NCBI RefSeq assembly: GCF_000226975.2
Contig: NZ_CP019285.1
Location: 2,418,001 to 2,482,000 of the forward strand
Reading direction: 5' to 3'
DNA from: Halobiforma lacisalsi AJ5
Lineage (GTDB): Archaea; Halobacteriota; Halobacteria; Halobacteriales; Natrialbaceae
DNA: 64,000 nt
A program made the translations under genes and the position numbers. This document shows, one piece after another, positions 1 to 64,000 of the stretch (positions are counted from its first letter, which is position 1; every line of letters starts with the position of its first letter). The notes under the pieces were generated by a model that saw nothing but the letters and a program-made list of their open reading frames with translations, searched no databases and was not told the origin of the DNA.

Positions 1-113
1 ACGTACAGCATCGGCGTCTCACCGCTTCGGCGATAGCCATGGTACGCGAGATACGCGACGAGAAGACTCAGGATGAGCGTTATCAGTTTGGCAAGCAGGA
101 ACGACGCGTCCAT
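1..113 (-). CDS. Small membrane protein, partial (DUF7521-like)
   Basis: The first 37 codons of a gene that runs off the left edge. The N-terminus reads MDASFLLAKLITLILSLLVA and continues into AYHGYRR, so it begins with one hydrophobic segment followed by basic residues. Its ATG overlaps the TGA of the winged-helix gene before it (ATGA), so the two are almost certainly co-transcribed. Haloarchaeal genomes often pair a small multi-span membrane protein of the DUF7521 type with an ArsR-like regulator in exactly this way. The family name is from memory and the C-terminus cannot be seen. Confidence 0.6.
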   Translation of the reverse strand, partial: MDASFLLAKLITLILSLLVAYLAYHGYRRSGETPMLY

Positions 114-478
114 CAGTCCTCCCCCCGAAGGTTGCTCCAGAGCGAGGTGAAGTTGTCTGCGAGTTCGTCTCGCGTCTCCATCGTCAGCGAGAGTTGTCCG
201 TCCGAAATTTCGACGTGGAGTTCTTCGAGCGACGTTTCGAACTTGCTCCGGTGCGAGCCGTCGTCGTCGACCGTGTGGTGTTCCTCGATGAGGCCGTAGT
301 CTTGCAGCTTCGATACCCGCCGATAGATCGTCGTAAGCGAGGCGTCACACTCCTCGCTGAGCGTTTTCGCGGTCTTCGGGCCGTGATCCGCGGCGAGGAG
401 TATCTTCCGTGCGTACTCGTCCGCGAGGATTTGGAAGATTTCAGCCGAGTCCGAGGACGAGGACCCTCCGTATTGCAC
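113..478 (-). CDS. Winged-helix transcriptional regulator (ArsR-like)
   Basis: A protein of about 121 residues with a winged helix: KTAKTLSEECDASLTTIYRR is the helix-turn-helix, followed by KLQDYGLIEEH and a short wing. The C-terminal half (EISDGQLSLTM) may be a dimer or sensing segment. I chose a GTG start at 478; another GTG lies at 499. The reading frame stays open further upstream, but that part is low-complexity and basic, unlike a real N-terminus. It overlaps the following membrane-protein gene by 4 bases. It probably represses or activates its own two-gene unit; the signal is unknown. Confidence 0.75.
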   Translation of the reverse strand: MQYGGSSSSDSAEIFQILADEYARKILLAADHGPKTAKTLSEECDASLTTIYRRVSKLQDYGLIEEHHTVDDDGSHRSKFETSLEELHVEISDGQLSLTMETRDELADNFTSLWSNLRGED

Positions 479-968
479 ACCATAGACCCTACTGTTCACC
501 GGCAAATAGGTCACGATTCGCTGACTCAGCAAATCACCGCGAACGTCTTGTATGCCGCCCCTTTTCGCCGTCGCGCCTACCGAGGTACTCCACCCGTTTC
601 GCTCCTCGGCGGTACCCAGACGGTGTCGAACCGGCCCGCCTCGAGCGCTCGAACTCGTCTCGATCGGTCGGCTCTCGGACGGACGTTCGTGTAGCGAGCG
701 GACGGCTAGGGCCACTCTCTCGCAGCGTCCCGGAAAATCGAGCGCGTGCTCCGTCAGCAGCGGGCGAAATACCGCCTATAATCGTCCCGTTTTCGGGCGC
801 TTCGACGAAGAACTGAACGTGATCGACGTCGTATCACCCAGGAAGGGGGACGCGTACGGACGATCGGCTATCAGGTGCCGATTTCGAGCGATCGTGTACC
901 GATTTCGGTGCGTTCACGCGGTTGGCTGATGCCGCGAGAGGGGCCCGAGATTCGCGAGGTGAAACGAG
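479..968. other. Intergenic region, no gene seen
   Basis: About 490 bases between the leftmost regulator and the CPIC membrane protein. Frames open here are arginine- and serine-rich and look like shadows. A TATAAT-like stretch at about 777-782 and the short spacer before 478 may hold promoters. I see no RNA gene or repeat. Confidence 0.4.
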
Positions 969-1460
969 TCATGCGCAGGTCGAACAGGAGCGACTGTGAC
1001 GGAGATAGATCAGTCCTGCCAACAGTGCCACCGAGACCGCGCCCAAGAGGGGCCGTAGCGGATCGAAGTACGTCATGAGCGCGGACGAACTGAACAGCGT
1101 GAGCAAGACGACGTTACAGATCGGACAGCCGACCGCCAGAAAGCCGCCGACGAGACCACCGAACGCGAGCCGATCCTCGCCACTCGTATCGCCAGTCTCG
1201 CTTCCGTCGTCGCCCTCGAGTTCGGTGCTGACCACTTCGGTCGCCACCCGCTGTGCAATGTAGATGCCCGCAAGCAGCGCAGTCAGCGTCAGGAACAGAT
1301 AGTCGGTCGGCGTCCGCGGGACCATCCGAACGTAGAGCGGGTTCGGAATGAGGCCGGTCACGAGCCCGAACAGGAGGAACACGCCGACCCCGGTGGCCGT
1401 TCCCCAGGCCATCGCTCGTCGATCCGACCGGATCGATCCGACGAAACCACGACCCGTCAT
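969..1460 (-). CDS. Membrane protein with intramembrane GCPIC motif
   Basis: A 163-residue integral membrane protein with about four hydrophobic segments. The third starts with AVGCPICN, followed by VLLTLFSSSALMTYFDPLRP and a last membrane span, and the protein ends in CSTCA. So it has two CxxC pairs, one at a membrane segment and one at the C-terminus, which suits thiol-disulfide exchange or soft-metal handling. Its ATG overlaps the TGA of the upstream membrane protein, and the C-terminal halves of the two proteins look alike. A DsbA-like gene is divergent to the pair. A role in passing electrons or metal across the membrane is inference; the family is not recognised. Confidence 0.7.
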   Translation of the reverse strand: MTGRGFVGSIRSDRRAMAWGTATGVGVFLLFGLVTGLIPNPLYVRMVPRTPTDYLFLTLTALLAGIYIAQRVATEVVSTELEGDDGSETGDTSGEDRLAFGGLVGGFLAVGCPICNVVLLTLFSSSALMTYFDPLRPLLGAVSVALLAGLIYLRHSRSCSTCA

Positions 1461-2005
1461 TTTGACGCCTCCGTCGGGATCGCACACCGTTCGGGATGTC
1501 CCGCACGGCCCAGGAAGAACAGCAGGAGAAAGAGGCCGCCGATGCGAAGCACTGCGCCGTCGTAGGGAAGCGCCGCGAGACCGCCGGCAAACCCGAGGAA
1601 GCCGAGAAGGCCGGCACCACAGCTCGCACAGCCCGACGCAAGGAGTCCGGGAACGACTCCGGAGAGATCGGTGAGGCTCGCGACACCGACGATTCGCAAC
1701 TGTGCGACGGCGTTGACGACTGCGACGCCGGAAAGGAGCGAATAGAGACCGATGATCCCGAGGCCGGACCAGCCGTCGGTGCGGTACACCGTCTCCGTCA
1801 GCGAGACGAGGACGTACTCGAACCAGTGGATGCCGTCGCCGAGCATCTGGATCGAGAACTCCGGCATCGTACTCAGGAGCAGCAGAACGTACGTGACAGC
1901 CGCAGCGAGGACGAGTCCGATCGTGCCCCACCACGTCTCGAACGGATACGACATTGCCGCGGAGAGGTTCGCGAGATGGTTCCCGATCGCGTTTCGCCGT
2001 GTCAT
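1457..2005 (-). CDS. Membrane protein with GCASCG motif
   Basis: A 182-residue membrane protein with about five hydrophobic segments. The key feature is SGCASCGAGLLGFLGFAGG, a CxxC placed at the start of a membrane span, as in its downstream partner. A start at 1954 (MSYPFETW) is also possible; the longer form adds a short amphipathic N-terminus. It is translationally coupled (ATGA) to the GCPIC protein and divergent from a secreted DsbA-like thioredoxin that starts 110 bases away. The layout suggests a membrane partner of that thioredoxin, by analogy with DsbB/VKOR or DsbD-like systems, but no sequence match to those families was recognised. Confidence 0.7.
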   Translation of the reverse strand: MTRRNAIGNHLANLSAAMSYPFETWWGTIGLVLAAAVTYVLLLLSTMPEFSIQMLGDGIHWFEYVLVSLTETVYRTDGWSGLGIIGLYSLLSGVAVVNAVAQLRIVGVASLTDLSGVVPGLLASGCASCGAGLLGFLGFAGGLAALPYDGAVLRIGGLFLLLFFLGRAGHPERCAIPTEASK

Positions 2006-2115
2006 CTACGCGATCGAACGACGGACGGCCGGAAAGGTCTCGCTCCGATTTGCTGGCTCGGCAAATCGGCGGTTCCGTTACGGGCGCGGACCGGGAACGT
2101 TGGGAGCGATATCAG

Positions 2116-2841
2116 ATGTCGCTCGATCAGTCATCCCGCCGTGCCTTCCTCGCCGGCTCGGCCGTGACGGGTAGCGTCGGCGGCGCTTACTATCTCACCC
2201 GATCCGACGGGACCGGACACGACATCTCCCCGTCGCTTCACTCGAGCGACGGGACGACCGCGCTCGGCATCGACCTCGCCGGAAAACCGATCGTCGGATC
2301 GCCCGACGCGCCGCTCGATATCTACTACTGGACGGACTTCCAGTGCCCGTTCTGCGAACGGTTCGAACGGGAGACATTTCCTGACCTCGTTCGGGAGTAC
2401 GTCGAACCGGGCGACGTTCGCATCGTAGTAATCGCGCTCCCGTACTTCGGCGGTGACTCGATGACGGCCGCGGTCGCGAGCAGGTGTGTCTGGGATCGGC
2501 TCCGCGATGGCGACCCCGCTGCCTACTGGGACTGGCACGCGGCGGTATTTGACGAGCAGGGTGAGAAGAACTCGGGGTGGGCGTCCACGGAGAACCTCCT
2601 CGAGTACACCCGAGCAGTACCCGACGTCAGCGCGGACGGCCTCGAGTCGTGTCTCGAGGACCGACGAGCGGACGTCGAGGCCGCAGTCGAGGCCGAGGCG
2701 GAGCGGGCAACCGAACTCGGCGTCTCGGGCACGCCGACGTTCGTCGTCTTCGATCCGGAGTCCGAAGCTGCCGGTTCGCTCGTCGGTGCACAGCCCATCG
2801 AGCGCTTCGACGAGGCGATCGATCGTATCGGGGACGCGTGA
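2116..2841 (+). CDS. DsbA-family thioredoxin-like protein, exported
   Basis: A 241-residue thioredoxin-fold protein of the DsbA group. The N-terminus contains SRRAFLAGSAVTGSVGG, a twin-arginine-type signal, so the domain probably acts outside the membrane. The active site is DFQCPFCERF with C77 and C80, and the cis-proline is in GTPTF (P207). The segment between has the helical insertion typical of DsbA (AASRCVWDRL and following). I start it at the ATG at 2116 because the signal begins there; the frame is open further upstream but is arginine-rich. It would oxidise or isomerise disulfides, possibly with the two CxxC membrane proteins next to it. The multicopper oxidase is convergent with a 39-base gap. 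Confidence 0.88.
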   Translation: MSLDQSSRRAFLAGSAVTGSVGGAYYLTRSDGTGHDISPSLHSSDGTTALGIDLAGKPIVGSPDAPLDIYYWTDFQCPFCERFERETFPDLVREYVEPGDVRIVVIALPYFGGDSMTAAVASRCVWDRLRDGDPAAYWDWHAAVFDEQGEKNSGWASTENLLEYTRAVPDVSADGLESCLEDRRADVEAAVEAEAERATELGVSGTPTFVVFDPESEAAGSLVGAQPIERFDEAIDRIGDA

Positions 2842-2880
2842 TCGGCGCCCGTCCCGTGTGGTCGCTCGCTCATCCTCGGT

Positions 2881-4446
2881 CTACTCGTATTCGAACACGC
2901 GGGCCATCCCCCGCTCGAGATGATAGACGTTGTGACAGTGGAACAGCCAGTCACCGGGATTGTCCGCGCGGAAGTCGAAGGTTACTTGATCGCCATGCGG
3001 CGCGACGAGTACGGTGTCCTTGACCGCGTCGCCGACCTGGAAGAAGTGACCGTGGAGGTGCATCGGGTGGATCGCCGGACTGCGGTTCACCATCCGCACG
3101 CGGACGTGATCACCCTCGCTGATCTCGAACGGATCGGCGTCCGGGTACGTTTCGCCGTCGATGGTCCACGCGTCGGAAGCGGCACCGCCCATCATTCCGC
3201 CCGACAGCGTGAGATCGAACGTCCGGTCCGGCTCCCCGTCGAGATCCAGCGGTTCGAGTGCCTCGAGGTCGTCGTATTCCAGTTCCTGGCCGCCGAACTG
3301 CGGCCGCTCGCCGGTTTCGGCCTCGGCCTCGGCCTCGGAGGCGCTTTCGTACCGTAGCCTCGCCTCCGCGGGTTCCTCATCGCCGACGATAGGCGCCGCG
3401 ACGATGGGCCACTCTCCGGGTGAATCCGCCTCGAGGATCGCGTCGTACCGTTCGCCCATGCTCAGAACGAACGAATCCACGTCGACGGGCTCGACCGGTC
3501 GACCGTCGGCGTGTGTGACGGTCAACGAGTGGCCTCCGACGCCGACCCGGTAGGTGGTAGCGCTGCTCGGATTGATGAATCGAAGCCGGACCCGCTCACC
3601 CTCCTCGACGTCGAATATCGGTGGATCTGATGGGAGACGCCCGTTGACGAGGAGGCCGTCGTACGGCGGTCGCTGACCGCGCATCTGACTGTCTGGACCC
3701 ATTCCGTCTCCAGGCCCTGGACCATTGCCGGGTCCCATTCCGCCCCCCGGTCCGCGATCCTCGTCGGATCCATAGCCTCCACCCGGCCCCATTCCGTCGC
3801 CGCGTCCGCCTCCGTTACCCGGACCCGGTCCGTCACCGCCGCCCGGCGGGGCTTCGATCGAATCGAGCGCCGGCTCTTCCCCGAGGTGATCGTCGAACTG
3901 CAGGGTATGCTCGCGGTCGTACTCGACGTGTGGTGACCCCTCTTCGACGATCAGCGGTCCGTAGAGCCCCCTGTCGAGTTGTAACCCAACGTGGCTGTGA
4001 TAGACGTACGTCCCCGCCGGCGACGCTTCGTACTCGTACTCGAACGTCCCCTCCGGCGGGACAGGGTCCTGTGTGACGTTCGGGACGCCGTCCATCCGGT
4101 TCGGAACGGGAACGCCGTGCCAGTGAATCGTCGTCCCCTCGGACACCAGGTTCTCGAGTGAGACGCGGAGCGTCTCTCCCTCGCTCACACGTAGTTCCGG
4201 CCCGGGGAGTTGCCCCTCGTACAGCCACGTCTCGTCGGTCTCGTCCGCTCCGACATCGATCGCTCCGCTCGAGGCGACCAGCGTTTCTTCCAGCGGGCCG
4301 CCGTCGTCTTCCTGTGCAGGCCGCTCGAAGCTCGCCGTTTTCGTTCCCGATCCGGTTTCGCTGGACGATCCAGCGATCCCGAACAGCGCCGCACCGCTGA
4401 TCCGCAATGCCCGTCGTCGTGGGACCGTCCGTTCGTTATCGACCAT
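2881..4446 (-). CDS. Multicopper oxidase (laccase/CueO-like)
   Basis: A secreted multicopper oxidase of about 521 residues. The N-terminus holds VPRRRALRISGAALFG, a twin-arginine signal. Copper-binding motifs are in order: TIHWHGVPVPNRMDG, YVYHSHVG, HPMHLHGHFFQVG and FHCHNVYHLERGM, the last giving the type 1 Cys, His and axial Met. Between cupredoxin domains 1 and 2 there is a 50-60 residue insertion made of Gly, Pro, Asp and Met, with repeats of the kind GDGMGPG. It oxidises phenols or cuprous ion while reducing oxygen to water. A second ATG 15 bases upstream (4461) is possible. The neighbouring thiol-redox genes fit a role in copper resistance or envelope oxidation. Confidence 0.92.
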   Translation of the reverse strand: MVDNERTVPRRRALRISGAALFGIAGSSSETGSGTKTASFERPAQEDDGGPLEETLVASSGAIDVGADETDETWLYEGQLPGPELRVSEGETLRVSLENLVSEGTTIHWHGVPVPNRMDGVPNVTQDPVPPEGTFEYEYEASPAGTYVYHSHVGLQLDRGLYGPLIVEEGSPHVEYDREHTLQFDDHLGEEPALDSIEAPPGGGDGPGPGNGGGRGDGMGPGGGYGSDEDRGPGGGMGPGNGPGPGDGMGPDSQMRGQRPPYDGLLVNGRLPSDPPIFDVEEGERVRLRFINPSSATTYRVGVGGHSLTVTHADGRPVEPVDVDSFVLSMGERYDAILEADSPGEWPIVAAPIVGDEEPAEARLRYESASEAEAEAETGERPQFGGQELEYDDLEALEPLDLDGEPDRTFDLTLSGGMMGGAASDAWTIDGETYPDADPFEISEGDHVRVRMVNRSPAIHPMHLHGHFFQVGDAVKDTVLVAPHGDQVTFDFRADNPGDWLFHCHNVYHLERGMARVFEYE

Positions 4447-4569
4447 CACAGAACCGCCCACGACTACCGGGAAAAATGAGGGGCATGCCAGCGCGCATTA
4501 CTCGGGACCTCCGAGGAACGTAGCATCCGGATGGGCTGAGGACAGGTTCCGACTAGATCGTTAGTTCCG

Positions 4570-5130
4570 TCACTCGAGCGTCCCGATCAGCAGAAACGTT
4601 TCCGGACGGACTGCTTCGTGTTCAACGGTGAAGCCGGCGTTGCGGAGCGCGTCCACCGCCTCGTCCGGACTGTAGCGTTCGTCGAGGGGTGGGCCGCTTG
4701 TACCGGACCCGGTCGCTGTCCAGTCGAAAAGGACGAGTCGGCCGTCGGTAGCCAGGACGCGTCGGATCTCGGCCAGTGCTTCGTCGCTCGCGAACTCGTG
4801 GTAGGTCATCGTCGAGAACGCGGCGTCGAGTGCGTCGTCGTCGAACGGCAGGTCGCTCACGTCGCTGGTCACGAGGGTGACGTTCTCCGGGACGCCCTTT
4901 TGCCGGTAGTACTCGTGCATTTCCTCCTGGACGTCGATCGCGTGGACCGTGCCGGCGTGGGGTGCGACGTCGTCGGTAAAGAAGCCGGTCCCGCTGCCGA
5001 GGTCGGCAACGGTATCGTCAGCGGAGAGTGAAAGCGCCCACAGCAGTTCCTCTGCCGAGACGAAGCGGTATCGCTGTCCGGACTGTTCCAGCTTGTCGGC
5101 ACGCTCGGCATCGAACGTGTGATAACCCAT
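4570..5130 (-). CDS. Class I SAM-dependent methyltransferase
   Basis: A 186-residue methyltransferase. Motif I is VADLGSGTGFFTDDVA, followed by the acidic AIDVQ at the end of strand 2, the DVSDLPFDD motif and the FDWTATGSGTSGPP strand. The length is that of small UbiE-like enzymes. The substrate cannot be told. Similar short enzymes in archaea are often next to metal or redox genes, and here it lies just upstream of the multicopper oxidase on the same strand. An arsenite-type substrate is unlikely because I see no conserved cysteine set. Confidence 0.85.
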   Translation of the reverse strand: MGYHTFDAERADKLEQSGQRYRFVSAEELLWALSLSADDTVADLGSGTGFFTDDVAPHAGTVHAIDVQEEMHEYYRQKGVPENVTLVTSDVSDLPFDDDALDAAFSTMTYHEFASDEALAEIRRVLATDGRLVLFDWTATGSGTSGPPLDERYSPDEAVDALRNAGFTVEHEAVRPETFLLIGTLE

Positions 5131-5338
5131 AGCTACAGCCCCCCGAAAGCCGTAGTCGCTGGTTCACCCGTCCCGGGCACGATATCGTTCGGATCCATTC
5201 CAACAGGAGTGATAGCCGGCATCGTTCGTGCGTAGTATTGGGATTGGCACAAAAACAATTTCCGGATTCGAGAGTCCCCGTTTTGCCGACTCGGAAAAAC
5301 GCCCCTGTACATATTTGACTCGAGTTAGTAAGGCGTGT

Positions 5339-5551
5339 ATGGCCTCGGATTCTTCCTCTCGACGGACGCTTCTGGGTGTCGCGGGCCTTGCGAGTCTCTG
5401 CTGTGTCGGACCTGGGGCGCTCGCCGTTACCGGCGGCACCACCGTCGGTGTACTAGCCGGTCTCGGACAGGGGCTGGTCGTATTCGCCGTTCTCGGTGTC
5501 CTCTCCATACTATTTCGGCTCCGGTCGGACTGTTCTTCCTGTACCAGGTGA
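5339..5551 (+). CDS. Small membrane protein with CC and CxxC motifs
   Basis: A 70-residue protein: a short charged start (MASDSSSRRTLLG), a membrane span containing SLCCVGPGALAV, a second span, and a C-terminus RSDCSSCTR. The pair of adjacent cysteines in the first span resembles MerT-type mercuric transport proteins and other short metal-binding membrane proteins. A TATA-like ACATATTT lies about 30 bases upstream, which fits a nearly leaderless message. Its motifs match the general style of the two CxxC membrane proteins at 1-2 kb. A role in soft-metal or thiol transport is inference. Confidence 0.6.
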   Translation: MASDSSSRRTLLGVAGLASLCCVGPGALAVTGGTTVGVLAGLGQGLVVFAVLGVLSILFRLRSDCSSCTR

Positions 5552-5664
5552 CCTCCTCGACTGCGGGGAGTCGAACTCCTTTCGTCCACCCCGCCGACAC
5601 CAGAATTGTATAATCACCGCAATGCTATTTGCCAAGCCGTACGTAGGACAGCCACGAGAGACCG

Positions 5665-6780
5665 ATGACTCCACTCGAACTCCGAGCCGACATCCCGGCG
5701 CTTCAGGAAGACGTCTACCTCAACTTCGGCGCTCACGGTCCGAGCCCGGAATACGTCGTCGACGCCGCCGACGCGTTTCTCCGGTCCCACGAGTACGATG
5801 TGCCGGTCACGGACGATCCGTACGAGGCGGCGTTTCGCGCGTTCGATCACACCCGAGAGACGGTCGCATCGTTCATCGGCGCCGAACCGGACGAGGTCGC
5901 ACTCACGGAGAGTACGACGGCCGGGATCAACGCCATCGCGAACGCGATCGACTGGCAGCCGGGAGACGTGGTCGTCCGCACCGATCTCGAGCATCCGGCT
6001 GGAATCCTCCCGTGGCAGCGCCTCGAACGAGCGGGTGTCGACGTTCGCGTCGTCGAGACGGAGGACGGGCGAATCGACCGCAACCAGTTCGCGGAGGCCG
6101 TCTCGGACGCTCGACTCGTCTGTTTCAGCGCGGTCACGTGGACCCACGGGACACGGCTTCCGGTATCCGAGTTGGTCGACATCGCCCACGACGCCGGGGC
6201 ATTCACACTCGTCGACGCCGTGCAGGTACCCGGTCAGCTGTCCATGGACGTCTCGGCGTGGGGGGCCGACGCGGTCGCCGCCGCCGGCCACAAGTGGCTC
6301 CTGGGACTGTGGGGAGGTGGGTTCCTCTACGTTAACCGGCCGGTCGCCGAGGAACTCGAGCCGCGGACGGTCGGCTACCGGAGCGTCGAGACGCCAACCG
6401 CCGACCCGTTCGAGTTCGCCGCTGGCGCGCGTCGGTTCGAGGTCGGGTCGGCGAATCCGGCGCCACACGTCGCTCTCCATGAAGCGATTCAGGCGATCAG
6501 CGAAGTCGGCATCGACCGAATCGAAGACCGCGTTCATCGTCTCGCCGGTCGGCTGGTCGATGGCATCCCCGAGGCTCGACTCCTGAGTCCGTCACCGCCG
6601 GAGTCGGGTCTGGTGACGATCGAAGTCGACGACCCGGACGCGACTGTCCAGCGCCTGGCAACGGAGGGGATCGTCGTCCGAGCGTTACCGTTACCGAACG
6701 CGATCCGAGCGTCGGTCCACGCGGTCAACACCGCTGCTGATGTCGATCGACTGCTCGAGGAACTGGAACGAGAGTGGTAA
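5665..6780 (+). CDS. Aminotransferase class V (cysteine desulfurase-like)
   Basis: A 371-residue PLP enzyme of fold type I. The N-terminus YLNFGAHGPSP, the ALTESTTAGINAIA phosphate-binding segment and the lysine in AAGHKWLLG (K210, Schiff base) place it in the class V family with isopenicillin epimerase and cysteine desulfurase relatives. It does not have an obvious catalytic cysteine loop near its C-terminus, so sulfur transfer is uncertain. Haloarchaea carry several of these, often annotated only as aminotransferase. It stands alone; a methyltransferase and a small membrane protein are upstream. Confidence 0.88.
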   Translation: MTPLELRADIPALQEDVYLNFGAHGPSPEYVVDAADAFLRSHEYDVPVTDDPYEAAFRAFDHTRETVASFIGAEPDEVALTESTTAGINAIANAIDWQPGDVVVRTDLEHPAGILPWQRLERAGVDVRVVETEDGRIDRNQFAEAVSDARLVCFSAVTWTHGTRLPVSELVDIAHDAGAFTLVDAVQVPGQLSMDVSAWGADAVAAAGHKWLLGLWGGGFLYVNRPVAEELEPRTVGYRSVETPTADPFEFAAGARRFEVGSANPAPHVALHEAIQAISEVGIDRIEDRVHRLAGRLVDGIPEARLLSPSPPESGLVTIEVDDPDATVQRLATEGIVVRALPLPNAIRASVHAVNTAADVDRLLEELEREW

Positions 6781-7096
6781 CGTAACGCCGACCCGGGTTC
6801 CGTACCCACTGCTCGAACCAGTTCTACACCCCGAAGAGTACGTGTTGACGGCCGTAGCGACTATCCAGACGGAAGGAACGTCGAGGGTCCCTGCTCGGGC
6901 TGCTCGAGGACTCGAGAAAAAGGAAGCGCTCGTCACCCTCGAGAAGAGGGGATTACCGGCAGGTAAGCATCGATACGATTCCTGGTTCGAATCCCCGGTT
7001 CATACCCGGTGGGTGACCGTCCCTCGAGGGATCTGTGAGGTGAATTCGAGGGTGTTCGATACGTTCTACTGGCTCGAAATTCGAGCGTCGGGGGGA
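6781..7096. other. Intergenic region, no gene seen
   Basis: About 315 bases between two converging genes. It holds only shadow frames. A TGGTTCGAATCCCC stretch near 6986 resembles a tRNA T-arm, but no acceptor or anticodon stem can be built around it. Confidence 0.4.
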
Positions 7097-9046
7097 CTAA
7101 TCTGCCTTCCCCTGGAGTCCCACCGGATAGCCGGTGTCTGTCGGCCGCTCGGCGTCGAAGAACTGTTCGAATACCTTCCGCTGAGCGGCCCGAAGATGCT
7201 GTAGATACGTCGATTGACAAACCCCCATTCTGTCGGCGAGGTCGTCGCCACTGGAGTCGCGGGGCCACTCGAAGAAACCGCCGAAATGGGCCAGTCGAAG
7301 CGCTTCGAGTTGGCGATCAGTTGCGGACTCTTCGACCGCCGATCGGAACTGACCGGACGTTTCGGGGGTTCGATCGCGTTCGTGTTGACCCACCAGATCC
7401 GCGCCAGGGTGGCTCTCGGTGACGGCCTCGACGACGGTTCGGACGTCGGCCGTTTCGGGCAGTTCGGCGACCAGGGTAGCTACGCTCCCGTTCTCCGGAT
7501 CCGTTCCACACTGGTCCCCATCCGCGGTAAGCGACTGCACGCAGCCACCGTACTGTGCCAGCGTCGAAACGACGGCGGTCTCGTCGACGGTGAGTCGAAG
7601 CAGCGGTTCGGAATCGGCTCGAAGCCGCTGAGCCGACTCGATGCCGGAAATATCTGCTGCCTGGGCGGCGATATCACTGGCATCGGCGCCGCGAACGGTG
7701 ACGAACTCGACGAGGTCACCGTTCGTACCGGTCGTCACCTGTTCGAGTTCGAGTTCGACGTCGGCCTCGAGTGCGCTGGCAAGAGCCGGGAGCGGATCGT
7801 CAGCCGGTGTGAGGTCGAACGTGAGTGCCGTGACGCGGTCGGTGACCAGCGAGCGCTGGCTTTCAGCCGCGGTGATGGCATAGGCGATGGTCTCGCCGAG
7901 TTCGTCGAGTACCTCGACGTCGAGGGCATCGGTGGCATTGTCGTCACCCGTGTGCAAGACGAGCGCGCCATAGTGGGCATCCCGATACGTAATCGGGATC
8001 GCGACGGTCGCGACCGCATCAGCCGCGAGTCGACACTCGCACGCGCGGGTACAGTCGGGGCGTCCCTCTTGACAGACCTGTGCGACGTGGGTCGTCTCGG
8101 TTTCCAGGGCGCGGTCGACGACCGTCTCCCGGTCATCGTCGTTGACGGCGGCGACGACGTCCTCGAGAGCGTCGTCGTCGATGCCGACGCTCGTGTTCGG
8201 TCGGACGGTGTCGGTGACGGCGTTTCTGGTGGCGAACCACGCGGATTCGTAGGGGCCTGCGCTCGCGAACTGTTCACACGAGACCGCCTCGGCCTCGGCT
8301 TTCGACTCGGTACGGAGCAGTTCCTGGGTGACGTCCCGGATGATCGCGTTCGTCGTGTTCAGCAACTCGAGCCGGTCGTGCTGGTCGCGGATGCGGAGTT
8401 CCCGTTCCTTGCGCTCGGTGACGTCGGCCTCGACGGCCACGAACCGCTCGACGGAGCCGTCATCGGCCGTGATCGGTGCGATCGTCGCGTCGACCCAGCA
8501 CAGTTCACCGTTTCGGCGCCGGTTGACGACTTCGCCGTCCCAGACGTCGCCGTCCGTGATAGTCGACCAGAGGTCGTCGTAGAACGCATCGTCGTGCTTG
8601 CCGGATTGCCACACCGCGGGCGTTCGACCGACCAGTTCCGACGGGGCGTACCCGGTTACCGATTCCGTGGCGGAATTCGCGTACTCGATCCGTCCGTCCG
8701 GATCCGTCAAGAAAATCGCGTGACCGGCCTGTTCGACCGCTTTCCGGAAACTTCGAAGGCGATCGTTCATCGCCTCGAGTTCCGCTTTGATTCTGTCCTC
8801 CTCGTCGACGTACTGGGAGAGATAGTAGACCACCGCGACGGCGAGGCCGCTGACGACGAGCCCCGGTAGTTCGGCGAGGCCGGTGCCGCCGGTCGTCTGT
8901 AGCGTCCAGACCTGCCGTGACGTCATGAGCCCGAGCATGACCGTCAGGAACGCAAAGCGTCGATCGCCACTGCGTCGAAGGAGCAGGACGGAGTACCCCG
9001 TGCCGAGGATTCGGAGCGCGATCGACGCGATGAGGACCCCACTCAT
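7097..9046 (-). CDS. Membrane PAS-GAF-Bat sensor regulator with HTH_10
   Basis: A 649-residue one-component regulator. Residues 1-78 hold two or three membrane segments, 97-212 a PAS domain (HAIFLTDPDGRIEYANSA) ending in the PAC motif, about 215-395 a GAF-like domain, about 400-560 the bacterio-opsin-activator region, and about 575-630 an HTH_10 (DLADRMGVCQSTYLQHLRA). The GAF region has a cysteine cluster at C325, C332, C336 and C338, which could bind an Fe-S cluster or act as a redox switch. It is divergent from the molybdoenzyme operon, the same arrangement as DmsR and the dms operon in Halobacterium. It probably activates that operon. I chose the ATG at 9046 because the upstream part is not protein-like. 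Confidence 0.85.
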   Translation of the reverse strand: MSGVLIASIALRILGTGYSVLLLRRSGDRRFAFLTVMLGLMTSRQVWTLQTTGGTGLAELPGLVVSGLAVAVVYYLSQYVDEEDRIKAELEAMNDRLRSFRKAVEQAGHAIFLTDPDGRIEYANSATESVTGYAPSELVGRTPAVWQSGKHDDAFYDDLWSTITDGDVWDGEVVNRRRNGELCWVDATIAPITADDGSVERFVAVEADVTERKERELRIRDQHDRLELLNTTNAIIRDVTQELLRTESKAEAEAVSCEQFASAGPYESAWFATRNAVTDTVRPNTSVGIDDDALEDVVAAVNDDDRETVVDRALETETTHVAQVCQEGRPDCTRACECRLAADAVATVAIPITYRDAHYGALVLHTGDDNATDALDVEVLDELGETIAYAITAAESQRSLVTDRVTALTFDLTPADDPLPALASALEADVELELEQVTTGTNGDLVEFVTVRGADASDIAAQAADISGIESAQRLRADSEPLLRLTVDETAVVSTLAQYGGCVQSLTADGDQCGTDPENGSVATLVAELPETADVRTVVEAVTESHPGADLVGQHERDRTPETSGQFRSAVEESATDRQLEALRLAHFGGFFEWPRDSSGDDLADRMGVCQSTYLQHLRAAQRKVFEQFFDAERPTDTGYPVGLQGKAD

Positions 9047-9403
9047 CGCGACCACCTCGAGCGGCGGCGGGACGGTTGGCGAGCGACAGGTGGGTGCATA
9101 GATACAGATGACCGTTGCCGGGGGATATGTACTGATGTCGTTCCCAGCGATCAGTAATACCGGTCCAGGAGGGTCGAAACGACCGTATTCCCGATACGAT
9201 GGCTCACGAAGAATGAACCGAGAGACGGCCGGTACTCCCCTACCCAACAGTATCGGTACCCGGTACAAACCGGGTTTCGCCCCCCGAAATCGACCCCAAG
9301 AGTATCGGTAGAACGCTCAGTCCCCTGGGGGTCCTTTGTCTATTCGTATGAGGACCAATCGACGAGCGAACGGGAGGCGACGGCGTCTAGCCGGTGGTCG
9401 GCA
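9047..9403. promoter_or_regulatory. Divergent promoter region of sensor and molybdoenzyme operon
   Basis: A 357-base spacer between the divergent regulator and the molybdoenzyme operon. It must hold both promoters and probably the activator's binding site. A short palindrome CCCCTGGGGG lies near 9323, and a TCTATTCG element near 9340 could serve the operon. No gene is visible. Confidence 0.5.
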
Positions 9404-10504
9404 ATGAGCGAAAGCGAAGCTGCCGACGAGCCGATGCCGACCATTCCCGAATCGTCCGGGGACGACTCCGACGACTCCGACAACTCCGACGACACCTACG
9501 ACGAGATGGTCGACGTCGAGGCTACCGATCCCCGAGTCGAACTCGAGAAGACGACCTATCGGACTGACCTCGGCATCGAGATGGCCGAGGACGCCCGGCG
9601 GGTGAGCCGCGGCGAACTCTCGAGCGAGGCCTACTGGGAAAAGTACGACGACGACGCAGCCACGGAGTTCGGCGACGACTACCGCGAGACACCGAATCCG
9701 GCAGTCGATCGAGACGACGGGACGATCGACGACGAGACGGCCGAAACGCTCGGCTGTTCGGTTGGCTCGATGGCCAGCGTCGCGGCGGCGCTCGAGGCGT
9801 CGGAGACCGCGGCAGACGCGGAGAGCAAGAGCGACGGCGACGGCGACGGCGATGGCGACGGCGACGGTGACGATCCGCGCTGGGGCATGGTCATCGACCT
9901 GCAGAAATGCGTCGGCTGTGAGTCGTGTACGGTCGCCTGCAAGGCCGAAAACCGAACACCGCCCGGCGTTTCCTACAACGTCGTCCTCGAGCGTGAGGAA
10001 GGCGAGTATCCGAACGTTAGCCGGACGAACGTCCCGCGTCCGTGCATGCAGTGCGAGAAGCCGCCCTGTGTGCAGGTCTGTCCGGTTAGCGCGACGTACA
10101 AGATGGACAACGGAGTCGTGAACATCGATTACGACCGGTGTATCGGCTGTCGGTACTGCATGGTCGCGTGCCCTTACGACGCGCGCTACTTCGACTTCGG
10201 AGAGAACTACGACGGTGAGTTCGAGGAAGGCGGCGAAGTAACCAGCCCCGAATACGGGACGGACCGCGGCCCGCGCGAAGACGGCGAGTCGCCGGTCGGC
10301 AACGTCCGGAAGTGTAACTTCTGTCACCACCGCCTCGAACGGGGTGAGGAGCCCGCCTGTGTCGAGACCTGTGTCGGTGACGCGCGCTATATGGGCAACC
10401 TCGAGGATACCGACAGCGACGTAAACGAATTGGCGTCGTCCTCCCGGGCGTTCCAGCTCAAGGAGAAGGAGGGGACCGATCCGAACGTCTACTACCTCAA
10501 GTGA
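9404..10504 (+). CDS. Four-cluster Fe-S electron-transfer subunit (DmsB/PsrB-like)
   Basis: A 366-residue protein. Residues 1-160 are an acidic haloarchaeal extension that includes a run of alternating Asp-Gly (about residues 145-158). The rest is a DmsB/NrfC/PsrB-type ferredoxin with the cysteine groups CVGCESCTVACK, CMQCEKPPCVQVCP, CIGCRYCMVACP and CNFCHH...CVETC, enough for four [4Fe-4S] clusters. It carries electrons between the NrfD membrane anchor and the molybdenum subunit. It is the first gene of a four-gene operon with 5-base spacing to the next ATG. No signal peptide is seen, so it would travel with the Tat-exported catalytic subunit. Confidence 0.93.
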   Translation: MSESEAADEPMPTIPESSGDDSDDSDNSDDTYDEMVDVEATDPRVELEKTTYRTDLGIEMAEDARRVSRGELSSEAYWEKYDDDAATEFGDDYRETPNPAVDRDDGTIDDETAETLGCSVGSMASVAAALEASETAADAESKSDGDGDGDGDGDGDDPRWGMVIDLQKCVGCESCTVACKAENRTPPGVSYNVVLEREEGEYPNVSRTNVPRPCMQCEKPPCVQVCPVSATYKMDNGVVNIDYDRCIGCRYCMVACPYDARYFDFGENYDGEFEEGGEVTSPEYGTDRGPREDGESPVGNVRKCNFCHHRLERGEEPACVETCVGDARYMGNLEDTDSDVNELASSSRAFQLKEKEGTDPNVYYLK

Positions 10505-10509
10505 TACCC

Positions 10510-11769
10510 ATGTCTACGAACACGCACACGGTGACGGCGGCGATCGGCGGTCGGCGGCTCCGGGTCGCCTGGTACGCGCTGCTGGTCGCGCTCCTGGCGG
10601 TCGGCGCCTATGGCGGGTACCTCCGACTCACGGAGGGACTCCGTGCAACGAACCTCTCGAGTACAGTGCCGTGGGGCGCGTGGGTCGCCTTCTACATCTA
10701 CTTCGTCGGCCTGTCGGCGGGGGCGTTCCTCGTGAGCACGCTCTCGAACGTCTTCGAGGTCGAGGGGATGCACGAGATCGAACGCGAGGCGCTGTTCGTC
10801 GCGATCGTCTCGATGATCGTCGCGCTCACGTTCGTCCTGGTCGACCTCGGGCGGATGGATCGGCTCTGGCACCCCTTCGCGTGGCGACAGCCGCTCTCGG
10901 TCCTCTCCTGGGAGGTCCACGCGTACGCACTCTATATCGTCGTCCTCTCCGGCGAGTTGTACTTCTCGATGCGACGCGACCTCGTCGCGAGGAGCGAAGC
11001 CGACGACGGCCTCCGGGGACGGATCGCCGGTCTACTCACGCTCGGCCGGACGGACACGGGCGAAGAGAGCCTCGAGACCGATCGGACGTGGCTGAAACGC
11101 CTTGGAATCGTCGGCATTCCGCTCGCGATCGTCTTCGTCCACGGCGGCACCGGGAACCTGTTCGCGGTCGCCGCCGCGCGGAGCTACTGGTTCAGCGCGT
11201 TGTTCCCGGTAATCTTCATCACGTCCGCGGTCGTCAGCGGGATGGCACTGATCGCCCTGTTGTACGTGCTGCGGGCGCGCCTGGGGAGTCGAGCGCTCGA
11301 AACGGATCTGTTAGAGCGCATGGCGGCACTGTTCGTCGGATTCGTCGTCCTCGACGCGTCGCTGAAGGTTCTCGAGGCGTTCGTCGGGATCTACAGTCTC
11401 CACCCCGGCCACGTGGAGTCGTGGCTGACGATCATGACCGGCGAGATGTGGTGGTCGTTCTGGGTGGTGATGGTGGGACTCGGCTGGATCGCCCCGCTGG
11501 TGCTGTTACACCGTCGTGACTGGCGTCGCCGACCGGTGTTCGTCGCCGCCGCGGGCGCGAGCGTCGTCCTCGGCGTGATCGGCACGCGCTTCAACATCGT
11601 CGTGCCGGCCCAGATCGAGCCTGCGCTCTACGGCCTGCCGACGGGCTACTACGTTCCGTCGACGCCGGAATGGCTGCTCTCGCTGGGAATCGTCGCGCTC
11701 GGCGTGCTTCTCTATACGATCGGTACGGAACTGCTTCCGCTCGTTCCACGAGGTGAGACCCATGACTGA
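10510..11769 (+). CDS. NrfD/PsrC-family membrane anchor subunit
   Basis: A 419-residue polytopic membrane protein with about nine or ten hydrophobic segments, in the NrfD/PsrC family of quinone-interacting anchors. Typical features are the early segment PWGAWVAFYIYFVGLSAG and later spans rich in Gly, Trp and Tyr. It passes electrons between the menaquinone pool and the Fe-S subunit. The reading starts at the ATG at 10510, five bases after the preceding stop; a GTG at 10501 overlaps that stop. Its 3' end overlaps the catalytic-subunit ATG by 8 bases. Confidence 0.92.
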   Translation: MSTNTHTVTAAIGGRRLRVAWYALLVALLAVGAYGGYLRLTEGLRATNLSSTVPWGAWVAFYIYFVGLSAGAFLVSTLSNVFEVEGMHEIEREALFVAIVSMIVALTFVLVDLGRMDRLWHPFAWRQPLSVLSWEVHAYALYIVVLSGELYFSMRRDLVARSEADDGLRGRIAGLLTLGRTDTGEESLETDRTWLKRLGIVGIPLAIVFVHGGTGNLFAVAAARSYWFSALFPVIFITSAVVSGMALIALLYVLRARLGSRALETDLLERMAALFVGFVVLDASLKVLEAFVGIYSLHPGHVESWLTIMTGEMWWSFWVVMVGLGWIAPLVLLHRRDWRRRPVFVAAAGASVVLGVIGTRFNIVVPAQIEPALYGLPTGYYVPSTPEWLLSLGIVALGVLLYTIGTELLPLVPRGETHD

Positions 11770-14700
11770 TTCGAACGCAACCCACACGGACTCCAAGACA
11801 GGGACCGAACGGACGGATGAACCGGCCACCGACGGGATCGACCGTCGCGACTTCGTCAAGGCGGTCGGCGGCATCGGCGCGCTCTCGCTGTCCGGCGGTA
11901 TCGCGGGCAGTGTCTTCGAGTTCGACGGCTGGTTCGCGGACGACGGTCACGGTGTCGGGACCGAGTACGGCGACTACGAGGCCTCGGACGTCATCTACAC
12001 GACCTGCGGACAATGTAACACGTTCTGTCCGATCAAGGTTCGCCTGGCCGACGACAGCGGAACCGGCGAGTACAGTTCGCTCGTGCGCAAACTCGCGGGG
12101 AACCCCTACTCGTTCCTCAACACACAGCCACACGCTCAGGTGCCCTACGAAAGCGATCCCGAAGACGTCGCGACCGGCGACCTCGAGGGGACTGGCGAGG
12201 TCGACACGAGCAAGTGGTCGCTGTCGGGCGGACGCATCTGTCTGAAGGGTCAGGCTGGCATTCAAACGGCCTTCGACACGTACCGGTTGCGGAAACCGAT
12301 GAAACGCGTGGGGCCGCGGGGCAGCGACGAGTGGAAGACCATCTCCTGGGAACAGGCGATCGAGGAGATCGTCTCCGGCGACGACGAACTCGGCCACGAC
12401 GGCCTCCGTGAGCTGTGGGGGTACGCCCCCGAAGACGAAGTGATGGACGACTGGGAGGCCGTCCAGGTGGGTGAGATGAGCAAACAGGAGTTCGACGACC
12501 GCTACGAGGACGTCCTGATCGACACGGATCATCCCGATTTGGGACCGAAGGCCAACCAGATCGTCGACGTCGGTGGATTCCGGCGGAACTTCATTCGGAA
12601 CCGGCTCTGGCACCAGGGGCTGGGATCGGTCAACAGCATCCATCACGCCGGCGTCTGCGGTCTCTCCGGCGTTATGGGGTTCAACCGCTCGCACGCCGGC
12701 ACGAAGAAACGCCAGTACCCCGACATCGAGAACTGCGAGTACCTGCTGGTCTGGGGGACCAACCCGATGGTCGCCAACAAGGGCCCCACCTGGCTCGCCC
12801 CGAAACTCACGAACGCGATCGACGACGGCATGCGGATGGACGTCGTCGATCCCCGCCTCTCGAAGACCGCCGAGAAGGCCGACGAGTGGATCCCGGTCAA
12901 ACCCGGCGCGGATGCCGCCCTCGCGCTCGGAATGGCTCGCTGGATCATCGAGAACGAGCGGTACGACGAGACGTACCTTCGCAACCCCGGGGAAGACGCT
13001 GCCGCGGCCGACGACGAACCCACGTGGAGCGACGCGACTCATCTCGTGCTCGTCGACGAGGACGAGCGACCGAAGGCCCGCGTCGGGGATCTCGATGTCC
13101 CTGGCGGCGACGACGACTCGTTCGTCATTCTCGACGCCGCGACCGGCGAACCGGCCCCCGCGAGCGAAGCCGACGAGGGCGTTCTGGACGTCGATATCAC
13201 GGTCGACGGACGGGCCGTCAAGAGCGTCTGGACGCTGTACCGCGAGCGCGTCTTCGAGCACGACCTCGAGGAGTACGCCGAGATGGCCGGCGTCGACGTC
13301 GATCGGATCGACGAGCTCGCCGACGAGTTCACCAGTCACGGCAAGCGCGCGGCGATCATGGCGTACCGCGGCCCGGCCAAGCATACGAACGGGTTCTACG
13401 CGACACGCGCGATCTCGACGCTGCAGCACCTCATCGGCAACTTCGACTGGAAGGGCGGACAGATCACACCCTACGCGGGTTACGAGACGATGAGCGGCCG
13501 GTACGAACTCGGGGAGGTCCCCGACGGCCACGAACCGTGGGGGATCCCGCTGCTCCGGGGCGGCGTCAACTACGAGGAGACGTCGCTGTTCGAGCGCGAC
13601 GACGGCTATCCCGCGAAACGGCCCTGGTTCCCCGTCGCACCGCCGATGGCGACCCAGGAACTCTACGCCAGCGCCGACGACGAGTACCCCTACGGGGTCG
13701 AGGCGCTGTTCATTCGGCCGTACTCGAATAACCACGTCATGTCCGCCGCAGGCGGGGACACGATCCCCGACGTGTTGCAAGACGAGGACGCGATCGGGCT
13801 GATCGTCGCTTCGGACACCGTTCTCGGCGAGACGAGCCGGTACGCCGACTACGTCCTCCCCGAGCCGACCTACCTCGAGCGCTGGGAGAACTTCGGCACG
13901 TATCCGAACAAGCGCCTGGCCGACGAGAAGATCAGCCAGCCGACGATCACGGTCGTCCCCGACGCACGGCCGTTCGAGGAGGTCCTGATCGATATCTGGA
14001 AGGAGCTGGACCTGCCCGGCGTCGGCGAGGGTGCTATCCCCGACGCTGACGGCGACCTGTGGCCGCTCGACACCGCCGAGGACTTCTACGTCAAGCTCGC
14101 GACCAACATCGCCTACGACCGCGAACCCGTCCCCGACGCCGACGACGAGGAACTCGAGTTGTTCGAGCACGCCCACGAGAAAGGGTTGGGTGAACAGTTC
14201 GACCTCGAGGAGTGGCGCAGCGCAGTAACCGACGAAGAGTGGCGCAAGGCGGTCACTGTACTGAACCGCGGCGGTCGGTTCGAGCAACCGATCGACGACT
14301 ACACCGAAACGTTCGCCCAGCGTGGCCACGACTACGATTACGCCGGCCGGCACCCGGAGACGAACGCCTACGAGGGCGACCACATGCGGTACAAACTCGC
14401 GAGCCGGGTGAACTTCTACGACGAGATCGCGCCGACCGGGAAACACGCCTACGACGGCGAGCGGTTCGATCCCCTCCCTCGAGTAGCGGACGTCCTCCAC
14501 TACAACCGTGATGTCCAGGTTCCCGTGAAAGCCGACGAAGAACTCGACCACGACAGGCCGCTGCAACTGACCAACTGGAAGCCCCGAACCCAGGGTATGC
14601 ACCGAACGACCGGTTCGGCGTGGCTACGCGAAACCCAGCCCGAGAACCCGGTGTGGATCAACCCCGAAGACGCAAGCGAGCGCGGCCTCGAAAACGGCGA

Positions 14701-15067
14701 CCGGGTACGGATCGATGCCGGCCGGCGAACCGTCGAGGCGACCGTCCGTGTCACCGGCGGCATCCGTCCCGGCGTCGTCGGAACCGCCTGGGGATTCGGA
14801 CGACAGGGCGGCGACACGACGGACACGACGGTCGACGGCGACCATCGGGCGGGGGCTACCGACGGCTACGGGCATGCCGACCACTCGTTCGATACGCCGG
14901 GCGAGGATACGGCCGGATACGCGAAGGGACGGGACGCCGGGTTCGCCGTCAATCACGTTCAACCCCTCGACGACGAACTCGGCGACGTCGGCCTGAGCGA
15001 TCCGGTCGGCGGAAGCAACGCCCAGTTCGCAGCCTACGTGGAGATCGAACCCGTGAGCGAACGATGA
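11762..15067 (+). CDS. Molybdopterin oxidoreductase catalytic subunit (Ttr/Psr/Phs-like)
   Basis: A 1101-residue enzyme of the DMSO reductase superfamily. It has a twin-arginine signal (DRRDFVKAVGGIGALSL), a [4Fe-4S] site with C82, C85, C89 and C160 (CGQCNTFC, then GRICLKGQAG), and a likely molybdenum-ligand cysteine C299 in HAGVCGLSG. The gap of about 70 residues between the third and fourth cysteines and the total length are closer to TtrA-type tetrathionate reductases (about 1000 residues) than to PsrA (about 760). The C-terminus has the usual cofactor-binding barrel. The substrate may be tetrathionate, thiosulfate, polysulfide or an arsenic or selenium oxyanion; sequence reading alone does not settle it. 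An AGGTGAGA ribosome-binding site lies about 10 bases upstream of the ATG. Confidence 0.88.
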   Translation: MTDSNATHTDSKTGTERTDEPATDGIDRRDFVKAVGGIGALSLSGGIAGSVFEFDGWFADDGHGVGTEYGDYEASDVIYTTCGQCNTFCPIKVRLADDSGTGEYSSLVRKLAGNPYSFLNTQPHAQVPYESDPEDVATGDLEGTGEVDTSKWSLSGGRICLKGQAGIQTAFDTYRLRKPMKRVGPRGSDEWKTISWEQAIEEIVSGDDELGHDGLRELWGYAPEDEVMDDWEAVQVGEMSKQEFDDRYEDVLIDTDHPDLGPKANQIVDVGGFRRNFIRNRLWHQGLGSVNSIHHAGVCGLSGVMGFNRSHAGTKKRQYPDIENCEYLLVWGTNPMVANKGPTWLAPKLTNAIDDGMRMDVVDPRLSKTAEKADEWIPVKPGADAALALGMARWIIENERYDETYLRNPGEDAAAADDEPTWSDATHLVLVDEDERPKARVGDLDVPGGDDDSFVILDAATGEPAPASEADEGVLDVDITVDGRAVKSVWTLYRERVFEHDLEEYAEMAGVDVDRIDELADEFTSHGKRAAIMAYRGPAKHTNGFYATRAISTLQHLIGNFDWKGGQITPYAGYETMSGRYELGEVPDGHEPWGIPLLRGGVNYEETSLFERDDGYPAKRPWFPVAPPMATQELYASADDEYPYGVEALFIRPYSNNHVMSAAGGDTIPDVLQDEDAIGLIVASDTVLGETSRYADYVLPEPTYLERWENFGTYPNKRLADEKISQPTITVVPDARPFEEVLIDIWKELDLPGVGEGAIPDADGDLWPLDTAEDFYVKLATNIAYDREPVPDADDEELELFEHAHEKGLGEQFDLEEWRSAVTDEEWRKAVTVLNRGGRFEQPIDDYTETFAQRGHDYDYAGRHPETNAYEGDHMRYKLASRVNFYDEIAPTGKHAYDGERFDPLPRVADVLHYNRDVQVPVKADEELDHDRPLQLTNWKPRTQGMHRTTGSAWLRETQPENPVWINPEDASERGLENGDRVRIDAGRRTVEATVRVTGGIRPGVVGTAWGFGRQGGDTTDTTVDGDHRAGATDGYGHADHSFDTPGEDTAGYAKGRDAGFAVNHVQPLDDELGDVGLSDPVGGSNAQFAAYVEIEPVSER

Positions 15068-15747
15068 CGCGAACCGATACGGTAACCACGAGGACGGCTG
15101 CGGTCGCCGATGCCCAGGCCGATCTGTACGGCCTGCTCGCGGCGATACTCGACGGTGAAACGGACGTCCTCGCAACAGTGATGCAGGACGGCTCGCTCGT
15201 CGACGTCACGGCGACGCTCCCCGTCGATATCGACGCTGCCCCCCTCGAGTGTACGGAGGTGGAGGAGGACGCCCTGCGGATCGCCTACGACAACCTGTTC
15301 GTCGTTCCGGGACCACAGTACGTCCCGCCGGTGGCCTCCGCACACCGTGACCAGCCCTCGGAGGCGTTCGAGTCGGATTCGCCGTTCCACGACGAGGGGA
15401 CGGCAGGCGAACTGCTCGGCGATCCGGCCTCGGAGATGTCGTCGCTGTACGATCGAGCGGGCGTGCGTCCCAGCTACGGCGACTTCCCCGATCACGTCGC
15501 CGCTCAACTCGAGTTCCTCGCTGCGGTCACACGGCTAGAAGCGCGGGCCCTCGAAACGGGTACCGACGACCGCCTCGAGCGGTTCCGGACGTACCAACAC
15601 GAGACGCTCGAACAGTTAGGCTGGCTCGATACGTTCCACAGGGCAGTCGCAGCTACCGACGGTCCTGACGGCGTCTTTACAGCCCTGGTCGCAGTGGCAC
15701 GGACCATCACGGCCTGGCACGCTCGCGACTACTCCATGGGTGAGTGA
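15064..15747 (+). CDS. TorD/DmsD-family maturation chaperone
   Basis: A 227-residue, all-helical protein coupled to the catalytic subunit by an ATGA overlap. Family signs are the segment EEDALRIAYDNLFVVPGPQY (the short Y-x-x-L-F-V-P-G-P stretch shared by TorD-like chaperones) and the FPDHVAAQLEFLA motif. Such chaperones bind the Tat signal and apo-form of a specific molybdoenzyme until the cofactor is loaded. The overlap and the position at the end of the operon make the preceding subunit its client. Confidence 0.85.
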   Translation: MTRTDTVTTRTAAVADAQADLYGLLAAILDGETDVLATVMQDGSLVDVTATLPVDIDAAPLECTEVEEDALRIAYDNLFVVPGPQYVPPVASAHRDQPSEAFESDSPFHDEGTAGELLGDPASEMSSLYDRAGVRPSYGDFPDHVAAQLEFLAAVTRLEARALETGTDDRLERFRTYQHETLEQLGWLDTFHRAVAATDGPDGVFTALVAVARTITAWHARDYSMGE

Positions 15748-15765
15748 CTGCTCCCCCGACGGCCT

Positions 15766-16911
15766 TCAGGCCGCGCAGTTATTCGGCCCGAGTTCGAGTT
15801 CCGTCACTTCGGACCTGTCCTCGGGTGGTTCCGTGCCGGTGTTGATCTCGATGACGCGCTCGTAGTTCGGGGGTTTATCGGGCGCATCGTCGACCAACCG
15901 ATCCACGAACTCGTCCTCGTCGAGTCCGAGGAGATCGAGAGCAGCGTGAAGCTCACCCAGTCGGGCCCCGATCAGTTCGCCAGGCGACCCGACCTCGTAT
16001 CGGTTGTCCTTCGTGACGGATACGTGACCCGGAAGAATCCGCGTCTCGTCCGGGAGCTCGAGGATCGTTTCGTGGATGGATTCGTAGAGCAGTTCGGCAC
16101 CGTGTGCTGCATCCTCGTCGCCGAACTGTAACTCCGTCCGGCCGACGGACTCCACGAACAGCGTATCACCGGTGAGGAGTAGCTCGTCTTCGACGAGATA
16201 GTTGACCATTTCGGTTGTGTGTCCCGGTGTGTGAAGCGTCTCGATCTCGATCTCCCCGAGTTCGAGCGTTCGACCGTCGGCGAGCGGTTTGTAGTCGTAA
16301 TCGACTCCCCGTTCGCTCGCACGGTCACCGAGATGATACGGGACATCGAGTTCGTTCGCCAGTTTCGGACCGCCCGAAACGTGGTCCGCGTGAACGTGGG
16401 TATCGAGGACCCGTTCGATCGTGAGTCCGGCCTCCTCGGCAACGATCTTGAACTGGTCCGTCTGCCGTGTCGGGTCGACGACGACTGCCGATCCGGCACG
16501 TTTCGAGCCGACGAGATAGCCGAGGCAACCTTTCGCCCGACGCTGTAATTGCAGTGCGACGAGATCGTCGTTCTCCGTCTCGAGGGGAACGACTTCGTAT
16601 ACCTCGCTCCAGTCTTCCATGCCGCCTTTCACGACGGAGACGTCTTCGATCCCGTGTTGCTCGAGTCGAAACCCGAACGGCGTCGACGTGAGCCCTTTGC
16701 CGCAGATGACGACTGTGTCGCCGTTTTTCGACTCCACGACGGGCTCGAGATGGTCGTCCGTGAACTCTTCTCTCGGATCGAACGGGACGTTCTTGGCGCC
16801 GTGGATACGCCATCCTTCGTAGCTGTCTTCGGGCCGGGTATCAACGAGTGTGACCGATTCGTCGGAATCGATCAACTCCGCAAGTCGTTCGGAGGATATC
16901 TGGTCTACCAT
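15766..16911 (-). CDS. Rhodanese - metallo-beta-lactamase fusion (persulfide dioxygenase-like)
   Basis: A 381-residue fusion. Residues 1-105 form a rhodanese domain with the catalytic loop CGKGLTST (C70). Residues 120-380 form a metallo-beta-lactamase domain of the ETHE1/persulfide dioxygenase type: HVHADH at 171-176 and HTPGH ending at H230, with TGDTLF downstream. ETHE1-like enzymes use a mononuclear iron to oxidise glutathione persulfide or a similar low-molecular thiol persulfide; haloarchaea would use another thiol. The gene converges on the TorD gene with an 18-base gap. Its place beside the molybdoenzyme operon suggests linked sulfur chemistry. Confidence 0.88.
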   Translation of the reverse strand: MVDQISSERLAELIDSDESVTLVDTRPEDSYEGWRIHGAKNVPFDPREEFTDDHLEPVVESKNGDTVVICGKGLTSTPFGFRLEQHGIEDVSVVKGGMEDWSEVYEVVPLETENDDLVALQLQRRAKGCLGYLVGSKRAGSAVVVDPTRQTDQFKIVAEEAGLTIERVLDTHVHADHVSGGPKLANELDVPYHLGDRASERGVDYDYKPLADGRTLELGEIEIETLHTPGHTTEMVNYLVEDELLLTGDTLFVESVGRTELQFGDEDAAHGAELLYESIHETILELPDETRILPGHVSVTKDNRYEVGSPGELIGARLGELHAALDLLGLDEDEFVDRLVDDAPDKPPNYERVIEINTGTEPPEDRSEVTELELGPNNCAA

Positions 16912-16923
16912 TGTAATCACTCT

Positions 16924-16933
16924 ACAATATTGT
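16924..16933. promoter_or_regulatory. Palindrome upstream of the persulfide dioxygenase gene
   Basis: A perfect 10-base palindrome ACAATATTGT lies 13-22 bases upstream of the rhodanese fusion start. It could be the TATA element itself, an operator, or both. Only one copy is present. Confidence 0.4.
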
Positions 16934-17105
16934 CTGGATCGGACCGCCGATAGGTCTCGGCCCTGCACAGGCACCCCTACTAGAACTCGGTCCATCGCTT
17001 CGTGCAGATCCAACCGATCCCGAATTGCGTCGTTCTCGTCGAACACGAAACGGCGCTCCACCAGTGGGCGGAACTTCCAAGTCGATCACAGTGTGTCGTA
17101 CAGGT

Positions 17106-17834
17106 ATGCCCGCCGCAGTCGTAACTGGCTCCTCGAGAGGGATCGGGAAAGCGATCGCGCGTCGCTTCGCAACTGACGGATACGACGTGGCCGTGAACTA
17201 TCGGTCCAGCGAAGACGCTGCCGAGGCGGTTGCTTCCGAGATCCGCGATTACGGGCGAGAAGCGATCGCCGTCGAGGCGGACGTCGCCGACCCCGACGCT
17301 GCTGGGCGACTGGTCGATACCGCTGCCGACGCGTTCGGCAGCGTCGATCACGTCGTCAACAACGCCGGAATCGACCAGCACGTCTACACTGACGATCTCG
17401 ACCCGGATGACTTCGATCGGATCATGGACGTCAACGTCAATTCCGCGTTCAACGTCACGAAAGCAGCGCTTCCGTATCTTCGTGACTCGGCTGCTGACCC
17501 GTCCGTGACGAACATCTCTTCGATTCTCGCCCATACCGGTGCGGCGATCGAGTGCCATTACGCGTCGTCGAAAGGCGCGCTCCTTTCGTTGACTCGCAGT
17601 CACGCCCAGGATTTTGCGCCCGACGTACGGGTAAACGCCGTCGCCCCGGGCCACATCGAGACGGACATGACTGCCGATCGAACGCCCGAGGAGAAACGGG
17701 AAGAACTCTCCCGGATTCCAGTCGAGCGGTACGGCCAACCCGAAGACATCGCCGACGCGGTTGCATATCTGCGCGACGCCACGTTCGTCACGGGCGAGAC
17801 GCTGGACGTGAACGGCGGCGAACTGATGCAGTGA
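17106..17834 (+). CDS. Short-chain dehydrogenase/reductase (FabG-like)
   Basis: A 242-residue classical SDR. It has TGSSRGIG for cofactor binding, the NNAGI strand, the catalytic serine in NISSIL and YASSK with the Tyr-Lys pair, ending in a standard VNGGELMQ C-terminus. The Arg of VNYRSS after strand 2 suggests NADP(H). Substrates could be 3-oxoacyl thioesters or a polyol. It starts 194 bases from the divergent rhodanese fusion and has no operon partner. Confidence 0.9.
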   Translation: MPAAVVTGSSRGIGKAIARRFATDGYDVAVNYRSSEDAAEAVASEIRDYGREAIAVEADVADPDAAGRLVDTAADAFGSVDHVVNNAGIDQHVYTDDLDPDDFDRIMDVNVNSAFNVTKAALPYLRDSAADPSVTNISSILAHTGAAIECHYASSKGALLSLTRSHAQDFAPDVRVNAVAPGHIETDMTADRTPEEKREELSRIPVERYGQPEDIADAVAYLRDATFVTGETLDVNGGELMQ

Positions 17835-18022
17835 CGAACGCTCGGTGCCCCTCTCGCTCGACCACCTCGTCCGTCTACACGGGACAGCACGCGTCTCTCG
17901 TCGTCGCTGGGTGCATTCCAGCGGCTCTGTACTGTAACCACCTCGAGTTCGAGGACGGACTCGACTGGTATGGGCACCGTTAGAGACCTCGAGTGGCCGC
18001 TCCTTCCCGACAATCGAGACGC

Positions 18023-18925
18023 TCACCGAGCGAGGCGCTCCGTATCGAGCACCGACAGGTGGTCGTCGACGGTCAGCGACAGCGACTCCCCCTCGCAGTG
18101 GTACGTGATTTCGAAAGTATCTCGTGATTCGTCCGGGGCAGTCATGTCGACATCGTCGAACGCAGGGAACGACCAGCAGTATCGTTCGTGGACGTCGATA
18201 GCGTGGTCGTTGTAGAAGCCGATGACGGACGGATGTTCGAGGAGAACGTCGCTAACGCTCGAGTACGCCGTCGCGCCGCACTGTTGGCAGTCGAACTCCA
18301 CCGTCGCCGTACCAGGGTGTTCAGTCTCCTCGAGTTGCTCGTCGGAACGTATCGGGCTCGAGTCGAACTCATCAGTTGACTTGACAGTCCGAGCGAGTCG
18401 GCCGTTACAGAATACACAGAAGCCGGCATACTGGCGCTGGATCGTCGTCCGAAGGTGTCGGCTTGCGAGCCGCGGAACGTCGGTATCGTCACAGTGGGCG
18501 AACACTGCTGGCGGGACTACGAACTCGTAGGTTGCAGAACAGGACGTACACTCGACGGTTACGACCTCATCACAGTAGGAGAGTTGTTGTGTCTCGCCGC
18601 AGAATCGACACGGGTCCGTCAGTTCGATTGGTTCGATCTCGCCGCTCGTCGTGTATCGTCCGGACTCGATTGATCCGACCACGTGCTTGCCCGCTTGCGT
18701 GAGTTCGTATCCTGCCTCGCTCTTGCGGACGAACCGGTCCGTCAGTTTCCCCAGGTGGTAGTTGAACCGTCCTGAGTCCTCGACGCCCGTCGCATCCTGA
18801 AGCGTCGAAAACGACGCCGTTTCCTCGGGATGAGTCCGCAGGAACCGCAGGATGTTCACCCTGATGTCGTCGGCCAGGGCACCGAACACTTCCCCCAGGT
18901 CGTCCTCGGTGAACTGCGTGGGCAT
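18023..18925 (-). CDS. Winged-helix regulator with zinc-ribbon domains (DUF7351/7347-like)
   Basis: A 300-residue protein. The N-terminal 90 residues form an ArsR-like winged helix (FGALADDIRVNILRFLR, then FNYHLGKLTDRFVRKSEAGY). The rest carries CxxC pairs arranged as two or three zinc ribbons: PCRFCGE/CTSCS, FCVFCNG and DCQQCGA. A protein at 46459-47337 has the same architecture and similar motifs, so they are paralogs. It lies 31 bases downstream of the S9 peptidase gene on the same strand and could be co-transcribed. The ligand or target is unknown. The DUF names are from memory. Confidence 0.82.
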   Translation of the reverse strand: MPTQFTEDDLGEVFGALADDIRVNILRFLRTHPEETASFSTLQDATGVEDSGRFNYHLGKLTDRFVRKSEAGYELTQAGKHVVGSIESGRYTTSGEIEPIELTDPCRFCGETQQLSYCDEVVTVECTSCSATYEFVVPPAVFAHCDDTDVPRLASRHLRTTIQRQYAGFCVFCNGRLARTVKSTDEFDSSPIRSDEQLEETEHPGTATVEFDCQQCGATAYSSVSDVLLEHPSVIGFYNDHAIDVHERYCWSFPAFDDVDMTAPDESRDTFEITYHCEGESLSLTVDDHLSVLDTERLAR

Positions 18926-18956
18926 GTGCAGACCTGTCTCCCGATCTACATACTGT

Positions 18957-20897
18957 TTACGCCTCCCGGGTTGGACGTGGACTGACCGACGAGACCTCGA
19001 GTCGGCGTCGGAGAAAATCATCGAGGATTCGATACATCCGGCGGCGCTGGCTCCTGTCAGTGGTTGCGTGTCCTTCCTTGCGGAGCTCGCGGTATTCGAA
19101 GTCACCGTTTTCCCCCTGATCGTATCCCTCATCGAGTAACGCCTCACGAAACACCCTGGCCTGTGAGATCGGGACGCGGGGGTCGTTGACGCCATGGAGA
19201 ACGAGCAACGGTGCATCGAGGTTCGTGACGTAGGTAATCGGGGACCGTTCCCTGTAGAGCGCTTCGTTCTCTTCCGGAGTACCCAGGTACCGCTCCAACA
19301 ACCCCGTCCGGTAGTGGGGCATGGTATCCTCGTAGTTGACCAACCAGTCGGTGATTCCCATCATTGCTACGCCCGCGTCGTAGAGGTCCGGATACTGGAC
19401 GAGTTGCCAGTACGTGGAGTAGCCACCATACGAACCACCGGCGACGGCGATTCGCTCCTCGTCGATCCATTCGTGGGTCTCGAGGACGTGTTCGACCCCG
19501 GTCGCGATGTCGCCCTGTTCGGCACCGCCGAAGTCGTCGTACAGGCGTTCGATGAACTCGCGACCGCGCCCGACCGATCCCCGGTAATTCACCTCCAGCA
19601 CGGAGAATCCCCGGGAAACGAGCAACTGGGTAAGCGTGCTGAATCGCTTGGCGTCTCGGCCTCGCGGTCCCCCGTGTGGCTTGACGACCAGTGGTGACGG
19701 CCGTTCCCCGGAGTCGTACAGCAGCGCACCGATATCGAGTTCCTCGTAGGGGTCGTGTTCGACCGCACGCTGTGGTGTATCGGGCACGCCGTCGGACCGG
19801 AACGTGAAGTACGTCGAGTCCGTGAACTCCGTCGGACTAACGGGTCCGTATGCAGGTTCGAGGAGCGTTTCGACTTCATCCGTCGAGAGGTCGTATGCCA
19901 GCAGACTGCTCCGTGTCGTCGAACTTTTGTGACTCAACAGCACCCGCCCATCCGCGAGAACCGCGTCGTTAACGTGTCGTCGTTCGGGACGGATAGTGGC
20001 ACTGAAGAAGGTGACACCGTCGGGGAGGCTCAGTTCGCGGCCTGTGACCGGGCCGTCGCCGGACGTATCGTAGACAACGGGAACCGTCATACCATCCCTG
20101 TCACGGAGCACGAACACCTTGTCGCCATCCGGGTGGAATTGGATGGGTGTCTCCTCGTCGGTCCCGTCGCCGAGCCAGGTCGTCTCGGTAGTTTTGAGGT
20201 CGTAAACACCCGGCCGGGTCCGACCTTCGCTGTCGTCACCGAGGAGGAGTCGCTCTCCTTCCGGCCCCCAGTCCGCGACTGTCGTTTGACTACCCGTCGT
20301 ACCGCACTGAACTGTCCTGCTGTTCGTCCCGTCTGCGTCCATCACGTAGGTGTCGAGGTTCATCGGATCCCCCGTCTCGTCGGTGACGTATGCAATCCGG
20401 TCGCCATCTGGCCCGAGTACCGCCCGCCAGACAGTCCGGCTGTGGTCGGTGAGCGCCGTCCCTCCACCGCTCTCGAGATCATGGCGGTAGAGATTCATCT
20501 GGCCGTTACGCGTGGAGTTGACCACGACGAACGATCCGTCCGGGGCGATATCACACAGTTCGTTCTTCCCATCCGAACGGACCACCGGATCGAGGCTACC
20601 GGTCGCGTCCATCGCGTAGATGTCGTACTGCTCGTCACCGGCGTCGTCGATGTGGACCAATACCCGATCGCCATCGGCAGTCCAGCCGAGCGGAGCGTTC
20701 CCGTCTCTCGGCACGTTGCCGTCGCTCCACTGCCTCCGGTTACCCGTTGTCACGTCGAGCACGTGGAGTTCGTTCCGACCGGTGTCGTCGTAGTACAGCG
20801 CTACGCGATCGCCCGACGGCGACACCGTCGGTCGGCATAGTGTCGGTAATGCCGCAAGCGCTTCGAGCGGATCGTCGACTGTTACACTATCGCTCAT
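18957..20897 (-). CDS. S9 family prolyl oligopeptidase/acylaminoacyl peptidase
   Basis: A 646-residue cytosolic serine peptidase: a seven-bladed beta-propeller (residues about 1-370) followed by an alpha/beta-hydrolase domain. The catalytic residues can be read as S489 in GGSYGGYS, D572 in NDPRVP and H610 in EGHATTD. The HGGPRGRDA segment before them is the usual oxyanion region. It would cleave short peptides or acylated N-termini. No signal peptide is present. A hairpin and an AT-rich patch lie in the first 80 bases upstream of its start. Confidence 0.92.
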   Translation of the reverse strand: MSDSVTVDDPLEALAALPTLCRPTVSPSGDRVALYYDDTGRNELHVLDVTTGNRRQWSDGNVPRDGNAPLGWTADGDRVLVHIDDAGDEQYDIYAMDATGSLDPVVRSDGKNELCDIAPDGSFVVVNSTRNGQMNLYRHDLESGGGTALTDHSRTVWRAVLGPDGDRIAYVTDETGDPMNLDTYVMDADGTNSRTVQCGTTGSQTTVADWGPEGERLLLGDDSEGRTRPGVYDLKTTETTWLGDGTDEETPIQFHPDGDKVFVLRDRDGMTVPVVYDTSGDGPVTGRELSLPDGVTFFSATIRPERRHVNDAVLADGRVLLSHKSSTTRSSLLAYDLSTDEVETLLEPAYGPVSPTEFTDSTYFTFRSDGVPDTPQRAVEHDPYEELDIGALLYDSGERPSPLVVKPHGGPRGRDAKRFSTLTQLLVSRGFSVLEVNYRGSVGRGREFIERLYDDFGGAEQGDIATGVEHVLETHEWIDEERIAVAGGSYGGYSTYWQLVQYPDLYDAGVAMMGITDWLVNYEDTMPHYRTGLLERYLGTPEENEALYRERSPITYVTNLDAPLLVLHGVNDPRVPISQARVFREALLDEGYDQGENGDFEYRELRKEGHATTDRSQRRRMYRILDDFLRRRLEVSSVSPRPTREA

Positions 20898-21542
20898 GGA
20901 TCGTTCTCCCGTTGACCGGGGACGCCAATAATTATAATCTGAAGGATATTTCTGTGGGTTTTCGCACAGAAGATTCCTTCACATCGGTCAAACGGTTTGT
21001 TGGGTATTCCTGGTTCCCGACCGATCAGGCCCGGTCGCCACTCGTTCCATCACGCCGGCGGTTGGCTTTCGAGACGGAATGTCGCTGATCGGGCTACTGT
21101 CGACGAGTAGAATAGTTGCCTGCTGTACCGTGACGGCCACCCGGAGCAGTCGGGTCGTCTCCTCGAGACTCGGGCCTAGATGGGTACACTCGGTTAGTAA
21201 CTCTCGCCGATGGTATCCATCTCGTTGCAATCATCGAAGGAATCCTCGCTTTTGAACGGGACCGATAAATAGTCTGTCGATCCTTCGAGGGTTCTCATCT
21301 GGGGCCTACGGCAACATTCGTCGACTGGCCGCTTCGTCCGACAATCAAAATGAGGAGCCGGTATCGGGGTTCAATACAACGTCTACGACGATTGGGTGCC
21401 ACCCGTCGAAGCCTCCATCCGGCGACACCGCTGAATTCCACTGACGGAATGTCAATAGCGAAAACGGAAATTAGCTTCTGGTTGATAAGTCTGATTCTTC
21501 GTTAGCACACAGTTTTATTATCGGATACAACAATGAGAAGAT
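20898..21542. other. Intergenic region between divergent S9 peptidase and PadR genes
   Basis: 645 bases without a convincing gene. It holds an AT-rich patch (AATAATTATAATCT, about 20927-20940), a hairpin at 20941-20980, and at its right end the promoter of the PadR gene, TTTTATTAT near 21512. The open frame on the minus strand near 21 kb has no protein-like composition. Confidence 0.5.
20941..20980. promoter_or_regulatory. Imperfect inverted repeat upstream of the S9 peptidase
   Basis: Arms at 20941-20956 and 20965-20980 match at 13 of 16 positions around an 8-base loop. The arms are GAAGGA and TTCTGTG, each read with its complement, and the three mismatches lie together in the middle. It begins about 44 bases upstream of the peptidase start and may be an operator or a transcript hairpin. 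Confidence 0.5.
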
Positions 21543-21842
21543 ATGTACGATTTGACTGGCTTCCAGCGCGACCTGTTGTACACGATCGCCGGACAGGACG
21601 AACCTCACGGGCTCGCGATCAAAGAGGAACTCGAGGACTATTACGAAAAAGAAGTTCATCACGGCCGCCTCTATCCGAATCTCGACACGCTCGTCGATAA
21701 AGGGCTCGTTGAGAAGGGGCAGGCCGATCGACGGACGAACTTCTACACGACGACCCGCCGTGGTGAACGCGAGATCCGGGCGCGACGCGAGTGGGAAAAC
21801 CAGTACGTCGGCGACCTCCTCGAATCGGACGACACGGAGTAG
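21543..21842 (+). CDS. PadR family transcriptional regulator
   Basis: A 99-residue winged-helix protein: MYDLTGFQRDLLYTIAGQDE, then the recognition segment HHGRLYPNLDTLVDKGLVEK and the wing RTNFYTTTRRGE. This is the single-domain PadR form common in haloarchaea, which lacks the longer C-terminal dimer helix. A TATA-like TTTTATTAT about 30 bases upstream fits a leaderless message. It is the last ordinary gene before the gene-poor, transposon-rich stretch. Confidence 0.88.
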   Translation: MYDLTGFQRDLLYTIAGQDEPHGLAIKEELEDYYEKEVHHGRLYPNLDTLVDKGLVEKGQADRRTNFYTTTRRGEREIRARREWENQYVGDLLESDDTE

Positions 21843-22118
21843 CTACGTCTTCCGAGAAGCCCGCGACCGGGCACCGCTATTCTTCCTCGAGTCTGACTCC
21901 CGAACTTGCAGACTCGGTGCCGTAGTCGAGATACGCAGCGGGGTACGGTTCCGCGTTGTGTCGGGAGGGACCTCGAGAACGCTGGACCCGTTCTTCCTGT
22001 CGGTGGACGCTTCGCCTGATAGGTCGGCCTCGAGCACCGCCGTTCCGGTAACCAGGCATCGCTAACCGGGAAGAAACATGAGTCAACGAGCTATTTTCGG
22101 TACCGGGTTAGCGGCCCG

Positions 22119-22154
22119 TACGAACAGGATCAGGGTGACGCTGTTGTTACGATA
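22119..22154. repeat. Fragment of MITE-like element (right end)
   Basis: GAACAGGATCAG at 22122-22133 followed by GTTGTTACGATA at 22143-22154 matches the right half of the 83-bp element at 36742-36824 (GAACAGGTTCAG, then TTGTTACTATA) with a 6-7 base insertion. A matching left end is not seen. Confidence 0.5.
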
Positions 22155-22433
22155 GTAGAACAGACAGGAGGGACAGAACGCAGGAAGTAGACCCAATTCG
22201 ACGCCTGCCTTCCGTCTCGCCTGTCATTGTCGTCTCATCGGACGAGTGCGGTAAGGCTATCGATCACGTGGTCTCTTACACGATCGATTGTCCCGGTGAA
22301 TAACCGACTTCGATCGTGTCTAATCACTTGGAAAGCATTCAGGTGACTCGCCGGAAGTACTGTAGGGATATTACAGGCTTCTAACGGAGATGCCCGTACG
22401 AATCTGCCGTGAATTGCGACCCCATAATAGTTA

Positions 22434-22449
22434 CAATAGGTGCCTATTT
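22434..22449. promoter_or_regulatory. Distant copy of the parA-linked palindrome
   Basis: CAATAGGTGCCTATTT matches the perfect palindrome next to parA (CAATAGGCGCCTATTG at 31328-31343) at 14 of 16 positions and keeps the AATAGG/CCTATT arms. It lies in non-coding DNA about 9 kb from parA. It could be an additional partition site or a leftover of the same element. Confidence 0.5.
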
Positions 22450-22600
22450 TATATCTCGGTAGTGGGGACGTGCAAACAGTAGGCTCCGAAACTTCCAATG
22501 TCGGAGCGGATTCGATTCGAAATCTAGCGAGACAGAACAATAGTATTACATTTTATATTATTCTCGGAATCTATCTGTATTCGTTGATTCCGACCGAGAG

Positions 22601-22848
22601 ATGGGGATGCCAATAGAATAGCGGCCTTCGCGTATGACCGTACGAACACCGACACTCTAGCAACTCCCGGTGTGATCGTCGAGAAAGGTGCTCCACCGGA
22701 CTACGAAATCACAGTTAACGGCGAGTTTGAACTGATCGGTACCGATCTGTGCGAGAGCGGGTTGTTATCGCAGCGTATTCTGCCGAGGGAACTGTCGAGA
22801 TCGGCCGAATCTGATTCCGTTTATCAAGTGAAATATAGTGACCACTGA
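22601..22848 (+). pseudogene. Small hypothetical gene with a frameshift in a G run
   Basis: An ATG at 22601 is followed by a run of four G. As read, translation stops after MGMPIE. If the run had one more G, the frame would stay open to a TGA at 22846-22848 and give about 83 residues, including AAFAYDRTNTDTLATPGVIV and EKGAPPDYEITVNGEFELIG. A TATA-like ATTTTATATTATT lies 30-45 bases upstream, right for a leaderless message. The last codons (YSDH) come from the inverted repeat of a MITE-like element. It may be a pseudogene, a phase-variable gene or a sequencing error. No family recognised. Confidence 0.5.
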
Positions 22849-22957
22849 AAATCAATACACGACCCACCGCGCGACTCCTATGCGGTTCGGAACGAAGTGC
22901 ACGAGAACTGTGGATAGTGCGATCGATGTGTGAATCGTCCCGGTTCTCTAGAACTAT
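22834..22957. repeat. Degenerate MITE-like element
   Basis: The left end TATAGTGACCACTGAA matches 14 of 16 bases of the left end of the 83-bp element at 36742. An internal TGCGATCGATGTGTGAA matches TGCGATCGGTGTGCGAA there at 15 of 17. The right end (AGAACTATAT) is decayed. It supplies the stop codon of the small frameshifted gene. Confidence 0.55.
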
Positions 22958-23291
22958 ATCTGTTGTCGACTGAAACGGTGTTGCTGCGCTAGAATCAGCA
23001 AGTATGCCGAAAGTTCATATCGACTATAGCGTCGGTGCCCAGAACGAGCGGTCGTCGTTCACCCTCTCGCCTTTTCATATGATCCCTCACCGACTATGCG
23101 GCCCTCGTTAACGGAGAGCTGGTACCACTGATCCTGTTTGCCGTCCCATCGAGGACGCCAGGTCACACGTTTCAACCGGAGATGGTTAGGAATCCATATC
23201 GCGCTATGTGGTTTACGCTACTATGATTCCTTTTTCGCTGACCTCCTCACCCTTCACCAAGCATTCGATTTGTTATGTTGATCGTACGTGT

Positions 23292-24740
23292 TTACCCCGA
23301 AGTCTCAACAGCCGGTTCAGTGTGAGCCCGTGATATCATCTCATTGTTGTTGACGACTCGGCGAAGTTCTTCGTAGGGATTGCGTCCCTGCTGGCGCCAT
23401 GTCGCCAGCAGGGACAAGATCGTCTCGTGAACGAACATACCTCGATCGTTACGGAGTGTCCCGATGATTTTCCGGAGAACGACTGGTTCACGAAGTGCGT
23501 TCTCAGCTGCGTTGTTCGTCGGGGAGACCGCTGGCTCACCGACGAAGGTGAGCCAGTGGTCGATCCCTCCTTCGATTTTCCCGAGTAGTGTTGCCACTGG
23601 TTCGTCGGTTACTGACCGCCCCACGAGCGATCTAAGCCCGTTCTGGCATGAGCGGTGCATCTGTGCTCTCTCACGAAGACTCGGGTCGGTCTCCAGCCAC
23701 GACTGGAGACCGACGAACATCTGCTTGAGATACCGGTAAACGGGTTCTGCCTCCTCGTGGTCACTAGCAGCGTCTTCAGCTTCTCGGAGAAGATGTGCCC
23801 AGCACCGCTGAAGGTTACTGCTGAACGCTGGATACGCCGTCCACCCATCGCAGATGACCGTTCCCGGGAAGTCCTCGCCGAGGACTTCCGCGGGAACATC
23901 ACTTCCACGACTCTCCCTTACGGCGTATAGCGTGTGCTCGCTCGTCCGAAACGTCCAAATCCACGCCTGCTCACCCTCGCGTTTGATACCGGTTTCGTCA
24001 ACGTGAACGATCTCTGCTTGCTGAATCTGTCTTCGAATCTGTTCGTATTCGCAGCGACCGGCGCGCGCAGCGCGCTCGGTCGCGTGCCACGCGGACGCGC
24101 CCGAGAGTTCTAATCCATGCAGTTGCTCGAACCGGTCAGCGATTTTCCGGTAGGGGAGGCGGTGATCGTACCGAGAAAGTGCTGCTTGAGAGATGACGTT
24201 CACCCCGAACTGCCCCTCATCGGGGCAGTCGGGGTGTGTAGCAACGGTTTCTGTTCCACAAGAGCTGCACTGGTAGTAGTGACGGTTGTACCGGGTGATT
24301 TCTGGTGGCTGTGGATCGGGAACCTCCTCGACGAGTCGGGGGCTGACGCCCACCGACTCGTCGAAGTGTTCGCCACACTCGGGACAACAGTCACAGGTGA
24401 CATCGATCTCTTTGTCGGGATCTGCTGTTGCACGCCACTCAGGGTCGTGACCGTCCTTCCGTCCGGGAGTACCGCCATCGGTTCGAACATTCTCGTCTTC
24501 GTCGTCCTGCGAGGTCGGGGACTCGTCAGTCCCCGACCGTCGCTTACTGGGCGGTGTATGCGGATTTTCGTATTTGCGAAGGCGTGTTTCGAGTTCTTCT
24601 ATCCGCTCGTCCTTCTGATCGATTTTCTTGTCCTTTCGCTTGTTCTCCCGTTCGAGTTCTTCGACTCGTTGCTCAAGTTGGAGAAGCCGAGAAAGGAGCT
24701 CTTCTTTGGTGAAATCGTCTGCGTTCACAGACTCCACCAA
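23292..24740 (-). CDS. IS66 family transposase (TnpC-like)
   Basis: A 482-residue transposase. The order is: an N-terminal coiled coil (residues about 10-58, LLQLEQRVEELERENKR), a low-complexity linker, a zinc-binding stretch (CDCCPECGEHF and CSSCG), then a DDE nuclease with VHVDETGIKREGEQAW (first Asp), ICDGWTAYPAF (second Asp) and SPTNNAAENALR (Glu). All key residues are present and the frame is intact, so the element may still be mobile if its ends are complete. Confidence 0.92.
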   Translation of the reverse strand: MVESVNADDFTKEELLSRLLQLEQRVEELERENKRKDKKIDQKDERIEELETRLRKYENPHTPPSKRRSGTDESPTSQDDEDENVRTDGGTPGRKDGHDPEWRATADPDKEIDVTCDCCPECGEHFDESVGVSPRLVEEVPDPQPPEITRYNRHYYQCSSCGTETVATHPDCPDEGQFGVNVISQAALSRYDHRLPYRKIADRFEQLHGLELSGASAWHATERAARAGRCEYEQIRRQIQQAEIVHVDETGIKREGEQAWIWTFRTSEHTLYAVRESRGSDVPAEVLGEDFPGTVICDGWTAYPAFSSNLQRCWAHLLREAEDAASDHEEAEPVYRYLKQMFVGLQSWLETDPSLRERAQMHRSCQNGLRSLVGRSVTDEPVATLLGKIEGGIDHWLTFVGEPAVSPTNNAAENALREPVVLRKIIGTLRNDRGMFVHETILSLLATWRQQGRNPYEELRRVVNNNEMISRAHTEPAVETSG

Positions 24741-24763
24741 CCAGTAGTGACAGCAGAAGTAAC

Positions 24764-24792
24764 GGGATGGGCTCCGGTGCGGAGCCCATCCC
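24764..24792. repeat. Perfect 12-bp stem-loop upstream of the IS66 transposase
   Basis: GGGATGGGCTCC at 24764-24775 and GGAGCCCATCCC at 24781-24792 form a perfect 12-base-pair stem with a five-base loop, 24 bases upstream of the transposase ATG. On the transposase strand it would fold in the leader and may limit translation or read-in from outside promoters. Confidence 0.7.
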
Positions 24793-24903
24793 TGAGAATC
24801 GTATCCGAGGTCTGCTGCCTGTTCATATCGCGTCCGTTGAACGCTTCCTACGAGAGAGTACCGAAATCAGCCCGGGCTAAACACATACTGTTGATCGAAT
24901 GCT

Positions 24904-25697
24904 GGCCAGGCTACTGCGGCACCACCACCGAACCCTGGAGATACGTGGAGCGTCTCAGTTTGCAGCTCCGAACGCTATTACTGGCCGTTGTCGCATATAT
25001 TCGCCCCCTGCTGGGCCCTCGTCCGACGAGTTAGTTTTCTCCAAACCCGTTCGTGGACTACTCGGTTCATCCGTCACTGCCTCGAGTTGTTCGGACGATC
25101 CAGAGCTACACGACATGGTTCGAGATCACCATCGGCCGATCGTTTTGGCTTCCATCTCCTGGAAGGTGCACTTCGTTCGAACCGTTGTTTGACCGTCGGG
25201 AAACCACTGGCCATCGTGGCGGGCGGATCGAGCTACGATAGCTCGGGTAGTCTCCGCGTCGCAGGCTCCGCGCATACGTTGCACCGACCAAGAGCCGTTT
25301 CTCGAGTGATACACACGCGTCGGCCGGAACTCGACGTCGATATGGGATTGACACCTCCTTGGTATCGTCTTCCACCCATCCGATTGGGCGGCAGTGCTCA
25401 GAGAACGTGACGTCCCGGGCCTCGAGAACTGTGGTTGCTACCGCCGTTGCTCACCTCGAGAGGCACTTGCTCGGACAGCACGACAGTAGCCCTGCCCCCA
25501 AATAAACTATATATCGATATATGAATTTGCGCTCGTGCCGATATCGACGAGGCAGTGCTCGGTGCCGGCGGCCCACACGCTCGAGAGAAGCACTGCTACT
25601 GGGTACGTCGGCACTGATCACAGTCGAAAGGACACGGTCTGACAACCACGCCCCCGTAAACTCGCCGGTCACAGTGGGAGGTCGTCCAGCGCGAGAC
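24904..25697. other. Non-coding stretch with an AT palindrome
   Basis: About 800 bases without a convincing gene. Frames here are rich in Arg, Ser and Pro on both strands. At 25509-25522 there is a perfect 14-base palindrome ATATATCGATATAT followed by GAATTT, which looks like a strong promoter or protein site with no gene after it. The rest may be decayed coding DNA. Confidence 0.45.
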
Positions 25698-26936
25698 TTA
25701 CTCGTCGACAGCTGTTGCGGTACCGACGGTACTGGAATCGGTCGGGTTCGCACCCCCGTATTGCTCTACGAGTTCGTCGAGTCGGTCCGTCTCATCGACT
25801 GCCGGAAGCCTTCGAGTCGCAGTCTCGCACGTCGCATCGATATCGAGTCGGGCACAAACACGATCAGCGGTGACCTCGGCCATTCGGCGGTACGTCGTCA
25901 ACTTGCCGCCAACGACGCTAACGAGCCCCGAAACTCCTTCGTCAGCGTGGTCGATCACGGTGAAGCCGCGAGAAATCCCTCGGCGGTCAGATCCGGCTTC
26001 ATCCGGCGCGTACAGGGGACGCACACCCCACCAGGTTCGGACTGTCGGTGCGTCGGCGACGGACGGGAGCATCGCCGCACACTCCGAGACGGACCGTTCT
26101 ACCTCCCAGTCTGGCCGATCGTACTCGTCGGGGTCGTTGACGGGAACGCTCGTCGTCCCGAGGACGACCTCCCCCTCGTGGGGAACGATGATGTCGCCGT
26201 CATCCGGTTCCCGACAGCGGTTCAGCACTGGCCCGAGGTCGTCGTACTCGACCGCAACCATCACACCTCGAGACGGAGCCATCCCGACCGTGGCACCAGC
26301 CATCTCGGCGAGCTGTCCGGCCCACGCCCCTGCCGCGTTGACGACGATTTCGGGCCTGACCGTGCCGTCGAGGTCGCCGCCTAACTCGACCGAGTCGATC
26401 CGTTCGTTAGAGACGGTTACGTCCGTAACCGGGGTATTGGGGCGGACTGCTGCTCCGTGGGCCTCGGCGTCGGCCGCGTTCGCAGCGACCAGTCGTGACG
26501 GATAGACGACGCCGTCGGGGACGCGGAACGCCTCGACGACGTCGTCGGACAGTCCGGCCACCTGCTCGCGTGCTTCGTCGCCGTCGAGACGTTCCACCTC
26601 GATACCGGCAGCCTTGCAGGCCGCCATCTTCCGTTCGAAGTAGTCCTCGTCATCTTCAGCCAGTCGAACGAACAGCCCGCCGGTATCGCGGATACAGGCC
26701 CCCGCAATGTCCTTGAGGATTCGATTCTCCGCGAGACACTCTTCGGCACTCTCCAGATCGGCTTCGGCATAGCGTGCACCGCTATGGAGCAACCCGTGGG
26801 ACCGACCCGATGTTCCGCTTGCAAGTCCATCACGATCGACGAGCATCACGTCGACGTCGCGCAACGCCAGGTCTCGGGCGACGCCAGCGCCCGTCGCGCC
26901 ACCCCCAACGACCAGAACCGTCGGATCGGTCGTCAC
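25698..26936 (-). CDS. FAD-dependent glycerol-3-phosphate dehydrogenase-like protein (short GlpA)
   Basis: A 412-residue FAD oxidoreductase. The N-terminal VLVVGGGATGAGVARDLA binds FAD, followed by the GlpA-type RSHGLLHSGARYA and the C-terminal VVGGKLTTYRRMAE. It would oxidise glycerol 3-phosphate to dihydroxyacetone phosphate. Haloarchaeal GlpA is usually about 570-590 residues with a C-terminal [2Fe-2S] BFD-like domain and is followed by glpB and glpC. Here the protein ends soon after the catalytic domain and no glpB or glpC is present, so it is a shortened orphan or a distinct paralog, in a region of mobile DNA. Activity is uncertain. Confidence 0.8.
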   Translation of the reverse strand: MTTDPTVLVVGGGATGAGVARDLALRDVDVMLVDRDGLASGTSGRSHGLLHSGARYAEADLESAEECLAENRILKDIAGACIRDTGGLFVRLAEDDEDYFERKMAACKAAGIEVERLDGDEAREQVAGLSDDVVEAFRVPDGVVYPSRLVAANAADAEAHGAAVRPNTPVTDVTVSNERIDSVELGGDLDGTVRPEIVVNAAGAWAGQLAEMAGATVGMAPSRGVMVAVEYDDLGPVLNRCREPDDGDIIVPHEGEVVLGTTSVPVNDPDEYDRPDWEVERSVSECAAMLPSVADAPTVRTWWGVRPLYAPDEAGSDRRGISRGFTVIDHADEGVSGLVSVVGGKLTTYRRMAEVTADRVCARLDIDATCETATRRLPAVDETDRLDELVEQYGGANPTDSSTVGTATAVDE

Positions 26937-27216
26937 GGTTCACCTCGGACGGAAATCGATCGCTGGCAGGACGAAATACCTCGAATCCGTCGGCTGGTCG
27001 TCTGTGAAAGCGTCACGTCCTATGTTAGGAGTAGGTTCACTTGAGGCTGCCGTCGAAGTAGTCGAGGCGCTCCCTACCGGCTCGGCCAGCGGTAGTTCGT
27101 CTCTCGACGCTTGCCTGACAGGGAATCGGTCGTCGCTGTCGTAACCGCGGGTCCGCCTTTGAGTCGACTACGTAGCGATAATCCGAACGACGACTCAGCC
27201 GGCAAGAAAAGGCAAA

Positions 27217-27774
27217 TTAGATTTTCTCGAGGCTGTCTTCGAGCAGGGACTCGAGTCTCCGAATCCGTTCCTTGAGGAATTCGACGTCCGGTTCCGGTTC
27301 AGGTTCGGGTTTCGACTCCGACTCCGAACCGGACGTCTCCGGACCGGCGTCGTTGGACGACGTGACCGCCTGGACCAGAATGTCTTCGAACGCGTCGTCC
27401 ACGTCCTGCAACTCGATAGCCATCTGTATCCCATCACGAACGAATTCGCTCCGGGTCTGTCCCTGCTGTTCGGCCGCAGAGTCCGCACTTTCGATCAGTG
27501 CCTTTGGGACACGCACTGTGACCTTTTGTGTCTCCTGGAGATCGTAATCCGTCGCAGTAGCGTCGAGATACCGGGAGCCACCCAGCATCGCGGCAACCTG
27601 GTAGTGGGTCGAGCACAAAACGACTGTCGCGTCGTCTTTTGACGGCGGGCCGAGCGAATACTCCCGAAGGGACTGTGCTGAGCCACACACTTCACACCCG
27701 CCTTGCGGAGACCGCCGGCGCTCCTGATCGGGATATTCGATGTAGTCGTCCGTCTTCGATTGATCGGCTGGCAT
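27217..27774 (-). CDS. Zinc-finger/ribbon-helix-helix protein with C-terminal coiled coil
   Basis: A 185-residue protein. Residues 20-65 have CEVCG and LCSTHY, a probable zinc knuckle. Residues about 80-115 read KVTVRVPKALIESADSAAEQ and fit a ribbon-helix-helix DNA-binding domain. A low-complexity Pro-Glu stretch follows, and the C-terminus (FLKERIRRLESLLEDSLEKI) is a coiled coil. This mix is common in plasmid and chromosomal copy or partition regulators of haloarchaea. An insertion sequence sits about 50 bases upstream of the ATG and may have displaced its promoter. Confidence 0.7.
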   Translation of the reverse strand: MPADQSKTDDYIEYPDQERRRSPQGGCEVCGSAQSLREYSLGPPSKDDATVVLCSTHYQVAAMLGGSRYLDATATDYDLQETQKVTVRVPKALIESADSAAEQQGQTRSEFVRDGIQMAIELQDVDDAFEDILVQAVTSSNDAGPETSGSESESKPEPEPEPDVEFLKERIRRLESLLEDSLEKI

Positions 27775-27822
27775 ATTCGCTCGTTTCAGCCCTTGCTGCA
27801 ATCTCAGTCTTCCATCATAATA

Positions 27823-27831
27823 GTAGTATCT
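27823..27831. repeat. Left target-site duplication of the DDE insertion sequence
   Basis: GTAGTATCT here and at 28901-28909 flank the insertion sequence exactly. A perfect 9-base duplication points to a recent transposition. Confidence 0.85.
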
Positions 27832-28900
27832 GAGGGTGTCATAGAACGATTACCACACCAAAGAGCAGGGTGAATGCTGAGATGGTATGGCCTCAGCGAC
27901 CCTGCAAGATGATCCTTCGGTAGAGTCGTTCTTCAATGTCGCGGAGACCGAGACGCTAGCGTTGTTCGAGCACCTCTCCTTCGAGTTTCTCGAAGAGTTC
28001 GACGTGTTCGCCCCGGCGCAGACGGGGCGAACACGAGAGCATGAACCACCAGAGTTGATGCGTGGCTTCCTCCACTGCTACTACAAGGACATCTACGGGA
28101 TTCGTCCGGTTGAGCGAGAGCTTCGGAACACGGTTGTTTGGCTCAGCTGTGGGTTCGATCGACCGCCGTCCAGAGACGCGGTCGATCGCTTTCTCACCGA
28201 CCTCGAACACGTCGTTGACGAGGTCTTTGGCCGACTCGTCGAGCAGGCCGCCCGCCGCGGCCTGCTCGACTTGACTTACTGCATCGATTCAACTGACGTG
28301 AGGGCGATGCCTGCCGATCAAGACGCGTCGAAGTGCTACGATCCAACCGACGACGAGTACTACCACGGCTACGGCTGTACGATCGTCTCGACCGGACAAA
28401 AGATCCCGATTGCGGCGGAGTTCACAGAGAGTAAGCAAGCGCCAGAGGAGACGGCGATGCGCGTCACGCGTGACGCGCTCGCCGTCTCCACACCGATCTG
28501 GATGCTTGGAGACAGCGCCTACGACACGCTCGACTGGCACGACCACCTGCTGGCCGCAGGGGTCGTGCCAGTCGCTCCGTACAACGCGCGAAACACCGAC
28601 GAGCCGAAAGATATCGAGTACAGAGTCGAAGACCGCATCGACGAACACAGCGAAGACGTTCAACTGAAGCAATCCACGTTGGATGAGACGTACAACCGCC
28701 GTACGGGGGTTGAACGAACCAACGAATCAGTCAAGGACTGCGGCCTCGGGCGAACGCACGCCCGAGGCCGCGTCCACGCACGAGCGCAGGTGTTCCTCGC
28801 ACTCTGTCTGCGCCTCGTGGTCGCCATCACCAACTATGAACGCGGAGACAATCCGGGAAGCACCATCATCACGGTGTGAGAAGAGTTCTATGACACCCTC
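27832..28900 (+). mobile_element. Complete DDE insertion sequence (IS4/IS5-type), 1069 bp
   Basis: Perfect 16-base inverted ends, GAGGGTGTCATAGAAC at 27832-27847 and GTTCTATGACACCCTC at 28885-28900, enclose one intact transposase gene and are flanked by the 9-base duplication GTAGTATCT. The element is structurally complete and probably active or recently active. The IS family name should be set by comparison with a reference collection. Confidence 0.9.
27887..28879 (+). CDS. DDE transposase (IS4/IS5-type)
   Basis: A 330-residue transposase. The first catalytic Asp is in YCIDSTDVRAM, the second in MLGDSAYDTLDW and the Glu in VERTNESVKD. The N-terminal part (GFLHCYYKDIYGIRPVEREL) has the helical DNA-binding look of the IS4/IS5 group. 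The gene occupies almost the whole element between the inverted ends. The frame is intact. Confidence 0.9.
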   Translation: MASATLQDDPSVESFFNVAETETLALFEHLSFEFLEEFDVFAPAQTGRTREHEPPELMRGFLHCYYKDIYGIRPVERELRNTVVWLSCGFDRPPSRDAVDRFLTDLEHVVDEVFGRLVEQAARRGLLDLTYCIDSTDVRAMPADQDASKCYDPTDDEYYHGYGCTIVSTGQKIPIAAEFTESKQAPEETAMRVTRDALAVSTPIWMLGDSAYDTLDWHDHLLAAGVVPVAPYNARNTDEPKDIEYRVEDRIDEHSEDVQLKQSTLDETYNRRTGVERTNESVKDCGLGRTHARGRVHARAQVFLALCLRLVVAITNYERGDNPGSTIITV

Positions 28901-28909
28901 GTAGTATCT
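28901..28909. repeat. Right target-site duplication of the DDE insertion sequence
   Basis: GTAGTATCT, identical to 27823-27831. It confirms the right boundary of the element. Confidence 0.85.
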
Positions 28910-29080
28910 AGTAACCTTCTCGAGACGTATCAGCTCTCCCCTGGAAACGGAGAACCACCAACACCACCATCGACGGTGTACAGTAGGTACGTCTCGAGAA
29001 ACGAACCCCGTTCTACGACGGAAACTCGACGGTCAGTGAGGCGAGACAGTTTTGATGGGAGTCTCGAGAGTCGACCGCGT

Positions 29081-29431
29081 TCAAACGTTGGTCGTGAGTT
29101 CGAGGTACGGGGACAGTACCCCTCGCTCGACGCTCAGTGAGATGGCTTCCGTCTCCAGATCGTATGTCACGAGACCACAATCACGCATCTGTGGCAAATG
29201 CGAATGGTAGAGATCAGTACAGATCCGTTCGTACCACTCCTGTGTAGCGTTTCCCTCATTGATCGCGATGTATTCGGCGAGATCTCCGAGGAGAACGTCG
29301 CCCGGCCGTCGTATCAGATAGGCGAGTATCTGTTGGCGTCGCTCATTGGCGAACATCGCGAACAACGTCGTCGAGGGAATCTCGTCCGTCCCTGTGTCCG
29401 TATCGTCTGGGGTGCGGGCTTGTGGCGTCAT
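29081..29431 (-). CDS. Winged-helix protein (DUF7344-like)
   Basis: A 116-residue haloarchaeal winged-helix protein. It contains FANERRQQILAYLIRRPGD, then the segment RICTDLYHSHLPQMRDCGLV that ends in a wing, and VERGVLSPYLELT at the C-terminus. Another protein with the same RQ/IC-x-x-L-Y-H-x-H-L-P core is encoded at 31803-32207, on the other side of the parA pair. Two start codons are possible (29431 and 29449); I chose the nearer ATG. Target unknown. Confidence 0.75.
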   Translation of the reverse strand: MTPQARTPDDTDTGTDEIPSTTLFAMFANERRQQILAYLIRRPGDVLLGDLAEYIAINEGNATQEWYERICTDLYHSHLPQMRDCGLVTYDLETEAISLSVERGVLSPYLELTTNV

Positions 29432-29611
29432 GTCGTCTCCGTACTTCACCTACGCGTCGGAAGTCAACGGTTTCTCAGTCGGCGACTTCAGCAGAGTACA
29501 GGTCACCATTAGCGCCACATAGTATAGCTATTTCTACCGGTCGATATCAAAAGAAATCAAACCGTCAGGGATCGGATTCTGTTGGGTGCGTCCCGTTAGG
29601 ATACCGGTCGC

Positions 29612-29818
29612 TCAGTCGTCGAGGAACGTGGACTCGTGGGGGGAGTCCGCCTCGCTCAGCCGTTTCTCGACCGTAATCGACCAGTCTGGAGCCGATGAAA
29701 CTGGTACCTCGATGTCCCACTGCCCTTCGATTGCGTCCCCACGAGCGAACGCAGTGAGAATCAACGTCTCGAGTTCGTCTTCGAACGAAGGGTCCCCGGT
29801 GTTGCTATCTGCAGCCAT
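29612..29818 (-). CDS. Small conserved haloarchaeal protein
   Basis: A 68-residue acidic protein: an N-terminal helix FEDELETLILTAFARGDAIE, then GQWDIEVPVSSAPDWSITVE. Small proteins with the same 'E-G-x-W ... P-D-W-x-V-x-I-E' pattern are common in haloarchaea, usually of unknown function. The ATG at 29818 was preferred over 29854. No partner is seen. Confidence 0.6.
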   Translation of the reverse strand: MAADSNTGDPSFEDELETLILTAFARGDAIEGQWDIEVPVSSAPDWSITVEKRLSEADSPHESTFLDD

Positions 29819-29998
29819 ATGGTTTCTCGATGGGTGTCGTCCAGTCGGTGCCATCCCGCTGTACGACTACGTACTCCATGCAGCGAACGATAATAAAGAA
29901 GTCGCGCTTACTTGGCGCTTCGTCGATAGGTTGCTTTGACCCGCTACGGAAACGGAATGTCTCGTGATCGACCTCGAAGGACGAACCGTCGGGTACCG

Positions 29999-30415
29999 CT
30001 ACTGTGATCGCCGTTCTTCGAGCAGTAACTCGGCTACACGGTCCGGTTGCTCGTTGGCGAGTTTCAGAACGGCGTTGTGGATTTCCCTCGTCGCTTCGTC
30101 CACGACGTCCGCCTGGGCGAGTCGCGGGCCGATAGTCGTTCGAACGTTCTTTTCGAACTGGGCCCATTCTTCGTCTTTCGCGTACAGCGGCTTTTGTCGC
30201 ACTTCGCTGTACTCGAATGCCGGTCCCGTCTCTGCGGGATCCGCCGATGCCTCGCTTTCGCCGGTCGCTCCCTCGTCGCTCGTCGACAGCGTGGATGTGG
30301 TCGTCTCCTGTGTCGTGGACTCCGTCGATCGTCTGCCCGACTTACCCGAGGCGGACGAGTCCTCGTCGTTCCCGGATTCGGTTCCACTTTCGAGGTCGTC
30401 GAACGGATTGCTCAT
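29999..30415 (-). CDS. Small ParA partner protein (candidate centromere-binding or adaptor)
   Basis: A 138-residue protein, translationally coupled to parA by an ATGA overlap. Residues 1-70 are disordered and rich in Ser, Thr, Asp, Glu and Gly. Residues about 71-138 are structured and helical: FEYSEVRQKPLYAKDEEWAQ, then NVRTTIGPRLAQADVVDEAT and VLKLANEQPDRVAELLLEER. It has no ParB Spo0J-type N-terminal motif and no clear ribbon-helix-helix. Gene position and size match the small site-binding partners of plasmid type Ib and related partition systems, though their DNA-binding end is usually ribbon-helix-helix. A DNA-binding role is inference. Confidence 0.65.
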   Translation of the reverse strand: MSNPFDDLESGTESGNDEDSSASGKSGRRSTESTTQETTTSTLSTSDEGATGESEASADPAETGPAFEYSEVRQKPLYAKDEEWAQFEKNVRTTIGPRLAQADVVDEATREIHNAVLKLANEQPDRVAELLLEERRSQ

Positions 30416-31299
30416 CGTTCGATCCCTCCGTTCGTAACGATCGCGGCCAGTTCCTCGTAACAGGGGATCTGATCGCTTTCCGGATCGTAGTCCTGTAGTG
30501 GCTGGTTGTGCTGGAGCGACCGGGAAAGCGACGAACGATACCTGATTCCCGGCTTGGGCGTATCGATTTCACCTGCGTCGATCTGCTCGAACGTTTCAGC
30601 TGTGATTCGAGCGAAGTCGGGAACTGCCTCCTGCAGTGGTTGGCCCGGATTGACCTCGTAACTGGCGGTGTTCAGGTTCTCCAGCAGCTCTCGATCTTCG
30701 GTCCGTTGATCGATCCGATCCTCGAGTTTGTTGGGAACGACTGCGAGAACGTCGACGTCGATATACTCACGTGCCGGTTCGATCAGCCGCTCCATCGTTC
30801 GCTTGTAGCCGCCGATCGCGCTCGAGCCCGGTTCGATGGGGATCATGACGTTGCCCGTCGCGACCAGGGCGTTGTTGTTCAACATTCCGGGATATGCTGG
30901 ACAGTCGAACACGATGTAGTCGTACACGTCGCCGAGCAGCGGATCCACGACCTTCGATTTGATTCGTGCGGATCCCTGCATCGCGCCGGCGAGGTCGTTC
31001 TCGACGTCCTCGAGCGTATTCGAAGACGGAAGCAGGTCGAATCCGTGTTCAGTCTCACGGATCAGGTCGCTCGGGGTGGCATCGCCCTCGAGGAGAACGT
31101 CGCCGAGATCGAGGTCCGCCCCATACGCGTCTTCGAATCCTAGGCCGTTTGTCGCGTGCCCGTTCGGGTCCAGATCCGCAAAGAGCGTATCACCCCGTTC
31201 GGCGAGCTGTCGGGCCAGGTTGATCGAGGTCGTTGATTTCCCGACACCGCCTTTGAGGATGACGACGCTTACAGCGCGTGGCTCGTCTGTGGCTCCCAT
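30412..31299 (-). CDS. parA: ParA/Soj-family partition ATPase
   Basis: A 295-residue ATPase with the deviant Walker A motif LKGGVGKSTT, including the signature lysine K16 and K21. The Walker A' segment is FADLDPNGHATNG with D42 and D44, and the Walker B-like segment is YDYIVFDCPAYPG. ParA proteins form an ATP-dependent gradient on the nucleoid and move DNA bound by their partner. The gene starts 28 bases from a palindrome and about 140 bases from an AT-rich 9-bp array, and is coupled to the small partner. On a chromosome with an rRNA operon in the same window, this suggests an integrated plasmid or a second partition locus. Confidence 0.9.
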   Translation of the reverse strand: MGATDEPRAVSVVILKGGVGKSTTSINLARQLAERGDTLFADLDPNGHATNGLGFEDAYGADLDLGDVLLEGDATPSDLIRETEHGFDLLPSSNTLEDVENDLAGAMQGSARIKSKVVDPLLGDVYDYIVFDCPAYPGMLNNNALVATGNVMIPIEPGSSAIGGYKRTMERLIEPAREYIDVDVLAVVPNKLEDRIDQRTEDRELLENLNTASYEVNPGQPLQEAVPDFARITAETFEQIDAGEIDTPKPGIRYRSSLSRSLQHNQPLQDYDPESDQIPCYEELAAIVTNGGIER

Positions 31300-31327
31300 A
31301 GTATGTAACTCCGTCCGCCGCAGACCG

Positions 31328-31343
31328 CAATAGGCGCCTATTG
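31328..31343. promoter_or_regulatory. Perfect 16-bp palindrome upstream of parA
   Basis: CAATAGGCGCCTATTG is a perfect palindrome 29-44 bases upstream of the parA start. Position and symmetry fit an operator that overlaps the promoter. Similar arms (AATAGG/CCTATT) recur in the array next to it and at 22434. Confidence 0.7.
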
Positions 31344-31351
31344 TGTCTCAG

Positions 31352-31363
31352 ATAGGTACCTAT
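31352..31363. promoter_or_regulatory. Second palindrome upstream of parA
   Basis: ATAGGTACCTAT, a perfect 12-base palindrome, centred 22 bases (two helical turns) from the first. The shared half-site is ATAGG(T/C). The pair looks like two adjacent binding sites for a dimeric protein. Confidence 0.65.
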
Positions 31364-31439
31364 TCTTCCGACAATTTCCGTCTCAGCGGACGTTTCGTAT
31401 GTTTAACTTGTCGTACTTATCTCTACCGCAGGAGCTTGT

Positions 31440-31620
31440 AATAGGTAGCTTAGCTGCAGTAGGTGAATTACCTATTCCGTATGCTGTAGCTATTTCATCT
31501 ATTTTGGCTTCCACACCTATTGTACCTATTCCAGCTACTGCGCCTATTTCAATTATCCCAACTATTGTTGCTGTTGTAGATACTGCACCTATTCTATCTG
31601 ACTCCCCTATCCAACCTACC
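31440..31620. repeat. AT-rich array with 9-bp phase, candidate centromere
   Basis: About 180 bases in which blocks of CCTATT or one-base variants begin at 31471, 31489, 31498, 31516, 31525, 31543, 31561, 31588 and 31606. All spacings are multiples of 9 bases. An opposite-facing AATAGGTA is at 31440-31447. Base use is unlike the surroundings. Tandem short iterons at a fixed spacing next to parA are the usual form of plasmid centromeres bound by small partner proteins. The 9-base period also gives open frames with three-residue repeats, but I read those as a by-product. Confidence 0.7.
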
Positions 31621-31802
31621 GAACCCGGCCCCAACGGTGAAACAGAACACTTCCGAACGAGGTTAAGTCTACTCAGCAGACAGATAGTCGAACCCCCGAC
31701 TAATTCATCCTCGAGAGAGACGTCGAGAACTCACAGTGGCAGGACGGATCGGTCGTGGCCAGTGTAGCAAGCCACGGTAGTGAAAGGACAGTGAACTACC
31801 GT

Positions 31803-32207
31803 TCAGTTACGGTGGGAGTTATCCCCGTAATCCTCCCAGGCACAGAGCTCGAGAGCGGTCGCAATAAACGAGGGGAGTTCACAGGCTATGATTCGTTTCG
31901 AGGAGGGATCGAACTCAACCAGATTCGCGTTCTCTAATTTTGGGAGGTGCGTATGGTAGAGATTCGTCGTGATCTGTCTGATCGCTTCTCCCGAAATGTC
32001 CTCGAGTGGGCAGTCGCGTTCCCACGCTGCGATCTGCCGAGCAGTTTCCGAAACCGTCAGCGAGTGATTTTTCCGGAGGCAGTGAAGCACACATCGTCGC
32101 CGATAGTTTGCGAGGAGACGGAAGGATTCGTCCAGGGAATTGGAATACCCTCTCTCCAGTGGTGCGGGCACGTCCTCCCCGTTTCGTTTCCCATCCTCTC
32201 CCGTCAT
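31803..32207 (-). CDS. Winged-helix protein (DUF7344-like)
   Basis: A 134-residue protein with LLANYRRRCVLHCLRKNHSL as the first helices and IRQITTNLYHTHLPKLENAN as the recognition and wing segment, ending in FIATALELCAWEDYG. It is the clear relative of the protein at 29081-29431. It lies beside the 9-bp array on the opposite side from parA. It may bind nearby DNA, but nothing in the sequence shows this directly. I chose the ATG at 32207; the upstream in-frame part is not protein-like. Confidence 0.75.
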   Translation of the reverse strand: MTGEDGKRNGEDVPAPLERGYSNSLDESFRLLANYRRRCVLHCLRKNHSLTVSETARQIAAWERDCPLEDISGEAIRQITTNLYHTHLPKLENANLVEFDPSSKRIIACELPSFIATALELCAWEDYGDNSHRN

Positions 32208-32590
32208 ATGGTGAAAGTCGAACTGTGACAATGATAAGTCCGTGACTGTGATTGGCAAGCCCACACACCAGTATACGAAAGTCGAGATACGGTGGAAACC
32301 ATCAGTCAGTACGAAAATCACTGTTCGCACTGCCGATCGAGTACTGGTGATGAATCGAGACGGCGGTCGGGGACTCGCTGCGAGCATCGATATCGACGGA
32401 GAGCGACCGCGGTCCCGGACGGATCGTGGGTTCACCGAACGGGTTGCCGCCGTTCGAAACGTGCTCGACCCCTAACAACAAATATCCCCAATACAGTAAA
32501 AGAAAAGATGATTCAACTATCCGTCTCGGAGGGCGATTCTCACCGGCTCCAGAGGAACGTCCGTCACCGACTCGCTGAAGAGGGCAGCGT
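32208..32590. other. Intergenic region, no gene seen
   Basis: 383 bases upstream of a winged-helix gene and downstream of PolB2. An AT-rich patch (CAACAAATATCCCCAATAC, about 32476-32494) stands out. The frames open on the plus strand have no RNA or protein features I can support. Confidence 0.4.
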
Positions 32591-34768
32591 TCACCCCGGA
32601 TCCTCGTCCCGATGGAAATCGGACAACTCCAGTTCTCGAGTCTCCGCGAGTGCCCGTCGAATGTCCGTCCGGTCCCATCCCACCGGCGAAAGCACGCTCT
32701 CGACGGCTCGGACGAGTTGCGTCTCGTAGTACGACGGATCGTACGACTCGACCGCTTCGTGGGCCAGCGCAACCCGCTCTCGAGAGGTCTTCTCGTCGTC
32801 GACGACCACGTACTCGATAGTTTGTCCGGGATGGACGGCAATATCCTGCTCCCGGGTGCGTTTCAGCGCGGCCACGTTCTGGGTGTTCTGCGTGTACCCC
32901 TCGAGCGGTTTGGAGACCCGGTTCCGTTCGACGAGTCGGTCGGTCGGAACTGTGCCGGCGTGAAGTCGCTCGAGTGCGTCCTCGAGGCAGGCGAGGACGG
33001 CTTCCGGTGACCGGGTCACATCGAATCGCTCGAGACACTCCCGCTGGACGTCCGCGATGAACTCCGGGGTCGACCGCTGTCGGGCCTCGATTCCTCTGAT
33101 CTTGAACTCGTCTTCGCCGGCGACTCTGCCGAAGTACTTCGTCAATGCGCCGGCGTCGCTCTCGCGCTGGGGAACGAACGCGACCCAGTCGTAGTGGGCT
33201 TCGTGTTCGAGCCGGACGTCGACGGCCTCCGTAACCGCCGTCGCGAGCGTCTCGAGAGCCGTCCGCTCGGTATCGTCGACGTCCGGGTCCGGCGTCACCC
33301 AGATCGAATCGACGATTCCGTGGACGACGCGCCACCCGCCGGCTTCCAGGCGTCGCTTGGCCGTCAACAGGATTTCGCGGGCGTACGCGTTGATCGCTTC
33401 GTGGCACTCGATCCGGCCGAACTTCGCGTTGCTGAACCCCTGGTACCCGAAGCAGGTGACGAGGATCCACTTCAGTGCCCCCGACTGGCCTTCGAGTTCC
33501 TCGAGCCGTTGCCGGTCGGGATCGTCGCGTTGCCGTTCGTGACGGATCGCGGCCTTGATCTCGTCACGCGCGTCGACGATCGGCTCGAGTACGTCGACGA
33601 GATAGCCCCGGTCGTCGCAGATCGAGTAGCCGAGCCCGGGTACGTCGTCGCGATCGTGACACTCACAGCGGATGACGTCCGGAGAGACGTTGCGCGTACA
33701 GATGATGTTCGGATACAAACTCGAGAAATCCAGTTCGTGGACGTCCTCGTGCAGGCCGACGTCCGGCGCAAAGACGAATCCGCCGCGGTCGGCATCGTGG
33801 AGCGTCCCCATCGGTTTGTAGAACTCGTGTCGCCAGGAGTTCCACGGTACGAGGACGCCACGGTCGTGGGCTTCACGGATCTGGATCGCGGTGAGCACGT
33901 TCCCGATCGACGCCCACGCGAGTTCCTGCACCGGTTTCCACGAGCGCGACACGAGATCGAGGACTCCCTGGAGGTTCGTCTCGCCGTAGAAGAAGGTGTT
34001 CGACTCGTCGACGATCGCTCGTCCCGGAACGTTGTACCGGGCGGGCGAATGCCCGACCCGACCGTAACTCGAGTACGTCGACCGGCTCGCGAGTTGCTGG
34101 TAGTCGACGTCGGGCCAGCGACTCAGCGTGAACTCGTCGATATCGACGTCGCCGTCGGCAGCCGCGGCCATCCCGTGTAGCGTCGGGACGATCTCGCCGG
34201 TCGAACAGACGAGGACGTCCGGATCCCTGGCATCGAGCGCCGCCTGGACTGCGGACAGGATTTCCCCCGGCGACCCGGTGACGGTCTCGCCGTCGATGGA
34301 CAGTTCCGTGTATACCTCACTGCCCGTTTCGGGTACCGGAACCTCGAGTCGGAGCGTCGACAACTCCCTCGCCGGCGTCGGGTCGAGCCCGTTCTCCAGA
34401 CAGTAGCGGAACTCCCGCGAAAAGTCGACGTTGAAGCATGCGAGGTCCCCGACGGGATATGCGGACAGTTGGCGGGCCCGTCGGGCGAGCCGAGTCACTC
34501 GGTCGACGTGTGCGACGTCGACTGCGAGGACCGGCTCTTCTCCCCGTCGAAAGGCCGGCCGTCGCGTAACGATCTCGGTCGAAACGACCTCCGGGTGTCG
34601 GTCATACGTCGTCCGCAGTTCCGCGAGATCGATGTCGGTTTCCGGGGAGCGAGGGGCGACGAAGAACCGCGGCGTATAGTCGTCGCGCTCGGTCGCGACG
34701 GCACCGTCGGCGGTCGCTTCCCACTCGAGTACGCGGCCGTCGTCGAGGAAGTCGATGGTGAACGGCAT
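32591..34768 (-). CDS. Divergent B-family DNA polymerase (PolB2-type)
   Basis: A 725-residue B-family polymerase. Motif A is HELDFSSLYPNII (D347), motif B is KWILVTCFGYQGFSNAKFG (K433) and motif C is VVHGIVDSIWV (D487). The usual motif C is YGDTDS; here the first Asp is Ile485 and the second is kept. In motif B, the usual Asn is Val437. Exonuclease motifs are degraded: the Exo I region reads RLEV and the Exo II region TGEIVPTL with no Asp. So proofreading is probably lost and catalysis may be weak or specialised. The gene is 1 base downstream of a small coiled-coil gene and near a RecA-like gene. Confidence 0.85.
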   Translation of the reverse strand: MPFTIDFLDDGRVLEWEATADGAVATERDDYTPRFFVAPRSPETDIDLAELRTTYDRHPEVVSTEIVTRRPAFRRGEEPVLAVDVAHVDRVTRLARRARQLSAYPVGDLACFNVDFSREFRYCLENGLDPTPARELSTLRLEVPVPETGSEVYTELSIDGETVTGSPGEILSAVQAALDARDPDVLVCSTGEIVPTLHGMAAAADGDVDIDEFTLSRWPDVDYQQLASRSTYSSYGRVGHSPARYNVPGRAIVDESNTFFYGETNLQGVLDLVSRSWKPVQELAWASIGNVLTAIQIREAHDRGVLVPWNSWRHEFYKPMGTLHDADRGGFVFAPDVGLHEDVHELDFSSLYPNIICTRNVSPDVIRCECHDRDDVPGLGYSICDDRGYLVDVLEPIVDARDEIKAAIRHERQRDDPDRQRLEELEGQSGALKWILVTCFGYQGFSNAKFGRIECHEAINAYAREILLTAKRRLEAGGWRVVHGIVDSIWVTPDPDVDDTERTALETLATAVTEAVDVRLEHEAHYDWVAFVPQRESDAGALTKYFGRVAGEDEFKIRGIEARQRSTPEFIADVQRECLERFDVTRSPEAVLACLEDALERLHAGTVPTDRLVERNRVSKPLEGYTQNTQNVAALKRTREQDIAVHPGQTIEYVVVDDEKTSRERVALAHEAVESYDPSYYETQLVRAVESVLSPVGWDRTDIRRALAETRELELSDFHRDEDPG

Positions 34769-34769
34769 A

Positions 34770-35075
34770 TTACGCCTCTGGATCACATGCGGTGTCTTCC
34801 CGATCGTCGCGTTCGTCGAGGGCGGCCTCGAGCGTCTCGAGTCGTTGTTCGTACTCGTCGAGACGGGCCTCCTGCTCGAGGTCGATGCTGAGGAGAGCGG
34901 GCAGGAGGGGGTTCCGGTGGTTCAATAACCCGCTCGCGTCGGCGTGTTCCCGGGCGTACTCGAACAGTCGGTCGAAGCGCGGTTGATCGCGACGCCGAAG
35001 GGCGCGGCGAAAGTCCGCCCAGCGCTCCTCGAGGGCCCGTAGCGCGTCCCGGTACGTCGGGTTGGTTCGGCCCAT
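34770..35075 (-). CDS. Small coiled-coil protein of the PolB2 cassette
   Basis: A 101-residue, charged, helical protein. It starts MGRTNPTYRDALRALEERWA and has a heptad-like region near residues 70-95 (EARLDEYEQRLETLEAALDE). It sits between a RecA-like gene (2 bases upstream) and PolB2 (1 base downstream), so the three must be made together. No family is recognised. It may link polymerase and RecA-like protein, as a small adaptor. Confidence 0.7.
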   Translation of the reverse strand: MGRTNPTYRDALRALEERWADFRRALRRRDQPRFDRLFEYAREHADASGLLNHRNPLLPALLSIDLEQEARLDEYEQRLETLEAALDERDDREDTACDPEA

Positions 35076-35077
35076 CG

Positions 35078-36025
35078 TTATCGCCCCCCTGTGTCGGCGG
35101 CGGTCCATGCCTCGAGCAGCGGGGTTGCACTGTCGGCTGTCGAGTCCATCCCCGTTCCCGACCCCACCTCGACGGCATCCGGGCCCCCCGTCGACGGCTC
35201 GGTGGTCGGCTCGAGGCCGACCTGTCGTGCACGGAGTTCGAGTACCCGTCGCCAGTAGGCAAACGTCGTCTGGTAGTACGCGCCGTCGTCGACCGGATAG
35301 ACGACTGTCTCGAAGTCCTCGCCCACGAACCGCGGGCCCAGTTTCGTTCGTTCGCATTCTATGCGACGGTCGGCTGCCGTCTCGATCGGCCTCGAGAACT
35401 CGTCGCGCTTGCTGCGTGTGACGAGGACCGGAACGTCGTACCCGTCGGCGTAGCTCCCCAGTCGTGCGAGCGTCCGTGCCTGGAGGGTCTCCGCCCCTTC
35501 TCCGGTGAGGGAATCACTGGCCCGGTACTGGACATCGACTGCCGGAACGACGACGAGAGACGGGGTGTGTGGGGACGATGTTTCACACCGATTGGACGGC
35601 GATCGGTCTCGAGGCTCGGCATCGGTCGTCGATCGCTGGATGGATCGGTTCACCGCCGTCGGGAGGTCACGGATCGCCCCGTAGTGCTGGTAGGCGGTGA
35701 ACCCACGGGCGACGTGAATCCGGTCGAGTAACCGTCCGCTCGGTGCGATCCGGGCGAGCGAAGTCGTCGTCGCGTGGCCGTCCCCGTCGATCCAGAAAGC
35801 GGGCCCCTCGTTGAGAAGGAGGTGATCGAGGACGAACGACTGCAGGATTTGGACGCCGCGCCCACCGGCTACATCGAGGAGCGTGATCCCGTTCGAAAGC
35901 CGGGGAAAGAGCATCCCGTCGGTGGCCGGATCGGCCCGGTCGACGAGGTTCCGGTTGCGATCGGCGTCCCGGGTCGGTCCATCGACTGTCATCCGATTCG
36001 ATTCCGAGTGGGAGTACGCGGCCAT
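35078..36025 (-). CDS. RecA/RadA-superfamily protein without a functional Walker A
   Basis: A 315-residue protein with the RadA-like core fold by order of strands: GITLLDVAGGRGVQILQSFV in place of the P-loop, FWIDGDGHA, then VARGFTAYQHYGAIRDLP as in RadA and PSLVVVPAVDVQYR at the Walker B strand. The P-loop lacks the GKT, so ATP use is unlikely. The start may be at 36025 or 35992. As first gene of the three-gene cassette with PolB2, it resembles the role of ImuA (a RecA-like protein) next to the error-prone polymerase in bacteria. This parallel is inference. Confidence 0.75.
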   Translation of the reverse strand: MAAYSHSESNRMTVDGPTRDADRNRNLVDRADPATDGMLFPRLSNGITLLDVAGGRGVQILQSFVLDHLLLNEGPAFWIDGDGHATTTSLARIAPSGRLLDRIHVARGFTAYQHYGAIRDLPTAVNRSIQRSTTDAEPRDRSPSNRCETSSPHTPSLVVVPAVDVQYRASDSLTGEGAETLQARTLARLGSYADGYDVPVLVTRSKRDEFSRPIETAADRRIECERTKLGPRFVGEDFETVVYPVDDGAYYQTTFAYWRRVLELRARQVGLEPTTEPSTGGPDAVEVGSGTGMDSTADSATPLLEAWTAADTGGR

Positions 36026-36312
36026 ACGCGACTAGACGCCCACACACCCGATAAGCCGAGGCGTGTCGTTTCCGCGTTTCAGGAAAGACAACTCTCTGGG
36101 GAGAATCCGGCGTTCGGCGGGGGATACCCACCACGAGGACCGTTTCCGGGAACGGTTCCTGAATCGTCGATCCTCGGGAGTCGTCGGCTCCCTCCTCACC
36201 GTCACCGTCAAGCTATCAAGGGTGTGAAAGGCCGAGGGAACGTCCCCTGTTTTCAAGCCAACACTGCATGAACGCCTACATATAAGATCCGGTGGCGGTA
36301 GTGAACTCGTAT

Positions 36313-36756
36313 ATGTCGGGAGTGGGTGATGGGAAACCAGAGAACGTTGACACGTTCTCCCTTGCAGACGGACGGAGCGCAGTGTATATTTCTCGGGAAA
36401 AGAAACACTTCTCTACGTTACACGACGGCTATCCGTTAGCAGAAGACTTCCTGGACGATCTGAAGACCAAAGGCGTCAACGCGATCGTTATCGATGGCGA
36501 CGAGGGGGTTTACGTGTTCGATCTCCATCAGTATCAGCGGGGGGATCGACTCGGGCACGCTCCGTATCCAATGAAACGCGTCGTTTCGATCCACGACGCC
36601 GAGTCGGCCCACGACGAGCCGGACAAAGAGGTTCTGGCGACGATCACCGAATGGGAGTGGCTAACCGACAACGATCTCGAGCCGGGACACGATCGACCCG
36701 GGAACCCGGATTCCTCCTCGAGTTATCTCTCTCAGGAGAATTATAGTAGCCACTGA
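36313..36756 (+). CDS. Hypothetical protein, C-terminus within a MITE-like element
   Basis: A 147-residue acidic protein of unknown family. It has the segment FSLADGRSAVYISREKKHF and VNAIVIDGDEGVYVFDLHQY, typical alpha/beta patterns, and a low-complexity Ser-rich end. A TATA-like ACATATAAGA lies about 30-37 bases upstream of the ATG at 36313, fitting a leaderless message. The final residues (NYSSH) and the stop codon are made by the inverted end of an 83-bp element, so the original C-terminus has probably been changed. Confidence 0.65.
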   Translation: MSGVGDGKPENVDTFSLADGRSAVYISREKKHFSTLHDGYPLAEDFLDDLKTKGVNAIVIDGDEGVYVFDLHQYQRGDRLGHAPYPMKRVVSIHDAESAHDEPDKEVLATITEWEWLTDNDLEPGHDRPGNPDSSSSYLSQENYSSH

Positions 36757-36824
36757 AAGGCAGTGGGCACCTATCGCACGACAGCTGTGCGATCGGTGTG
36801 CGAACAGGTTCAGTTGTTACTATA
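36742..36824. repeat. MITE-like element, 83 bp
   Basis: Ends TATAGTAGCCACTGAA (36742-36757) and TTCAGTTGTTACTATA (36809-36824) are inverted repeats matching at 14 of 16. The middle holds nested inverted sequences (CGCAC...GTGCG). Degenerate copies lie at 22834-22957 and 22119-22154. It codes for nothing and would need a transposase from elsewhere. Confidence 0.7.
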
Positions 36825-36882
36825 GAACTGGCTCGCCGGTCTGATCCTGAATCGACGAGCGACTACTCCCGATGCCCCGGGA

Positions 36883-37911
36883 TTACCGAATTGCCGGAGT
36901 GGCAGTCGAGTCGACGATCGAATACTCCCGATCACGGCTCGTCCCTTCGGCCTCGAGAAGGTTGTACTGGGCCATCTTCGAGAGATAGGTCCGGACGGTT
37001 CGTTTCGTTCGTGGATCGTCGACCTCGGCGGTATATCGGTCGTGGATTTCGTTCGGACTGAGCGGTCCGTGGTCACGAACGATATCGTAGACGACTCGCT
37101 GGTGTGGGGTGAGCGAATCCAGACTCTTTCGTTTGATTTGAGCGCGTGCGTCTTCCGCTGCAGCGAGGAGGATATCGTCGGTAATCCGCTCGCGGTTCTC
37201 GCGGTCGGCCTTGCCGGCCGCCGAGCGGAGAATGCCGATCGCGAGCCGGGCGTCGCCGGCGGCCGCGTCAGCGATGCGATAGAGCTGTTCGTCGGTGATG
37301 ACGGCTTCTTCGAGTCCCCACTTCGCGCGAGCGTCGAGGATATCGTAGAGCTGTCCGTCGGAGTAGCTGTCCATCCGGACGTGTTCGCTCGAGCGGAGTC
37401 GACTCACTAGCCTGTCGTCGACCCGGTTGAACAGGTCTTCCTCTTCGTTCGCGATACAGACGATCGCGAACTGCGGCAGGCTGTGGAGGTCATAGATCAC
37501 GCTCGGATCCTCGAGTTGATCCGCCTCGTCGAGGATGACGACCGTTCGGGGACCGTCGTGGTGCTGCAGTCGATCGATGAGTTCGTCGTGTGGCGTCGAC
37601 TGTCGGTGGATGTCGATCGTCGTTCCGAGGTCGTCGAGGATCCGGTAGAGCGTCCGGAACCGGGTGTAGTTGCGCCAGCAGTTCACGTAGGTGACCTCGA
37701 CGTCCAGGACTGCTTCCCGCAGCCGTTCGGTGACGAACTTCGAGAGACAGGTCTTTCCCGCGCCGCTGGGCCCGGTGACGATGGCAGTCTCCGCCGGTTC
37801 GCCGTTCGTGATCGGTTCGAGGACGCTGGAGAGGTGGTTGACCTCGGCGTCGCGATGCTCGACCTCTCGAGGGACGAACCCGGCCCGGAGGACTCGAGCA
37901 TCGCGGATCAT
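36883..37911 (-). CDS. Orc1/Cdc6-family replication initiator
   Basis: A 342-residue AAA+ protein. The P-loop is GPSGAGKT (47-54), Walker B is VVILDEADQL (D128, E129), the sensor 1 region IVCIANEEEDL, the sensor 2 arginine in GDARLAIGILRSAAG, and a C-terminal winged helix (VYDIVRDHGPLSPNEIHDRY). It is shorter than most haloarchaeal Orc1/Cdc6 proteins (usually 370-420). Such accessory copies often sit next to a plasmid or integrated origin. Two GTTTCCGG(G/A)AA repeats lie just upstream. Confidence 0.9.
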   Translation of the reverse strand: MIRDARVLRAGFVPREVEHRDAEVNHLSSVLEPITNGEPAETAIVTGPSGAGKTCLSKFVTERLREAVLDVEVTYVNCWRNYTRFRTLYRILDDLGTTIDIHRQSTPHDELIDRLQHHDGPRTVVILDEADQLEDPSVIYDLHSLPQFAIVCIANEEEDLFNRVDDRLVSRLRSSEHVRMDSYSDGQLYDILDARAKWGLEEAVITDEQLYRIADAAAGDARLAIGILRSAAGKADRENRERITDDILLAAAEDARAQIKRKSLDSLTPHQRVVYDIVRDHGPLSPNEIHDRYTAEVDDPRTKRTVRTYLSKMAQYNLLEAEGTSRDREYSIVDSTATPAIR

Positions 37912-37961
37912 CGTTCCTGGCTGTCCTCTTTTGCAGCAAGTACTAAAAGTGTAATCGGGTC

Positions 37962-38058
37962 GTTTCCGGAAAGGGACTGAACGGGGAGTGAGCCGTCCCA
38001 GTCAGGTGCCGTACGGCGATTCGGACGGCGTTCCGGTTAGTTTCCGGGAAGGTCCGGG
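37962..38058. promoter_or_regulatory. Candidate origin-type repeats upstream of the Orc1/Cdc6 gene
   Basis: GTTTCCGGAAAGGGA at 37962-37976 and GTTTCCGGGAAGGTCCGGG at 38040-38058 share GTTTCCGG(A/G)AAGG, 78 bases apart, in the spacer upstream of the initiator gene. A further GTTTCCGGGAACGG is near 36142. They recall haloarchaeal origin recognition boxes, which also carry GTTTCC arms and a G run, but lack the full consensus. Tentative. Confidence 0.4.
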
Positions 38059-38152
38059 AACCGATCGCTTCCGAGATCGACGGGGGAACGACCACACAGT
38101 CCCGGGGTATCGACTGAGACGGGCGTCGATTCGCGGTCGCCGGCGACATAAC

Positions 38153-38650
38153 CTAGTCGCGCAGCGCCGCGTCGGAGATACCTGCCGTCTGACCGAGTCC
38201 GACGAGCACGAGCCCGCCGACCGCGGTTGCTTGCGATCCGACGGCGTAGAGGACCGCACCGAGTAGACACCCCGCAGTGCCAGCGGCGTAGATCCAGGTC
38301 CCCTCGGTAACCCGACGCCCGGTATCGACGAAGCCGACCGCCGGCAGGAGCATCCAGCCGTAGAGAGCCACGCCCGTCAACGTCGGATTCGCCGGCTCGA
38401 GTCCGAGGCCGACGACGCCACAGAGCGTGACGGCGGACCCCGCGGCGATGATCCGCCACCACGTCCGCAGGACGCCGTCGCGCATGTCGGGGTAGCCGGT
38501 CGCCGCGAAGCCGACCAGGAGGACGGTCATCACGATATGGGCGATAAACAGCGTGTGCTCGGTTACGACCCCGAGGTGAGCGGCCGTCACGAACAGCCAG
38601 GCCAGCGGGACCAGCACGGGCGGGCCGAGTTCTCGAGCGCGCCTGAACAT
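38153..38650 (-). CDS. Hypothetical membrane protein, five or six spans
   Basis: A 165-residue membrane protein starting MFRRARELGPPVLVPLAW, with about five hydrophobic segments and few charged residues. Many Gly and Ala, with no metal or catalytic motif. Several haloarchaeal proteins of this sort are annotated only as hypothetical. It lies 75 bases downstream of the DASH-type cryptochrome's stop on the same strand side; a link is not shown. The ATG at 38650 precedes the first span closely, so I preferred it to 38677. Confidence 0.7.
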   Translation of the reverse strand: MFRRARELGPPVLVPLAWLFVTAAHLGVVTEHTLFIAHIVMTVLLVGFAATGYPDMRDGVLRTWWRIIAAGSAVTLCGVVGLGLEPANPTLTGVALYGWMLLPAVGFVDTGRRVTEGTWIYAAGTAGCLLGAVLYAVGSQATAVGGLVLVGLGQTAGISDAALRD

Positions 38651-38740
38651 GCCGGAGTGTACCGCCCGCTGACACAAATGCGTGGGCGGTCGCGATAGGG
38701 CTCCCGTCCGCCTCGAGTCGGTGGTACCCGACCGAGGGAA

Positions 38741-40165
38741 TCAGCCCTGCAGGTCTTCGTAGCGTGCCTCGAGGTCGATTATCGGCTCGGGGTAGTCGAC
38801 GCCCGGCCGGACGCCGTACTCGGCTCGCTCGCCCTCGCTCAGTTCCCAGGGCCTGTGGACGGCCTCGGGCGGCACCCCCTCGAGTTCGGGCAGCCAGGTC
38901 GTCACGTACTCGCCGTCGGGGTCGTAGTACTCGGCCTGGGAGAGGACGTCGAAGTAGTTGTCCCGGGAGTCGTTCCCCACGCCGGCCTGATAGGCCCAGT
39001 TGCCCCAGTTCGAGGCGACGTCGTAGTCGACGAGTCGCTCCTCGAAGTACGCCGCTCCCCAGCGCCAGTCGATCCCGAGCGCGTCGGCGAGAAACGAGGC
39101 GACGTTCTGTCGGCCGCGGTTCGACATGTATCCCGTCCGATTCAGCTCCCGCATGTTCGCGTCGACGAAGGGGATTCCAGTCTCGCCGTTCGCCCACCGA
39201 TCGAACGCCTCGCGGTCGCGTTCCCACGCCTTTTCGACGTCTCGGATCCCGTTGGGGTGGAAAAACCGCGAGCCGTGCTTGCAAAACTGGAACTGGAAGA
39301 AGTCCCGCCAAAGCAACTCGAAGACGAGCCAGTAAGTGTCCTCGTTCGAGACCCGCTCGTCCTCGTACCGACGAACCTCCTCGTGGATCCACCGCGGCGA
39401 GAGACATCCCGCCGCCAGCCACGGCGAGAACTTCGAGGAGTACGCCGCACCAAGCAGCCCGTTTCGCGTCTCCTTGTACTCCCGCAGGCGATCCTCCTCC
39501 CAGAAGTACTCCTCGAGACGGCGTTTACCGGCCGATTCGCCGCCCTCGAACCGCAGGACGGCCCGGTCGTCGTCCGTCGGCGCCTCGAGGCCGTACTCGG
39601 ACACCGTCGGGACGTCGCCCGCGGGCAGGTCCGGAGTCGGAACCGCGTCCGGGGGCGCGACGAGGTCTCGAACCGAACACTCGCGTTCGACCGCCTTGCG
39701 CCACGGCGTGAACGTATCCTGCATCCGCTCGTACGACGTCGGCAGGTCCGAGACGTGATACAGCGTGTGCGTCCAGCGGCGTTCGAACGAGACGTCGTCG
39801 GGAAGGGTTTCTCGAACCCCAACTTCGGTCTCGAGTTCCTCCGTCGCCGGTTTCGTCTGTGCGTAGACGGCATCGGCGTCGACGCGACCCGCGACTTCGG
39901 GAAGGACCGTCTCCGGCCGACCGCGTCTGACGAACAGGTCGCCGCCTCGGTCCTGGAGTCCCGCCCGTAACTCGAGCAGCGACTCCCGGCGGAATCTCGC
40001 GCGGTGGGCCCCGAGCTTTTCGGTTCCGTACTCCGTCTCGCCGCGCTTCCGGGGATCGACGACGTAGAGCGGCACGACCTCGTCCGCTGCGGTAACCGCG
40101 TCGGCGAGCGTCGGATTGTCCGTGATCCGGAGGTCGTCCCGGAACCAGACGACGGCGGTTTCCAT
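38741..40165 (-). CDS. DASH-type cryptochrome/photolyase
   Basis: A 474-residue flavoprotein of the photolyase family. The N-terminal Rossmann-like part starts METAVVWFRDDLRITDNPTL, and the C-terminal FAD domain contains MRELNRTGYMSNRGRQNVAS and DYDVASNWGNWAYQAGVGND, both typical of the DASH subfamily. These enzymes repair cyclobutane dimers in single-stranded DNA with blue light and may act as sensors. Haloarchaea also carry a separate CPD photolyase, usually elsewhere. I chose the ATG at 40165, where the protein-like part begins. Confidence 0.88.
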   Translation of the reverse strand: METAVVWFRDDLRITDNPTLADAVTAADEVVPLYVVDPRKRGETEYGTEKLGAHRARFRRESLLELRAGLQDRGGDLFVRRGRPETVLPEVAGRVDADAVYAQTKPATEELETEVGVRETLPDDVSFERRWTHTLYHVSDLPTSYERMQDTFTPWRKAVERECSVRDLVAPPDAVPTPDLPAGDVPTVSEYGLEAPTDDDRAVLRFEGGESAGKRRLEEYFWEEDRLREYKETRNGLLGAAYSSKFSPWLAAGCLSPRWIHEEVRRYEDERVSNEDTYWLVFELLWRDFFQFQFCKHGSRFFHPNGIRDVEKAWERDREAFDRWANGETGIPFVDANMRELNRTGYMSNRGRQNVASFLADALGIDWRWGAAYFEERLVDYDVASNWGNWAYQAGVGNDSRDNYFDVLSQAEYYDPDGEYVTTWLPELEGVPPEAVHRPWELSEGERAEYGVRPGVDYPEPIIDLEARYEDLQG

Positions 40166-40352
40166 GTTCTCTCCAGGGAAACCGGGATCAAGTATCTGTG
40201 GCCCAACGTCGAAAACGGCCGGCGGGACGGCGCCGTGATCGTCTAACCGGCGGAAGGCGCTCGTCGGCACCCGAATACCCGGGCCTTCGAAAGCGGGTAC
40301 CCGACTCGAGCACCCCATGCCATATTTTACCAGTCGGTGACGTTGGTACCCT

Positions 40353-41039
40353 ATGCTCCTTGCGGCCTTCCGGATCGAACTGGACGCCCTCGCCCTGGCG
40401 GACACTTTTGCTCGATTATCCGACCTGCAGATCGAGGCCCAACGGATCGCGGCCCACAGCACGAAGTGGACGATGCCCTGCATCTGGGCCAGTAACGTCG
40501 ACTTCGACGAGCTCGATACGATGCTCGCGGACGATCCCTCCGTCGACGAAATCGTCGAAACGGCGGAGTTCAGCGGCGAAAAGTTCTACCAACTCGAGTG
40601 GAGCGACGAGATCGAAGCCCGGATCAACGCCTACCTGGATACTGAAGCGTCGATTCTCCACGCGGAGGCCACCGCTGACGGCTGGCGGATCCGCATCCGC
40701 TTTGGCACCCGGGAGCAGTTCGACGCCTTTCGGGCGATCCTCGCCAAGGGGGACTACGAGTTCACGCTCCTCGAACTCTCCCAGCCGGACGACCCGCGAC
40801 ACATGGGTGGGAAGCTGACACCGGCCCAGCGCGAGGCGCTCCGCAAAGCGAAAGAACTCGGCTACTACAAGGTTCCCCGCGAGATTTCGACGCGCGAACT
40901 CGCCGACGAACTCGGGACGTCCCACCAGAACCTCTCGGAGCTCCTGCGCCGCGCGACGGACAACCTCATCGATGCGGCCGTTCGGACCACCGCCACGACC
41001 GATCCGGTTCGACGAACCGACGGAAAGGAGCGACCATAA
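40353..41039 (+). CDS. Bat-type transcriptional regulator with HTH_10
   Basis: A 228-residue regulator: a variable sensor-like N-terminal domain of about 150 residues, then a C-terminal HTH_10 (KLTPAQREALRKAKELGYYK, then PREISTRELADELGTSHQNL). The TATA-like CATATTTTA lies about 25-30 bases upstream of the ATG, so the message is probably leaderless. Such regulators in haloarchaea respond to oxygen, redox or light. It is divergent from the cryptochrome gene with 187 bases between, so regulation of that gene is a reasonable guess. Confidence 0.88.
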   Translation: MLLAAFRIELDALALADTFARLSDLQIEAQRIAAHSTKWTMPCIWASNVDFDELDTMLADDPSVDEIVETAEFSGEKFYQLEWSDEIEARINAYLDTEASILHAEATADGWRIRIRFGTREQFDAFRAILAKGDYEFTLLELSQPDDPRHMGGKLTPAQREALRKAKELGYYKVPREISTRELADELGTSHQNLSELLRRATDNLIDAAVRTTATTDPVRRTDGKERP

Positions 41040-41154
41040 CGCAACGTCCCCGACGACGCCAGCCTCACGAACCGGCCGTTACCCGGCTGTGGCTCACCTC
41101 GAGAAGCACCGCCGAGGCCTCGCCGACTCCCGACGAGGGGACGGGTCGCTCTCG

Positions 41155-41922
41155 CTATGCGGACCGACAGCGGCGGTATTCGACTCCGTCGTCGGTCACG
41201 GCAGCCCGGAGCGTCGCCCGTGCGAGGTGACCGTTCCGACGCACGTGCTGTTCCGGGACCAGTGGAAGAGGGACAGGACGAAAGCCATCCGTCCGCATAG
41301 ACCGGAAGCTCGTGTATCGTCCGACCGTTTCCTCCCCTCGACGGACGGACAGACGTCCGTCGTCGCCGCGGCTGTACCGATACCGGAACGCCGTCGGCTC
41401 CGGGCCGGGACAACGTAACGCCCGGACGGACTCGAGCGTTGCAACGATCTCGTCGCCGGCCTCGAGAACGAGTTCGGGATCGTCGGTATCGGATGCCGGT
41501 TCCCGCCATTCGATTCGACCGGGGGTTCCGAGACAGGCGAAGCTGTCGTCGGTCAATCGAATCCGGTCCTCGACGTTGTAAAATCGTCTGCCACCGCCGG
41601 GGTTGGACGCGAGGAGGAACGGCGGTTCCAGGACGGCTCGCAGTTCGTCGTCCAGCCACTGGTCGGTGATGAGGACCGGAACGTGTCCCTGGTGGGCGGC
41701 GGTCGCGATTTTCGACCCGACCGTCAGCGGCGACCCGTCGGCCGGATAGACGAGATGGAGCGGCGCGTCGACGCCTGCCACCTCCGTCGGGCCGTCGACG
41801 GCGACCGTCGCCTCGCCGTCGGACTCGAGCGTGAACCCTCGATCCTCGAGGTCGGCTTCGACTGCGTTGCGACGGCGAGTGGCTGGATGGACCATCGCTC
41901 TGGCTAGCCGGTCGAGGAGCAT
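41155..41922 (-). CDS. Hypothetical haloarchaeal protein
   Basis: A 255-residue, mostly beta-type acidic protein. It includes HLVYPADGSPLTVGSKIATA, VLITDQWLDDELRAVLEPPF and ALRCPGPEPTAFRYRYSRGD, with no clear catalytic or metal motif. I do not recognise the family. It is convergent with the Bat regulator and divergent from an SDR. ATGs at 41922 and 41895 are both possible. Confidence 0.65.
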   Translation of the reverse strand: MLLDRLARAMVHPATRRRNAVEADLEDRGFTLESDGEATVAVDGPTEVAGVDAPLHLVYPADGSPLTVGSKIATAAHQGHVPVLITDQWLDDELRAVLEPPFLLASNPGGGRRFYNVEDRIRLTDDSFACLGTPGRIEWREPASDTDDPELVLEAGDEIVATLESVRALRCPGPEPTAFRYRYSRGDDGRLSVRRGEETVGRYTSFRSMRTDGFRPVPLPLVPEQHVRRNGHLARATLRAAVTDDGVEYRRCRSA

Positions 41923-42063
41923 AAAGGACTCTACCGGGAGAAAGCCGGGATGAGGATGGGACGGTCGCCTCGAATCTTGCGCATCCGATACCACGCCCGG
42001 TCCGGGACCGGACGGGTCGCCTCAATTATTAGTATAATAATATTGGCCCGTCTACCGGACGGT

Positions 42064-42876
42064 ATGCACGTCACGCTTACCGGTGCTGGCGGTGGGATCG
42101 GCCGGCTGGTCGCGACGCGGCTCGCCGAGGCGGGACACGACGTTCTCGGCCTCGACCGCGATCCCGACCGACTCGACGCTCTCCCGGACACGGTCGAAAC
42201 CGTACGGGTGGACGTCCGGGACGAAATCGCCGTCCGGGAACTGCTTGCGGATCGGCCGATCGACTGCGTGATCTCCGCGGTCGGCTGGTACGAACTCGGT
42301 GCGCTCGAGGACGTCTCGCCGGCGGCGTTTCGTCGCCATCTCGAGACGAACCTGACTGGGGTCCACACGGTCGTCCACGCAGCCATGCCGACGCTTCGCC
42401 GTCGGGAAGGACGAGTCGTCGCGCTCGGCTCGGTCGCAGGCACCGTCGCGTTGCCGTATCACGGCCCCTACAGCGCCGCGAAAGCCGGGCTCGACGGCTA
42501 CATCGATGCACTGCAGCGCGAGGTTTCCCCGCACGGCGTTACGGTCTCGCTCGTCGAGCCCGGGCCCGCCAGAACGGGATTGAACGAGCGGGCGACCGAG
42601 ACGCTCGAGGTCGAGGACGACCGCCGACGCAGGGGGCCGTACGCCGAGCAGTACGCCGCGTTCGACGGCTATAGCCCGGAGAGTGTGCCGCCGGAGACCG
42701 TCGCCGAAACCGTCGTCGAGGCTGCCACGACCGGTTCGCCGCGCAGCAGGTACCGGGTCGGGCGCCGCGCGCGCTGGCTCCCGTGGCTGGCGACCGTGTT
42801 GCCGGATCCGCTGGTCGACCGGATCATCCGTTCCGGTCTGCCGGGTGGCCTGCTCGGTCGGCTCGTCGACCGGTGA
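42064..42876 (+). CDS. Short-chain dehydrogenase
   Basis: A 270-residue SDR: TGAGGGIGRLVATRLAEAGH for the cofactor, the Ser in ALGSVAGTVA, and YSAAKAGLDGY with Tyr and Lys. The Asp in LDRDPDR after strand 2 suggests NAD(H). The C-terminal 60 residues are longer than in a minimal SDR and end in hydrophobic, basic residues, as in membrane-associated members. An AT-rich TATA region (ATTATTAGTATAATAATATT) precedes the ATG by about 20-40 bases. Confidence 0.88.
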   Translation: MHVTLTGAGGGIGRLVATRLAEAGHDVLGLDRDPDRLDALPDTVETVRVDVRDEIAVRELLADRPIDCVISAVGWYELGALEDVSPAAFRRHLETNLTGVHTVVHAAMPTLRRREGRVVALGSVAGTVALPYHGPYSAAKAGLDGYIDALQREVSPHGVTVSLVEPGPARTGLNERATETLEVEDDRRRRGPYAEQYAAFDGYSPESVPPETVAETVVEAATTGSPRSRYRVGRRARWLPWLATVLPDPLVDRIIRSGLPGGLLGRLVDR

Positions 42877-42919
42877 CCCGCACGAGACCCTCGACGGTCG
42901 GCCAGTGGATCGGCGCCAC

Positions 42920-43165
42920 TCACCCGCCGCGTTTCCGGTACCAGACGCGCTCTCCGGTCGGCGACGCTCCGTCGTCGATATCCAACCGGCTGAGAACCAA
43001 CTCCCGAATCGCGAACGTGACGGTGAGTTCCACGGTTTCACCGTCTGCGGCCAGCACGGTGACGACACAGTGCCCGTCGCGTTCGTCGATGGATTCGATA
43101 GTCCCCGTCGACCAGCGCTCGAGATCGTGGGTCGGCTTCCGGGCGTGAATGCGATCGTGGTGCAT
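42920..43165 (-). CDS. Small haloarchaeal protein (DUF7861-like)
   Basis: An 81-residue beta-rich protein: WSTGTIESIDERDGHCVVTV, then LTVTFAIRELVLSRLDID and a VWYRKRGG end. Proteins of this pattern are widespread in haloarchaea and have no known function. It is convergent with the SDR and lies alone. The DUF name is from memory and may be wrong; the gene itself is credible from its composition. Confidence 0.6.
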   Translation of the reverse strand: MHHDRIHARKPTHDLERWSTGTIESIDERDGHCVVTVLAADGETVELTVTFAIRELVLSRLDIDDGASPTGERVWYRKRGG

Positions 43166-43402
43166 ACGGAGAGATGGAGCCCAGTCAGTGTCATCCTTTG
43201 TTCGGGGGCGGGTACCCGCTGCCGGTGGAAGGGACGGTACTGGCCGGCATTCCTCTGAACACCCCCATACACGGATCTGGACTCTCTCAACGCCAGTTTC
43301 AGTTTCACTGTGGTTGGATCGCTTATATAGGATTCCGGGATGATACTGGGAGTAGAGAGGGGAACCCCGTCCCTGTCACGGGCATACCCGCCATCCACCA
43401 TC

Positions 43403-43555
43403 ATGTCCACGACGAAGCCACCGTCCCTCGGTACGTGTCCGTTCTGTAGCGCCGGAATCACGACGACCGACGTGATTCTCGAGTACGAAACGGAGACGGG
43501 ACCGACGGTATACGCCGAGTGTCCCGAATGTCGGGACGTCGTGACCCCGCAGTAA
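43403..43555 (+). CDS. Small zinc-finger protein, 50 residues
   Basis: A 50-residue protein with two CxxC pairs: GTCPFCSAGI and AECPECRDVV, 27 residues apart. It would bind one zinc ion. A TATA-like CTTATATAGG lies about 75 bases upstream. The gene 11 bases downstream encodes another 50-residue zinc-ribbon protein, so they probably form a pair. Haloarchaea hold many such proteins of unknown role. Confidence 0.75.
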   Translation: MSTTKPPSLGTCPFCSAGITTTDVILEYETETGPTVYAECPECRDVVTPQ

Positions 43556-43565
43556 CCGTCGGATC

Positions 43566-43718
43566 ATGCTGTTCGAAAACGTAAATCGGTTACTCGCCCG
43601 GACGACCCAGACAGCGGTCGTGTATGAGTGCCGACGCTGCGGAACCTCCGTCGACGAGGATACCGAGCGTTGCCCCGAATGCGACGCAGAAGCGATCGTC
43701 CGGCACCGGATCTCCTGA
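43566..43718 (+). CDS. Small zinc-ribbon protein, 50 residues
   Basis: Start ATG at 43566, stop TGA at 43716-43718. The protein begins MLFENVNRLLARTTQTAVVY and has ECRRCGTSVD and RCPECDAEAI, two CxxC pairs for one zinc. This pattern, with a short hydrophobic-basic N-terminus followed by a zinc ribbon, is common in haloarchaea. It follows the other zinc-finger gene closely. Confidence 0.8.
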   Translation: MLFENVNRLLARTTQTAVVYECRRCGTSVDEDTERCPECDAEAIVRHRIS

Positions 43719-43843
43719 CGCGTACCCGTGGAATACGATCGGATTCGGCCGTCGTGGATCTCTCAACCCTCGAAAGTGGGTGGTAACGACACCTCCCGAG
43801 TCTGACGGTCGCTACTGGCTGTCGAGCGCGTTCGAAAACGGGC

Positions 43844-45031
43844 TCAGACGCCCAGCGCGCTGGCCACGTCGAGTAGGCCGTGTCCCTGTTCGTTTTCCCC
43901 GAGGCCGATGTCCTCCGCCGTCTCGTGAAGGCGGTTACGCGCTTCTTCGTTCGTGTAGTCGTTGGACAGCAGGTGCCCCGCCGCGCCCGCGACGTGGGGA
44001 CAGGCCATCGACGTGCCCGAGAACGTATCGTAGCCACCGGGAACGGTCGAGTAGACGTCCTCGCCCGGTGCGGCGAGTTCGATCTCCGGCCCCGTCGAGG
44101 AGAAGTCGGCGAGGGCATCGGTGTCCGTGGTCGCGCTGACCGCGACGACCTCCGGTTCCGCGGCCGGGTAGCTCACGCAGTCGGTACACGGGCCGTCGTT
44201 CCCTGCTGCTGCAGCGAGGAACACGCCACGGTCGTAGGCATACGTGACCGCGTCGGAGACGACGTCCGATTGGCTACCGCCCAGGCTCATACTACAGACG
44301 TCCCAGCCCTGATCCGCCGTATACTCGATCCCGGCCGCGATGTCCGAGTACGTGCCGCTGCCGTCGCAGTCCAGGACCTTTACCGCGTGCAGCGTCGACT
44401 GGGTGGCGACGCCGACGACGCCGACGCCGTCGTCCGGCGCGACTGCCGTGCCCGCACAGTGGGTTCCGTGGTCGTTGTCGTCGTCCCACGGCTCGTTACA
44501 CCCGTTGCCGTTGCCCGCGACGCTACACGGCGGCCCGTTGCTCGCCCGTTCGCCGCACTCGATGAAGGCTTTCCCCTCGCCGAGAACGTCCTGGAGTGCT
44601 TCGTGGGTCGAATCGATGCCGGTGTCGAGAATAGCGACGTCGGCTCCGTCACCCGTCTCACCGGCGTCGTGAGCATCGGGCGCCCCGACGCGCTCGACGC
44701 CCCAGGGCGTTACCTGGTCGAATGCCTGCATCAGGCCGTTCTCTTCCACGTATCGGACGTTCGGATTCCGCTGGAGTCCGGAGATCGCCTCCTGCGGAAC
44801 CGTGATCGTCATCGCGTCGAACGCGAATTCACGTCGTACCTCGTCCGCAGCCTCGACCGCCGCGTTTCGCCCGCGCTGATTCTCGAAACCGACGTTCACC
44901 TCGAGCAGTCCGTCGGAATCCGCCGCTGTGAGCCCGGTTATGCCGACCCCGGCGACGGCGCCCGAGGTCACTTGGAGGATCGACCGTCGGCTGACGTGCG
45001 ATTCATCAACAGGAGTGTTATTGTCTGGCAT
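43844..45031 (-). CDS. Subtilisin-like serine protease (halolysin-type), Tat-exported
   Basis: A 395-residue S8 protease. It has a Tat signal (SRRSILQVTSGAVAGVGITG), a prodomain of about 65 residues (inhibitor I9 type, ending near residue 103), and the catalytic domain with D136 (DTGID), H188 (DHGTHCAGT), N278 and S341 (GTSMACPH). It is shorter than classic halolysins R4 and 172P1, which carry a C-terminal extension of over 100 residues. It has nine cysteines (for example C159, C169, C178, C192, C222, C246, C282, C285, C344), many for this family, so disulfides are likely. The AT-rich sequence 30 bases upstream fits a strong promoter. Confidence 0.93.
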   Translation of the reverse strand: MPDNNTPVDESHVSRRSILQVTSGAVAGVGITGLTAADSDGLLEVNVGFENQRGRNAAVEAADEVRREFAFDAMTITVPQEAISGLQRNPNVRYVEENGLMQAFDQVTPWGVERVGAPDAHDAGETGDGADVAILDTGIDSTHEALQDVLGEGKAFIECGERASNGPPCSVAGNGNGCNEPWDDDNDHGTHCAGTAVAPDDGVGVVGVATQSTLHAVKVLDCDGSGTYSDIAAGIEYTADQGWDVCSMSLGGSQSDVVSDAVTYAYDRGVFLAAAAGNDGPCTDCVSYPAAEPEVVAVSATTDTDALADFSSTGPEIELAAPGEDVYSTVPGGYDTFSGTSMACPHVAGAAGHLLSNDYTNEEARNRLHETAEDIGLGENEQGHGLLDVASALGV

Positions 45032-45294
45032 TGCAACCAGTAGCTATCGGCGAAGGTAATTAATATTTTTGTGTGTTTTCTGAACAGTGATGCAGTGAAA
45101 CCGGTTCTGTTCGACGGTGCCCGAGAACGCGAACGACCGATGGTGTACGGTAGAGTCCCGTTATCGGTGGTTCCTCCAGCGATCTCTCGGGTTGGAGCCG
45201 TTCGCCAATATTGTTATTAATACTACATACTTCGATGTCGAGTGTCACAATCGGGACAGATTCTCGGAACAAAGGAGTCAACTGGCCGGCGGCC

Positions 45295-45627
45295 AAGAAC
45301 CCGGAAAACGAGCGACGGCACGGACTCGGTCCCGGTCGGTTCCCTGCCGGCCTGGCAACGCTCGTCGATCCGGTCGACGTCAGCGTTCCGGGCGACCGCG
45401 AGTTGCTCGAGTCCGCCGTCTCCGTCGTCGACGACGGGTCCGGAATCCCCGAGATGGAGCGCGAGGCGCTTACCGAGGGCGAGGAGACGTCGTTACTGCA
45501 CGGGAGGCGTCGGTCTCTGGACGGTCGACTGGCTCGTGACCCGCGTCGGCGGCGAGGTGATGATCGCGGAGACCGATCCCCGTGGCACCTGGTCACGCTG
45601 CTAGTGCCGGCCGCGGACGAGGAGTGA
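45295..45627 (+). pseudogene. Degraded C-terminal part of a histidine kinase (HATPase)
   Basis: Two frames together give a recognisable HATPase end. The first has LLESAVSVVDDGSGIPEMER and ALTEGEETSLLHG; from about 45500 the +1 frame continues GVGLWTVDWLVTRVGGEVMI and AETDPRGT; the original frame returns near 45585 with VTLLVPAADEE. So there are two compensating frameshifts. The N-terminal sensor, the dimerisation His and the N box are absent. The gene is dead. Confidence 0.7.
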
Positions 45628-45750
45628 ATCGGTCGCTATAGCCCACCTCGAGTCTCGAAAGCCGCCCGTATCGTGATGCAGGCGATCGAACCTGGACGGG
45701 ACGACCGTGCCGGTCGACGGCTTCGGTTGATCACTCGTCGACGGCGGGCG

Positions 45751-46386
45751 CTACGACAGCACCCGGGTGAGCACGTTTCGCTCCGCTCGCTGCAAGTGCT
45801 CGGTAACGGTGGACGGATCGAGTTCCAGTTCGGCGGCGACCTCCTCCACAGTCGCCTCGCGGGGGACCTCGTAGTAGCCCATATCGACGGCCGTTCGAAT
45901 TACCTCCAGCTGCCGATCCGTCAGGGAATCCAGTGGGTGACTCCCTCCCTCGTACGCGCCGAGCCGCTCGAGATCGGGGAAGACTCCCGCCGCTTCGTAC
46001 TCGCGAAGCGTCCCGGAAATCGATTCCTGCGGTCCGACGAGCGACAGCGTCGCATCCTCGTCTCTCAACTCCGGATCACACGTCCCGATCAGCTCCTGGG
46101 CTTTCTCCGCCAGACTCTCCGGCAGTTCGGGTGCAGTGAACGCGATCACGTACAGGTGTCCGTCGCCCGTTTCCGAGACGTGGGTCCACTGGTCGACACA
46201 GTCGAGCGCCTCGAGAGCCTCCTCGTCGTACCGTGAGTTCACTTCGACCCGGACGGTCGCACCGTTCCCCCGACATGCCAGCTCCTCGAACTTCCGGATT
46301 CCCGCCTCCCGACCGAGGGCGAGCAGCGTCTCGATTCCCATAGCCTCGAAGGCGGACTCGCCGACGGAAACGCTCGCCTCTCGCAT
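45751..46386 (-). CDS. Bat-type transcriptional regulator with HTH_10
   Basis: A 211-residue protein: an N-terminal sensor-like domain of about 140 residues and an HTH_10 at about 155-207 (HPLDSLTDRQLEVIRTAVDM, then GYYEVPREATVEEVAAELEL). This is the second free-standing Bat regulator of this window, with a third attached to a PAS-GAF sensor. The signal is not known. It lies 72 bases from a zinc-ribbon winged-helix gene on the same strand, and may be in one transcript. Confidence 0.87.
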   Translation of the reverse strand: MREASVSVGESAFEAMGIETLLALGREAGIRKFEELACRGNGATVRVEVNSRYDEEALEALDCVDQWTHVSETGDGHLYVIAFTAPELPESLAEKAQELIGTCDPELRDEDATLSLVGPQESISGTLREYEAAGVFPDLERLGAYEGGSHPLDSLTDRQLEVIRTAVDMGYYEVPREATVEEVAAELELDPSTVTEHLQRAERNVLTRVLS

Positions 46387-46458
46387 GATTCGTTCTCCCA
46401 CTCCCAGGCCGGTAAAACGTTGTGCCCAGTATACTGGGCCCCTCCTGATACCGGACCG

Positions 46459-47337
46459 TCAGCGGTCGAACTCCAGAATCTCCGCCTCCGAATCGACCAC
46501 CACTCGTGTAGACTGGCCGGCTATCTCCACGTCGAGCTCGACGGCGAGCGGATCCGTCCGGCGGATTTCCGGCGCATCGAGCGTACACCAGTCGAGTTCC
46601 CAGAACGGCGTCTCTCGGAGGTTCACGCCCACGTCAGCGAACGCCGACAGGATACGTGCTCGAGTCGAGAGGAGCAATCCGATCGGTGCACGGATCCCGG
46701 CCGGACACTCGGTGCAGGTCCCGACGGCTGGGACGTCGTCGGGCCGCGTCGCCGCCGAGGGCCGGATTTCGAACGACAGCGAATGGGCACAGAACGGGCA
46801 GATCCCGTCGTCCGCCAGCCCGAAATACGCCCGGGTACGCCGGGCGAACGCGTCGACGAACTCCTCGAGGGAATACGCGGTCGCGGCGGCAGGCGGGAAA
46901 TCGAACCTCGCCAGTTGCCGGTCACAGTCGGGACAGCGAACGATTCCTTCCCCCTCGCGATACCCGATCTCGACGGCGGCGGAGCCACAGCCCCCACATC
47001 GGGAGTCGATCCGTCGGAACTGGCGACTCGTGCCGCCCTGCAGGGAATTCGTCGCGAGGAGGTTGGCCGCTTGCCTTCCGGATTGGGTGAGAGCGTACCC
47101 ACGCTCGGCCTTGTCCACGTACTCGTCCACGAGCTGTCGGAGGTGGTAGTTGAACTGTCCGCTGTCGGTAACGGAGACCCGTTCGAACAGGTCGGTGTAG
47201 TCGAGTGGTGTGTCGCCGGTAGCGAGGGTGCGTAAAATCTCGAGTCGAGTCGTATTCGTGAGCCGCCCGAACGAGTCTTCCGGGGTCGTCCCCCCACCAT
47301 CGTCGCTTTCCTCCGACGTCCGATCCCGCCGTCCCAT
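46459..47337 (-). CDS. Winged-helix regulator with zinc-ribbon domains (DUF7351/7347-like)
   Basis: A 292-residue protein with the same build as the one at 18023-18925: an ArsR-like winged helix (RLTNTTRLEILRTLATGDTP, then FNYHLRQLVDEYVDKAERGY) and CxxC ribbons (RCGGCGS/RCPDCDR, CPFCAHS, CTECPAG). The two share the order of motifs and are paralogs. The C-terminal domain has a ligand-like beta fold. It is divergent from the HAD gene, which starts 147 bases away. The ligand is unknown. Confidence 0.82.
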   Translation of the reverse strand: MGRRDRTSEESDDGGGTTPEDSFGRLTNTTRLEILRTLATGDTPLDYTDLFERVSVTDSGQFNYHLRQLVDEYVDKAERGYALTQSGRQAANLLATNSLQGGTSRQFRRIDSRCGGCGSAAVEIGYREGEGIVRCPDCDRQLARFDFPPAAATAYSLEEFVDAFARRTRAYFGLADDGICPFCAHSLSFEIRPSAATRPDDVPAVGTCTECPAGIRAPIGLLLSTRARILSAFADVGVNLRETPFWELDWCTLDAPEIRRTDPLAVELDVEIAGQSTRVVVDSEAEILEFDR

Positions 47338-47397
47338 ACTCCCGCCAACGCGCGGCGTAGTGATAACTCTGAACACCGACGCCGGGACCAACGCGGA

Positions 47398-47443
47398 GAA
47401 CCGGTTCGCTTCACCGCCGATGGGAAGGCAATTTCTCCAAACG
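47398..47443. repeat. 46-bp direct repeat, copy 1
   Basis: A 46-base stretch starting GAACCGGTTCGCTTCACCGC is repeated at 48572-48617 with a single difference (G at 47428, C at 48602). It ends 40 bases upstream of the HAD gene ATG; the second copy ends 40 bases upstream of the GNAT gene ATG. It may be a shared promoter or leader segment. Confidence 0.7.
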
Positions 47444-47483
47444 GATTTGGTAGTTCCCGCAGCAGTTGTGTCCTGGAAAACCG

Positions 47484-48179
47484 ATGCGTTCCCGGACACA
47501 GGCCCGCTACGAGGCCGTCATCTTCGACCTGGACAGGACCCTCATCGAACACGACCAGGAGCCGACCGAGGTGTTTCACGCCGCCTGTTCCGCGGCCGGC
47601 ATCGAACCGTTTTGCGGGGCGGAGACGCTGGAACTCGCAGCCGAGATCGTCCGACAGCAGTCGGCCACGCTGGACGCCGAAACGTACGAACATCGGATAT
47701 TCGAAACTGCGGCGGCGGCCACGGGTACCGAAATCCCCGCCGACGAACTCGTCCGAGCGTACGACGATGCGCTGGACAACGGTGCGGTCTCCCTCCGGCC
47801 GGGAGCAGACGCAGCCCTTACCGCGGCGACGAACCGTTCTACCGCTATCGTGACGAACGGTCCGGCGGACACCCACGCGACAAAACTCGAGGCAGCCGGA
47901 TTGACGGGACGGGTCGACACGGTCGTCTACGGGACCGACACGTCGCGGGTGAAACCCGCCCGTGAGCCGTTCGAACTGGCCCTGGAACGACTCGAGGTGG
48001 ACCCCGACGAGGTACTGAAAGTCGGGGACTCGCTCTCCAAGGACGTCAAAGGTGCGAACGCTCTCGGTATCGATACGGCGTGGATCCCGTTCGACGACCA
48101 GGATCGAACTGCGGGCGATCCCGAGCCGACGTATACGATCTCGTCCCTGTCGGACCTCCCTGGCCTCCTCGCCGGCTAA
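47484..48179 (+). CDS. HAD-superfamily hydrolase
   Basis: A 231-residue HAD phosphatase. Motif I is VIFDLDRTLIE, motif II the Thr of AIVTNG, motif III the Lys of RVKPAREPFE and motif IV VGDSLSKDVKGA. The alpha-helical cap lies between motifs I and II, as in the PGP/HAD-I group. The substrate, perhaps a small phosphorylated metabolite, is unknown. An earlier GTG (47466) is possible, but the ATG at 47484 leaves a normal N-terminus. Confidence 0.9.
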   Translation: MRSRTQARYEAVIFDLDRTLIEHDQEPTEVFHAACSAAGIEPFCGAETLELAAEIVRQQSATLDAETYEHRIFETAAAATGTEIPADELVRAYDDALDNGAVSLRPGADAALTAATNRSTAIVTNGPADTHATKLEAAGLTGRVDTVVYGTDTSRVKPAREPFELALERLEVDPDEVLKVGDSLSKDVKGANALGIDTAWIPFDDQDRTAGDPEPTYTISSLSDLPGLLAG

Positions 48180-48657
48180 CTATCACGCGTGAGCCGTGAG
48201 TCGTGACTCGACGGACTGCGTCGTGACCACGGACGCACAAGGGCAGGCGACCGAATACGGACGTGGTCGACCCATTCGGGAGTTTTCCGTACTACTCGAA
48301 GCTGATCCGCTCGTTTTCGGGATCGATCGTCTCGACTCTCCCGATCGGAACGGGAACGATCGGATCGGTGTGGCCTCCGTTCGTCCTTCGACCGGTCGAC
48401 GAGGTGCGAGCGGGCTTTGACGCGGCCGACGAGGAAGCCATCGAACCGTTCGACCAACCCTCGTTCACCCATACTCGGGTGTATCCGCTGGACGACGCCG
48501 GGATCGGGCAACTCCTCGGACGTGGGCCCGTTTCTCGGGATACTCGTACAGGACCTCGTCGACGGTCGACGGAACCGGTTCGCTTCACCGCCGATGGGAA
48601 GCCAATTTCTCCAAACGACTTTGACGACCCCGTCTGGACGATAGTACGAAGACCGCC
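48180..48657. other. Intergenic region, possible decayed gene
   Basis: 478 bases. On the plus strand, frames starting near 48263 have protein-like parts (RPVDEVRAGFDAADEEAIEP, then EPVRFTADGKPISPNDF) with ordinary codon use, but the pieces lie in different frames and no family is seen. The last piece is encoded by the second copy of the 46-bp repeat. It may be a degraded gene or chance. Confidence 0.35.
48572..48617. repeat. 46-bp direct repeat, copy 2
   Basis: Identical to 47398-47443 except one base. It ends 40 bases upstream of the GNAT acetyltransferase ATG. See copy 1. Confidence 0.7.
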
Positions 48658-49281
48658 ATGCCAGGACACGCCTTTCTGAGAGGGCCGAACGTCACCCTTC
48701 GACCGATCGAACGATCCGAACGCGACCGGGCCGCTCTGTGTCGGGTCAGGAACGAACCGGCGTTCCGACGTACCCTCGGGTTCGATAAGCCCTGGCCGGA
48801 GTCGCGAGTCGAGTCCTTCCTCGAGTCCGTCGCCACGGACGACTCGAGCAGCAACCTCTTCGTCTGCCCGTCCCACGAGCAACGCTCCGACGACGGGCGT
48901 ACGGAATCGGGAACGGACGGGGACGAAGACGGAGGCCCGGAAGCCGGGAGCGAGGTGACTATCTCCGGTGCGGTGAACCTGTTCGATATCGACGGGACCG
49001 CCGGGACGCTGAGTTACTGGCTCTTCGACGAATACAGGGGACGCGGGTACGCAACGGAAGCGGTGTCGCTGCTGATCGAACACGCGTTCGAGGAACTCGG
49101 ACTCCACAGGGTAGAGGCCGAGGTGTTCGACGGAAATGAGCCGTCACGACGGCTCCTGGAGCGGGTCGGGTTCGTCGGCGAAGGGGTTTCGCGAGAGGCG
49201 CGGTTCACGGGGGGCGAGTTCCGCGACGTCCACCGATTCGGGCTGCTGGCACCCGAGTGGACGGGCCGGGGGAAAGCATGA
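48658..49281 (+). CDS. GNAT family N-acetyltransferase (RimJ/RimL-like)
   Basis: A 207-residue GNAT enzyme: LRGPNVTLRPIERSERD at the N-terminus, the acetyl-CoA loop YRGRGYATEAV, and the C-terminal segment RLLERVGFVGEGVSREARF with FRDVHRFGLL, as in RimJ/RimL. It has an acidic insertion (residues about 75-100). It acetylates an amine such as a protein N-terminus or a small molecule. Its stop overlaps the next ATG (ATGA), so it is translated together with the inositol-phosphatase-family gene. Confidence 0.92.
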   Translation: MPGHAFLRGPNVTLRPIERSERDRAALCRVRNEPAFRRTLGFDKPWPESRVESFLESVATDDSSSNLFVCPSHEQRSDDGRTESGTDGDEDGGPEAGSEVTISGAVNLFDIDGTAGTLSYWLFDEYRGRGYATEAVSLLIEHAFEELGLHRVEAEVFDGNEPSRRLLERVGFVGEGVSREARFTGGEFRDVHRFGLLAPEWTGRGKA

Positions 49282-50054
49282 CCACGGACCACGACGGCAT
49301 CGAGGCCGTCGCCCGCGCGGCCGTGTTGGCCGGCGGGGCGGAGCTTCCCGACCGATACCGGGACGGCGACGACGACGGCGACTACGGCGCTCACGACGTG
49401 AAGGCCGCTGCCGACGAAGCCGCCGAGGCGCGGATGCTCCCGCTCGTCCGCCGGGCGTTCCCCGCCCACGAGGTCTTCGCCGAGGAGGCCGGGGAGTTCG
49501 ACGGGACCGAGCCGTATCGCTGGATAATCGACCCGCTGGACGGTACCAACAACTTCGCGGCGGGACTGCCAACCTTCGGCTCCTCCGTTGCGGTCCGTCG
49601 GGAAGGCGAGCCACTACTCGCGGCCGTCCACCTGCCGGCAACCGACGAGACCTATCTCGCGCGCCGGAACGCGGGCGTTCGCTACGACGGGGAACGCGTG
49701 ACCGCCGACAGCGACGTGCCGATCGAGGGTGCCACGGTCGCGACCATCGTCGGCCGCGACGTCCCCCGTAGCCCCGACCTCGGTCGTCGGGCCGACGAAA
49801 TCCGGGAGGCATTGGACGACACGGTCAAGCGCGTTCTCGATAGCTGGGCCCCGACAGTTCACTCGAGTCTGTTCGCCCGTGGCCGACTCGAGGGGCTCGT
49901 CCAGTTCCACCCGGACGAGGAAGAGCAGGCGGTCACCGAACTGCTCGCAGCGGAGGCCGGCGGGGCGACCCGTCGAGACGGCCCCCTGTACGTCGCGGCC
50001 TGTGACGAGGAGACCCTGGCGGCGCTCTGGGCGGCAGTCGACGGAGCACGATAG
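49278..50054 (+). CDS. Inositol monophosphatase-family phosphatase
   Basis: A 258-residue phosphatase of the IMPase/FBPase/CysQ superfamily. It has FAEEAGEF (first metal-binding Glu) and WIIDPLDGTNNF (metal-binding Asp residues). The C-terminal WAPTVHSSLFARGRLEGL is the usual AGSAAxG-like strand, here divergent. Archaeal members hydrolyse inositol phosphate, fructose 1,6-bisphosphate or PAP. Coupled by overlap to the GNAT gene. Confidence 0.9.
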   Translation: MTTDHDGIEAVARAAVLAGGAELPDRYRDGDDDGDYGAHDVKAAADEAAEARMLPLVRRAFPAHEVFAEEAGEFDGTEPYRWIIDPLDGTNNFAAGLPTFGSSVAVRREGEPLLAAVHLPATDETYLARRNAGVRYDGERVTADSDVPIEGATVATIVGRDVPRSPDLGRRADEIREALDDTVKRVLDSWAPTVHSSLFARGRLEGLVQFHPDEEEQAVTELLAAEAGGATRRDGPLYVAACDEETLAALWAAVDGAR

Positions 50055-50220
50055 CTCCCTGGCTCGAGGCGGGACCTCCGTTTTGGGGTTCGACGGTACG
50101 CTCCAGTCGTCAACGTGTCGCACCTACAACGGGAAACAGTCCGCCGAAGGCGGCGACCGCGTTCCGAACGGGCACAAGTGTGGTCAAGCGTAATGGGGTG
50201 GAGAGCGTAGTACGCGGTAA

Positions 50221-51516
50221 TCATCCGAGTGCCGCGACGGTCGACCAGGCACCGTGTCGGACGGTCCAGAAGGCGACGAAGACGGAGCCGTCGCCGATGA
50301 CCGGTGCCCGTGCCGTCCCCTCGTGCTCGAACGTCCAGCGGGGACTCCCGGTCGCCTTCTCGATCGCAGCCACCGTCGCCGGCGAGTGGATCCCCTTCGC
50401 GTCGCCGGTCTCGCGCTGACCGACGGCGACGACGTGTTCGTCCCCGACGGCGACCGGTTCGCGACACTGCCCCGCTATCGACGCCACCCAGTCGTGCTCT
50501 CCCGTCCGACGATCGAGCGCGAGGACCTGCCCCTCTCGAGTCGCGGCGTAGACGCACTCGTCGTCCGCGGCGACCGGGCCGATCACGTTCCCGTGGTCCG
50601 ACCGATACTCCCACTCGACCGTCCCCGTCCGCAGATCAACGGCGTGGATCGTCTCCCCGGATCGGAAAACCACATGTTCGCCCGCCGCGACGGGGGTGAA
50701 CGACTCGCGGGAAATCGCGTCGTACCCGCCTGGAATCGGGAGGGATTGTCGCCATCGTTCGGTTCCTTTCGTCCGATCGACGGCGACCGCTTGCAGCGTA
50801 TCGGTTCCCGGGTCCGGAACCACGGCGACGAGCAGGTCGTCGCGGAGAACGGGTTCGTAGTCGACGTCGAGGTGCCGGTCCGAGAGGGGACGATTCCACT
50901 CGAGCGACCCATCCGAACCGTCGAGCCTGAATAGCGAGACGCCCTCACGCGAGAGCATCCCGACGGCGTACACTGCGTTCGCATCAACTACGGGGGTCCC
51001 CCGTACGGGAACGGGAGTCTCCGACTTGTCCCCCGGCATCGGCGCCATCGACGTGCTCCATTCGACCCGGTCGGCGACGACGTTCACCGCGGTGAGGCGA
51101 CTCCCGCCGAAGTACAGTACGCCGTCCCCGATCACGGGTTCGCTGCCGCGAGGACCCCCCGCCCGTACACGGTGCTCCTTCGTCGGGTTACGGCGAAAGA
51201 GCACGGTCGAGGTGTCCGCCCCGGTTCCGGTGACGACGCCGTACTCGGTCGCGACGATGTCGCCCACGTCGTGTTCGGCGACCGTCGTTTCCCACCGGAC
51301 CTGCGGAGTATCCGAGAGCGACAGGCTCGCGTTCGGCGCCCGGCCCGTCCGACGGTGATCACCGCGCCGCATCGTCCAGCCGTCGAGCGGGACGTCGGAT
51401 AGCCACCGTGGCCTCGAGTCGCCGGGGCGCTTGCCATCGCTCTCGCGTAGGCTGGATCGCCAACAGCCGAAAAGGGCCGTCGCTCCGGTTACGGCGAGGA
51501 GTTCCCGCCTATTCAT
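50221..51516 (-). CDS. PQQ-type beta-propeller lipoprotein
   Basis: A 431-residue exported protein. The N-terminus MNRRELLAVTGATALFGC is a Tat signal with a lipobox (ALFGC), so it is probably a membrane-anchored lipoprotein. Repeats such as VYAATREGQVLALDRRTGEH and GVLYFGGSRLTAVNV are PQQ-like propeller blades. It lacks a recognisable catalytic site, so it may be a scaffold or sensor rather than a dehydrogenase. The AT-rich segment TATAATATATTA 20-35 bases upstream is the promoter. Confidence 0.87.
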   Translation of the reverse strand: MNRRELLAVTGATALFGCWRSSLRESDGKRPGDSRPRWLSDVPLDGWTMRRGDHRRTGRAPNASLSLSDTPQVRWETTVAEHDVGDIVATEYGVVTGTGADTSTVLFRRNPTKEHRVRAGGPRGSEPVIGDGVLYFGGSRLTAVNVVADRVEWSTSMAPMPGDKSETPVPVRGTPVVDANAVYAVGMLSREGVSLFRLDGSDGSLEWNRPLSDRHLDVDYEPVLRDDLLVAVVPDPGTDTLQAVAVDRTKGTERWRQSLPIPGGYDAISRESFTPVAAGEHVVFRSGETIHAVDLRTGTVEWEYRSDHGNVIGPVAADDECVYAATREGQVLALDRRTGEHDWVASIAGQCREPVAVGDEHVVAVGQRETGDAKGIHSPATVAAIEKATGSPRWTFEHEGTARAPVIGDGSVFVAFWTVRHGAWSTVAALG

Positions 51517-51679
51517 CGAACTACGTCAAGTAATATATTATACCGCTATAAGTCTTGCTCGCCGACACCTTCGACGTTCGACGGCCTCTTCCCTCGGAGG
51601 GGGTGTGAAAACGTGAAGTATCGTGGGCGAACGAATGGATCACGTCGAGAAATTCACTCGTCTGGTCACACAATACTAG
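51517..51679. promoter_or_regulatory. Promoter region of the PQQ lipoprotein gene
   Basis: On the minus strand, TATAATATATTA (about 51532-51543) lies just upstream of the lipoprotein start and is the best TATA element here. The rest has no gene. Confidence 0.5.
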
Positions 51680-51895
51680 GGGAACGCGGATCAAAGAGAA
51701 GCAATTCCCGATGGGGAGCGGAAACGGGCCGTCGCCAGATGTCGCTCCTGCAACTCCGCCTACGCCGTGAACATCTGGAGCGATGGAACCGTTCAACCGA
51801 TCGGGGGGAGATCGGACTGTGACTGCGGGGACGCCGACTTCGAGATCCTCGGGGACGTAGCTGACACCGTTCTCGAGGACGAGTCGGTCGAGTAA
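51680..51895 (+). pseudogene. Small zinc-ribbon protein without a start codon
   Basis: An open frame following a TAG at 51677-51679 reads GNADQREAIPDGERKRAVAR, then CRSCNSAYAVNIWSDG and SDCDCGDADFEIL, ending DESVE and TAA at 51893-51895. The two CxC/CxxC pairs are 24 residues apart and the composition is typical of a haloarchaeal zinc-ribbon protein. There is no ATG, GTG or TTG between the TAG and the first cysteine. Either the start was lost (for example AAC for ATG at 51683) or a non-standard start is used. It is followed directly by a 12-bp tandem repeat. Confidence 0.5.
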
Positions 51896-51943
51896 TCCCT
51901 GCCCCTATCCCTGCCCCTATCCCTGCCCCTGTCCCTGCCTCTG
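51896..51943. repeat. 12-bp tandem repeat, four units
   Basis: Units of TCCCTGCCCCTA begin at 51896, 51908, 51920 and 51932; units 3 and 4 have one or two changes. It begins right after the stop codon of the small zinc-ribbon frame. Such pyrimidine-rich arrays vary in number between strains. Confidence 0.75.
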
Positions 51944-52061
51944 CCCGTAACGAACGCCTACGTCGTGAGAACGCCGACTTTTCCGGCCGGTAGCCGGCGA
52001 CTCCTCGGGGCCCCGGCGTGGATGGTCAACCGGATGACTTCCCAGGTTTCGCCGACGTCGG

Positions 52062-52895
52062 CTACCTCTCGACGTGGCAAACCGCGAGCATGTGTGCCGA
52101 CATATCGGCGACAGTCCGGTCGTTCCGCTGGTGGTCGACCAGTCGACGGATTCGATCGAATTCGGCGTCGGAACGCCGGGCAGCCTCTTTCCGGAGGGGA
52201 CCAGCCGAGTAGACGGAGGCTAACCCTTCCAAACCGACGATCGACTCGACGGAGAGGTCGGCGTCGGCGAGCAACGACTCCAACTCGTCGGCCCGGAAAA
52301 AGTGCGTCTCGGTGAACAGCGGCTCGCGGTCGCCGAGCAAGTCGGCGTCGTAATCGCCGGATTCGGCCAACTCGGGAAGCAAGTCGAGATGCCTGGGCGT
52401 AACGAGGAGAAGGGTCAGCCAGTTCAGAAGCCCCATCACGGAGACGAAAACCGGTCGACCAGCGGCGGTCACGCGCTCGAGTTCACGGACGCTCCGCGCT
52501 CGCCCGTCGGCCTCGAGGACGTGCGAAAGCGGGCCGCCCAGACAGAGCGTCGCGTCGAACCGACCGCTATCGAGGGGGAGGTCCCGGATGTCGCCTTCCA
52601 TGATCGTGACGCTCTCCTCGAGGCCGCGCTCCGCGACTTTCTCCCTCGCGATCGCCCGCTGGCCCGCACTGGGTTCGACGAGCGTCACCTCGTAGCCGCG
52701 TTCGGCCAGCCAGATCGTATAGCGGCCGGCCCCGCCGCCGGCGTCGAGGACATGTCCCGTCTCCGGAAGGTGATCCTGAAGGATCTCGACGGTGGTTTCC
52801 CACTCCAAGCGGCCGTGAAGGGAACTCTCGAGCCGTTCCCACTCCTTCTCGTCGTGGTCGTCGTAATAGGTTTCGGGGTCGGGTATCCCAGTCAC
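52062..52895 (-). CDS. Class I SAM-dependent methyltransferase
   Basis: A 277-residue methyltransferase: VLDAGGGAGRYTIWLAERGY binds SAM, followed by TLVEPSAGQRAIAR, the EGDIRDLPLD strand and FDATLCLGGPLSHVLE. The C-terminal half has no specific motif. Substrate unknown. Its promoter, read on the minus strand as ACTAAAATACA at about 52923-52933, is 30-40 bases upstream. An 11-bp tandem repeat lies just beyond it. Confidence 0.88.
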   Translation of the reverse strand: MTGIPDPETYYDDHDEKEWERLESSLHGRLEWETTVEILQDHLPETGHVLDAGGGAGRYTIWLAERGYEVTLVEPSAGQRAIAREKVAERGLEESVTIMEGDIRDLPLDSGRFDATLCLGGPLSHVLEADGRARSVRELERVTAAGRPVFVSVMGLLNWLTLLLVTPRHLDLLPELAESGDYDADLLGDREPLFTETHFFRADELESLLADADLSVESIVGLEGLASVYSAGPLRKEAARRSDAEFDRIRRLVDHQRNDRTVADMSAHMLAVCHVER

Positions 52896-52967
52896 AGGGA
52901 ACAGGTGTCGGCTCGCGTTTTTGTATTTTAGTACCTATTTCCGAGGCACGTTCACATCCGCGGTTCC

Positions 52968-53011
52968 CATATCCGGAGCATATCCGGAGCATATCCGGAG
53001 CATATCCGGAG
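52968..53011. repeat. Perfect 11-bp tandem repeat, four units
   Basis: CATATCCGGAG is repeated four times without change (52968-52978, 52979-52989, 52990-53000, 53001-53011). Each unit holds the palindrome TCCGGA. It lies about 75-115 bases upstream of the methyltransferase start, just behind its TATA element. The 11-base spacing would put one site on each helical turn. It may be an operator array. Confidence 0.8.
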
Positions 53012-53104
53012 ACCCGAAGTCGGAATCCGCGCCGACACACGCGACGCTACGTCGTCACGGCTTTCGACATCGCCAGTTAAAATCGATCCGGACGAGAACC
53101 GATC

Positions 53105-53857
53105 CTATCGGAACATCCCCCTGATGGGTTCGTCCTGTTCTTCCTGTGCTTGCTGTAGCTGTTGTGCGACCTGCTGTTTCTGGCGCTGAATCTCCTCGGC
53201 CTGTTCGCGAAGTTCGGTCGTATCGATGTCGAAGTCGACGAGGGGCTCGAGCGCCGTCTCGATCACGGACCGTGCCGCGGCCGGGTCCGGGAGCCGCGGA
53301 TCCGCGCGGACGAGCAGCAGTACCGCTGGAACGTCCGCCTGATGACAGGCATTGACGAGCGCACCGGTCACACCGCTTACGGCACCGGACTCCGCCGCCA
53401 GTTCGATCCCGGCGTCCTCGAGTTCGGCCTTCAGTGCTTCCGTCGTTGCGACGCCGACGACATCTCCCTGTTGGTCCTCGGACTGCGCTGGCGCGGCCCC
53501 GAGGAAGATCGCGCGGCTGAAATCGTTCGCCAGTTCCTCGAGGACGCACTGGCGCAGATCGGGGAACGCGCTTTTCGGGATCGGAACGTCGCTTTGCAGT
53601 GTCATGATGTCCGGTTCCGTGCCGCCGTAGACGCGTACCGTATCCTGGACGAGCCCGTCAGTGAACGAGGCAACGGGCGGGAACTCGTCGGAGCGGATCG
53701 ACCCGTACTTCTCGAGGCCGAGTTGATCGACGATCTGATCGACGGCGATCGACGCGACCAGTCCGTGGCCCGGCAACCCTTCGATCAGCGTCGGCGACTC
53801 CGCATCGAGGTCGGACGACCGGTGGAACAGTTCGGCGGATGGCTCTGGCATGGTCAT
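53105..53857 (-). CDS. PAC2-family protein (proteasome assembly chaperone-like)
   Basis: A 250-residue protein of the PAC2/PbaA type: TLIEGLPGHGLVASIAVDQI, then LQSDVPIPKSAFPDLRQCVL and AESGAVSGVTGALVNACHQA. The C-terminus is a Gln-rich coiled coil (EEIQRQKQQVAQQ). In archaea such proteins (PbaA/PbaB-like) bind the proteasome or help its assembly. ATGs at 53857 and 53851 are equivalent. The gene stands alone. Confidence 0.88.
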   Translation of the reverse strand: MTMPEPSAELFHRSSDLDAESPTLIEGLPGHGLVASIAVDQIVDQLGLEKYGSIRSDEFPPVASFTDGLVQDTVRVYGGTEPDIMTLQSDVPIPKSAFPDLRQCVLEELANDFSRAIFLGAAPAQSEDQQGDVVGVATTEALKAELEDAGIELAAESGAVSGVTGALVNACHQADVPAVLLLVRADPRLPDPAAARSVIETALEPLVDFDIDTTELREQAEEIQRQKQQVAQQLQQAQEEQDEPIRGMFR

Positions 53858-53944
53858 CGTCGGTCTACACCGACCCGTCACATAGGCCTACGGGACGTTG
53901 CCGGACGCTGATTTCCCGGTCCCACCTTCCGGAGAAACAATCCG

Positions 53945-54220
53945 TCAGTCCCGATCGGACAACCGCGAGGAGAGTCGATCGAGACGCTCTTGGAGCCTCT
54001 TCCGACGGGAATCGGTTTCCTCGGGGCGGTATTCGATGTCACTGAGTTCGTCGCCCTCGAGCGTGACCGCAAAGACTGCGCCCTCGTGTCGTCCGTCCGC
54101 CGGCAGGCGGGTAACGTCGATGGTGAGTTGATCGACCGTTTCACCGTCCGCCTCGAGCAACAGCACCCCCGTCTCTCCGTCGACGATGCGGTCGAGGGTC
54201 GCAGTGTGGGTCTCGGTCAT
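53945..54220 (-). CDS. DUF3006-like protein
   Basis: A 91-residue protein: HTATLDRIVDGETGVLLLEA, then DQLTIDVTRLPADGRHEGAV, ending in a coiled coil. DUF3006 proteins are very often encoded next to ComEC/Rec2-like metallo-beta-lactamase hydrolases; here the start overlaps the stop of that gene by one base. The function of DUF3006 is not known; it may bind or modulate the hydrolase. Confidence 0.85.
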   Translation of the reverse strand: MTETHTATLDRIVDGETGVLLLEADGETVDQLTIDVTRLPADGRHEGAVFAVTLEGDELSDIEYRPEETDSRRKRLQERLDRLSSRLSDRD

Positions 54221-55278
54221 TATGCCGCTAGTGGTGCCGTGGGTACGTTAGTTGCGTGGGCGAGCCTCGCTTGGTCGTCTTCGTCTTCGTCTTCGTCTCC
54301 ATCCTCGTCGTCCGGCTTCTCCTCGAGGAGATCGGCCGGATCGGCCGAGAACTCGCCTTCCGACTCGACCTCGTAGTCGGTGCCGTCGGTCGTCAGGACT
54401 ACGTCACCGTGGACGCCGGTCCAGTAGGTCTCGACGTCGCGCTCGGCATACGCGGCGAGTACCTCGTCGTGAGGGTGGCCGTACTGTGAGTCGTAGCCGC
54501 TCGAGATGATCGCGATTTCGGGGGAGACCCGCTCGAGGAACGGCTCCGTCGACGACGTCGACGAACCGTGGTGTCCGGCCTGGTACACGTCCGCATCGAG
54601 GGTCGAACCGTGCTCGTCGACCATGCGCCGTTCGGCGTCGAACTCCGCGTCGCCGGTTGTCAGATACGTGAAATCCCCGAACTCGATCCTGAGCGTCACG
54701 CTGTTGGCGTGCAGGCCGTCCTCGGAGTCCTCCGACTCACCGGCCTGCGGGTTCAGGAGGTCGACGCGCGCGTCCCCGAACGCGAAGCTATCCCCGCTCT
54801 GGACGACCAGGAGTTCCACGTCGTGGTCCTCGATCGCGTCGAGATAGTTCTCGTACGTCCTGCTCGTGTGGGCGACCCCGGAGTCGTACGCCGTCCCGAC
54901 ACCGTCGCGCTCGGTTTCGAAGTGCTCGATGACTGCGGCGTGGCCGCCAATGTGGTCCGCGTGGCCGTGCGTGGCGACGAGGTGATCGATCCGGTCGATA
55001 TCCCGGGCCTCCAGATACTCGATCACCTCGGACCCGTCCTGGCGCCAGTCGCCGGAGTCGATCAGCATCGTTTCGCCCGACGGCGCGACGAGAAGCGTCG
55101 CGTCGGCCTGTCCCACGTCGATGTGATGGATCTCCAACTCCCCGTCCATCGAGGCGTCACTACTGGTCCCGTCGTCTATCTCCGGCGCAGCGTCGCCCAT
55201 CGGTCCGTATCCTCCACCCCCACATCCGGCGAGGACCAGCATCACCGCGAGCAAGGCGATCAAAGCCAGCCGTCTCAT
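54220..55278 (-). CDS. ComEC/Rec2-like metallo-beta-lactamase hydrolase, lipoprotein
   Basis: A 352-residue exported hydrolase. The N-terminus has a lipobox (LVLAGCGG). The metallo-beta-lactamase domain has IDVGQADATLL, ATHGHADHIGGH (HxHxDH), LTTGDAE and AGHHGSST, as in the ComEC hydrolase domain. The C-terminus is very acidic. It may cleave extracellular DNA or nucleotides on the cell surface. The ATG at 55278 precedes the lipobox directly. Coupled with the DUF3006 gene. Confidence 0.9.
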   Translation of the reverse strand: MRRLALIALLAVMLVLAGCGGGGYGPMGDAAPEIDDGTSSDASMDGELEIHHIDVGQADATLLVAPSGETMLIDSGDWRQDGSEVIEYLEARDIDRIDHLVATHGHADHIGGHAAVIEHFETERDGVGTAYDSGVAHTSRTYENYLDAIEDHDVELLVVQSGDSFAFGDARVDLLNPQAGESEDSEDGLHANSVTLRIEFGDFTYLTTGDAEFDAERRMVDEHGSTLDADVYQAGHHGSSTSSTEPFLERVSPEIAIISSGYDSQYGHPHDEVLAAYAERDVETYWTGVHGDVVLTTDGTDYEVESEGEFSADPADLLEEKPDDEDGDEDEDEDDQARLAHATNVPTAPLAA

Positions 55279-55492
55279 CGTCCCTCTAGTCCGGTTCCGT
55301 CCCAATGACCGTTGGGATCGGACGAGCCGATCGCGCGAGACGATCGTGGAATCCGACACCCCGACCACTTCAAACGGTCGCGACGACCGCGCAAGTCAAC
55401 CGACGCGACGTCCACGTCATGGCCCATTCTGGGGGTACGAATCCTTCGAACTCGAGTCGATCCGTTCGATCACGGACGACCCCCGGGTACCA
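55279..55492. other. Intergenic region, no gene seen
   Basis: 213 bases upstream of the ComEC-like hydrolase and downstream of the small zinc-ribbon gene. No strong promoter pattern is recognised; no gene. Confidence 0.4.
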
Positions 55493-55681
55493 TCAGGCTG
55501 TGTCGGACGGATTCTCGAAATCGTTTTCGTTTATGCGAGAGAACGACGTCCCCCCACATCGACAGCCATCTCGAGCACCGATCGGGAGAACTCTGTCGTC
55601 GGCCGTTATCGTCGCCGCAAATACCGTACCACAACTATCACAGGCCGCGAGAAAGTCCGACGTTTCCGTGTTCTCTTCCAT
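55493..55681 (-). CDS. Small zinc-ribbon protein, 62 residues
   Basis: A 62-residue protein with CDSCGTVFAA and CRCGGTSF, four cysteines for one zinc, in a typical haloarchaeal small protein. The start is MEENTETSDF. It is the last protein gene before the rRNA operon and is transcribed away from it. Confidence 0.75.
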   Translation of the reverse strand: MEENTETSDFLAACDSCGTVFAATITADDRVLPIGARDGCRCGGTSFSRINENDFENPSDTA

Positions 55682-56345
55682 CTGATAGTACTTCCAATTA
55701 CGTTCTACTATTTGATTCTAATACACTCGTTCCCGTGTGAAACGGCCCTGCGGCACGTCTCGGTATGACCGAGGAGAGACCAGAAGCCCCACGAGTTCGA
55801 TACTGTCCGGCGAGCCGTGATCGGACCGGGACCGACGGCTTATCCAGTAGTCGGCCACTGATCTCGACAGACACGGTGTTGGCAACTCCGCGGCGGACTC
55901 GAGTCCGGGTCCGGGTCCGGATCCGGATACGGTGTTGTGACCCGGTCTGGCCTCCGACCGGGACGACACAGACTGGATCGGACCGACGAGCATCGATCGG
56001 TCGACCACGGCACAGGACTTGCACTTTCGTGCCCGCGCACGTAATCACAATTTACTTTCGCACTCGAGGACGGTATCGGACCCGACCACGTCCCTAATGC
56101 TTGCTTGGTACTGCCTACCTTCGCCGATACAATTCAAGGGCCTTAAGTATGGGCGGCGGTTTCGGGTTAGTAGGAAGAAGATGAGGATTCCACCCCTGCG
56201 GTCCGCCGTACAGATGGGATCTGATGTTAGCCTTGACAGTTCGGTGACGCCCGATCGGTCCGCGATCGGTGTCATCGAACGTGGACCATAGCAAGTGTGA
56301 GTGCATTGCATTCACCGCCAACCTCCCCGCATTGCGGGGAAGAGC
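55682..56345 (+). promoter_or_regulatory. rRNA operon upstream and leader region
   Basis: 664 bases. A TATA-like CCTTAAGTAT at 56141-56150 after TTCGCCGATACAATTC looks like the main rRNA promoter. Upstream promoters may exist as in other haloarchaea, but are not clear. From 56225 the leader forms the pre-16S processing stem. There is a small array of GGTCCG-type units near 55900-55925. No protein gene is seen. Confidence 0.6.
56225..56255 (+). ncRNA. Pre-16S processing stem, 5' arm (bulge-helix-bulge)
   Basis: Bases 56225-56242 are the exact complement of 57897-57914 (18 of 18). Going inward, GGTG pairs with CACC and is flanked by three-base bulges (ACG on this strand, TTT on the other), then CCCGATCGG pairs with CCGATCGGG. 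This is the standard archaeal motif cut by the splicing endonuclease. Confidence 0.85.
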
Positions 56346-57817
<1,472 letters not shown>

Positions 57818-57887
57818 TGACCGGGACCAGGGCGACGCCCTGGCCCACCTTCGCTCCACGTTCGATCGCGCCACGCCGGGCCGATCG

Positions 57888-57914
57888 GGCACCTTTGAAC
57901 TGTCAAGGCTAACA
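57888..57914 (+). ncRNA. Pre-16S processing stem, 3' arm
   Basis: GAACTGTCAAGGCTAACA at 57897-57914 is complementary to 56225-56242. Just before it, CACCTTT gives the helix and bulge of the bulge-helix-bulge motif. See the 5' arm. Confidence 0.85.
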
Positions 57915-57944
57915 CTTCGCACCCGCCGGCTCCGCCGGCGGGGT

Positions 57945-58016
57945 GGGCCCATAGCTCAGTGGGAGAGTGCCTCCTTTGCAAGGAGGATGCCCAGGGTTCG
58001 AATCCCTGTGGGTCCA
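57945..58016 (+). tRNA. tRNA-Ala (TGC)
   Basis: A 72-base tRNA between 16S and 23S. The acceptor stem is GGGCCCA with TGGGTCC, the D-arm contains AGCTCAGTGGG, the anticodon TGC is at 57977-57979 and the T-arm is CAGGGTTCGAATCCCTG. The CCA is not encoded beyond the A at 58016. The gene between 16S and 23S is standard for haloarchaea. Confidence 0.97.
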
Positions 58017-58155
58017 TGACTGGGAGAGATCGAAACCGTGCCCTTAAGTGGGAGACGGCGCAACGATCTGATCCCAACCGAAACCGATGCACCACCCCGC
58101 GCAAGCGCGGGTGGGAAGGGTTAATGCACGCTGCAGTCGACAGCGTTGCAGATGA

Positions 58156-58195
58156 GACCGTGTGTACGTGTAGTCCAGGCGTCCACTGGACCCGT
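58156..58195 (+). ncRNA. Pre-23S processing stem, 5' arm
   Basis: 58156-58178 pairs with 61204-61227 (two mismatches). Further in, GCGTCC pairs with GGACGC, with three-base bulges ACT and AAA on either side of it, and GGACCCG pairs with CGGGTCC. This gives a second bulge-helix-bulge type cleavage site enclosing 23S. Confidence 0.8.
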
Positions 58196-58242
58196 TCCCG
58201 GGTCACTGGTTGCATTCGCAACCGATTCCAGATCCGACGAAC

Positions 58243-61150
<2,908 letters not shown>

Positions 61151-61187
61151 ACTCATACTACATCGCATTGGATCCGTGACTCAGGAG

Positions 61188-61227
61188 CGGGTCCGGACGC
61201 AAACTGGACTACACGTACATTACGGTC
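61188..61227 (+). ncRNA. Pre-23S processing stem, 3' arm
   Basis: CGGGTCC, GGACGC, the AAA bulge and CTGGACTACACGTACATTAC pair with 58156-58195. See the 5' arm. Confidence 0.8.
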
Positions 61228-61230
61228 ATC

Positions 61231-61275
61231 ACCGACGCTGGTGCATCATCAGCGGTTCGATTCCGCGAGTCGGCA
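61231..61275 (+). other. 23S-5S spacer with a tRNA T-arm-like hairpin
   Basis: AGCGGTTCGATTCCGCGAGT forms a short hairpin with a TTCGATT loop just before 5S. A similar element is common in haloarchaeal 23S-5S spacers. A second, decayed copy lies at 61479-61553. Confidence 0.5.
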
Positions 61276-61397
61276 TTAAGGCGGCCAGAGCGGCGGGGTT
61301 CCTCCCGTACCCATCCCGAACACGGAAGATAAGCCCGCCTGCGTATCGGCAATTACTGGAGTGGGAGACCCTCTGGGAACGTCGATTCGCCGCCCCT
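61276..61397 (+). rRNA. 5S ribosomal RNA
   Basis: About 122 bases, TTAAGGCGGCC at the start and a complementary GGCG end. The conserved CCGTACCCATCCCGAACACG loop and AAGATAAGCCCGCC are clear. It follows 23S in the same operon. Confidence 0.95.
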
Positions 61398-61714
61398 ATT
61401 CATATCAACCTTCCCGAGAGGGATCACGGTCACGTCGAAGCGGCACTGCCGCTTTGGCTTCCATTCATTCTATTTCCTACCGATCCTGGATTAGCGGCGG
61501 TTCGATTCCGCCGGTCGGAGTACGATACTGAGCAGCGCGGTTTTCCTGCGTATCTCGAGGCTCTAGTACAGTAGTACCGCTTTGTGCCTGCTCAACTACT
61601 GATTACTCGACGAATCTCAGAGGAGCGACAATCAGTCGGTCATGCAGATCAGGCGCCCGTCGACGAACCCGTTTCGACCCCGGTACCAAAGGACGTCGCT
61701 GCATCGGGTTCGGC
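61398..61714. other. Region after 5S, with a degraded 5S-unit duplicate
   Basis: About 315 bases. It includes a small stem AAGCGGC/GCCGCTT (61438-61454), the second copy of the 5S spacer hairpin (61479-61525) and a decayed 5S-like start (about 61530-61553). The right part is the beginning of the DUF3179 relic. No complete tRNA was found. Confidence 0.5.
61479..61553 (+). pseudogene. Degraded duplicate of the 5S unit
   Basis: It matches 61231-61300 in order: ACCGA..CTGG, the hairpin GCGGTTCGATTCCGC (15 of 15) followed by a GTCGG, and then AGC.GCG.GGTT..CCT.CGTA, which follows the 5' part of 5S. The 245-base shift and the lack of a 5S 3' half indicate a tandem duplication that has decayed. Confidence 0.5.
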
Positions 61715-62390
61715 ATGGACGTTCGCCAGGTCGTACCGAACGATGCGATTCCGAGCGTCGACGAGCCCACGTTTGGGACGGATTACTACGAGGGCCTCGA
61801 TGAGGACGTGATCGTCATCGAATCGACACTCTCGAAAACCTATCCGATGTCGATACTCGACAATCACGAATCGTCAACGATGTCCTCGAGGATGCCCGTA
61901 GCGAAGCGACAAGCGAGGGCGACGAGCCCACGGAGATCGATTACGGCGACGACCTGTACGCTCACTATCCCGAGAGCGACGGGTTCAGCCTCAGGACACA
62001 TCGTGGAACGGAGCTGACGCGATCGTGGGAGCGGACGGGCCTGGACCCGAAGGCGGTCGTCCTCGGTCTCGAGGTCGACGACGAAGCGGTTGGGTTCCCG
62101 TTGTCTCGAGCACGCGAGGCGGGGGTATCGTTTCCGAAACGGTCGGTTCGCGGGACGTCGTGGTGTTCGCGACGGATGAGAGGAGACACGCGTTCGAGAA
62201 CTCGTGATACGAGTTCGACTCGGTTGACGAGGATGATGGCGACCGTGGTGAGGAGGTCCGGGCCGATTCGACCGTGCGGGACGGTGCGACGGGTGAGTCG
62301 GCGGACGGCCGGCGGCTGATACGGCTGCCCGTGGGGCGACTCTTCGCGTCATCTGGCGGGACGATCACGGGCCAAAGGCGTTCTTCGATC
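61715..62390 (+). pseudogene. DUF3179 gene, frameshifted and with an internal deletion
   Basis: The start MDVRQVVPNDAIPSVDEPTF is the usual N-terminus of haloarchaeal DUF3179 proteins and continues DYYEGLDEDVIVIES. Other frames then show VLGLEVDDEAVGFPLSRARE, the DVVVFATDERRHAFENS segment and ADSTVRDGATGESADGRRLI. The central part with the conserved CPLCG cysteines is missing, and there are several frameshifts and a TGA. The gene is dead. It lies between 5S and the AOR gene. Confidence 0.75.
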
Positions 62391-62542
62391 CCTCGAAGGG
62401 TAAGTCCGCGGGTGGAGAGGGCGAGAGAGAAGGCTAACGCGATACCCGTGGGGTTCTCGAGCGATTCGGCGTCGATCGTTGTCGCTCTCCGGTAGCCCCG
62501 TGGGTTCGGTCTGTCGGGCAAACTCTCGCTCGAGGTGGCCGG

Positions 62543-62554
62543 AATAAATAAAAA
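62543..62554 (+). promoter_or_regulatory. TATA element of the AOR gene
   Basis: AATAAATAAAAA at 62543-62554 is about 31-42 bases upstream of the AOR ATG and the only AT-rich patch nearby. It fits a TATA box with a short leader. Confidence 0.6.
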
Positions 62555-62584
62555 CCTAATACTGGTCCCGGAAATGGACGAGGT

Positions 62585-64000
62585 ATGCTACACGCTCGCA
62601 ATCCGATGCTGACGATCGACGTCGGTGACCGGACCACGAGTGAGACGGAGATCGAATCGATCCACCGCGAGTATCTCGGCGGGCGTGGCCTCGCGACGCG
62701 TCTCGCACACGAGCGGATTCCGTTCGACGTCGATCCGTTCGACCCGGCCAATCGGCTGTTTTTCACTACCGGGCCGATGCAGGCCTCTACGATGAGTTTT
62801 ACCGGGCGCATGAACTGTACCGGCGTTTCACCCCTGACGGATGGGTTGCTCTCGAGCAACGCCGGCGGCTTCATGTCCCGGAACTTCACCGCGGCCGGGT
62901 ACGGCGCGGTCGAAATCGCCGGCGCGAGCGACGAACTGCTGGTCATCCACGTTCGCGACGACGGCGTCACGTTCGAACCCGTCCCGGAACTCGAGGATGC
63001 GACGGTCTCCGGGACGTTGTCCTATCTCGAGGACGAACACGGCGTGACGTCGGACCAGACCGCTGTTATCGGCCCTGCCGGCGAGCGAGAGGTCCGGTTC
63101 GCGTCGATCATGACTTCCGAGGAGCGGGCGTTCGGCCGCGGTGGACTGGGCGCGGTGCTGGGGTCGAAGAACGTCAAGGCAGTCACCTTCGACGGGGACA
63201 GTGACATCGATCTCGCGGGCGAGATCTCGGCGACTCAGGGGGAGATCCATCGCGAAGCGGCGACCGACGACCACATCATGAAAGAGCAGGGAACGGTCGC
63301 GGTGATGGACCTCGCCAACGAGGTCGAGGGGCTGCCCTCCTACTACTTCTCCGAACAGCAGTTCGAAGGAGTCGAGGGGATCAACGGCGCGGCCGTTGCG
63401 GACAAGAAGTACAAGAAGGGGACCTGTTCGGCCTGTGCCTTCGCCTGTAAGCTCCCGACCAGGGACGAGGAGGCCGGCGTCGAAACCGAAGGGCCGGAGT
63501 TCGAGGTCGCGATGGCGTTCGGCTCGAACTCCGGAATCGACGACATCGTCGAGGTGATGAAGTCCAACAGGCTTTGCGACGAGTACGGGCTCGACGCCAT
63601 CTCCGCCGGAAACACGGTCGCGGCCTACCTCGCGGCCGAGGACGAGTTCGGCAATGCCGACCTGATCCACGACCTCGTCGAGAAGATCGCCTACCGGGAG
63701 GGGGTCGGCGACGACCTCGCGGAGGGTATCGACCGGGTCCACGAAGACCTGGGCGTCGACAACTGGACGGTCAAGGGAATGGACTTCGCCGCCCACGAGG
63801 GCCGGGTACTGCACGGCCAGGGCCTGTCCTACGCGGTCGCCAACCGTGGTGCCGACCACATGTATGCCACCTTCTACTCGGTCGAGTACCCGCTCGTCCC
63901 TGAAGAGGACGCCCTCGAGCCGACCGGCACCCTGGGCAAGGCCGACCGACTCGTCCAGCGGGAGAACCTGATGGCGCTGAACGACTCCGGCGTCGTCTGT
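62585..64000 (+). CDS. Aldehyde:ferredoxin oxidoreductase, partial (AOR family)
   Basis: The first 472 codons of a gene that runs off the right edge without a stop. It starts MLHARNPMLTIDVGDRTTSE and shows the AOR signature YLGGRGLATRLAH, the TGPMQASTMSFTGRMN and SNAGGFMSRNFT segments, and the cluster-binding start CSACAFACK, ending inside the second domain. These enzymes carry a tungsten bis-pterin and one [4Fe-4S] cluster and oxidise aldehydes to acids with ferredoxin. Haloarchaeal members are usually about 560-640 residues. The upstream TATA gives it its own promoter. Confidence 0.93.
   Translation, partial: MLHARNPMLTIDVGDRTTSETEIESIHREYLGGRGLATRLAHERIPFDVDPFDPANRLFFTTGPMQASTMSFTGRMNCTGVSPLTDGLLSSNAGGFMSRNFTAAGYGAVEIAGASDELLVIHVRDDGVTFEPVPELEDATVSGTLSYLEDEHGVTSDQTAVIGPAGEREVRFASIMTSEERAFGRGGLGAVLGSKNVKAVTFDGDSDIDLAGEISATQGEIHREAATDDHIMKEQGTVAVMDLANEVEGLPSYYFSEQQFEGVEGINGAAVADKKYKKGTCSACAFACKLPTRDEEAGVETEGPEFEVAMAFGSNSGIDDIVEVMKSNRLCDEYGLDAISAGNTVAAYLAAEDEFGNADLIHDLVEKIAYREGVGDDLAEGIDRVHEDLGVDNWTVKGMDFAAHEGRVLHGQGLSYAVANRGADHMYATFYSVEYPLVPEEDALEPTGTLGKADRLVQRENLMALNDSGVVC

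Follow-up and report, generated by a model that had tools for sequence, protein, structure and literature searches.

The three closely spaced genes analyzed here very probably constitute the haloarchaeal PolB2 mutasome operon, placed under a dedicated promoter element. They were found in a window of 64,000 nt from Halobiforma lacisalsi AJ5, and all three lie on the minus strand: iRadA (35078-36025, 315 aa) encodes a Rad51/RadA-family protein without a P-loop, that is, an inactivated recombinase paralogue, PPB2 (34770-35075) encodes a helical partner protein of 101 aa, and PolB2 (32591-34768, 725 aa) encodes a family-B DNA polymerase with a degenerate exonuclease domain and a motif C of the type xVD. 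The gaps are 2 bp between iRadA and PPB2 and 1 bp between PPB2 and PolB2, in agreement with the distances of 1-2 bases given in an earlier reading made from the DNA sequence alone (the sequence-only reading). For PolB2, a GTG start at 34786 from the list of open reading frames was rejected as too early; the relatives start with M(P/S/A)F, corresponding to 34768.

The cassette belongs to a system that has already been published. The PolB2 operon was described in 2014 (Makarova, PMC4104785), and a later study (Timinskas 2025, PMC11791011) modelled the mutasome as a heteropentamer, with PolB2, iRadA, and three PPB2 subunits, and compared it with Pol V. The published system agrees with the cassette in the window in its three proteins and their gene order, and also in the MGRT arm, an inactivated RadA, a polymerase with a dead exonuclease, and the orc neighbor. 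The sequence-only reading had supposed that the small protein lacks a name; it has in fact been known as arCOG07300 and was named PPB2 (PMC4104785, PMC11791011). In Sulfolobales, the PolB2 system is reported to be inducible by DNA damage and needed for targeted mutagenesis (PMC11791011, PMC8764526). By analogy, a complex of the Sulfolobus type, its damage induction, and its role in mutagenesis would also be expected in H. lacisalsi; for these three parts of the mutasome reading we draw on the Sulfolobus literature and on models, whereas the gene anatomy, the Rad51 kinship of iRadA, the co-occurrence of the genes, and the conservation of the promoter element were observed here. A search of the haloarchaeal literature found no data on damage induction or mutagenesis for the PolB2 cassette, and the main text of the two UV transcriptome studies of strain NRC-1 that were searched never mentions "polB".

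The polymerase was readily recognized, with a match of 1375 bits to NCBIfam NF004418 and an additional match to Pfam DNA_pol_B, and the Pfam scan of PolB2 gave no exonuclease-domain match. Motif A (ELDFSSLYP) is intact, whereas motif C reads HGIVDS, so that its first Asp is lost, as are the exonuclease motifs. These losses are what would be expected if PolB2 had no catalytic activity and a structural or regulatory role instead, as was proposed between 2008 and 2014. However, motif A and the second Asp of motif C do not vary across 21 relatives. The first Asp is also missing from Sulfolobus Dpo2 (PMC11791011), yet this enzyme is active as a polymerase, has no exonuclease activity, and extends mismatches (PMC8764526). 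A dead PolB2 is thus very improbable. As part of a mutasome, the exonuclease-dead PolB2 would most likely extend primers past lesions, as Dpo2 does. Two further motifs of PolB2 may concern its partners. The D(K/R) motif, which contacts the PPB2 arm in the published mutasome model (PMC11791011), would correspond to VDE in the window and to IIDE, IIDK, or IIDR in relatives, with a nearly invariant Asp and a variable basic residue. The C-terminus has the form RxxxL(S/T)x(F/Y) in many relatives and, by eye, resembles a clamp-binding (PIP) motif.

A Pfam scan of the iRadA protein of the window alone gave no match, and with a shallow profile the matches to the PDB or to RadA were weak. The kinship with Rad51 rests on a deeper profile, made from an alignment with 19 divergent relatives, which matched RadA in the PDB at 1.1e-10 and for which 59 of the 60 best matches belong to the RadA/Rad51/Dmc1/RadB family; in addition, 21 of 25 iRadA members matched Pfam Rad51. 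The region of the P-loop reads GGRGVQILQS and contains no P-loop lysine. iRadA is therefore, at the sequence level, a Rad51 relative without a P-loop, and the earlier assignment to the RecA superfamily, without this lysine, was borne out. A PLL(D/E)AWT motif at the C-terminus, again PIP-like as judged by eye, is invariant within the close clade. An AlphaFold model of iRadA, based on 21 close homologues, was discarded at a pLDDT of 31. In PPB2, the N-terminus MGRTNPTYR carries the MGRT motif defined for this family (PMC11791011), and across 25 relatives the columns of the MGRT arm and Arg9 show an invariance of 90% or more. In the proposed mechanism, iRadA, as a dead RadA paralogue docked like a RadA protomer, would help to hold PolB2 in the complex, and a PPB2 trimer would join it, with the MGRT arm reaching into the polymerase.

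The arrangement of the three genes is not due to chance, because gene order and spacing recur, PPB2 flanks most PolB2 loci, and the genes co-occur at the level of genomes. Of 242 haloarchaeal genomes, 143 have PPB2 and 152 have PolB2; 139 have both, 4 only PPB2, and 13 only PolB2 (odds ratio 230, p 8.5e-46 in a Fisher test that ignores relatedness). Among 80 haloarchaeal loci collected via PolB2, 29 are compact, with the same order and a spacing of 0-3 bp; an exonuclease gene follows PPB2 in 20, in one case as a fragment, and in 12 PPB2 and PolB2 are separated by other DNA. Altogether, PPB2 lies inside the examined flank in 61 of the 80 loci. The order iRadA-PPB2-PolB2 is also retained in divergent cassettes (L211-L230), in which iRadA is only 36-49% identical to that of the window. 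Co-occurrence and gene order in haloarchaea, proposed as a check in the sequence-only reading, thus supported the cassette. A regular occurrence of PolB2 without its partners, which that reading would have counted against a joint function, is not seen at the genome level (139 of 152 with PPB2) and is partly seen at the locus level, where 19 of the 80 PolB2 copies, some of them on short contigs, have neither PPB2 nor iRadA in the examined flank. The promoter element is present at most of these partnerless copies.

Several loci contain additional genes. Toxin-antitoxin-like pairs were found at the PPB2-PolB2 junction of L013 and between the exonuclease gene and PolB2 in L012, L021, L045, L050, and L056; they consist of a DUF7342 HTH protein with a TumE-like protein (below the Pfam cut-off) or of an RHH-like with a PIN-like protein (by eye). 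A conserved protein of 125 aa without a Pfam match starts about 33 bp after PPB2 in three loci (L042:4300-4677, L060:5354-5731, and L062:5355-5732), in the slot that is used elsewhere by the exonuclease. In L058, L067, and L076 (at PolB2 codon 30/31), a TnpB gene separates a residual 5' piece of PolB2 from a complete copy of this gene, and the same holds for iRadA in L016, L076, and L080 (at about iRadA codon 95); the arrangement suggests insertion followed by gene replacement. One could regard the three genes as mere hitch-hikers on mobile plasmids that do no joint work, in line with the plasmid location, the IS elements, and the toxin-antitoxin-like cargo at the junction, but this is hardly credible in view of the order and tight spacing that are conserved across the divergent cassettes and of the promoter element that the split parts have in common.

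This element occupies positions 36047-36159 of the window, ahead of iRadA on the minus strand. It comprises a far site (GGAACCGTTCCCGGAAAC, 36142-36159) that starts 134 bp before the iRadA ATG, a near site (TTTCCTGAAACGCGGAAACG, 36067-36086) that starts 61 bp before the ATG, and a conserved CACGCC..GGCTTATCGGG stretch (36047-36065), which from its position is the probable BRE/TATA region. An alignment of 55 iRadA upstream regions revealed the common succession of a far site GGAAAC..TTCTCGGAAAC, a near site TTCCCTGAAACGCGGAAGC, CACGCC..CTTATC, and then a short leader. The same module, with scores above those of shuffled sequences, precedes PolB2 in 44 of the 46 loci in which PolB2 is split from iRadA-PPB2. 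Because the element is kept before both iRadA and PolB2 once the operon is split, the separated parts are probably co-regulated.

The 242 genomes were also searched with a 27-base pattern, allowing up to 3 mismatches and using the reversed pattern as a control. The pattern gave 114 matches versus 1 for the control. Sixty of the matches precede iRadA and 26 precede PolB2; of the remaining 28, 20 were read, and 13 of these precede a cassette gene or a fragment of one, whereas 7 do not. Because the pattern was built from cassette promoters, its matches among close relatives do not count as independent, and independent weight is carried only by the split PolB2 genes and by the divergent cassettes; 13 of 19 of the latter have a GGAA-N5-GGAA repeat at -54 to -61, compared with 0.16 expected from shuffled sequences. 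A genome-wide regulon in the genome of the window, where the element occurs once, was considered and rejected, as there was one exact match and the other 14 matches all had 3 mismatches, versus 6 for the control. In three genomes (L196, L200, and L204) the element lies 117 bp ahead of the same transposase-like gene of 635 aa. The element is a putative transcription factor site or operator, and directly upstream of the probable TATA box it would drive the module in haloarchaea. Perhaps it is bound by the linked Orc protein. In Sulfolobus, damage-responsive genes are controlled by Orc1-2, which binds ANTTTC in their promoters (PMC9738581).

An Orc1/Cdc6-family gene (36883-37911; Cdc6_lid match at 5e-11) precedes the cassette in the same orientation, on the minus strand, and orc1/cdc6 occupies this position in most compact loci of relatives, a neighborhood that has been published for the PolB2 operon (PMC4104785, PMC11791011). 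IS66 and DDE transposases, a ParA gene, and a photolyase surround the cassette (23292-31299 and 38741-40396) and a stretch of lower GC content adjoins it, which suggests that the surroundings are integrated plasmid DNA. In this context, the cassette could be a module for plasmid replication or maintenance, in which PolB2, Orc, and iRadA help megaplasmids to initiate or restart their replication and the element serves as an origin recognition box. The many cassette copies on plasmids, the usual orc/cdc6 neighbor, and the nearby ParA would fit, as would the GGAAAC repeats of the element, which we take to resemble origin boxes. However, the element holds a narrow distance of about 55-85 bp to the start codon and goes with PolB2 when it is split off. 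Moreover, deletion of polB2 was possible both in Halobacterium NRC-1 (PMC1906834) and in Haloferax volcanii (PMC7776575), and a dispensable gene argues against such a role. A replication module is thus unlikely.

The mutasome operon also exists in a variant with four genes in the order iRadA-PPB2-exo-PolB2, although the exonuclease domain of PolB2 itself is dead. In 18 of the 20 loci with the exonuclease, its gene and the end of PPB2 share 4 bp. The protein is of the DEDDh type (RNase_H_2 by Pfam), with D10, E12, D102, H181, and D185 invariant in 19 sequences. Its profile gave no match to PDB sequences; with its structural model (pLDDT 67), all 30 PDB structure matches with E<1e-3 are family-B polymerases, and the whole protein (residues 1-207) aligns with their exonuclease-domain ranges at a Z of about 12-13. 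Of the 27 closest matches in the 242 genomes, 26 adjoin PPB2 (the exception is in G079). Compact four-gene cassettes are found in L117 and L118, and L119 has about 190 bp before PolB2. The exonuclease seems to have been gained or lost repeatedly, because the iRadA+PPB2 tree needs about 9 changes of its presence, at least 4 of which are forced by well-supported branches in a bootstrap that had not settled. The genome of the window was searched for the exonuclease and contains none. In L192, the promoter element lies ahead of a lone, 32% identical homologue of the exonuclease, with an orc gene adjacent. Tentatively, and at somewhat less than an even chance, one element might unite iRadA-PPB2, split PolB2, and the exonuclease homologue of L192 in a dedicated PolB2-mutasome regulon, with proofreading regained in trans in some lineages via an exchangeable fourth subunit. 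In E. coli Pol III, the proofreading exonuclease (epsilon) is likewise a polypeptide separate from the polymerase (alpha); in contrast, the separate haloarchaeal exonuclease resembles the intramolecular exonuclease domain of family-B polymerases.

The mutasome analogy drawn in the sequence-only reading fits the evidence and had already been published, albeit with Pol V (UmuC, UmuD'2, RecA) and not with ImuA as the counterpart. The E. coli Pol V mutasome shares with the cassette an error-prone polymerase, a RecA-family partner, and a small oligomeric arm protein (a parallel drawn in PMC11791011). It differs in its Y-family polymerase, its active RecA, its unrelated small subunit, and its SOS control. 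In the ImuA-ImuB-DnaE2 mutasome, a RecA-like protein, an accessory protein, and a polymerase are also encoded together. This bacterial system uses a C-family polymerase and an inactive Y-family ImuB, and we know of no homology of its polymerase or small subunit to those of the PolB2 cassette.

The cassette confirms the published system in haloarchaea, where we infer its function. While the three-gene cassette was already known, the promoter element and the stand-alone exonuclease as a fourth gene were absent from the main texts that were searched, including those on the PolB2 mutasome (PMC4104785, PMC11791011). The element offers a concrete handle on how haloarchaea might control mutagenesis, with a parallel in Orc1-2 and ANTTTC of Sulfolobus (PMC9738581). 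If the exonuclease acts on the products of PolB2, a mutagenic polymerase would have been given back its editing function as a separate subunit. If both the regulon and proofreading in trans are true, a modular switch would result, with error-prone extension on one side and edited synthesis on the other.
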